Positions 1 to 36,684 of a DNA stretch of 36,684 bases are shown here, piece by piece. This DNA is from Sporomusaceae bacterium (GTDB lineage Bacteria; Bacillota; Negativicutes; UBA1444): the NCBI GenBank assembly GCA_018434355.1, contig JAHDPL010000041.1:1-36684 (forward strand). Direction: 5' to 3'. The position numbers and the translations under genes are program-made. The notes beneath the pieces were generated by a model. The model was not told the origin of the DNA and did no database searches. It saw only the letters and a list, made by a program, of their open reading frames with translations. The first letter of the stretch is position 1. Every line of letters begins with the position of its first letter.

Positions 1-95
<95 letters not shown>

Positions 96-217
96 ATTAT
101 GAAAGAGCTGATTGCTCATTCTAACTCTGGTCTTCTTTTTTTGCGCCATTTCTGGCGCTCTCACGCGTTTTGTGCTGTCTCTTTGTTCAGTTTTCAAGGA
201 ACCCCGTCTCACGACGC
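96..217 (-). promoter_or_regulatory. Pre-16S rRNA leader
   Basis: This is the transcribed spacer between the predicted rRNA start and the mature 16S end. It contains CCTTGAAAACTGAACAAAG (minus strand, about 181-199), the element typical of Firmicute rRNA leaders and spacers that takes part in rRNA processing. It also has an A/T-rich stretch just before the mature end. No protein gene is supported here. Confidence 0.7.
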
Positions 218-223
218 TTTTAT

Positions 224-252
224 ATATTAGCACGCCGGATATGCCTTGTCAA
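224..252 (-). promoter_or_regulatory. rRNA operon promoter
   Basis: On the minus strand, a perfect -35 TTGACA (247-252) and a -10 TAATAT (224-229) are separated by exactly 17 bp. This is a strong sigma-A type promoter placed about 130 nt upstream of mature 16S. The start of transcription should be near 217. No second tandem promoter of comparable quality was found between here and the lysS terminator. Confidence 0.85.
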
Positions 253-430
253 GCAACGACACCTCATAAATTCAAAAGTGGCTTAACCCTTGTTTCAACA
301 GGTCATTTAACGTTTTTTAGCATCCACTTATCGGCAGAATACGGAAAAATTAAATCTGGTTTTGCTATTTTACAGTGACTTTTCCGTGGCATAAACCGGA
401 ACAGATGCCCGCAGGTGCAGATAAAGGAAT

Positions 431-455
431 GAAGCTGCCCTTTCCGGGCAGCTTC
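431..455 (-). terminator. Terminator after lysS
   Basis: A perfect 10-bp inverted repeat, GAAGCTGCCC and GGGCAGCTTC with a 5-nt loop, lies about 50 nt past the lysS stop. The following T tract is weak on the minus strand (ATTCCTTTAT), so some transcription from the greA-lysS operon could continue toward the rRNA promoter. Confidence 0.65.
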
Positions 456-507
456 TAAATAAACATTTTCGGCAAACATTGCGCGCCTCGTACAGAACGC
501 AAGCGAT

Positions 508-2037
<1,530 letters not shown>

Positions 2038-2541
2038 TCAGTTCAGTTCGATATTGACGATTTTAAATTTCATTCTGCCGGCCGGAGCGACCACTTCCAC
2101 CGTTTGCCCGATCTTTTGACCGAGTACGGCGCTACCAACCGGAGATTCATTGGAAATTCGCGCTTCTCCAGGATCTGCTTCGGCCGAACCGACGATAGTG
2201 TATATCATCTCGCGACCATTTTGTGCAGCTTTCCCCTTGCCTTCCTTGACTTCTTTCAAAGTCACGGTGCAACCCAGCCCCACTGTGCCGGTGTCTGTGT
2301 CGCAGCTTTCGATCAGCTTCGCGCTGCGCAGCATTTTTTCCAGCGCCTGCAGTTCGCCTTCAATGAATGCCTGTTCATTTTTTGCATCTTCGTATTCAGC
2401 ATTTTCGCTGATATCCCCGAACTCAATCGCCTGTTTGATTCGCTCGGCAACTTCCTGACGCCGGACCGATTTGAGATGCTCTAGTTTCTGTTCCAGTTTT
2501 TTTAACCCGTCAGTAGTCAGGATCGTTTCTTTTTCAGCCAT
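2038..2541 (-). CDS. greA: Transcription elongation factor GreA
   Basis: Rescues backtracked RNA polymerase by stimulating transcript cleavage in the secondary channel. The 167-residue product has the GreA plan: an N-terminal antiparallel coiled coil (about 8-75, with the acidic tip around ISENAEYEDAKNEQ) and a C-terminal FKBP-like domain with GEARISNESPVGSAVLG. It is slightly longer than the usual 158 residues. The start ATG (2539-2541) has AAAGGAG 8 nt upstream; an earlier in-frame start lacks a site. It precedes lysS, a widespread Firmicute pairing. A weak promoter candidate lies at 2601-2630. Confidence 0.95.
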   Translation of the reverse strand: MAEKETILTTDGLKKLEQKLEHLKSVRRQEVAERIKQAIEFGDISENAEYEDAKNEQAFIEGELQALEKMLRSAKLIESCDTDTGTVGLGCTVTLKEVKEGKGKAAQNGREMIYTIVGSAEADPGEARISNESPVGSAVLGQKIGQTVEVVAPAGRMKFKIVNIELN

Positions 2542-2600
2542 CACGCAGTCTCCTTTACGTCTCGGTCTTGTCTTCAAAAACTCTGGCGAGAGTACTAATC

Positions 2601-2630
2601 TATATAATATGTATAGAAAGAAGGCAGCAA
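2601..2630 (-). promoter_or_regulatory. Possible greA-lysS promoter
   Basis: In the 108-nt gap before greA, the minus strand has TTGCTG (2625-2630), an 18-bp spacer and TATATA (2601-2606) in a very A/T-rich stretch. Several overlapping -10-like hexamers occur, so the exact position is uncertain. Confidence 0.35.
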
Positions 2631-2649
2631 GCAGAACCGCTACTTTTCT

Positions 2650-3192
2650 TCAACAATTATAGGCAGAATCAGTCGGTTTGTCAATTTTGTCCCGTTCTTC
2701 CATTTGAAGCAGAATTCGGTGCAATTGTTCCGGACTGACTAGGCGGCAATCTTGTTCGGCAAGAAAATCTGGCTCAACGTAACGCCAAAGCTTCACCAGC
2801 ATTTCACTGCAGACCAAGGTGTTCGCAGTGAAACTGGCCAATAGCGCCAGCAAAGTCCGCCCGGCCCAGACTCCAAAAATTTCTTTGACGCCGATTGCCA
2901 GGCAGGTCGCATAGCCGTACGCAATTGCCGACTGGCGCCACCGTAGTGCTTGCGCCAACATTGCCGCATACGCATCATCACTGACGCCGCATGACATTGT
3001 TTGGCTTCTTTCCCAGTCACGATATTTGTCGCCGGGTTCCAGTAAAAATCCTTTGCCAGCCAGCGCCTCCGCCAGCAGATCGTCTTCATCAAACCGCAAT
3101 GCCACATGCGACCAAGCTGATCGCGTTACAAAAGTCACCAACCGGTCCAGCCAACTGTCTCCGGTGGCAAAAATGAAACTGACCCTTTTCAT
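2650..3192 (-). CDS. Permuted papain-like (NlpC/P60 superfamily, YiiX/C92-type) protein
   Basis: A 180-residue protein with the layout of the circularly permuted papain-like fold. His29 lies in SAWSHVALRF, an acidic residue Glu42 follows on the next strand, and Cys128 lies in TLVCSEML late in the chain. Such proteins are amide hydrolases or acyltransferases; no substrate can be read from the sequence. There is no signal peptide, so it is probably cytoplasmic, although residues about 97-125 are hydrophobic. The ATG at 3190-3192 overlaps the upstream stop (ATGA), indicating translational coupling. The alternative start 14 codons earlier lies inside the upstream gene. Family-level call from motif order only. 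Confidence 0.6.
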   Translation of the reverse strand: MKRVSFIFATGDSWLDRLVTFVTRSAWSHVALRFDEDDLLAEALAGKGFLLEPGDKYRDWERSQTMSCGVSDDAYAAMLAQALRWRQSAIAYGYATCLAIGVKEIFGVWAGRTLLALLASFTANTLVCSEMLVKLWRYVEPDFLAEQDCRLVSPEQLHRILLQMEERDKIDKPTDSAYNC

Positions 3193-4157
3193 TGCCAAGG
3201 TTCCAACGGGAACCGGCGGAGAATCTTTTTGCACAGATCAACGCTCAGCGATGAATCATCATGGGCCATGCCTTTCTTGAGTCCCTGCAGCGCACGCAGT
3301 CCTGGTTCGCTTGTCAACCCAAGCTCGCCGGTCAGACGCGACATCACTGCGCGACGGGCCTTGTCCATTGAAAAGCCCGTCGTATCATTTTGCTTGATTT
3401 GATCACTCAGTTCCTGAAACATATAAAACTGCGCCAGATGTGTCATCGGATTGCCGCAGGCGCCAGCCTGCGTCTGACCCAATACTTCCGGCAAGGCAAA
3501 CCGCATGCTTTTTTCCACAGACCATGTCAGCTCCGCAGTTTCGCGGCGCATCGACTCCTGTAACGTTCTCGTGGTACACAAACCATAGGTTCGCAAAGAT
3601 CGGATCATCGCATGCTCGATCGTGTGGGCCGTTTCCTGACTGACCAACCCTTTTAGATTCGCACCGATCTGCACTGTTGCGTTGCGTTCGATATCGTTGC
3701 CATAGATTGTCACCGGAATATCACCCATGCTGCGGAATTCGGTGAATCCGCCCTGGGGCAGCCACCCCGCGCCCGACACAACCGGGTATTCGTGCCGCAT
3801 GGTTTTAAAATCAATCGCTTCCAAGCCCTCCACACGCAATGCCCCTTGCATGAACTGCAACCGATTCCATCGTGCATGACTGATGCCTTCCAAAACGAGA
3901 CCGACGAACGCCAAATTCTCCTGGTCCGCAGATCGTCGCACAGCCGGAATCTGCGCCTGTCGCTGGACATCCACCAGTTTTGCCAACACACCCACCCGAT
4001 ACAGAGTTCCTTCGGCAGCAACCAAGGGACAGACAAAGACGTCCATGCCCGGTTCAAAATCGGAGCTCCGCCCACGGTCGACAAAACCGCCGATCGAACG
4101 ACCGCCGCCAGGTCTCGGCAAAACGCCATTTACCACAGGAATCAACAGCGTTGACAC
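3189..4157 (-). CDS. Uncharacterised protein with an HxxEH motif
   Basis: A 322-residue protein I do not recognise. The first half is beta-rich and Gly/Pro-containing. The second half is helical and carries His178-Thr-Ile-Glu-His182, an HxxEH arrangement that could bind metal, followed by Cys194 and a Gly-Ala-Cys-Gly segment with Cys234 and His240. It has no signal peptide or membrane span. Translation starts at GTG 4155-4157 with AAAGGAG 7 nt upstream, inside the end of dusB (16-nt overlap). Its stop overlaps the start of the papain-like gene, so the two probably act together. Metal binding is inference. Confidence 0.5.
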   Translation of the reverse strand: MSTLLIPVVNGVLPRPGGGRSIGGFVDRGRSSDFEPGMDVFVCPLVAAEGTLYRVGVLAKLVDVQRQAQIPAVRRSADQENLAFVGLVLEGISHARWNRLQFMQGALRVEGLEAIDFKTMRHEYPVVSGAGWLPQGGFTEFRSMGDIPVTIYGNDIERNATVQIGANLKGLVSQETAHTIEHAMIRSLRTYGLCTTRTLQESMRRETAELTWSVEKSMRFALPEVLGQTQAGACGNPMTHLAQFYMFQELSDQIKQNDTTGFSMDKARRAVMSRLTGELGLTSEPGLRALQGLKKGMAHDDSSLSVDLCKKILRRFPLEPWQ

Positions 4158-5125
4158 GCAAGCTCTCCTTTCAGGTACTCGCCAAGAATCATTTCGAAGT
4201 CGGCTTTTGACATGGCCTGATTGAACCGGGTCCGTAGTTCCGCCGACTTGGGATAGCCTTTTACATAGCTGGCGGCATGCCGTCGCATTTCACGGATCGC
4301 AATGTGGCTTCCCTTTAGTTCGATCAGCATATCCAGATGCCGCAACAAAGTCTGCGATTTTTCGGTCAAAGTCGGGCTGGCAGGCAGTTCCCCCCGTTCC
4401 AGCCAAGCGGCAATTTGCCGAAAAATCCATACGTTTCCGCAAGCCGCCCGGCCTACCATCACCGCATCACAGTCCGTTTCGCCGAGCAAGCGCTGTGCAT
4501 CCTGCACAGTGCGCACATCGCCATTGCCGATCACCGGAATCTTTACCGCTTGCTTTACCTGACGAATCATTGACCAGTCCGCCGTTCCACTGTAAAACTG
4601 CTCTCTGGTCCGTGCATGAACCGCAATTGCGCTGATTCCTGTTTGTTCCATTTTTTTTGCGACTTCCACCGCATTGATGCTGCCTGCATCCCATCCGGTA
4701 CGAATTTTTACCGTTACAGGTATATCGACGGCTTGCACCATCGCCTTCAATATGGCTGCCGCTTTGTCCACAGAACGCAACAAGGCTGATCCTTCCCCAT
4801 TTTTGACAATCTTGTGGGTAGGACAGCCCATGTTGAAATCGATGATATCCGCCCCGGCCGCCGCGACCCGCCGCGCAGCTTCAGCCAGTTCCTCCGGCAC
4901 GGAACCGAACAATTGAATTGCCGTCGGTCGTTCACGCGGATCAATCTTGATCAGGTCATGCGTTCGGCAATTTTCATACAACAACCCTTTGGCGCTGACC
5001 ATTTCCGACACGACAAGGCCGCACTCCATCTCTTTGGCCAGCAACCGAAACGCCAGATCCGTGACTCCTGCCATCGGGGCCAGGACTGTCGGATGCTGGA
5101 TCGTAACCTTACCGATTGCGTTCAT
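4142..5125 (-). CDS. dusB: tRNA-dihydrouridine synthase, DusB type
   Basis: Reduces specific uridines of tRNA to dihydrouridine using FMN and NADPH. The 327-residue product is a TIM barrel with APMAGVTD near residue 16, the catalytic cysteine in FNMGCP, and the phosphate-binding GNGDVRT segment. The C-terminal helical tRNA-binding domain includes [12 protein letters not shown]. The ATG at 5123-5125 lies inside the end of coaX (17-nt overlap), consistent with translational coupling. Its GAGGGG site is rather distant at about 13 nt. Position next to coaX and upstream of greA-lysS matches other Firmicutes. Confidence 0.95.
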
Positions 5126-5873
5126 GGATAATCCGCAACCCCTCGAGGGTGATGAACGGTTCGACAATATCGATCGTACGGGATTGTTGAGCAATCAGGT
5201 TGGCTAGGCCACCGGTGGCAATGACTTTGGCCTCTGTTTCGAGTTCAGCTTTCATTCGGCGGACGATCTCATCGACTTGACCGACAAAACCGAGGATAAT
5301 GCCGGCCTGCATGCTGGAAACGGTATTGCGGCAAATAACCGACTTGGGCATCACCAGCTCGATTCGCGGCAGTTTGGCCGCCCGCTGGAACAACGCTTCC
5401 GTCGAAATGCCGATCCCTGGTGCGATGGCGCCGCCCAGATAGTCGCCATTTTGTGCGATGGCACAGAATGTGGTCGCCGTGCCAAAGTCGACGATCACCA
5501 GCGGACCGCCGTATTTTTCGTATGCCCCGATCGCGTTGACAATCCGGTCGGCGCCGACTTCACGGGGGTTTTCATAATGAATCCGAATGCCTGTCTTGAT
5601 CCCCGGTCCGACAACCAGCGGTTCACCGCCGAAATAGCGGCTGCACATGCGTTGAAACGGAACGATCAGCGGCGGCACGACAGAAGAGATGATCACCGAA
5701 GTAATCTGTTTCATATCCATCTTGCCATGTTGGAACAGATTGTAGATCAACATTCCATATTCGTCTGAAGTGCGCTGACGGTCGGTCGAAATCCGCCAGT
5801 GACAAAGCAACTCCTTCTCGCGATATATGCCGAGCACTATATTCGTATTGCCAATATCCACGACCAATAGCAT
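5109..5873 (-). CDS. coaX: Type III pantothenate kinase
   Basis: Catalyses ATP-dependent phosphorylation of pantothenate, the first step of CoA synthesis. The 254-residue product has the acetate/sugar kinase fold marks of CoaX: DIGNTN at residues 6-11, the central [12 protein letters not shown], and the adenine/phosphate loop DFGTATTF. The C-terminal ATGGLA is also typical. The ATG is placed at 5873 after a GGGAGAGG site; a TTG one codon earlier is possible. It follows birA by about 50 nt and overlaps dusB. With panC and panD nearby, three steps toward CoA are clustered here. Confidence 0.95.
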
Positions 5874-5925
5874 CAAAAACCTCTCCCTTGTTCAATAATC
5901 CCCAGGTCATTCCAGTATCGTCAGG

Positions 5926-6906
5926 TTATTCGGCGAGGGACCGAATAGATACATCTCCGGCGAGTACCCGCTCGACTCCTGTCGCCGTCTCGACCAGTAA
6001 AGCGCCATCCACGTCAATATCCAAAGCCTTTCCGGCAAACGAGCGATCCGGAGCGATCACGTTAACAACGCGATTCAATGTGATCGATTCCTGACGCCAG
6101 GCATCCAACACCGTCGCAAAACCTTCCTTCTTTACCGCCAGATAAAGCTCTTCCAGTCGGGCAAGGATTTGAATGAACAAATCCAACCGCGGCACTGCAA
6201 CACCGGTTTCGAGCTGCAACGAAGTTGCCACTGATTGCAACTCGGGCGGAATGTCCGCTTCAGTGATATTCACATTGACGCCCATGCCGATCACGATGTG
6301 ATTGATCGCATCCATCTCCGCACTCATTTCCGTCAGGATGCCCACCAATTTTTTTCCATTGTACAGGATGTCGTTCGGCCACTTGATTCCGCTCGCCAGT
6401 CCGGTACAGTCATGAATCGCCCGGTTTATCGCCACCGCAGCCATCAAGGTGCATTTTGGCGCTTCCTGCGGCGGGAACGGCGGACGCAAAATGAGGGAAA
6501 ACCAAATCCCCTTGGCAAACGGAGAAAACCAGCCGCGAGCAAGCCTGCCGCGCCCACCCAGTTGTGCTTCGGTGATCACCAGCGTTCCCTCGGGATAACC
6601 TTCGACCGCTCTGCGTTTCGCCTCATCATTGGTCGAGCCGATTTGCGAAAAATAGATGATCTCTTTGCCCAACACACCGGTTTGCAAACGAGAACGGACT
6701 TCTTCCGGTCGCAGCAAGTCCGGCAGTGCTACCAACCGATGCCCTTGACTGACGGTCGATTCGATCTCGTAGCCTTCCTGACGCAGTTTTTGAATCTGTT
6801 TGCTGATGGCGGTCCGGGAAACACTGAGTTGCCGTCCCAGTTCCTCGCCGGACACAAAACAGCCAAGCCGGCTGCGCAGCAGTTCCAGAATCTTGTTACG
6901 GATCAT
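5926..6906 (-). CDS. birA: Bifunctional biotin-protein ligase / biotin operon repressor
   Basis: Attaches biotin to carboxylase biotin-carrier domains via biotinyl-AMP. The N-terminal DNA-binding domain suggests it also represses biotin genes. The 326-residue product has a winged helix (about 1-65, with SGEELGRQLSVSRTAISKQI). The catalytic domain shows the biotinyl-AMP loop GGRGRLARGW and IKWPNDIL, and a small C-terminal SH3-like domain follows. The ATG at 6904-6906 has AGAGGCG upstream; a GTG ten codons earlier is the alternative. No biotin biosynthesis gene is in the window, so any regulatory target is elsewhere. Confidence 0.94.
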   Translation of the reverse strand: MIRNKILELLRSRLGCFVSGEELGRQLSVSRTAISKQIQKLRQEGYEIESTVSQGHRLVALPDLLRPEEVRSRLQTGVLGKEIIYFSQIGSTNDEAKRRAVEGYPEGTLVITEAQLGGRGRLARGWFSPFAKGIWFSLILRPPFPPQEAPKCTLMAAVAINRAIHDCTGLASGIKWPNDILYNGKKLVGILTEMSAEMDAINHIVIGMGVNVNITEADIPPELQSVATSLQLETGVAVPRLDLFIQILARLEELYLAVKKEGFATVLDAWRQESITLNRVVNVIAPDRSFAGKALDIDVDGALLVETATGVERVLAGDVSIRSLAE

Positions 6907-6942
6907 CGGCGCCTCTTTCCCTGATGCCTGTTTCACATCGGG

Positions 6943-7326
6943 TTATTTTATTTCTCCGTGCTTTTCTTCGTTTTTCATTTCCATAATCCGGTTCGCGTCG
7001 TCCAGGAACGCAACGCGAGGTTTCCACTCTTTCGCTTCGCGTTCGTCAAGCATTACATAGGTAATGATGATGACTTTATCGCCTGGCTGAACCAACCTGG
7101 CTGCGGCGCCATTCAGACAAATCACGCCGGAACCGCGCGGACCGGGTATCGCGTATGTTTCCAGTCTGGCGCCGTTATTGATGTCGACAACCTGGACCTT
7201 TTCATTAATCATGATATCAGCCGCATCCATCAGATCTTCGTCAATCGTGATGCTGCCGACATAATTCAGGCAAGCCTCCGTCACCGTGGCCCGATGCAGT
7301 TTGGATTTGAACAAAGTGCGAAACAT
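6943..7326 (-). CDS. panD: Aspartate 1-decarboxylase
   Basis: Makes beta-alanine from aspartate for pantothenate synthesis. The 127-residue proenzyme begins in the usual way ([18 protein letters not shown]). It has the Gly24-Ser25 self-cleavage site that generates the pyruvoyl group, plus the conserved [12 protein letters not shown] segment. Lys9 and Tyr57-region residues are in place. The ATG follows the panC stop by one nucleotide and has GGAGGG upstream, so the two are translationally coupled. panB is not in the window. Confidence 0.96.
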
Positions 7327-7327
7327 C

Positions 7328-8185
7328 TTATTTTCCCTCCCAGAGCATATTGTCAATCAGGCGAGTCTTGCCAAATTTTACAGCCAGCGCCAACAGCGCC
7401 CGGCTTTCAACCCGGTCCAACGCTTCCATCGTCAACGGGTCGACCAGCGACACATAATCAATCTCTGCCAGCGGCTCCTGGCTGATCAAGTCGCGGACCG
7501 TCGCTACAATCAGGGAACTGTCGCGTTCGCCCGCCGCGAGCAACGTAGCCGCCCGTTCGAGCGACCGCGACAAAACCAATGCGGCCTGACGCTGAGCGGA
7601 ATCAAGATATTTGTTGCGCGATGACATGGCCAATCCGTCGGATTCCCGGACAATCGGCACCGCTACGATTTTGACGTTCATGTTCAGATCTTCCGCCATG
7701 CGGCGAATCACCGCGACCTGCTGCGCATCCTTCTGGCCGAAATACGCGACATCCGCTTCCGCAATATTGAACAATTTGGTCACGACAGTCGCCACGCCGC
7801 GAAAATGGCCGGGCCGCGAAGCCCCGCACAAACTGGCAGTAATTTTCTCGACATCGACGAACGTCAGCGTCTTGCCGTTTCCGGCCGGATACATTTCATC
7901 CACCGCAGGAGCAAACAACACATCAATTCCCGTGCTCTCGGCCAATTCACAATCCCGCGCCAAATCGCGCGGATAATCGGCATAATCCTCCTGCGGCCCG
8001 AATTGCAGCGGATTGACGAACAACGTGGCAATCACAAGACCCTGTTCCTGTCTGGCCCGTCGCATCAGGGTCAGATGCCCTTCGTGCAGGTAGCCCATCG
8101 TTGGAACCAAACCGACGGTTTTCCCCTGCCGTTTCGCGTCGCGGACCACTTGTTTCAATTGCTCAATTTGCTGGATAACCTGCAT
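7328..8185 (-). CDS. panC: Pantothenate synthetase
   Basis: Condenses pantoate and beta-alanine with ATP to give pantothenate. The 285-residue product shows the nucleotidyltransferase HIGH-like motif in [10 protein letters not shown] near residue 31, the [18 protein letters not shown] pantoate-binding segment, GQKDAQQ, and the KMSKS-like [10 protein letters not shown]. The ATG at 8183-8185 is chosen over a start 22 codons upstream because that extension would run into the leader terminator; a GAGGTG site precedes it. It heads a panC-panD-birA-coaX-dusB transcript with its own promoter and structured leader. Confidence 0.96.
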
Positions 8186-8208
8186 CAACAACACCTCATC
8201 ATTCGTTC

Positions 8209-8244
8209 CAAAAAAACAACGCCTTCCCACAAACAGGAAGGCGC
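8209..8244 (-). terminator. Terminator hairpin in the panC leader
   Basis: On the minus strand, CGCCTTCC (8236-8243) and GGAAGGCG (8220-8227) form an 8-bp perfect stem with an 8-nt loop, followed by TTGTTTTTTTG. It lies about 25 nt before the panC start, after the panC promoter, so it can act as an attenuator as well as stopping read-through from the thioesterase gene. Confidence 0.8.
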
Positions 8245-8366
8245 ATTTCATCCGTCAGTACTTGCGTCCCCCGTCTCGGTCACCATGGATCCAAGCGGTG
8301 TCGGGAATACCGTATCGTTTTGTTCGGAACATTTCGTGCAGCTCACAAAGGATGCCGCCTTATTGC
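8238..8366 (-). promoter_or_regulatory. Candidate riboswitch or attenuator leader of panCD
   Basis: The RNA predicted to start near 8366 can form a long-range helix. AAGGCG-G-CATCC (8350-8361) pairs with GGATG-AAATG-CGCCTT (8238-8253), giving 6 + 5 bp around a 1x5 internal loop. The CGCCTT strand is also the 5' arm of the terminator, so helix and terminator exclude each other. The helix encloses about 96 nt with further pairing: TTCCCG with CGGGGG, and CACCG with TGGTG. I cannot match it to a known riboswitch class; there is no T-box sequence. The fold is inference from complementarity. Confidence 0.5.
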
Positions 8367-8372
8367 GAATTC

Positions 8373-8401
8373 ATGGTAGCATTTCGCTCAATAACAGTCA
8401 A
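8373..8401 (-). promoter_or_regulatory. Promoter of the panC operon
   Basis: TTGACT (8396-8401) and TACCAT (8373-8378) on the minus strand, 17 bp apart, immediately after the stop of the thioesterase gene. Initiation near 8366 would place the proposed switch helix within the first 20 nt of the transcript. Confidence 0.6.
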
Positions 8402-8406
8402 GCGTT

Positions 8407-8814
8407 TTAACAAGAAATCTGACGCTTTGCGGCCACTTTGGCCAAAAAAGCAGCCATATCACCGACGAGAAATCTTTCATGCCGGCAAGTCCCAACGACT
8501 TCGCGCGAATCTGAAGCCGTAACCGAAAACACCATCTTTTTCCCGGCAACTTCCACCAATTCGGCTTTGGCCGTGACAACCATCCCGACAGGCGTCGCCG
8601 CCAGATGGCTCATTTCAATCTTCGTGCCGACGCTGCCTTCGCCAGGCAACAGGCAGGGACGAATCGCATCGATCGCCGCCTGTTCCATCAGCGCCACCAA
8701 GAGCGGAGTGGCAAACACTTTTGCACCGGCATTACCGAAAATTTCGGCCGTATTACTGTCTGACACCATGACTTCAGCTTGTCCTGTCAGTCCGGATTTC
8801 AATCCTTCAGGCAT
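8407..8814 (-). CDS. FlK-like hotdog thioesterase
   Basis: A 135-residue single hotdog-fold protein resembling fluoroacetyl-CoA thioesterase FlK and its many uncharacterised relatives. The proposed catalytic set is present with near-identical spacing: Thr37 in ATPLL, Glu44 in LMEQAA, and His70 in [10 protein letters not shown]. The natural substrate is unlikely to be fluoroacetyl-CoA; a short or unusual acyl-CoA is more plausible. The ATG overlaps the end of ftsH by 8 nt, so it is translationally coupled to the protease. An upstream in-frame extension of 37 codons lies inside ftsH and is rejected. It has no helix-turn-helix, so it is not FapR. Confidence 0.8.
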
Positions 8815-10732
8815 TTCCACCACTCGCTTCCGGAACGTTATATACGACTTTCGGGCCGGGTTCAGCGTCGGGAACCGGAATCGCCTGCAACGCCGGAGGA
8901 TTTGCTTCATCCTGATCCGGTTCAACCGGCCGTTCGCCGATTTGTCCGTCTTTCATCAACTGTTCCAGTTCGTAGGCTTCCAATGTTTCCTTTTCTATCA
9001 AAGCGGCTGCAATCAAATGCAGTTTATCCATATGTTCGCGCAACATCGCTTCGGTTTTTTCATAGGCTTCTTCGATCATGCGACGAACTTCCTTGTCGAT
9101 CGAATATGCCACTTCTTCGCTATAGTTTCGGTCACGGGAAATGTCCCGCCCGAGAAATACTTGCGTATCTTGCCGACGACCGAACGTAATCGGGCCCAAC
9201 ACTTCGCTCATGCCAAACTCACAGATCATCTTGCGCGACAGCTCGGTCGCCCGTTCGAGGTCGTTCTGCGCGCCGGTCGAAATTTCTTCCAATACCAGGG
9301 CTTCAGCCACGCGACCGCCCAAAAGCGTCTTCAATTGGTCCTTGAGCTCCGACCGGGTCGCATAGTTGCGGTCTTCCTTCGGCAGCATCAGCGTGTAACC
9401 GCCGGCGCGGCCGCGGGGAATGATCGATACTTTGTGGACCGGGTCGGCGTTCGGCATCAGCATGCCAATCAGGGCATGACCGGCCTCATGATAGGCAGTG
9501 AGCTTTTTGTCCCGTTCGCTGATCACTTTGCTTTTCCGCTCAGGACCAGCAACGACCCGTTCTACCGATTCCTCCAGTTCTTCCATGCCAATCCGCTTTT
9601 TATTGCGTCGGGCCGATAACAGTGCCGCTTCGTTGACCAGGTTGCTCAAGTCGGCGCCGGTGAAACCGGGGGTCCGCCGGGCCAGCACATCCAAGTCCGC
9701 TTCTTTTTCCACCGGTTTGCCTTTGGTATGGACTTTGAGGATTTCCTGACGGCCCTTGACGTCGGGTTTGTCGACGACGATATGACGGTCAAAGCGACCC
9801 GGTCGCAGTAATGCCGGATCCAGAATGTCAGGCCGGTTCGTAGCCGCGATGATGATGATGCCTTCATTCACGCCAAAGCCATCCATCTCCACCAGCAACT
9901 GATTCAACGTCTGTTCCCGCTCGTCGTGGCCGCCGCCTAGTCCGGCGCCCCGTTGGCGACCGACTGCATCGATCTCATCGATGAACACGATACAGGGAGC
10001 GCTTTTCTTGGCTTGTTCAAACAGGTCACGAACACGCGATGCACCGACACCGACAAACATTTCGACAAAGTCGGAACCGCTGATCGAAAAGAACGGCACT
10101 CCGGCTTCACCCGCCACCGCTCTAGCCAGCAAGGTCTTGCCGGTGCCGGGAGGGCCAAACAGCAAAACGCCTTTGGGGATGCGCGCACCCAAGTCATTGA
10201 ATTTTTTCGGATGCTTGAGGAATTCGACAACTTCCTCCAGCTCTTCCTTTGCTTCTTCCGCCCCTGCCACATCGGCGAAAGTGACTTTGATCTTTTCTTC
10301 ATTATGCAGTTTGGCGCGGCTTTTGCCGAACGACATAACCTTGCTGCCGCCGCCCTGCGTCTGCTGCATGATGAAGAACCAAACACCAATCAGCAACAGC
10401 ATCGGCAACAACGAAGAAAACAAGGTTGTCCACCATGGCGGTTGCGGCGGCAGTTCAGCCTTGATATCAATCTTCTTTTCCCGCAGGGTATTGATCAAAG
10501 TGGGGTCATTGGGCGTAACCAGGGTAAATTCCTGTCCATCCTTGAGTTTGCCGCGAATCGTGTTCTCCACGATCGTTACCCGGTCAACCTTTTGATCCTC
10601 GACCTGTTTCAAGAATGCGGTGTAGGATACCTCGGTCTTGGTCGTGGTTTTGGACGAGTAATAATCGATGATCGATATCGCGATGATGATGATCAGTAAG
10701 TAAAAGCCTACGTTGCGAAAAAACTTGTTCAA
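8807..10732 (-). CDS. ftsH: ATP-dependent zinc metalloprotease FtsH
   Basis: Membrane-anchored AAA+ protease that degrades membrane and regulatory proteins. The 641 residues show two transmembrane helices (about 9-25 and 103-122) around a periplasmic domain. The AAA module has Walker A GPPGTGKT (193-200), Walker B IVFIDEID (248-254) and the SRH region ending PGRFDRH. The M41 protease has the zinc site HEAGH (415-419), followed by a variable hydrophilic tail. Translation starts at TTG 10730-10732 with a perfect AGGAGG five nt upstream. It lies after hpt and has its own promoter. Confidence 0.97.
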
Positions 10733-10789
10733 ACGGGCCTCCTATTGCCAGCACGATTGGCTGCCTATTGATATTATTCGTAGGGGATA

Positions 10790-10817
10790 ATTATATCACA
10801 AATATCAGGGGTTTCAA
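10790..10817 (-). promoter_or_regulatory. ftsH promoter
   Basis: On the minus strand, TTGAAA (10812-10817), a 16-bp spacer and a perfect TATAAT (10790-10795) preceded by TGTGA (extended -10). It lies in the hpt-ftsH gap, about 55 nt before the ftsH start. Confidence 0.75.
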
Positions 10818-10841
10818 AGAGTTGTCAGAGATCCCGGACAG

Positions 10842-11384
10842 TTAGCCCTTCTGGTAAATCTCCGGCTTTAACACGCCGATAAACGGCAAATTGCGATATT
10901 TTCCGGCATAATCAAGTCCATAACCGACAACGAAATGGTCAGGAATGATAAATCCGTTGTAGTCAACGGTAACATTGACCTTGCGGCGGTCCGGTTTGCT
11001 CAGCAGCGTGCAGATCCTGACGCTGGCCGGTTTGCGCGACTTGATGTTGTCGACGAGGTAATTCAGCGTCAGTCCCGAATCAATAATATCTTCGATGATC
11101 AGGATGTGCCGGCCTTCCACGACTTCATCCAAGTCCTTGATAATCCTAACTACGCCGCTGGAGTTTGTGGAAAGACCATAGCTGGTAATCGCCATGAAAT
11201 CGATGTCCATCGGCCGTTTGATCGAGCGGGCCAAGTCAGCCATGAAAATCACCGCACCGCGCAAGACCCCGATCATCAGAATCTCCTGCCCAGCGTAATC
11301 ATTGGTGATCTGTTGTCCCAGTTCCCTTACTCTCGCACCGATTTCCTCGGAAGTAATCAGTATACGTTCCACATCTTTTAACAT
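10842..11384 (-). CDS. hpt: Hypoxanthine phosphoribosyltransferase
   Basis: Salvages hypoxanthine and guanine to IMP and GMP using PRPP. The 180-residue product is the normal size. It has [11 protein letters not shown] near residue 41, the flexible-loop segment [10 protein letters not shown], the PRPP-binding motif [13 protein letters not shown] (94-106), and the C-terminal purine-binding [25 protein letters not shown] precedes the ATG by 10 nt. It sits 21 nt after tilS, the conserved Firmicute tilS-hpt-ftsH order. Confidence 0.96.
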
Positions 11385-11405
11385 AAATAACGTTCCTCCT
11401 GTCGC

Positions 11406-12827
11406 TCAAGTATTATCGATTTTCGTTTGTTCCATCACAAGCAAATCCCGGTTGGTTCCATCAACCTTGCCGCGCTCCGACCGTCGTAGTCCAGCAATCC
11501 ATAGAATTCCTTTTTCGTCGCAGATCAACGGTAGTCGCTCTCGTTTTTCGGCCGGCACCTTCAAGTCAATCAATATTTTTTTCAGTTTACGGGATCCTGG
11601 TGCGCCCAAGGGATAAAACGTGTCGCCAGGCAAACGACGCCTCACATGAAGGGGAAAGTGCAACGCCGCACAATCAAAAACGACTTTGTCCGGCCCAAGG
11701 TCATCCGGCGCTGTTGCGGCGTTAACAAGTCGTTTGCAGCGAATCACTACGCCAAACTCCGGCACTTCAGTTTCACCGGGGCACTTCAGCAACATAGGCT
11801 GCAAAGCATCTGCCGTATCGTCTGTCGCGTATTTTTCATCGCCGCATCGCAGTTTTTCAATAGTCAGGTCCCGGTAAGCTTTGCGCGCCTGCAAGTTTCC
11901 CGGCAGGGCGATGCGGCGGGTGCCGTGTTCCTGCAGGAACAATTGGCGAATTTGCTCGACATGGACAAACCCGACCCCTCTTGTATCTCCGCGGAGTTGT
12001 TCCAACAGCAACCGCAACAGCTCTCGCTGCATCGCGACATGCATGCGGAAAAAAGCATCGGCGTCAATCCGGCAGCCCCATTCAAACTGTTCGACAGTCC
12101 GGGGCAACAGTTCCAACGCCTGGCACCGCAAAAAATCCTGCTCGTCAGTCAATATCGAAGCCGTTCGACATAATGTTGCCACCACGGCAGGATTGTACCT
12201 CTTCTTCAACACAGGCAACAATTCGTGCCGCAATCGGTTGCGCAAAAAATCGACATCGGCATTTGATTCGTCCAAACAAGGCTGCAGGTTGCGTTGCCTG
12301 CAATACACTTCAATCTCGGAGCGGTCGAGACACAGCAAGGGTCTTGTCACATCGCCGCGCAGTGGTTGAATTGCGCCAAGTCCGCGGCTACCGCTACCGC
12401 GCACCAGGTTGAGCAAAACAGTTTCCGCCTGATCGTCGCGATGATGGCCAGTCGCAATCAATCCGCCGCCGATTTCCCCAACAACCTGGCGGAGGAAACG
12501 GTAACGCGTACTACGGGCAAGTTCTTCCAGCGAGCCGCCTTGCACTCGTAGCAGTGCCGGCAAATCCGCAGACCCGCCAAAAAACTCCAGCCCGCGTTCG
12601 GCGCAAAAGCGCCGGACAAAAGCGGCGTCTTGAGTGGATGCGTCACCGCGAAGGCGGTGATCAAAATGAGCGACGAACAGTCGAATATCTCCCGCCTGTT
12701 GATATTCGACGAGTAAGTCGACCAACGCCAGAGAATCGGGACCACCTGAACAGGCAGCCAATATATTGCCACCCTGGGGCAAAAGACCATGTCGTTTGAC
12801 CCATTTGCGCACTTTGGCTCGAATCAT
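11406..12827 (-). CDS. tilS: tRNA(Ile)-lysidine synthase
   Basis: Converts C34 of the CAU-anticodon tRNA-Ile to lysidine so that it reads AUA. The 473-residue product has the PP-loop SGGPDS at residues 27-32, ATGHHRDDQAET further on, and the C-terminal TilS domain ending in a lysine-rich RRLPGDTFYPLG...KLKKILID segment. The ATG at 12825-12827 is chosen because it aligns with the usual N terminus and has GGAAG five nt upstream. Starts 4 and 18 codons earlier are possible; the earliest lies almost at the predicted transcription start. First gene of the tilS-hpt unit. Confidence 0.94.
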   Translation of the reverse strand: MIRAKVRKWVKRHGLLPQGGNILAACSGGPDSLALVDLLVEYQQAGDIRLFVAHFDHRLRGDASTQDAAFVRRFCAERGLEFFGGSADLPALLRVQGGSLEELARSTRYRFLRQVVGEIGGGLIATGHHRDDQAETVLLNLVRGSGSRGLGAIQPLRGDVTRPLLCLDRSEIEVYCRQRNLQPCLDESNADVDFLRNRLRHELLPVLKKRYNPAVVATLCRTASILTDEQDFLRCQALELLPRTVEQFEWGCRIDADAFFRMHVAMQRELLRLLLEQLRGDTRGVGFVHVEQIRQLFLQEHGTRRIALPGNLQARKAYRDLTIEKLRCGDEKYATDDTADALQPMLLKCPGETEVPEFGVVIRCKRLVNAATAPDDLGPDKVVFDCAALHFPLHVRRRLPGDTFYPLGAPGSRKLKKILIDLKVPAEKRERLPLICDEKGILWIAGLRRSERGKVDGTNRDLLVMEQTKIDNT

Positions 12828-12889
12828 CGAAACTTCCATATATATGGTTTCGCCGCCCGAAGAATTTTCCCTGCGGGGCATGCTTATTC

Positions 12890-12918
12890 ATATTATCTTC
12901 AAAATTACAGAGTTGCAA
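12890..12918 (-). promoter_or_regulatory. tilS-hpt promoter
   Basis: TTGCAA (12913-12918), a 17-bp spacer and TAATAT (12890-12895) on the minus strand. Initiation near 12883 gives a leader of about 55 nt to the chosen tilS start. Confidence 0.65.
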
Positions 12919-12954
12919 GTCAAAATTCAAAATTCCCAGAACATGCAGTCCACA

Positions 12955-12983
12955 TGAAAAAGGAGCAGTCCTTGCCACTCCTT
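12955..12983 (-). terminator. Terminator after the DUF6998-like gene
   Basis: On the minus strand, AAGGAGTGG and CTGCTCCTT pair over 9 bp (two G-U pairs) around CAAGGA, followed by TTTTTCAT. It lies about 20 nt past the stop of the gene ending at 13004 and separates it from the tilS promoter. Confidence 0.7.
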
Positions 12984-13003
12984 CATTTCGACCCGGATAT
13001 AAT

Positions 13004-13456
13004 TTATTCGGCAACCGACTGCAACCTGTCCTGCTCCGGCACCTGAATCTTTCGCAATGTACTTAGCCTCACAGTGCGCTGTCCGTTGGCGGGTTGACGA
13101 CCCGGTTTTTCGTAGGCCAGCAAACCCGGTCCATTATAAATCCATTCCGGAACGCCTTCATCCGACAAGCGCATAACCAACAGATGATCCGGCACCTGAT
13201 CGGAGCGAAAAACCACCGAATCGGCTTGCGCGGCTTTTATTTGAACCAACTTCGCCTTGTCGCGGGTCCGGGCGTTGTGAACCTTGCTGGAAGCAGGCAG
13301 CAACTCCAGGTCAAAATCATTGGCAGCCAATATTTCACAAAAACTTTCGATCACATGAGAGGCCGGAGTGAAGCTTCGCTTGGGAAAAAGCCGTTCCAAT
13401 TCGGCTGTCAGGGAATAATACCGACAAATCAGTTCACCGACATGTTGCTTGGACAA
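13004..13456 (-). CDS. DUF6998-like protein (possible PD-(D/E)XK nuclease fold)
   Basis: A 150-residue soluble protein. The central HNARTRDKAKLVQIKA (60-75), preceded by Glu37 and followed by PDHLLVMRLSDEG and YNGPG, resembles the DUF6998 group as I recall it. In those proteins a D...QIK motif recalls the PD-(D/E)XK nuclease core. The residue after His60 is Asn here, where I remember Asp in relatives, so it may be inactive. It starts at TTG 13454-13456 with AAGGAG 11 nt upstream and has its own terminator. No restriction or phage neighbour supports a defence role. Family call is tentative. Confidence 0.5.
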   Translation of the reverse strand: MSKQHVGELICRYYSLTAELERLFPKRSFTPASHVIESFCEILAANDFDLELLPASSKVHNARTRDKAKLVQIKAAQADSVVFRSDQVPDHLLVMRLSDEGVPEWIYNGPGLLAYEKPGRQPANGQRTVRLSTLRKIQVPEQDRLQSVAE

Positions 13457-13526
13457 GGCGGATTCAACTCCTTCAACCGGCTTCAGTTAGCTTATAAAAC
13501 ATTTGACAAACTTTGCGATTTCCCTC

Positions 13527-13540
13527 GGGACCTTAGTCCC
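13527..13540. other. Short GGGAC...GTCCC hairpin
   Basis: GGGAC and GTCCC separated by CTTA in the 115-nt gap between the phosphatase-like gene and the DUF6998-like gene. There is no T tract on either side good enough for a terminator. Its role is unknown; a protein-binding site or RNA element is possible. Confidence 0.3.
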
Positions 13541-13571
13541 ATTTTTCACAAAATGACGTCCTATTTTTATT

Positions 13572-14318
13572 TTACGCCTGCCAATATTCACCTGACAGCA
13601 AGTCCATCACCGTCAACGGTCCGTGCCAGGCTGCCCCCGTATCCAGAAAATACTTGTGTTCACGGATCAAGGGTTTTGTCGAGTCCTCAACATCTTCAAA
13701 CGAAGCAAAACGCCTGAGATACTGAACGGGTGTGTGCCCCGTCACCACATCCTGCGGCCCGCGATACCCTTCGATATATTCCTCGCGTATCCAGATCAGA
13801 TCTCTCGGCAATTGTTTTTCAATTTTGCGTCCCGGACGAATTCCTGCGTGAACGCATAAATATCCCTCGACTTCGGTCCAGCGAGGCAAATCAGCGAAAA
13901 ATGCCAGGTGCGCATCCAGCTCCGACGCATGCGTCCGATAAGAATCCAGCGTGATTTCACCGCCGTTGGCAAACCATTGTTCCAGTTCCACTGGGTTAAG
14001 ATAGCCGTTCTTGCGGTTGCGCAAAGCTTGGCGCATCAGGTCTTCATGATTTCCATACAACGCAATCGCTCCGAGTTCAACCAGGCGCATCACTTCCCAA
14101 ACAACCCGTCGCGAGTCGGGCCCGCGGTCCACATAATCACCAAGCAAAATCAACCGGTCAACTGCCGGTCGATACTCGCAAAGCGTCAAAACGTTCAGCA
14201 TTTTTTCATACTGACCATGCACATCACCCATCACTAACAGGCGGCCCTGGTGCAGACCCGATACAAATTCCGTCAATAATAATGAATCCTTTTCCATTTT
14301 ATTTGGCTTCGACACCAC
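13572..14318 (-). CDS. Metallophosphoesterase, PPP (serine/threonine protein phosphatase) type
   Basis: A 248-residue calcineurin-like phosphoesterase with the PPP signature in order: GDVHGQ, GDYVDRGPDS, GNHED, and a later HAGI and GHTP that complete the dimetal site. This matches bacterial protein phosphatases and symmetrical Ap4A hydrolases (PrpE/ApaH-like); the substrate cannot be told from sequence. The GTG at 14316-14318 is preferred because AGGAGAG lies 7 nt upstream, whereas the ATG at 14295-14297 has no site. No terminator was recognised after it. Confidence 0.85.
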   Translation of the reverse strand: MVSKPNKMEKDSLLLTEFVSGLHQGRLLVMGDVHGQYEKMLNVLTLCEYRPAVDRLILLGDYVDRGPDSRRVVWEVMRLVELGAIALYGNHEDLMRQALRNRKNGYLNPVELEQWFANGGEITLDSYRTHASELDAHLAFFADLPRWTEVEGYLCVHAGIRPGRKIEKQLPRDLIWIREEYIEGYRGPQDVVTGHTPVQYLRRFASFEDVEDSTKPLIREHKYFLDTGAAWHGPLTVMDLLSGEYWQA

Positions 14319-14349
14319 AGCCGTTCTCTCCTGCAACAGCCAAAATCGG

Positions 14350-14391
14350 TCAAAAACAAAAACTGAAGGCCGCCCCTTGCGACCTTCAGTT
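14350..14391 (-). terminator. Terminator after the ICMT-like gene
   Basis: ACTGAAGG (14362-14369) and CCTTCAGT (14383-14390) form an 8-bp stem. On the minus strand it is followed by TTTTGTTTTTG, a good T tract, about 40 nt after the stop of the methyltransferase-like gene. Confidence 0.75.
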
Positions 14392-14429
14392 TCTCGATAT
14401 TCATGAATGCGCCCGTTTGCTTACTCTGG

Positions 14430-15107
14430 TCAGTCGCCAGCAGGAGTGAGCCGTCGAAGCCGCGGGCCGACCAGGCCTGTCCGTTCGTAATAATGCCGAT
14501 ACTCTGGAAAAGTATCCAGCAATAAACTTTCCTCTCGGCCCAACCGGATCATCAGGAAAACAATCTGCGCTATCGCCGCAACCAGCATGCCCAACGTAGG
14601 AAACATCAGTGCATTGGCGAGTGCCCAAACCATGTAGCACACATACAACGGATGCCGGGAATACTTATAGGGACCGTGCGCAACAACCGCATGCGCTTCC
14701 GGAACAACCGTCAGGCAGTCTCCCAAACAAAACAGCGCCCAAATGACGAGTGGATAGGGCAACAGCGAAAGTGCCACGCCAATCTGACGAAACTCGGCGA
14801 CAAATCCTTCTGCGGCTTGCTGCGGCGACAGCACCATCACTGCAACGCTAAAGCCAAAAGTTGTCCCCAATCCGATAATCAACGAAGAGAGGCGAACATC
14901 AATGGTTTTTGGTTTTTGCAACAAACTACGGCTTAAAAAGTAAATGTCAAGCAGACTGACGGCAATGACCGGCATTCCCCACAGCAAGTGGTAAAGAGAC
15001 CGGTTCAACGTTGTCGCAGTCAAGACGATAATAGCCAGCATAAACAAAGTTACCGATCCACCGGCGATAAAACGGATGATTTGTTGTTTTTTTTCGCTTG
15101 GATTCAT
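14430..15107 (-). CDS. Isoprenylcysteine carboxyl methyltransferase (ICMT/PEMT)-like membrane protein
   Basis: A 225-residue integral membrane protein with about six hydrophobic helices. It has the family SAM-binding motif near the C terminus: GPYKYSRHPLYV, then REESLLLDTFPEYRHYYERTG. Bacterial members methylate lipids or small thiols, or remain uncharacterised; prenylated proteins are not expected here. The ATG at 15105-15107 has AAGGAG 10 nt upstream. It lies after the flp pilin gene with a strong hairpin between, so it may be an independent or read-through gene rather than part of the pilus system. Confidence 0.8.
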   Translation of the reverse strand: MNPSEKKQQIIRFIAGGSVTLFMLAIIVLTATTLNRSLYHLLWGMPVIAVSLLDIYFLSRSLLQKPKTIDVRLSSLIIGLGTTFGFSVAVMVLSPQQAAEGFVAEFRQIGVALSLLPYPLVIWALFCLGDCLTVVPEAHAVVAHGPYKYSRHPLYVCYMVWALANALMFPTLGMLVAAIAQIVFLMIRLGREESLLLDTFPEYRHYYERTGLVGPRLRRLTPAGD

Positions 15108-15131
15108 CGCAGTTCCACTCCTTGCAAGCAA

Positions 15132-15157
15132 GCCCCCGGCCAGTTCATGCCGGGGGC
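15132..15157 (-). terminator. Hairpin after flp
   Basis: A perfect 9-bp G/C stem (GCCCCCGGC and GCCGGGGGC) with an 8-nt loop lies 16 nt after the flp stop. On the minus strand it is followed only by TTGCTTGC, so it may be a partial terminator or an mRNA 3'-end stabiliser for the highly expressed pilin. The T tract is better on the plus strand, but no plus-strand gene precedes it. Confidence 0.55.
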
Positions 15158-15173
15158 TTTTCTCTGCTTTTCC

Positions 15174-15335
15174 TTACAGCGCGCCAGCCACTGTGTTGAA
15201 TTGAGCCAAAACCTGAGGTCCGAGCAAAATAAGCCCTGCCATACCGACAACCGCAACCAGTGCAAGAATCAAACCATACTCAACCATTCCCTGACCTTTT
15301 TTATTTTGCAGAATCGAAGTGATCATTTTCAACAT
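15174..15335 (-). CDS. flp: Flp-type pilin (class IVb prepilin)
   Basis: Major subunit of a Tad/Flp pilus. A 53-residue protein of classic form: a short basic leader (MLKMITSILQNKKG), a G/QGMVEY segment where the prepilin peptidase cuts after Gly and the mature protein keeps Glu and Tyr at the usual positions, then one hydrophobic helix (about 20-40) and a short tail. The ATG at 15333-15335 has GGGAGGG 8 nt upstream. It is the last gene of the Tad operon, after the DegS-like kinase. It is short enough to be missed by gene callers with a 60-residue cut-off. Confidence 0.9.
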   Translation of the reverse strand: MLKMITSILQNKKGQGMVEYGLILALVAVVGMAGLILLGPQVLAQFNTVAGAL

Positions 15336-15370
15336 TGTAATTTCCCTCCCCATTATTGAATTATGCTGGA

Positions 15371-15406
15371 CTTGCTACGTTTGTTTTCTGGCTCTATTGT
15401 AGCAAG
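15371..15406 (-). promoter_or_regulatory. Possible flp promoter overlapping an inverted repeat
   Basis: The minus strand has a TACAAT -10 candidate at 15396-15401 (its -35 is weak, ATGGAA at 17 bp). It is overlapped by an 8-bp inverted repeat, CTTGCTAC (15371-15378) and GTAGCAAG (15399-15406), 20 nt apart. The repeat could be an operator or a 5' RNA hairpin controlling the pilin gene separately from the rest of the operon. Confidence 0.4.
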
Positions 15407-15459
15407 CCTCCGGGGGAGTTCCATCGTACGCAGGTCTTATCTTTACTAGGCGAATCGTC

Positions 15460-16602
15460 CTATTTTTCTTCCAGCGGCACTGTAATCATCACCCGTGTTC
15501 CCTTGCCGGGCGTAGATTTGATCGCGAGTTTTCCCTGCAACAATTGCAAGCGTTCCCGCATCCCCATCAACCCGAAATGCCCCGCCGGCGCATCGTCATT
15601 GGCAGCATCAAAACCTTTGCCGTCATCTTCGATTACCAAGGTCACTCCGACGGGAGCAAACTCGATCCGCACCCGCACGGTAGAAGCCTGAGCATGCTTC
15701 ACAACATTATTTAACGCTTCCTGTGCCACGCGAAACAAGCCGATTTCAGTATGACTCGCCAAACGCCGCTCGCGTCCGGTCACCGCTATTTCAGTGAAGA
15801 TCCCGTATTGCGTGCGGAAAACATCCAGAACGCCGCGTATCGTCGGGACCAGCCCAAGATCGTCAAGCGCCATCGGTCGCAAATCAAAAATGATCTTGCG
15901 GATTTCACCGAGTGTTGCCCGGATATGTTCGCGCAGTTCACGCAGTTCAAGTTTTGCCCGTTCCACATCACTGTCAATCAGTCGTTCACACACTTCGGCC
16001 CGAAAAACGATATTGGCCATCGCCTGAGCCGGTCCATCATGAATATCCCGAGCCACCCGGCGCCGTTCTTCTTCCTGGCTGCGAATAATCTGCGCTCCAA
16101 GTTGTTGGGCATTTTGCAACGTCTCAATCTGTGCAAACGCAACGCTCATTTGGTTGCCCAGATAGTCCAGCACCACTCCAACCTGTGAAACCAATTGTTC
16201 AGCTTTGGCAACCGTACCACCCAGGTTGCGCAGCCGTACTTCCTGTTCGTTACGCTGACGGCGCAGATTTTGTTCCTGCTCGCGAGCCACCGCCAAGTCA
16301 ATCTGGATTTTCCGGGCATCCTCGTACGCTTCACGAACTTCTTCTTCCGGATGGCTCTTGAAATCCCTGCTGACTTCCATCAGATGAATTCTCGCCTTGC
16401 GCTCCTGCCTTTCCAGTTCGTCAACACGTTGGATGATTTCGGCAGTCTCGTTCTTGACCCGCTCGACATCACGTTTGACATTCTCCAGTTCATCCCTGGC
16501 CATCTCATAAACTTCGTAAATCTGGCCCCGGCTGTCACGAATGCTGGAAATGGTTTTCTTGATGATTTTGTCGAGTGTTTTAACATCAATCCCCTGTATC
16601 AT
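15460..16602 (-). CDS. DegS-like cytoplasmic sensor histidine kinase
   Basis: A 380-residue kinase, almost the length of Bacillus DegS (385). An N-terminal coiled-coil sensor (about 1-165, rich in Glu, Arg and Lys) is followed by the HisKA_3 domain with His188 in RDIHDGPAQ. The HATPase has EALNNVVKHA (N box), DDGKGFD (G1) and HFGLMGMRERL (G2). There are no membrane spans. Its ATG overlaps the tadB stop (ATGA), so it is translationally coupled to the pilus genes. No NarL/DegU-type regulator is nearby; the only receiver domain in the locus is on CpaE. The DegS likeness is strong; the role is inference. Confidence 0.88.
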   Translation of the reverse strand: MIQGIDVKTLDKIIKKTISSIRDSRGQIYEVYEMARDELENVKRDVERVKNETAEIIQRVDELERQERKARIHLMEVSRDFKSHPEEEVREAYEDARKIQIDLAVAREQEQNLRRQRNEQEVRLRNLGGTVAKAEQLVSQVGVVLDYLGNQMSVAFAQIETLQNAQQLGAQIIRSQEEERRRVARDIHDGPAQAMANIVFRAEVCERLIDSDVERAKLELRELREHIRATLGEIRKIIFDLRPMALDDLGLVPTIRGVLDVFRTQYGIFTEIAVTGRERRLASHTEIGLFRVAQEALNNVVKHAQASTVRVRIEFAPVGVTLVIEDDGKGFDAANDDAPAGHFGLMGMRERLQLLQGKLAIKSTPGKGTRVMITVPLEEK

Positions 16603-17570
16603 ACTTCGATATCCACAATCCGGCGAATCACAATAATCCCGATCACCTGACCCAGCCCGGCCACCCCCAACATAATCTTGCCAAACGGATGCACAAACAA
16701 CAATTTTACATATTCAGGATTAAGCAGATAAATTACCAGCCCCAACACGACTGGCAACAAGCTGACAATGATGCCGGAAATGCGCCCCTGCGCCGTCAAT
16801 GTCCGGATTTCGCCGCGGATTCGAACCCGTTCCCGTATTGTTCGGGCGATATTGTCAAGCACCTCAGACAAGTTTCCGCCCACTTGCCGCTGAATCAACA
16901 CTGCTGTGAGCACCAGGTCCAAGTCTTCCGAATTGATACGCTTGCCCAGATTGCCCAGGGCATCTTCAATCGTAACGCCGAGATTCATCTCCTTGACTGC
17001 ACGGGCAAATTCACTGGAAATCGGCGGACGCATCTCTTGCGCAACCATGTCGGACGCCTGCATAAAACTGTATCCGGTCCTTAGTGAGTTGGCAATCAAG
17101 ATTAATGCATCGCCCAGTTGGCTGTTAAACGCTTTCATCCGCTTGGCAGTTTTCATGTTTACCAGAATGAATGGAAAAGAAAAACCGGCAATGGCGCCAG
17201 TCACTCCCGCAAACAGCTGCCCTCCGCCTAACAGCAAGAATAGCATGGCCAGTAGAGTCGCCGAGGCGAAGCACAAAACGATAAACTCTCCGCTACGTAG
17301 CGGCAAACCCGCGCGCAGCATCCGCATTTCCAGCGACAAGTCCCAACGGGGGGATTCCAAATAGCGGCCGAAACTGCGCAACAGCCGTCTGATACCGGTC
17401 GGTTCCTCTTCCTGGTACGACGATGTCTTGGCCGAGACCGTCTGTTCGCCGCGCGCCACTTGTTCCAACCGCGCCGCCACCTGCCGCTGTTGCGCCGTCG
17501 CCAGTTGGTAAACCAACAAAACGATCGCGCTCAATGTCAAAAAGACACTGACTGATATGAGCAAAATCAT
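16599..17570 (-). CDS. tadB: Tad pilus inner-membrane platform protein TadB
   Basis: A type II secretion F family protein, the membrane platform on which the Tad motor assembles the pilus. The 323 residues have an N-terminal membrane helix, a pair of helices around 98-140, the F-domain with LGDALILIANSLRTGYSFMQA, and two C-terminal helices. Its length and single F domain fit TadB better than TadC. It begins 12 nt after the cpaE stop with AGGAG upstream. Normally the ATPase gene cpaF/tadA lies between them; here there is no room for it, and no tadC follows. Confidence 0.87.
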   Translation of the reverse strand: MILLISVSVFLTLSAIVLLVYQLATAQQRQVAARLEQVARGEQTVSAKTSSYQEEEPTGIRRLLRSFGRYLESPRWDLSLEMRMLRAGLPLRSGEFIVLCFASATLLAMLFLLLGGGQLFAGVTGAIAGFSFPFILVNMKTAKRMKAFNSQLGDALILIANSLRTGYSFMQASDMVAQEMRPPISSEFARAVKEMNLGVTIEDALGNLGKRINSEDLDLVLTAVLIQRQVGGNLSEVLDNIARTIRERVRIRGEIRTLTAQGRISGIIVSLLPVVLGLVIYLLNPEYVKLLFVHPFGKIMLGVAGLGQVIGIIVIRRIVDIEV

Positions 17571-17582
17571 CTGTGGTTTCTC

Positions 17583-18791
17583 CTATCGGCCAAATAATTT
17601 GAACCGTAAACCAGGTTTTCCAGCCGAAGCCGCTGCGTCAGCAATAACGGGCGCCACTTTGGCTGCAAGCGCTGCTATTTTTTGCGCTAATAACGACTCC
17701 GGTTGCGCAAGCATCAAAGGAACGCCCTGGTTGATTGAATTGACAACCGTTTTGCCATCCATCGGCAAGGTTATGGCAAGTTCTTTCTTCAACGACTCCT
17801 GAACTTCGCGCGGCTCAATTCCGCCATCGGTATGAACGCTGTTGACAACCAGCTGCAACTTGTCGTCGGCATAGCCCAACGATTGCAAGATTTCCAGCGC
17901 CAATTTGGCATTCTTTACTGCAGGTAAATCCAGCGCCGTCAGAACCAGTATACTATCAGAAGCATCCAGTGCCGCGATGGACACTTCGTTGAAGATTGCG
18001 GCGGTATCGACCAGGATGAAATCATAAGAATTGCGCAGTTGTTTCACAACAGCGCCAAGCAAGTGGCCGGAAACCGTCTCGGCCTGTTCTGGGCGTAGCG
18101 GCGCTGCAAGGACATGCAGAGCCTCGCTATAAGGCGTCATATAGGCGGCAAGCGTTTTGTCATCCAAATGTTCGGCATCCGGCAAAACATCTGCGATCGT
18201 ACTGCGTGGCATCAAGTTTAAAAACAGCGGAATGTCTCCGAATTGAATATCGGCATCGACAATCGCCACCCGCGTTTCCGGTCGTTTCGCCAAGGCGACG
18301 GCCAGATTAACGGTCAGCATAGTTTTCCCCACGCCGCCTTTGCCGGCAAAAATGCTTATAACCTTACCGGGAGTCTTGACTCCCGATTTCAACCGCATTG
18401 CATCGCGAATCTGCCGGTCACGACTTGCCGATTGCTGGATTGCTTGGATCAGTTCATCGCCGGTGAAAGGTTTCGTGAGATAGTTCTTCGCCCCGGCCAT
18501 CATCGCCCGTCGCAGATACTCCTGTTCACCTTGAACGCTCATGATGACGATCGTGGTTCCCGGCACTTCCACCGTCAAGCGTTCGGTGGCGGTTATCCCG
18601 TCCATACCCGGCATGTTGATATCCATCAGCACAACGTCAGGCCGTAGTGCTTTGGCCTGCAAAATAGCCTCTTCGCCGTTTTGGGCATGGCCGACCGCTT
18701 CAATCCCCGGTTGAAACTGCATCAATTTGACAATATTTTCCCGGGTAGCGGCAACATCGTCAACGATTAGGACTCTGATTTTGTCGGACAT
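17583..18791 (-). CDS. cpaE: CpaE-type pilus localisation ATPase with N-terminal receiver domain
   Basis: A MinD/ParA-like ATPase that positions the Tad pilus machine. The 402-residue product has an intact response-regulator receiver domain (1-122): acidic pair Asp11/Asp12, phospho-acceptor Asp57 in LMDINMPGMDG, Ser85, and Lys107 in LTKPF. A deviant Walker A GKGGVGKT (150-157) follows, then IVDADIQFGD and a DFILVDTAA switch. Many CpaE proteins have a degenerate receiver, so this one can probably be phosphorylated. The start overlaps cpaC by 32 nt and has GGAGGG 7 nt upstream. Confidence 0.92.
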   Translation of the reverse strand: MSDKIRVLIVDDVAATRENIVKLMQFQPGIEAVGHAQNGEEAILQAKALRPDVVLMDINMPGMDGITATERLTVEVPGTTIVIMSVQGEQEYLRRAMMAGAKNYLTKPFTGDELIQAIQQSASRDRQIRDAMRLKSGVKTPGKVISIFAGKGGVGKTMLTVNLAVALAKRPETRVAIVDADIQFGDIPLFLNLMPRSTIADVLPDAEHLDDKTLAAYMTPYSEALHVLAAPLRPEQAETVSGHLLGAVVKQLRNSYDFILVDTAAIFNEVSIAALDASDSILVLTALDLPAVKNAKLALEILQSLGYADDKLQLVVNSVHTDGGIEPREVQESLKKELAITLPMDGKTVVNSINQGVPLMLAQPESLLAQKIAALAAKVAPVIADAAASAGKPGLRFKLFGR

Positions 18792-20031
18792 CTGTCTGCC
18801 CTCCTGCCGGCTTCTGATTGAGGTGATCTTTCAATTCTTGGGACATTGGAGGAACTAGCGCTTGCGGATCAACGATCGTCGGGGTCACCAGGATGATTAA
18901 CTCCGTTTCTCCCTTGATAAAGCTCGTGCTACGGAACAATTGACCCAAGACAGGCAAATCGCCTAAGAACGGAAGCTTGGTTACGTCGCGAGTAATGTCA
19001 TGGGCAATCAGACCGCCAATCGCCATCGTCTGTCCTGAGGCCAGCGCAATCGCTGTCTCCGCTTTACGCATCCGAATCGATGGTATTTCAATATTGGATC
19101 CCAACTTAATTTTGGTCGTCGGATTGTTCCATTCCATTGCACTGACTTCGGCCTTGACCTTGCTGGTGATGATTCCGTCCAAACTGGCTTCCGGCGATAT
19201 CTCCAGTTTAATGCCATAATCTTTCCATTCAATACTTACTTGCCCTGCCATATTACTTACCGGGACCGGAATCTGCCCTCCCACCAAGATATTAGCTTTT
19301 TCACCGCTGAGCGTAACCATATTCGGCTGCGACAACAGTTTGGCAAAGCCATTTTGTAACAGCAAGTTGAGTTGCGTATTGAGAGGCGCCACCGCCCCCA
19401 TATTTCCGAGACTAATAGCTGTTCCTTGCAGCACCGTATTTTGGTATTGACCTGCAAAAAATATGCCTGGATTTGCTGTATCGGTACTGTAGTATTGCAA
19501 CCCCAGTTTATCCGTCTTGGTCCGATTGATCTCGACGATTTTCGCCTCAATCTTAATCTGCACCGGTTTGGCGATTTCCAACAGATTAACGACCTTGTCG
19601 CCATAGGCCGCAGCGATCTTTTCGGCTCGGGCCCGCTGATACTGATCATTGACCGTGCCTTCCAGAATCACCGTCTTATTCACCTTGACCACCCGGATAT
19701 CCGGATAGCCGAGCACCCGTTTGATTTCATTGGCAATCGCCGGGTCATTGGCTGCGACTTCCACTTGAAAGGTCTGTCGACCCATGTTGGACCAGATGAT
19801 TAGCGTCGTGGTTCCAGTCTGTTTGCCAACCAAAATCAATTCGGAACTGGACACGACCACCACATCCGCCACATCGGGGTTGGCAATCGCCGCCCGTTGC
19901 AGGCCGCTCATATTCACAGTCCGCGACTGTCCGGCGCCGACCGTCATTTTTTCCTGCGCCGAAGCCGCAAGCTGACTTGACCAAAGCAACATCAGGCAAA
20001 GCAGCACGCCGAGTGCGAATGATTTTTTCAT
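18760..20031 (-). CDS. cpaC: Tad pilus secretin CpaC
   Basis: Outer-membrane channel for the Tad pilus. The 423-residue product starts with a signal peptide (MKKSFALGVLLCLMLLWSS..., cut near residues 25-27). A pilus/BON-type periplasmic region contains TVNMSGLQRAAIANPDVADV and an HGD/BON repeat. The secretin domain is in the second half, with LSQPNMVTLSGEKANILVGGQIPVPV and the conserved GGLI...PFLGDLPVLGQLFRS. The ATG at 20031 follows the cpaB stop closely with GGGGAGG upstream. A secretin makes sense only in a cell with an outer membrane. Confidence 0.94.
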   Translation of the reverse strand: MKKSFALGVLLCLMLLWSSQLAASAQEKMTVGAGQSRTVNMSGLQRAAIANPDVADVVVVSSSELILVGKQTGTTTLIIWSNMGRQTFQVEVAANDPAIANEIKRVLGYPDIRVVKVNKTVILEGTVNDQYQRARAEKIAAAYGDKVVNLLEIAKPVQIKIEAKIVEINRTKTDKLGLQYYSTDTANPGIFFAGQYQNTVLQGTAISLGNMGAVAPLNTQLNLLLQNGFAKLLSQPNMVTLSGEKANILVGGQIPVPVSNMAGQVSIEWKDYGIKLEISPEASLDGIITSKVKAEVSAMEWNNPTTKIKLGSNIEIPSIRMRKAETAIALASGQTMAIGGLIAHDITRDVTKLPFLGDLPVLGQLFRSTSFIKGETELIILVTPTIVDPQALVPPMSQELKDHLNQKPAGGQTDVRQNQSPNR

Positions 20032-20047
20032 GGCGATACCGCCTCCC

Positions 20048-20920
20048 CTACTCAACTTTGGTCCCCCGAATCACCGGGATGCCCGGACCGGATTTGGCAG
20101 CGCCGGTTTCCGCAGCGGGCGGCGCTGCTGCTGGTGGCGGGGGCGCTTGCTCTTTTCCCTGCTGGATCGGTGATTTGTGAACACCTACAATATCGGTCGG
20201 CGTCACTGCAGGCTTGACTGGTTCGATGCTTTCAGGCAGATAAGGCCGCAAAGCAAACCGCAACTTGCCTTTTTCCTCAGCCAGTGCGATCTTCGCAGCA
20301 TCATCCGGCGCGACTGCCAGCGTCACTGTTGTCGCCTTGATGACTCCCGCATCCTTCGTCGCTTCCTTCTTGGAGTCGCGTTGGTCCGGCGCCGCTTCAC
20401 TATCCTTATTCACAGCCAACACCAGAATGTTTTGCAGCAGAATCCGACTCACATGATCGCCCACAACCTGCTGATCAAACGTAACAATAGCATCCACCAT
20501 ATCGCCTGCCTTGAGCAATCCTGCCACGCCGGTGATCTCGGAAACCCCGACAGTCAGCGCCCGCTTTCCGGCAGGAATCACCCCGGTGAAACCAACCTGT
20601 TTCCCATCGGTAAACAATCGCCGCTGCAAAACCTGTTCGCCGCCAACTACAGTTTCACTTGTCACCATGCCTATCACTTTGGGCAACTCCCTGACTGCGC
20701 CGGATTGGATATATTCGGCGGGGATGCGCGACTCCTGGACCATCGCTGCGGTTATTCGGGTTTTGGCCGGAATGTCGACCCTGGCGGTCACAACCGGTTC
20801 CCCTTCGACAACCGGCGGCTTTTGCACGCTCTGATTAAGGAAGTTGTAAACCAGAATGGCCGTAACAAAGCTCAGTGTCAACGCAATTGCCGTCAACCCC
20901 TTGCTGGATAGTTTCGCCAC
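20048..20920 (-). CDS. cpaB: Flp pilus assembly protein CpaB (RcpC)
   Basis: Periplasmic/inner-membrane component of the Tad system. The 290 residues have an N-terminal membrane anchor (about 8-27) and a SAF domain (about 43-110, with ARVDIPAKTRITAAMV). The RcpC domain follows (GVSEITGVAGLLKAGDMVDAIVTF), then a Pro/Ala-rich C-terminal tail. It starts at GTG 20918-20920 with AGGGGAG upstream. First gene of the cpaB-cpaC-cpaE-tadB-degS-like-flp operon. Confidence 0.92.
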   Translation of the reverse strand: MAKLSSKGLTAIALTLSFVTAILVYNFLNQSVQKPPVVEGEPVVTARVDIPAKTRITAAMVQESRIPAEYIQSGAVRELPKVIGMVTSETVVGGEQVLQRRLFTDGKQVGFTGVIPAGKRALTVGVSEITGVAGLLKAGDMVDAIVTFDQQVVGDHVSRILLQNILVLAVNKDSEAAPDQRDSKKEATKDAGVIKATTVTLAVAPDDAAKIALAEEKGKLRFALRPYLPESIEPVKPAVTPTDIVGVHKSPIQQGKEQAPPPPAAAPPAAETGAAKSGPGIPVIRGTKVE

Positions 20921-20958
20921 ATTGCATCTCCCCTCTAACTACGCTAATCTGTGGTTTC

Positions 20959-20987
20959 ATTGTACAAGAGAAGCGCGCAAAGCTCAA
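20959..20987 (-). promoter_or_regulatory. Promoter of the Tad operon
   Basis: TTGAGC (20982-20987), 17 bp, and TACAAT (20959-20964) on the minus strand, about 40 nt before the cpaB start. Between it and corA is a 6-bp GTCCCA/TGGGAC hairpin at 21018-21037 that could be a weak corA terminator. Confidence 0.6.
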
Positions 20988-21056
20988 TAGAATCGCCTTC
21001 TCCGCAGTGCATCCTCGGTCCCATCTTTTGTTGGGACTTCTGTCCTGATTTAACAT

Positions 21057-22187
21057 TTATAACCACTTTTTGATACGGAAGAACTTTATCATAATCAGGG
21101 CTACCGCCAACATCAGGCTCGCAACCGCATAAAACCCATATTCCCAGCGCAAGCCCGGCATCGATTCAAAATTCATGCCGTACACACCGGCGATGAATGT
21201 CAGCGGGATAAAGAACGTCGAAATAATCGTAAGTACTTTCATGACCTCATTCAATCGATAACTGATGCTTGATAGGTAAATGTCCAGCATTCCGGCGACA
21301 AGGTCCCGATAAGTCTCCACCATATCAATGACCTGAATGATGTGGTCGTAACTATCGCGCAGATAGGGCCGGGTAGCGGAGTTGCACAAACCGGACTCAC
21401 AACGCTCAAACGCTCCGATGAGTTCCCGGACAGGCCAAACGGCTTTGTGAAGATACAACAATTGCCGTTTGAAAAAATGAATCTGCTTCATCTGTTGCGG
21501 CCCCGGGTGCAACACCAGCGCTTCGTCGAGATAATTCAAAGCGTCGCCCAAATCATCTAGTACCGAGAAGAACTGGTCAACAATAAGATCAAGCAATGAG
21601 TAGCACAGATAGTCAGTTGATTGCAGCCTTATTCTCCCTTTGCCAGTCAGAATACGCTCCCTTACTGACTCGAATACATCTTGTCCCGTTTCGCCAAAAG
21701 AAATAAGCCAATCTTTCCCTGCCACCCAGCTGATTTGTTCAAAGACGATATTTCCCTTGATTTGGTCGTGAAAATAGCCTGTTTGCTTCTTGGCGCCCGC
21801 TGACGGCTTGATCAAACGGGGCACACGCAATACGAAAAACAGATAGCCGTCAAATTCTTCAAACTTTGGCCGCTGTGTCGTATCAAGAATATCTTCCAGC
21901 ACTAATGGGTGAATCGAAAAATGACGGCCAATTTTTTCGATGGTTTCAACGTCATGCAACCCATTGACTTCAATCCAGCAAATCCCAGTGGGAGACGCGT
22001 CCATCAACAACGGCTGCACTTGCTCTGTTTCCTGGATGTCGGCAGAATCAGCTGTGTAAACAGTGCGCCGCAACTTGGTTTTCTCCAAGTAAACATCACC
22101 AATATGACGCAATGTACCCGGTGGTGCGCCTATTTTCTTTGCATAATGAACCTTCGGTTTTTCCAGGGTGTTCACCCCATCCGCCAT
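21057..22187 (-). CDS. corA: CorA-family magnesium/cobalt transporter
   Basis: Pentameric Mg2+ channel of the inner membrane. The 376-residue product has a large N-terminal cytoplasmic alpha/beta domain, a long stalk helix and two C-terminal transmembrane helices. The signature YGMN lies at the end of the first helix (GVYGMNFESMPG), and the basic tail FFRIKKWL is typical. The ATG at 22187 has an AGGA very close upstream; no better in-frame start was seen. It is transcribed toward the Tad operon and divergently from the LarA-like operon. Confidence 0.93.
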   Translation of the reverse strand: MADGVNTLEKPKVHYAKKIGAPPGTLRHIGDVYLEKTKLRRTVYTADSADIQETEQVQPLLMDASPTGICWIEVNGLHDVETIEKIGRHFSIHPLVLEDILDTTQRPKFEEFDGYLFFVLRVPRLIKPSAGAKKQTGYFHDQIKGNIVFEQISWVAGKDWLISFGETGQDVFESVRERILTGKGRIRLQSTDYLCYSLLDLIVDQFFSVLDDLGDALNYLDEALVLHPGPQQMKQIHFFKRQLLYLHKAVWPVRELIGAFERCESGLCNSATRPYLRDSYDHIIQVIDMVETYRDLVAGMLDIYLSSISYRLNEVMKVLTIISTFFIPLTFIAGVYGMNFESMPGLRWEYGFYAVASLMLAVALIMIKFFRIKKWL

Positions 22188-22306
22188 TTTCCTGTTTTGT
22201 TTGATCTGTTGCTAGTGTCTTTGACATGTCCGGGCAAAAGTCCTGCTGTTTGTAGTTTTCACAACCAAAACTGACGACCTGCCCGACTCAAACTGAAAAA
22301 CAGGCA

Positions 22307-22327
22307 GATATTTTGGCAGGAAATATC
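22307..22327. other. Inverted repeat in the corA / LarA-like intergenic region
   Basis: GATATTT and AAATATC, 7 bp each with a 7-nt spacer, lie 54 nt before the LarA-like start. The size and symmetry suit an operator for a dimeric regulator. The rest of the 190-nt divergent region shows no convincing -35/-10 pair on either strand. Confidence 0.35.
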
Positions 22328-22380
22328 CGTCTCAGGTGGAACATTTACAAAGGAAGCGTAAAAGAAAAGAGGGGTAGCAT

Positions 22381-23655
22381 GTGGATATCATAAAAGAATT
22401 GTTAAAAGACGTGCCGCTGCCACGAATGGTCAAGATTCGTCAAACCTTTAATGCTGATGAAATCCTTGATGTCAGCGCCGCACTCAGCACCGCTCTGGTC
22501 GATTCAGGCCAACTCAAGCAAATCAAACCGGGCATGAATATCGCCATTGCCGCAGGCAGTCGCGGTGTTGCGCAAATAGCTACACTTGTCCGCACTACGG
22601 TCGCCGAAGTCAAGAAGCAAGGCGCCAACCCCTTCGTTGTGCCCGCGATGGGAAGCCATGGCGGCGCCACGGCGGCCGGACAGGCCGAAGTGCTGGCTCA
22701 CCTGGGAATAACCGAAGAATATGTCGGCTGCCCCATTGTTTCTTCGATGGAAGTCGTTGAAATTACGCGATTGCCTAATGGAATGCCTGTTTATATTGAT
22801 AAGAACGCCTATCAGGCGGACGGCATCATCGTAATCAACCGAATCAAGCCCCACACGGCTTTCCGTGGCACCAACGAAAGCGGTCTGGTCAAGATGATTA
22901 CCATCGGCCTGGGCAAACAGAAAGGCGCCGAATCTTGCCACGCTTACGGGTTCAAGCACATGCACTCGCTGATTCCCGCCATGGCCCAGGAAATGCTGAA
23001 ATTGGCCCCGATCATGTTTGGCATCGCCACAGTTGAAAATGCCTATGACCACGTTGCCAAAGTCATTGTCGCCGGCGCTGCTGAACTAATTGAAACGGAC
23101 AGACAACTGCTGACCGAAGCGAAGGCGGCAATGCCGCGCATCGAGTTTTCGCCGATCGACGTACTGGTAATCGAAGAAATCGGCAAAGATATTTCCGGCG
23201 ACGGGATGGATCCGAATATCACCGGACGTTATCCAACCCCCTATCCGACAGGCGGCCCCGAAGTATCAAAAATGGTCGTCCTGGATCTGACGGAGAAAAC
23301 CGGCGGCAACGCCAATGGCGTCGGCACGGCGGACTTTACCACCCGCCGGTTGGTCGACAAAACCGATTTCCAGTCACTATACGCCAATGGCATCACATCG
23401 ACCGTGGTCCGCCCCAACGCGATTCCAATGACGCTGGACTGCGACCTCGATGCGATCCGCGCAGCCGTTAAAACAAGCAATGCGCTGGATTTATCAAAAG
23501 TTAGGCTGGTGCGAATCAAAAACACGCTTCAGCTTGGCGAAATCATGATTTCTGAAGCAATGTTGCCGGATGCTCTATCACTTGCCAATGTCACCATCTG
23601 CTCAGAGCCTTTCGAAATGCAATTTGACGAACAGGGAAACCTCAAACAGGTTTAG
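22381..23655 (+). CDS. LarA-like nickel-pincer-cofactor isomerase family protein
   Basis: A 424-residue protein of the lactate racemase (LarA) superfamily. LarA uses a nickel-pincer nucleotide covalently held by a lysine to racemise or epimerise 2-hydroxyacids. Visible marks are GSHGGAT (91-97), the NRIKPHTAF segment (His158), GLVKMITIGLGKQKGA (Lys171 and neighbours) and SCHAYG (His187). These are spaced roughly as the LarA His/Lys/His set. The substrate is unknown; sequence and length fit divergent homologues rather than true LarA. It starts at GTG with GAGGGG 6 nt upstream. It heads an operon with two transporters, suggesting a transported hydroxyacid. No larB, larC or larE is present here. 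Confidence 0.8.
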   Translation: MDIIKELLKDVPLPRMVKIRQTFNADEILDVSAALSTALVDSGQLKQIKPGMNIAIAAGSRGVAQIATLVRTTVAEVKKQGANPFVVPAMGSHGGATAAGQAEVLAHLGITEEYVGCPIVSSMEVVEITRLPNGMPVYIDKNAYQADGIIVINRIKPHTAFRGTNESGLVKMITIGLGKQKGAESCHAYGFKHMHSLIPAMAQEMLKLAPIMFGIATVENAYDHVAKVIVAGAAELIETDRQLLTEAKAAMPRIEFSPIDVLVIEEIGKDISGDGMDPNITGRYPTPYPTGGPEVSKMVVLDLTEKTGGNANGVGTADFTTRRLVDKTDFQSLYANGITSTVVRPNAIPMTLDCDLDAIRAAVKTSNALDLSKVRLVRIKNTLQLGEIMISEAMLPDALSLANVTICSEPFEMQFDEQGNLKQV

Positions 23656-23684
23656 TCGCTTCTAGCCAAAACAGGAGTTAAAGT

Positions 23685-24548
23685 ATGAAAAAATTCTTAG
23701 CCGACGCTAACAATGCCCGGCCGGATCACAGCCGGGCCATTGTATTTCTTTTACTGGCCGCTCTGCTCTGGAGTACCGGCGGCCTATTCATCAAATGGGT
23801 CGATTGGAACGGCATGGCGATTTCCGGAGTGCGCAGCCTGATTTCGGCCCTTGTCATCGGTGTGGCGTTCCGCAAAGACCTCAAGATCACTTGGTCAGCG
23901 ACCCAGTTATTGTGCGCTGTCGCCTATGCGCTCACCGTGTCGCTTTTTGTCGTAGCCAATAAGCTGACTACCGCCGCCAACGCGATTCTTTTGCAGTATA
24001 CCGCCCCGGTGCATGTCGCCTTGCTGTCTGCCTGGATTCTCAAAGAGCGGGTGACGCTGCGCGACTGGTTGACGATTACTGCCGTGCTGACCGGCATGGT
24101 GATGTTTTTCTTTGAACAAATGAGTCCCGGCGGACTGGTCGGCAACTTGCTGGCGCTGTTCACCGGCTTTACCTTTGCCCTGTTCAGCGTGTTGCTGCGC
24201 AAGCAGAAAGGGGCTTCACCTGCCGCCTCGGTATATCTCGGCAACTTGCTGACATTTTTGCTGGGGCTGCCGTTCATGTTCGAAGGCGCGCCGGGATTGC
24301 AGGGCTGGTTGGGCATGCTTTATCTGGGAGTGTTTCAGCTAGGACTAGCCTATGTGCTTTATACATGGGCCTTGTCACAGGTCAGTGCGATGGAGGCGAT
24401 TCTGATCACGCTGATCGAACCGATTCTGAATCCCGTCTGGGTCTTTATGCTTATGGGTGAGATGCCGGCGCTGACTTCCCTTGTCGGTGGGGCAATTATC
24501 ATCGGCGCAGTGACGATTCATCACCTGGTAGGGGCTAAACGACAATGA
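23685..24548 (+). CDS. EamA/DMT-family transporter
   Basis: A 287-residue drug/metabolite-transporter with ten predicted membrane helices arranged as two EamA repeats. The first begins ALLWSTGGLFIKW; the second ends AILITLIEPILNPVW, the family signature. Members usually export amino acids or other small metabolites. AGGAG lies 7 nt before the ATG. It follows the LarA-like gene by 29 nt and overlaps the MFS gene by 4 nt (ATGA), so all three are one operon. The substrate is unknown. Confidence 0.9.
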   Translation: MKKFLADANNARPDHSRAIVFLLLAALLWSTGGLFIKWVDWNGMAISGVRSLISALVIGVAFRKDLKITWSATQLLCAVAYALTVSLFVVANKLTTAANAILLQYTAPVHVALLSAWILKERVTLRDWLTITAVLTGMVMFFFEQMSPGGLVGNLLALFTGFTFALFSVLLRKQKGASPAASVYLGNLLTFLLGLPFMFEGAPGLQGWLGMLYLGVFQLGLAYVLYTWALSQVSAMEAILITLIEPILNPVWVFMLMGEMPALTSLVGGAIIIGAVTIHHLVGAKRQ

Positions 24549-25717
24549 ATCCAATAGTATTGCTGCTGAAAAACCGGCAGTTTCAGTCCATCGCCGGCAT
24601 CCAGGTATTCAATGTTTTCGGCGCACAACTTTTAGCGCCGATCTTGCCGCTCTATCTTTCCAGTCATGGGCTATCCGCCTCGCAAATCGGCATGGTAATG
24701 GGAATTACCGCGATTGGCGCCCTGATCATGCGTCCGTCGTCAGGCCGATCGGTCGACCGCTACGGCAGTCGCCCGATCATCTTGTTCGGCCAAAGCGTCC
24801 TTGCGGTTTGTTTTTCCGCCTACTTTTGGTTTACCGGCTTTATTCCCCTGCTCATCATCCGGTTTTTGCACGGCGCCGCCCAATCGTTCTATTCGACTGC
24901 TTCCGTGACCTTCGCCAGCAGCGTCGAATCGCCGCAAAACACCGCCGGCGCGATCTCGCTGTTCACCGTGTTCACGATGGTCGGACTCGGCGCAGCAACG
25001 AGCCTGGCGCCTTTATTGTATCTGGAAATCAGCTTTTTTCCGTTGGTCGGACTCAGTCTTCTTTCTCTGGCGATTGCCATTGCTTTCGCCTTCTTTCGGG
25101 CCCGGCCGATTGCCCCTCTGAAAGACGCCGAACGGATGCCTTTCTCTTCGGTGATGCATCTACCGGCAGTCTGGGCGCCGACCGTCTGCCTGTTCGCCTC
25201 CAATTTCGCTTTCAGCACCTTGTTCACTTTCGTGCCGCTGTATGCGTTGTCCGAGTCAGTTAGCGGCTATTCATCGTTTTACATCTGCTTTGCCGTCGCG
25301 GTCATCGTCACCCGCCTGGCAGTCCAGTCGCTCACCCAGACCTTTTCGGCCGAGATGGTCGCTACTGTCGCCAGCGCACTGAATGTTATGAGCGCCATGG
25401 TCGTTATCGTCACCCCTTCGGCATGGACGTTCGGCCTCTCCGGCATCCTGGTCGGACTCGGCTTCGGCATCATTTTTCCAGCCCTGACGGTTTACGTCAT
25501 CCAGCGAATCCCGCCCGCTGTCAAAGGCACGGCGCTTTCAATCCTCACAGCGGCCGGTGACGTAGGAAATGCATTGGGAGCAGCAATTTTGGGGATCGTC
25601 GCCGAATGGTTCGGCTTTCGCTGGGTGTTTGCTTCGGCCGCCCTGGTCGTGCTCCTCTGCGCCCGCTATTTCTATGTCACGCTGGTCAATAAATCCGATG
25701 CCCGGCAAGCCGATTAA
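24545..25717 (+). CDS. Major facilitator superfamily transporter
   Basis: A 390-residue membrane protein with about twelve helices. It has the MFS loop 2-3 motif in modified form (RPSSGRSVDRYGSRPII) and a drug-exporter-like N half (LPLYLSSHGLSASQIG). Translation is coupled to the DMT gene through an ATGA overlap. With the LarA-like enzyme it may move a hydroxyacid or a related compound, but direction and substrate cannot be read from the sequence. A strong terminator follows. Confidence 0.9.
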   Translation: MNPIVLLLKNRQFQSIAGIQVFNVFGAQLLAPILPLYLSSHGLSASQIGMVMGITAIGALIMRPSSGRSVDRYGSRPIILFGQSVLAVCFSAYFWFTGFIPLLIIRFLHGAAQSFYSTASVTFASSVESPQNTAGAISLFTVFTMVGLGAATSLAPLLYLEISFFPLVGLSLLSLAIAIAFAFFRARPIAPLKDAERMPFSSVMHLPAVWAPTVCLFASNFAFSTLFTFVPLYALSESVSGYSSFYICFAVAVIVTRLAVQSLTQTFSAEMVATVASALNVMSAMVVIVTPSAWTFGLSGILVGLGFGIIFPALTVYVIQRIPPAVKGTALSILTAAGDVGNALGAAILGIVAEWFGFRWVFASAALVVLLCARYFYVTLVNKSDARQAD

Positions 25718-25748
25718 GCAGGGGTGTCCGACCAGCCCGTCAAAATAC

Positions 25749-25787
25749 AAGACCGTGGCCGGCAGCAAGCTGCTTCGCCACGGTCTT
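25749..25787. terminator. Bidirectional terminator between the MFS gene and gnd
   Basis: AAGACCGTGGC and GCCACGGTCTT form a perfect 11-bp stem with a 17-nt loop. The plus strand continues TTTGTCAT; the minus strand ends TTGTATTTTG. It lies between two convergent genes, 32 nt after the MFS stop and 10 nt after the gnd stop, and probably serves both. Confidence 0.8.
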
Positions 25788-25796
25788 TGTCATCAC

Positions 25797-27212
25797 TTAC
25801 TGTTTTCCCCACTCGGTGTGAAATGTGCCTGGTCGGTCGATCCGCTCATAAGTATGGGCTCCGAAATAATCCCGCTGCGCCTGGATCAGATTGGCCGGCA
25901 ACACGGCCTGACGATAGCTGTCGTAATAGTCGAGCGAGGCGTTAAAGGCCGGCGTGGGAATCCCCAGGTCACGGCAGGTCTTGAGCACCAGTCGCCAGGG
26001 CGCCTGCGCTTCAGCCAACACCGAGGCGAAGAACGAATCGAGCATCAGATTGGACAGATTCGCATCCTTGGCAAACGCGTCACGGATCTTGTCAAGGAAA
26101 CGGGCTCGAATGATGCAACCGCCGCGCCATAGCAAAGAAATCTCGCCAAACTGCAGATTCCAGCCGTACTCCTTGCTTGCCGCCGCCAACAAGGCAAAAC
26201 CCTGGGCATAAGAACAGATTTTCGAGGCGTACAAGGCATCATGCACCGCCTGGATCAGTTGCTGACGGTCGCCGGTCCAGGTTCCCTGCGGTCCTTTGAG
26301 AACCGTGGCCGCCACTACCCGTTCTTCCTTGACTGCCGACATGCAGCGGGCAAACACCGCTTCGGTGATCGCCGGCGTGGGGATACCCAAGTCCAGCGCG
26401 CTTTGCGAGGTCCATTTGCCGGTACCTTTTTGTCCGGCCTTATCAAGGATCAGCTCCACCAAGGGCTTGCCGGTTTCCGGATCATTGACCGCCATGATGT
26501 CGCGGGTGATTTCGATCAGGTAAGAGTCGAGAGGCCCCTCATTCCAGCGGGCGAACACCTCGTGCAATTCAGCCGCCGACAGTCCGCCGGCCTTGCTGAG
26601 GATATAGTAGGCTTCGGCAATCAGTTGCATGTCGGAATACTCGATGCCGTTATGGACCATTTTTACATAGTGACCGGCTCCATCTGGCCCGACAAAGGAA
26701 CAACAAGGTCCATCGGCCACCTGGGCCGCGATTTTTGTAAATAGCGGCGCAATCTCACGAAAAGCCGCTTCGTCGCCGCCCGGCATCAGGCTAGGCCCTT
26801 TCAGCGCCCCTTCTTCGCCGCCGGACACTCCCATGCCGACAAAACGGATGCCTTTGGCAGCGAGCGCCTTGAAGCGACGCCGGGTATCCTCGAAGAAGGA
26901 GTTGCCGCCATCAATCAAGATGTCGCCTTGTTCCAGATAAGGCAATATCTGTTCGATCATCTCATCGACCGGTTTGCCGGCCTTGACCATCAGCATGATC
27001 CGGCGCGGCCGTTCTAGGGATGCCGCCAATTCCGCCAGTGAATAGGTTCCTTTGACGGCCTTGCCTGTTGCCTGTCCAGCCAGGAATTCATCCACTCTTG
27101 CCGTGGTGCGGTTAAATACGGAAACCTGAAACCCTTTGCTCACCATGTTCAGCACCAGATTTTCGCCCATTACGGCCAGTCCGACCAGCCCGATATCAGA
27201 TAATGGTTTCAC
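25797..27212 (-). CDS. gnd: 6-phosphogluconate dehydrogenase, decarboxylating
   Basis: Oxidises 6-phosphogluconate to ribulose 5-phosphate and CO2 in the pentose phosphate pathway. The 471-residue product is the long-form (GndA) length. It has the Rossmann motif GLVGLAVMGENL and the NRTTARVDEF coenzyme-specificity segment, whose Arg suggests NADP. Further motifs are GVSGGEEGA, the catalytic Lys in KMVHNGIEY, and GTGKWT. The start is GTG 27210-27212 with GGGAGGA upstream. It follows the GlcD-like gene with an 84-nt gap and no clear promoter, so it may be the last gene of the decarboxylase-sugar kinase operon. Confidence 0.96.
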   Translation of the reverse strand: MKPLSDIGLVGLAVMGENLVLNMVSKGFQVSVFNRTTARVDEFLAGQATGKAVKGTYSLAELAASLERPRRIMLMVKAGKPVDEMIEQILPYLEQGDILIDGGNSFFEDTRRRFKALAAKGIRFVGMGVSGGEEGALKGPSLMPGGDEAAFREIAPLFTKIAAQVADGPCCSFVGPDGAGHYVKMVHNGIEYSDMQLIAEAYYILSKAGGLSAAELHEVFARWNEGPLDSYLIEITRDIMAVNDPETGKPLVELILDKAGQKGTGKWTSQSALDLGIPTPAITEAVFARCMSAVKEERVVAATVLKGPQGTWTGDRQQLIQAVHDALYASKICSYAQGFALLAAASKEYGWNLQFGEISLLWRGGCIIRARFLDKIRDAFAKDANLSNLMLDSFFASVLAEAQAPWRLVLKTCRDLGIPTPAFNASLDYYDSYRQAVLPANLIQAQRDYFGAHTYERIDRPGTFHTEWGKQ

Positions 27213-27296
27213 TGCGATTCCTCCCTGCTCTATCAATAGATTCGCCGAGTTAATACTGTATATGTTCTGCGTTCCTGACGATTCTCCTGTCGCCTT

Positions 27297-28700
27297 TCAG
27301 TCCAGGCTGAAGATCTTGCCGGGGTTCATGATCCGATTCGGGTCCAGCGCCAGTTTGATCGCTTTCATCATCTTCAGTTCCACCGGATTGCAGTATTTCT
27401 TCATCAAGGCCAAACGTTTGTAGCCGATTCCATGCTCACCGGACAACTTGCCGCCGAGCGAGTAAATGAATGCGTAGAGCTCATCCTGCAGCTGCGGCAA
27501 TATCTCCAGCCACTGATCCATCGGCATGTCTTCCTTCAGAATATCGGCATGCACGTTGCCATCGGCAGCATGAGCCGCAATATGGATGTTGACGCCGTAT
27601 TTCGCACCGAGTTCGGCGAACTTCTGCACAACGTCTGGAATGCAGGACATCGGGACCACCGTGTCTTCCGCCGAGAAAATCAGACTGCGGGCTCGATTGG
27701 CTTCGCCGAAGGATTTGCGCGCCTTCCATATCTTCACTGGATCGGCGACCAACACTTCCAACGCGCCATTTTCCGTGCACAGTTCGTCAATGAACACGCA
27801 CTGGTCGTCCAACACCTCTTCGTTATTGCCGTCAATCGACAGGATGACATAATAGCCTTTGTCACTGTGCGGCAACTTCTCATTAAGAAACGCCTCGGCG
27901 CAACGGATGCCCTTGTTGTCCATGAACTCGACGCAAAGCGGATGGATCGGCGACTGCATCACCTTGGCCACGATGTTGATCGCCGACTCCGCCGAAGGAA
28001 ACACTGCCAGCAGATCGACCACATGTTTCGAACGCGGAACCATTTTCAGCAGCACTTTGGTGACAACCCCCAGCGTTCCTTCCGATCCAATCATCAGCTG
28101 GGTCAAACCGTAGCCAGTCGAGTCCTTTTTCAGCTTGCCGCCCAGACTCACGACCTCGCCTTCCGGGGTTACAATTTCGAGGCCAAGGACATGTTGACGG
28201 GTAGTGCCGTATTTTACCGCTTTCAAGCCGCCGGCGTTGGTCGCGACATTGCCGCCGATAAACGAGCTGTCGGAGCTGCTTGGTTCCCCCGGATACAGAT
28301 AGCCTTTTTCCAGAGCGATTTTATGCACGTCGGCCGTGCGCACGCCCGGCTCCACGACCATCACCATATTGACCTCGTCGATCTCCAGCACTTGGTTCAT
28401 CCGCTCCGTCGACAGCACGATGCCGCCTTGATAAGCCACGGAAGCGCAGGCATAGCCGGACCCGGCGCCGCGCGGCACGACCGGGACCAGGCGACGATTC
28501 GCCAGTTTCAGGATTTCAGCGACTTCGGTGGCATTGGCCGGCAGCACGACAGCCTCCGGATAATGAACATACTTTTCGCCGGTCACCTCATCATGCGAAT
28601 ACGGTTCAAGTTTATCACGGTCCGTCCAGACATATTTTTCGCCGACAATTTGTTTCAATTCAGCGAGAGCGCTATCATCCAACGGATTATATGTATTCAT
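27297..28700 (-). CDS. FAD-binding oxidase, GlcD / D-lactate dehydrogenase type
   Basis: A 467-residue flavoprotein of the vanillyl-alcohol-oxidase/FAD_binding_4 family, which oxidises 2-hydroxyacids such as glycolate or D-lactate. The FAD-binding half has PRGAGSGYACASVAYQGGI and GEPSSSDSSFIGGNVATNAGG. The C-terminal domain ends with GEHGIGYKR and DPNRIMNPGKIF, as in GlcD. It has no iron-sulphur motif, and no glcE or glcF partner is adjacent. AGGAGG precedes the ATG by 4 nt. It lies between a KDG-kinase-like gene and gnd, which hints at sugar-acid metabolism; substrate unknown. Confidence 0.9.
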   Translation of the reverse strand: MNTYNPLDDSALAELKQIVGEKYVWTDRDKLEPYSHDEVTGEKYVHYPEAVVLPANATEVAEILKLANRRLVPVVPRGAGSGYACASVAYQGGIVLSTERMNQVLEIDEVNMVMVVEPGVRTADVHKIALEKGYLYPGEPSSSDSSFIGGNVATNAGGLKAVKYGTTRQHVLGLEIVTPEGEVVSLGGKLKKDSTGYGLTQLMIGSEGTLGVVTKVLLKMVPRSKHVVDLLAVFPSAESAINIVAKVMQSPIHPLCVEFMDNKGIRCAEAFLNEKLPHSDKGYYVILSIDGNNEEVLDDQCVFIDELCTENGALEVLVADPVKIWKARKSFGEANRARSLIFSAEDTVVPMSCIPDVVQKFAELGAKYGVNIHIAAHAADGNVHADILKEDMPMDQWLEILPQLQDELYAFIYSLGGKLSGEHGIGYKRLALMKKYCNPVELKMMKAIKLALDPNRIMNPGKIFSLD

Positions 28701-28801
28701 GTTGCCTCCTCTTATGGATACGGCGAAACGGATTTTATCAATCCGTCCCGCCGTCAATTCAACCTCATCCGTTATAGGAAAAGACCCGTTTTCGCATAAA
28801 A

Positions 28802-29887
28802 TCAGCGCTGGATTCGGGCCGACCCTCCAGCGGCGAAGGCGCGCACCTGCTCCAGGTTGGCCATCGTCGTATCACCGGGGAATGTTGTCAGTAGCGCGCC
28901 ATGCGCCCAACCCAGCCGAACCGATTCATCCGGTTCCATCCCGCTGAGCAGGCCATAGAACAGGCCGGAGGCAAATCCGTCGCCGCCGCCGACGCGGTCG
29001 TAAACGTCCAGTTCGGTTGTTGGCGCTATATAGGTTTTCCCGTTCATCCAGGCTACGGCGCTCCAGCTATGACGATTGGTAGAGTGAACTTCCCGCAGCG
29101 TGGTCGCCACGACTTTGATCTGCGGCAACTTGGCCACCACCTGGTCGATCATGCCGAAGAACGCGCTGGGATCAAGTTTGGATTTGGCGGCCACCTCCGG
29201 TCCGGGAATTCCCAGGCCCATCTGCAGATCCTCTTCATTGCCGACCAGGACGTCCACATTCTGCAGAATCCTTCCCAGAACCTCAACGGCCCGCTTTTGC
29301 CCGCCGACGATATTCCAGAGTTTGGCCCGGTAGTTCAGGTCGAAGGAAACAACGGCGCCGGCGGCTTTAGCCGCTTGCATCCCTTCGATGATGATTTCCG
29401 GCGTAGTCTCCGACAAAGCGGCAAAAATGCCGCCGCTGTGGAACCAGCGGACTCCATCGGCAAATATCCGGCTCCAGTCAAAATCGCCGGGTTTCAACAG
29501 ACCGCCCGCTTCATTCGAGCGGTTGTAGAACACGACCGGCGGACGGACGCCCTGGCCACGGTCGCTGTAGACCGTAGCCATGTTGGGTCCGTTGACTCCA
29601 TTATGCTTAAAATGCTTGTAAAACGGTTTGACTCCCATTGATTTCACCCTGTCGGCAATCAGCTCGCCAACGGGATAATCGACCATCGCTGTGGCAATCC
29701 CCGTCTTCAGGCCGAAACAATCCGCCAGGTTGGCTGCGCAGTTGTATTCGCCACCGCTGACGTGAATCTGGCATTCCGTCGCTTTGCGAAACGGAACCAC
29801 GCCCGTGTCCAGACGATGCACCAACGCGCCAATCGACAAAAAGTCCAGTGCGCCGTCAGGACGGATATTGAGACCGTTTGTACTCAT
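28802..29887 (-). CDS. PfkB-family sugar kinase, 2-keto-3-deoxygluconate kinase-like
   Basis: A 361-residue ribokinase-fold kinase. The N-terminal substrate region contains HVSGGEYNCAANLADCFG; the catalytic anion-hole motif VGGGDGFASG with the base Asp lies near the C terminus. The closest family resemblance is to KDG kinases, which phosphorylate 2-keto-3-deoxygluconate, but fructokinase-like specificity is not excluded. GGAGGGG precedes the ATG. It starts 45 nt after the decarboxylase stop, consistent with cotranscription. KDPG aldolase (eda) is not in the window. Confidence 0.82.
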   Translation of the reverse strand: MSTNGLNIRPDGALDFLSIGALVHRLDTGVVPFRKATECQIHVSGGEYNCAANLADCFGLKTGIATAMVDYPVGELIADRVKSMGVKPFYKHFKHNGVNGPNMATVYSDRGQGVRPPVVFYNRSNEAGGLLKPGDFDWSRIFADGVRWFHSGGIFAALSETTPEIIIEGMQAAKAAGAVVSFDLNYRAKLWNIVGGQKRAVEVLGRILQNVDVLVGNEEDLQMGLGIPGPEVAAKSKLDPSAFFGMIDQVVAKLPQIKVVATTLREVHSTNRHSWSAVAWMNGKTYIAPTTELDVYDRVGGGDGFASGLFYGLLSGMEPDESVRLGWAHGALLTTFPGDTTMANLEQVRAFAAGGSARIQR

Positions 29888-29932
29888 GTTTTCCCCTCCT
29901 CCGTTATTCTTATCGTTCGGGGGCGTCAATCA

Positions 29933-31090
29933 TCAGACCGCAGTATCAAGCTGGATAACGTCCCCTAATTGCTCCCATACGATCACTTTGGCTTTGGAAA
30001 ATCCGTTGAAGGTCGTCGCCGAGGCCGAACTGTAAGAACCAATGTCCGGCACCAGTAGTAAGTCATCCACATCTAGGCGGACCGTTTCCTTCTCGCGGAA
30101 AATCACATCGAACGAATCGCAGCTTGGTCCTGCAAAAGTTGCTGAAATCAAGGGTTCATCCTTGAACGACAGCAATTCGTAGTCCCAGTGGTCAAAAATC
30201 ACGCCGGAAAAAGTGCCATAAATCCCTTCGTCAAGGAAATACCAATCCTGATTGTCACGGTGTTGCTTGCCAATCACCCGGGTAATCAACTTGACCGCCG
30301 TGCCGCAGATAAACCGACCGGGTTCCGCCCAGATTTCAATTGATGGAAAATACTCATCCAGTGCGTTATTGATCGAGCTGAAAATAGCCTGGATGTTGAT
30401 TTTTTCACTTCCAGGCGCCCGGATCGGGAACCCGCCGCCAATATCGAGAATCCTCAGATTCATGCCGTGGGTCATCGCCTCATCAAACAAGCCACGACAC
30501 AACTTGATGGCATTAAGATAAGCATGATGCTGCGTCGCCTGACTGCCGACATGAAATGCCAGCCCGGCGACATCAAGACCACAGTCGCGGGCCTTAAGCA
30601 ACAATCGCATCACATCGGCCGGCTCCGCGCCAAATTTTTTATTCAGATCGATCAACGCTTCCGGATTTTGCATGCGCACTCGCACCAAAACTCCGGCTCC
30701 CGGCGCAACACGTGCCATTTTTTCAATCTCGGGTTCACTGTCCACCATATAATATGATATTCCCGCCTGTCCGGCCGTTTCGATGCTGTGCACCGGTTTG
30801 ATCGGATTTGCGAACACCATCCGGTCGCCACCGATACCCATTTCCTGCAACTGGAAAATCTCGCCGTCCGACGCAACATCGAAACAAGACCCCAGGTCCT
30901 TCAGCGTGCGGACAATCCGTTCGTCCGGATTTGCCTTGACCGCATAATGAATGTTGACCCGGGGCATAAATTCCTTCAAGGTGCGGTAATTGCGTTTTAC
31001 CTGTTCGACCGACATAACCAGCAGCGGCGTGCCAAATTGCTCCGCCAACCGTTTGACATCGGTCTGGGATAGATGAAATTCCTTTTGCAT
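29933..31090 (-). CDS. Lysine/ornithine decarboxylase, fold III PLP type
   Basis: A 385-residue alanine-racemase-fold decarboxylase. PLP-binding Lys52 is in HYAVKANP, the glycine loop is LDIGGGFP, and GPSCDSFD carries the active-site Cys. WYFLDEGIYGTFSG and SATTFNGF are also conserved. The sequence resembles, from memory, the bifunctional lysine/ornithine decarboxylase of Selenomonas ruminantium, whose cadaverine is linked to peptidoglycan. Either lysine or ornithine could be preferred here. GGGGAG precedes the ATG; a start 22 codons upstream lies on the promoter and is rejected. First gene of a likely four-gene unit. Confidence 0.88.
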   Translation of the reverse strand: MQKEFHLSQTDVKRLAEQFGTPLLVMSVEQVKRNYRTLKEFMPRVNIHYAVKANPDERIVRTLKDLGSCFDVASDGEIFQLQEMGIGGDRMVFANPIKPVHSIETAGQAGISYYMVDSEPEIEKMARVAPGAGVLVRVRMQNPEALIDLNKKFGAEPADVMRLLLKARDCGLDVAGLAFHVGSQATQHHAYLNAIKLCRGLFDEAMTHGMNLRILDIGGGFPIRAPGSEKINIQAIFSSINNALDEYFPSIEIWAEPGRFICGTAVKLITRVIGKQHRDNQDWYFLDEGIYGTFSGVIFDHWDYELLSFKDEPLISATFAGPSCDSFDVIFREKETVRLDVDDLLLVPDIGSYSSASATTFNGFSKAKVIVWEQLGDVIQLDTAV

Positions 31091-31138
31091 ATCCACTCCC
31101 CTTTTACGCTTTGTTCCAATGGGCAAAAACCCGATATG

Positions 31139-31166
31139 ATTGTACCATATCAGCAAAAAACTGCAA
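31139..31166 (-). promoter_or_regulatory. Promoter of the decarboxylase operon
   Basis: TTGCAG (31161-31166), 16 bp, and TACAAT (31139-31144) preceded by TGG on the minus strand, about 50 nt before the decarboxylase ATG and just after the VanW-protein stop. Confidence 0.65.
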
Positions 31167-31184
31167 CAAAAAAATCTTGTCTGC

Positions 31185-32504
31185 TTACTTGCCGCTGGAG
31201 TCTGAATCTTTGCGGGTTCCTACCCGCACAATGCGGTTGCGTCCTTCAAACTCGTCCGTGGATATCGTTTCACGGGAAAGTTCCTTCTCGCCTTGCAGCT
31301 TTGCGCGTTGCACGGTAATTGAGAACGCAGGCTTTCCCTCATCGTCGACAACCTCATCGCCAACTGGCAATAATGGGTCTTGCACAATCAAGGTATGGGG
31401 CGTACGAACCTGTTTCTCTACAGTTTCGATCCGCACAACAGTAGCCGGTTTTGCCTTTTGGCCATAAATGCGGACTTCCAGTCTGTCATCATCCACAATG
31501 CTTTTGATGTATACGGGAAAGGCCGAGCGACTCTTTAGTTTCAGATCAATCTGCCCATCCGCCACCGTCGCGTCCAGTCCTAACGGAACATAACCCGGTG
31601 GTTGAAAATGGGCGCTACGTTCCAACACTATAAAGTCTGCCAGCAATGCAGCATTGTAAAATGTGCTGGAAACCTGACATACGCCACCGCCCCAGTCCAT
31701 CACGATTCCGGTGCTTGCCATCGTCGGCGCCATGCGATACCCTGCTTCCGGCAACCGCGCACCAACCCGCTCGTTGAACGAAACCACTTCATCGCTTTTT
31801 ATCAGCATGCCATTCAGCTTGCTTGCCGCAATCCGGATGTTATGAGTCCGATCTTCATCATTGACGTCAAAGGTCGTCGTAAAAGCTGCCAATAGCCCAT
31901 CGATTCCCTGCAAGTCAGACGCTCGGACAGCAGGCGGCATTTTTTTGACAATCAGGTCCACCGTCGCCAATTTGCCGTCGCTAACCGCCTGCGCCGCTTT
32001 CAACAGTGTTGCAGCAACATCAACCTCTATGCCGGTAACTTCCTTTTCAATGCGAATCGCATTATGCGACTCACTCAGCACCGCATCCTGAGGACGACGA
32101 TTTTGACTAGCCGCAATCTCTGAAATAAAAGAACGAAGTTTGTCCTGATCCGGCGCCAAACCCAATGCAATCGTTTTGCCGCCGTTGCTAGTTACAAATT
32201 GGCTTTCCAGTCTTTCCAACCAGTTTCCGGTCCGTCCAACTCCATAGGCACGACGAACCAGACCGGCCGCCTGCGGCCTAATACTGACAACGTCCCAGGA
32301 CACTTCCCACTTCTTATCATCCATTTGTAAAATCAGCAGAGGTTCGGACTGTCGTCGCAATAACGCCTGCGCCACCAGTTTTTCCGCTTCCCCCACCGAT
32401 AGGCCGCCAACAGGAACTTCTGCCAGACTAAGGCCGCGACAGAGCATGTCGGAATAAACCAATGCAATGTCATTGGCTGCCAACAATACTCCACCCATTA
32501 GCAA
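31185..32504 (-). CDS. VanW-family protein with YoaR-like and G5 domains
   Basis: An envelope protein of about 440 residues. A hydrophobic N-terminal anchor leads into a YoaR-type putative peptidoglycan-binding region (about 25-190). The VanW domain follows (about 215-330, with SFNERVGARLPEAGYR and DWGGGVCQVSSTFYNAAL), then a C-terminal G5 domain (about 350-430). Molecular function is unknown; the layout suggests cell-wall association. The start is uncertain. The first standard start is TTG 32502-32504 without a ribosome site, but the open frame extends 18 codons upstream and would complete a membrane anchor if it began at ATT 32538-32540 near a GGGAG. Confidence 0.82.
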   Translation of the reverse strand: MLMGGVLLAANDIALVYSDMLCRGLSLAEVPVGGLSVGEAEKLVAQALLRRQSEPLLILQMDDKKWEVSWDVVSIRPQAAGLVRRAYGVGRTGNWLERLESQFVTSNGGKTIALGLAPDQDKLRSFISEIAASQNRRPQDAVLSESHNAIRIEKEVTGIEVDVAATLLKAAQAVSDGKLATVDLIVKKMPPAVRASDLQGIDGLLAAFTTTFDVNDEDRTHNIRIAASKLNGMLIKSDEVVSFNERVGARLPEAGYRMAPTMASTGIVMDWGGGVCQVSSTFYNAALLADFIVLERSAHFQPPGYVPLGLDATVADGQIDLKLKSRSAFPVYIKSIVDDDRLEVRIYGQKAKPATVVRIETVEKQVRTPHTLIVQDPLLPVGDEVVDDEGKPAFSITVQRAKLQGEKELSRETISTDEFEGRNRIVRVGTRKDSDSSGK

Positions 32505-32575
32505 GATCAGCAGGAAAAAACTGAAGAATCGCGTGTAAATGCACTCCCATCGGATTCAAGGTACTTGGACAGATT

Positions 32576-32603
32576 GAGAATCCCCGCAGATGCGGGGATT
32601 CTC
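32576..32603 (-). terminator. Terminator after the PRC-barrel gene
   Basis: A perfect 12-bp inverted repeat (GAGAATCCCCGC and GCGGGGATTCTC) with a 4-nt loop, 20 nt after the PRC-barrel stop. Its minus-strand T content downstream is low, so termination may be partial. Confidence 0.6.
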
Positions 32604-32623
32604 CTTAGTGCTAAGTTGCGCGT

Positions 32624-33385
32624 TTACAGGCGCAAATTCATCGTCAGTTCAATCATCTTATCTTCTTCCCTGATGCGTTGCAGAATTTCTTCCGTGATCT
32701 CACTACCCTGTTCAATGATTACACTGCCATCCGCACCAGTAATCCGCCGATTCACCCGTTTGCCAAGCAAGTAACGTCTTTGTTTCTCTTCAAACAGTTG
32801 CGCTGCATCATCGCTGGCAACCGGCGTCGGTTGCAGCGCCGCCTGTGTTACGACCGACTCATTCATGGAATATGGCGCCGTCGCAGCTTGTCGAATGCCC
32901 ATTGCCCCCCGACCGGTAGGATCTACCGCTTCGTTGATGATCAATACATCTTTGCCGAACGTCACAATCTGCTGGACCGGAATCAAAATCCGTTCGCCGA
33001 TGCTTTCTTCGACTTCGCAGGTATTGATGCGACCCGATTCATCAATCGCGATTTCCACGACTTTGCCGCCCATATGGCCTGAACGCGTCAATGTCCGGGA
33101 TCCGATTACCTTGACGCCAGCCGACATCAGTTGTTCAATCCGTGGAAGTGTGGAGACGGGAATGAGATTGCTGGTTCCTTCGACTGTTACCGCCGATTCA
33201 CCCAGGCCGGTAATTGCATTGAACGGCAATACTTTGGCGCCGAGATACCAAGAACCGTCGTCAACGACCAATGCCACCACCGCGCCCTGTGAAGCGTCAA
33301 TCACCAGGTCTTTCACCGTGCCGACCTGCTTCCCTTCACTGATACTGATTACCGGCAGTCTAAGAATGTCCGCGCTCTTTTTCAT
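32624..33385 (-). CDS. Double PRC-barrel domain protein
   Basis: A 253-residue soluble protein with two PRC-barrel domains. The first is about 4-75 (LRLPVISISEGKQVGTVKDLVIDASQG); the second is about 88-155 (SAGVKVIGSRTLTRSGHMGGKVVEIAIDESG). A charged C-terminal helix region (EEKQRRYLLGKRVNRRI) follows. PRC barrels occur in photosynthetic, RNA-processing (RimM) and sporulation (YlmC/YmxH) proteins as binding modules; the partner here is unknown. The ATG has GGAGGG 6 nt upstream. It follows the acidic membrane protein by about 20 nt and is probably cotranscribed. Confidence 0.82.
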   Translation of the reverse strand: MKKSADILRLPVISISEGKQVGTVKDLVIDASQGAVVALVVDDGSWYLGAKVLPFNAITGLGESAVTVEGTSNLIPVSTLPRIEQLMSAGVKVIGSRTLTRSGHMGGKVVEIAIDESGRINTCEVEESIGERILIPVQQIVTFGKDVLIINEAVDPTGRGAMGIRQAATAPYSMNESVVTQAALQPTPVASDDAAQLFEEKQRRYLLGKRVNRRITGADGSVIIEQGSEITEEILQRIREEDKMIELTMNLRL

Positions 33386-33408
33386 CAATAACCCTCCACA
33401 CTAAATAA

Positions 33409-34608
33409 TTAAGATTGCACACGGTCTCCCGCTAATAACCCCTGTTCTATCTCCGCCTGCCATTCTGCCGGCACCTGTTCAAACGGCAGTCCTGGAGAAC
33501 CGCGTTCGATCAGCAGATCACGCAACAATTGCAAGAAGTTCAATTTTTGGGTAAAAGTCCCTGCAAGCCTCGGTTCCTGATGAATCGCCGGCAATCGCAC
33601 GACTTCCGACAATTCATCGATTGCAGCTTCATACTGTCCCTGGCTCTGCAAGGTGCTGACGATTTCGGCAACGACCATTGGCATTGCCTGGCTGTCGGCA
33701 TATAATCCCCGAATCAAACGAAACGTCATCAGTGCCCCGGCGGTATTTCCCTGCGAACGCTGGGCAAAAGAGAACTCCAACAAATCTTCCAGCGAATCTG
33801 ACGCCGGTTGCGGCTCTGCTAGCGGAGGCGCTTCGACAGGCTCCGCGGGGAACGCTTCTTCTTCGGTCGGCAAGGCTTCGGCCAACTCTGCAAGTTCAGC
33901 CTCATCCTGGCTGTCTGCACGGTCATCCGGTTCCATGTTTTCCAGTTCAATCAAAAATGCATCGGAAATCGCCGCTACGTCTTGCACGGATACCCATTCC
34001 AGTTCCGGTTGCTCCGCTGCCACCACAATTGCGTCTTTCTCAGCTTCGGCAGCTTCGGAAACCTCGACAGTTTCGATCACTGCTTCCGGAACCGGATCTG
34101 GCGCTACTTCTGGCGATAAAATCACAGTTTGTATCACTTCAGGAACAGCCTCTTCAACTATTGCGCTTTCTGCAGGCATTTCAACCATGTCCGTTCGGCT
34201 CTGGGTTTCGATTGATTCTTTGACAGCTTCCTGCCATTCAGTTTTAGGTAATAAGGGTGCTGCCGTCTCTGCCGGCGGCGTCCATGTCACAGCTTGCGTG
34301 ACAGGTTCCATGAGAGTTTCGCCATTAGCCGATACAGCCGTCATCTGCTGAGGTTGCTGTTTGGCGTCGAATGCGGTAGCCAACCAGGCAAACCCGACCG
34401 CGCTGACCAAAGAAATGCCAACGGACCCCAAGAAACCTGCAGTTTGAAAAAACAAGCCAGGCAATACCAAAGAAACCAACCAAGCGAACACAACCAACAA
34501 AATCAGCAGTGCTCCTGATAGATGAATGTGAAATATCATTGCTGTCAGCTTATAGATTCCGAACGTCACCACAACGATGGCAATCAATGGAACCAAAAAA
34601 AACTCCAC
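33409..34608 (-). CDS. Uncharacterised membrane protein with an acidic linker and TPR-like tail
   Basis: A 399-residue protein I do not recognise. Three membrane helices (about 3-20, 29-53 and 57-80) are followed by a long, very acidic Glu/Ala/Pro/Val-rich linker (about 85-265). A helical C-terminal region (about 270-390, LLEFSFAQRSQGNTAGALMTFRLI ...) looks like degenerate tetratricopeptide repeats, a protein-binding fold. The start is GTG with AGGAGG 6 nt upstream. It precedes the PRC-barrel gene and is oriented with the VanW gene. An envelope scaffold is possible but unproven. Confidence 0.6.
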   Translation of the reverse strand: MEFFLVPLIAIVVVTFGIYKLTAMIFHIHLSGALLILLVVFAWLVSLVLPGLFFQTAGFLGSVGISLVSAVGFAWLATAFDAKQQPQQMTAVSANGETLMEPVTQAVTWTPPAETAAPLLPKTEWQEAVKESIETQSRTDMVEMPAESAIVEEAVPEVIQTVILSPEVAPDPVPEAVIETVEVSEAAEAEKDAIVVAAEQPELEWVSVQDVAAISDAFLIELENMEPDDRADSQDEAELAELAEALPTEEEAFPAEPVEAPPLAEPQPASDSLEDLLEFSFAQRSQGNTAGALMTFRLIRGLYADSQAMPMVVAEIVSTLQSQGQYEAAIDELSEVVRLPAIHQEPRLAGTFTQKLNFLQLLRDLLIERGSPGLPFEQVPAEWQAEIEQGLLAGDRVQS

Positions 34609-34720
34609 CCAGTTCCTCCTGCATGTTGTTTTATAATTAACTACATCCTTGTTTCAGCTTCGACACAATTTCCAAATTTCCTTTTTCTCGCTGAAGAAAT
34701 TCACCGAAAAACACAGTATT

Positions 34721-35596
34721 TTATAATGCGCCCTCCAACGGTGGTCGAAACTCTGTTTCCGGCATGAGCAACAACTCGTCAATTTTCTCGAGCAATCGCG
34801 CTTTGTCCAAGGGCAACCGACCATGAACCCAGGCGTAGTTGGAATGATGATCGCTAAACAGCTGCGTCGCTTCCACAGTTAAGTTATCGATGAATAAGCG
34901 TGTTTCCCATAGTGCCTGATGCGGTCCGAGCAGATGGAATTCCCCTTTTTGATACGACTCAAACAGCGGCGTTCCTGGCATGGGAATCAGCGTTCGCAAC
35001 CGGATAAAATCCGGATTGATCGCGTTCAAGACTCTTGCGCTTTCTAACGCATGCTCGCGCGTGCGTTCCTGTCCGCCGATCCCGATTAGTACATATTCAC
35101 TCAGTTCCATACCTGCCTGGATTACTTTGCGACCGGCTGCAACGATTTGTTCGGCGGTCGACCCTTTGCAAATACGCTTCAACGTCACGTCATCGCCGCT
35201 TTCCATGCCGGAATGAATCCGGTCGAGTCCGGCTTCGCGCAGCGCGGTCAATTCTTCAAGCGATTTCAGGTTAAGAAACTGAGCCGACCCATACATGGTA
35301 ATCCGGGACAAACGGGGAAACAGTTGTCGCGCATAGCTAAGAATTTCAACCAGTTCTCCTGTTTTCATCAAGATTGTATTCCCGTCAGGCAAAAAAAGAC
35401 TCTGGACATTTTCTCCATAGTACTCGCGAGCCGAATTCAAATCTTGCCGGATATCGGCCACCGGACGGATTCGGAATGTCTTGTCTTTGTACATCGCGCA
35501 AAATGTGCAGCGATTGTGCGGACAGCCGATTGTGCATTGAATCAGAAGGCTGTGCGACTCGCTCGGCGGACGGTATATGGTTCCTTCGTAACGCAT
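34721..35596 (-). CDS. Radical SAM protein
   Basis: A 291-residue radical S-adenosylmethionine protein. The 4Fe-4S cluster motif is CPHNRCTFC (C-x4-C-x2-C) followed by AMYKDK. Further along are the SAM-binding GGE-like segment, MESGDDVTLKRICKG, and IGIGGQERTREHA. It resembles HemN/elongator-like B12-independent radical SAM proteins of unknown reaction. The second ATG (35594-35596) is chosen because GGGG lies 7 nt upstream; the first ATG, two codons earlier, abuts that site. No maturation partner or precursor peptide is adjacent. Confidence 0.85.
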   Translation of the reverse strand: MRYEGTIYRPPSESHSLLIQCTIGCPHNRCTFCAMYKDKTFRIRPVADIRQDLNSAREYYGENVQSLFLPDGNTILMKTGELVEILSYARQLFPRLSRITMYGSAQFLNLKSLEELTALREAGLDRIHSGMESGDDVTLKRICKGSTAEQIVAAGRKVIQAGMELSEYVLIGIGGQERTREHALESARVLNAINPDFIRLRTLIPMPGTPLFESYQKGEFHLLGPHQALWETRLFIDNLTVEATQLFSDHHSNYAWVHGRLPLDKARLLEKIDELLLMPETEFRPPLEGAL

Positions 35597-35652
35597 GCGC
35601 ATTCCCCTTCCTGTCCATTAGTAAAGTTTCACGGCCAATGATTGTTTACTCC

Positions 35653-35681
35653 ATTATAATGACAATCCTGTTGCTCTGCTA
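35653..35681 (-). promoter_or_regulatory. Possible promoter of the radical SAM gene
   Basis: A perfect TATAAT (35653-35658) on the minus strand about 55 nt before the start codon, with only a poor -35 (TAGCAG at 17 bp). Confidence 0.38.
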
Positions 35682-35804
35682 CAGGCAAATGCATTTTTGA
35701 CCAAAAATCTTAATATGGGGCGCATTGCGAACAATGCCATGGCGCCGCGAAGTCCATTTAAGAAAAACATTATTCCTTTCGAAAAATATTTTCACTTTTT
35801 CTAT

Positions 35805-35833
35805 TGACACATCCAAAAGCCTTTGCGATAATG
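35805..35833 (+). promoter_or_regulatory. Promoter of the T-box / ilv operon
   Basis: TTGACA (35805-35810), a 17-bp spacer and GATAAT (35828-35833) on the plus strand. Initiation near 35840 would produce the full T-box leader. Confidence 0.75.
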
Positions 35834-35839
35834 TATACA

Positions 35840-36150
35840 AAATCCGACACAATTTCATCATTGTTTTTGAAATGTGATGATTGGGAGCGGAATAATAGCA
35901 AGTCCGTTTCAGAGAGCCGGTGGTTGGTGTGAACCGGTGCGGCGCGATTATTCTAAATCACCCAGGAACAGCTTGCCGAACCCGTGACAAATTTTTTGTC
36001 GCGGTGTTGTAGGTCAAGACGCAGGACCTGCGTTAAGGGACAGCCGGTGATGGCCGGTGGAATGAGAGAAAATTCAGGGTGGTACCGCGGGAACTCCCGC
36101 CCCTGACGTTACGTTTAACTACGTTGCGTCAGGGGCGTTTTGTTTTTCCG
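35840..36150 (+). promoter_or_regulatory. T-box leader (probable isoleucine specifier)
   Basis: A tRNA-sensing leader upstream of branched-chain amino acid genes. The conserved T-box sequence GGGTGGTACCGCG is at 36077-36089, followed by the antiterminator/terminator pair. In Stem I, TGGG (35882-35885) pairs with CCCA (35961-35964), and AATAAT (35891-35896) pairs with ATTATT (35947-35952). This leaves an internal loop whose 3' side contains A-ATC-A, so ATC at 35957-35959 is the likely specifier for tRNA-Ile. Uncharged tRNA-Ile should favour read-through. This explains the roughly 575-nt stretch between protein genes; the part left of 35800 shows nothing else clear. Confidence 0.9.
36098..36147 (+). 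terminator. T-box-controlled terminator
   Basis: CGCCCCTGACG (36098-36108) and CGTCAGGGGCG (36127-36137) form an 11-bp stem, followed by TTTTGTTTTT. Its 5' arm overlaps the region used by the T-box antiterminator. Confidence 0.9.
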
Positions 36151-36178
36151 GCTCAATAACTGCGAAGGGGGATTTATC

Positions 36179-36684
<506 letters not shown>

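Follow-up and report, generated by a model that had tools for sequence, protein, structure and literature searches.

How is the panC-panD-birA-coaX operon of a Sporomusaceae bacterium controlled? The operon lies on the minus strand of a 36,684-nt stretch of DNA (contig JAHDPL010000041.1), which was analysed as a whole and is called here the window. Its four genes encode pantoate-beta-alanine ligase (panC, 7328–8185; PF02569 with 368 bits, TIGR00018), aspartate 1-decarboxylase (panD, 6943–7326; PF02261, TIGR00223), a biotin-protein ligase/repressor (birA, 5926–6906; PF03099, HTH_11, TIGR00121), and type III pantothenate kinase (coaX, 5109–5876; PF03309, NF009847). A gene for an FlK-type thioesterase is the upstream neighbour of the leader. 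The first-pass annotation had described a promoter, a 6 + 5 bp pairing, and an intrinsic terminator sharing its 5′ arm with that pairing, and all three were indeed located on the minus strand within 8209–8401.

The promoter is of the sigma-70 type, TTGACT-17-TACCAT (8373–8401, minus strand), with 9/12 matches and a predicted start at about 8366. The only sister genome bears a counterpart, TTGACG-17-TACTAT, at the same place before the leader RNA, and transcription is therefore predicted to begin about 5 nt before the conserved motif described below, so that the 5′ strand of the leader should be within the transcript. At the other end of the leader, the intrinsic terminator (8211–8244, minus strand) consists of an 11-bp hairpin (8219–8244) and a T tract.

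The Leader as a Member of the pan Family

Comparison of the whole window with all Rfam families by cmscan revealed a full-length match to the pan motif RNA, RF01749, at 8267–8361 on the minus strand (model positions 1–92 of 92). The score of 40.1 bits (E 0.0011) passes the gathering score of 36.2 bits that serves as the membership cut-off, and the match is the sole one in the 3.9-Mb genome. Thus, the leader is a new instance of a described family and not a new class of riboswitch, as had been proposed, while the advice to compare it with the pan motif before anything else proved to be right. According to the cmscan alignment, the motif is built of tandem hairpins: H1 with two bulged A (8336–8361), and H2 (8271–8298) with a conserved 3′ tail (8267–8270), the second element spanning 8267–8298 in total, all on the minus strand; the bulged A positions are kept in both hairpins. 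The tandem-hairpin motif is clearly beyond chance within this same stretch; the stability of the leader as a whole is unremarkable (z −1.06 vs shuffles).

The pan motif has been described by Weinberg et al. in 2010 (PMC2864571). The leader agrees with it in the full-length match, in the tandem bulged-A hairpins, and in panC-panD lying directly downstream, in accordance with the location of the motif before panB, panC, or panD operons; no structural difference between the two was found. The main text of that paper gives neither an expression platform nor an effector. The motif has since been listed in Paenibacillus riograndensis (PMC5670726) and Bacillus methanolicus (PMC4342826). Beyond the 2010 description and these listings, a search of the open-access literature yielded no effector, mechanism, or platform for pan.

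The element is widely distributed, being present in 49 of the 60 relatives sampled, in 197/380 genomes of the class, and in 152/398 genomes of the phylum. In the sister genome, whose panC is 77% identical, pan scores 47.5 bits. A total of 139 pan loci were extracted with their flanks, and 103 of them form a dissimilar subset. Over these 103 loci, the two strands of each hairpin match each other much more closely than they match strands swapped in from other loci (H1, z −20; H2, z −14), and both helices thus covary among relatives.

The 5′ strand of H1 is also complementary to that of H2, for example, 8351–8361 with 8293–8298 (AGGCGG with CCGCUU) in the window and GGGCAG with CUGCCU in other pan loci. 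The signal for such a helix is weak (z −2.7, p 0.005 vs swapped loci), and it may represent an alternative state of the tandem hairpins.

The leader looks like a cis-regulator of panC-panD-birA-coaX acting through a choice between antiterminator and terminator, and in this respect the earlier proposal is supported. Ordinary attenuation of another kind, by a leader peptide or a T-box, is scarcely credible here. It is true that a T-box leader occurs elsewhere in the window (35868–36107, plus strand) and that the pan leader contains an ATG frame of 25 codons. However, no RF00230 match was found at the leader (7900–8700, up to E 10), and T-box attenuation was dropped on this ground; no clear ribosome site precedes the frame, and the sister genome does not maintain it, the corresponding frame there having only about 6 codons; leader-peptide attenuation was dropped as well.

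As to the rest of the window, the T-box leader scores 95.5 bits (cut-off 93) and is followed by an ORF at 36140 resembling the acetolactate synthase small subunit and by an ilvC-like start at 36433, both functions being read by eye. The 5′ end of a 16S rRNA gene (1–94, minus strand; model positions 1–97) runs off the window edge.

The Terminator and the Candidate Strand Competing for It

In 51 of the 103 dissimilar loci, pan has an intrinsic terminator, defined as a hairpin of ≤ −10 kcal/mol, no more than 120 nt away; 0.3 would be expected from shuffles. About half of the pan loci lack a terminator by the same −10 kcal/mol criterion, which means that either other platforms exist or the scan misses some.

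Which part of the motif might act as the antiterminator was addressed by comparing duplex energies. The 5′ arm of the terminator was paired with each pan segment from its own locus and from swapped loci (64 dissimilar loci), with the pairing of the H1 and H2 strands themselves, given above, as positive controls. Only one segment stands out, namely, the 3′ strand of H2 together with the tail: the duplex energy is −10.65 for own and −9.29 for swapped partners (z −5.0, p < 0.0001; 0 of 20,000 permutations equally good). No signal was obtained over these 64 loci for the 5′ strand of H1 (z −0.19, p 0.42), nor for the H1 3′ and H2 5′ strands. The H2-tail signal holds outside the class (p 0.0001) and is weaker within it (p 0.017); the value for the H1 5′ strand within the class is p 0.07. 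When the target was lengthened by up to 16 nt before the terminator, which brings the GGATG element discussed below into range, the H1 5′ strand still gave no signal over all loci (p 0.43), and within the class both strands were marginal (p 0.063, and 0.064 for the H2 tail).

When the H2 tail and the terminator arm were compared column by column for covariation, no clean diagonal appeared because the registers shift between loci; it is for this reason that the duplex swap test was used instead, with the other pan segments as controls. Partition-function folds of transcripts ending with the terminator 5′ arm point the same way: the main partner of the arm is the H2 3′ strand/tail in 28/65 loci, compared with 5/65 for the H1 5′ strand. 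Of the three nucleotides at the base of the H2 3′ strand, the tail duplex takes at least two in 60 of 64 loci and so competes with the base of H2. In silico, therefore, the pairing of this strand with the terminator 5′ arm and the sensor fold are mutually exclusive. In the window, the candidate family-wide antiterminator strand occupies 8264–8274 (minus strand) and can pair with 8233–8244.

The Long-Range Pairing in the Source Species

The pairing noticed originally, called P1, joins AAGGCG-G-CATCC (8361–8350) with GGATG-AAATG-CGCCTT (8253–8238, minus strand). On its account, it had been suggested that P1 closes an aptamer of about 96 nt and that a ligand stabilising P1 (8350–8361 with 8238–8253) switches the genes on. 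The pairing does exist: it belongs to the predicted minimum-energy fold of the transcript ending in the terminator loop (−35.4 kcal/mol). However, the cmscan alignment shows that hairpin H1 has AAGGCGGCATCC, the P1 5′ strand, as its own 5′ strand, and P1 and H1 consequently exclude each other. In relatives, P1 pairing shows no excess over chance in the swap tests described above, and hence the expected conservation and covariation in related panC leaders is lacking. In the only sister genome, P1 is lost, GGATG being replaced by TTATG and AAGGCG by ATGGCG, and the predicted partner of the terminator arm is the H2 tail (0.65 of the arm). An aptamer closed by P1 is thus not supported, and a ligand-stabilised P1 turning the genes on is very improbable.

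P1 may nevertheless be a species-specific variant rather than a general mechanism. According to fold energies, its 3′ side, GGATGAAATGCGCCTT (8238–8253, minus strand), is the partner of the H1 5′ strand and a candidate alternative antiterminator specific to the window. With the transcript extended just to the end of the terminator 5′ arm, P1 is at −35.4, the pan fold at −29.2, and the H2-tail antiterminator at −25.1 kcal/mol; once the 3′ arm is present as well, the terminator states are the most favourable (−46.8 to −47.4 kcal/mol in the window). A mixed model can be considered in which pan is an OFF switch as elsewhere, but the antiterminator of the source species is the H1 5′ strand. In its favour, the window energies prefer this strand over the H2 tail by about 10 kcal/mol, and, as noted, it is the main partner in a few other folds; against it, the sister genome has lost the pairing, and no family-wide signal was obtained for the H1 5′ strand. 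We regard this model as rather unlikely.

Whichever antiterminator is real, the sign of regulation appears to be the same and opposite to that first proposed. Since P1 must break H1, anything that binds the pan fold works against P1, and a stabilised pan fold would favour the terminator.

Genes Downstream of pan

Among the 103 dissimilar loci, the first gene after pan encodes a DUF2520/Rossmann protein in 43, PanC in 24, PanB in 16, and a PanS-like BASS transporter in 12; more rarely, it is an ECF S-component (2), panD (2), birA (1), an SSF symporter (1), or BioY (1). The gene for the DUF2520 protein is often located before panB, and our guess is that it encodes a ketopantoate reductase. The names of the transporters are tentative, as a representative PanS-like protein scores below the curated cut-off (309 vs 400) and the SSF symporter is far below that of PanF (95.7 vs 328). 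In 7 of the 103 loci, no panB, panC, panD, or DUF2520 gene was found within about 1.5 kb, and mostly transporters are there.

Two genomes, G019 and G032, carry, besides the copy before panC, an extra pan copy preceding a PanS-like BASS transporter (loci L022 and L070); the sequence retrieved around these extra copies contains no pan gene. Links between genes for biotin and pantothenate supply recur: pan precedes BioY and an ECF S-component at one locus (L112) and birA and an ECF S-component at another (L046), and birA is also part of the operon in the window.

The presence of vitamin synthesis and probable import genes under one element suggests feedback by the end product, in agreement with an OFF switch. 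It may be supposed that the pan element exerts feedback on pantothenate/CoA supply, either via a metabolite or via a protein, and the transporter targets narrow the effector to this supply.

Proposed Mechanism and Its Sign

Our main reading, with a probability of about three in four, is that the pan-motif leader controls panC-panD-birA-coaX by conditional termination, with the H2 tail as the antiterminator and the folded pan motif as the OFF state. Without the effector, the H2 3′ strand and tail would be released from H2 and bind the 5′ arm of the terminator, allowing read-through; in the source species, the H1 5′ strand could serve as the antiterminator instead. The effector, which might be a product of the pantothenate/CoA pathway or a protein reporting it, would hold both pan hairpins folded. 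No antiterminator would then be formed, the terminator would form, and the genes would be off. Comparative sequence data thus suggest what is new for the family: a terminator platform based on the H2 3′ strand, and a sign reversed with respect to the initial proposal.

The scheme resembles two kinds of known systems. The FMN and TPP switches, for example, are OFF riboswitches of the terminator type, which place cofactor synthesis under feedback control. Like them, pan would combine mutually exclusive antiterminator and terminator with a folded sensor that favours termination, and biosynthesis and transport genes are found downstream; unlike their multi-helix pocket, pan has two small hairpins. 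The PyrR-binding pyr leaders are protein-dependent attenuators in which a small hairpin bound by the regulator selects the terminator. In pan, hairpins bound by a regulator would likewise select the terminator.

These comparisons bear on the nature of the effector. A protein-dependent attenuator, in which pan binds a (dimeric) protein, overlaps with our main model and differs from it only in the effector; the small size of the motif and the similarity of its two hairpins speak for it. On the other hand, nothing in the operons read points to a protein partner, and we know of none for pan. On balance, this variant seems somewhat probable. That pan is a true OFF riboswitch for a metabolite of the pantothenate/CoA pathway, with the tandem hairpins binding the ligand and the H2 3′ strand switching, is a less probable reading. 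A review of 2022 remarks on the conspicuous lack of a CoA riboswitch (PMC9971707), and a CoA study in B. subtilis makes no mention of a riboswitch (PMC11487621).

Implications

Since the description of the pan motif in 2010, neither an effector nor a mechanism for it has appeared in the literature found. If the proposed platform is true, both the OFF sign and the exact strand to mutate would be known for this orphan motif, which would become accessible to a simple in vitro termination assay. Finally, if pan is an OFF riboswitch for a metabolite of the pantothenate/CoA pathway, it would control vitamin B5 synthesis (panB, panC, panD, and the DUF2520 gene) and uptake (PanS-like, SSF, and ECF transporters) in many Firmicutes, and it would supply the CoA-related riboswitch whose absence has been remarked on.
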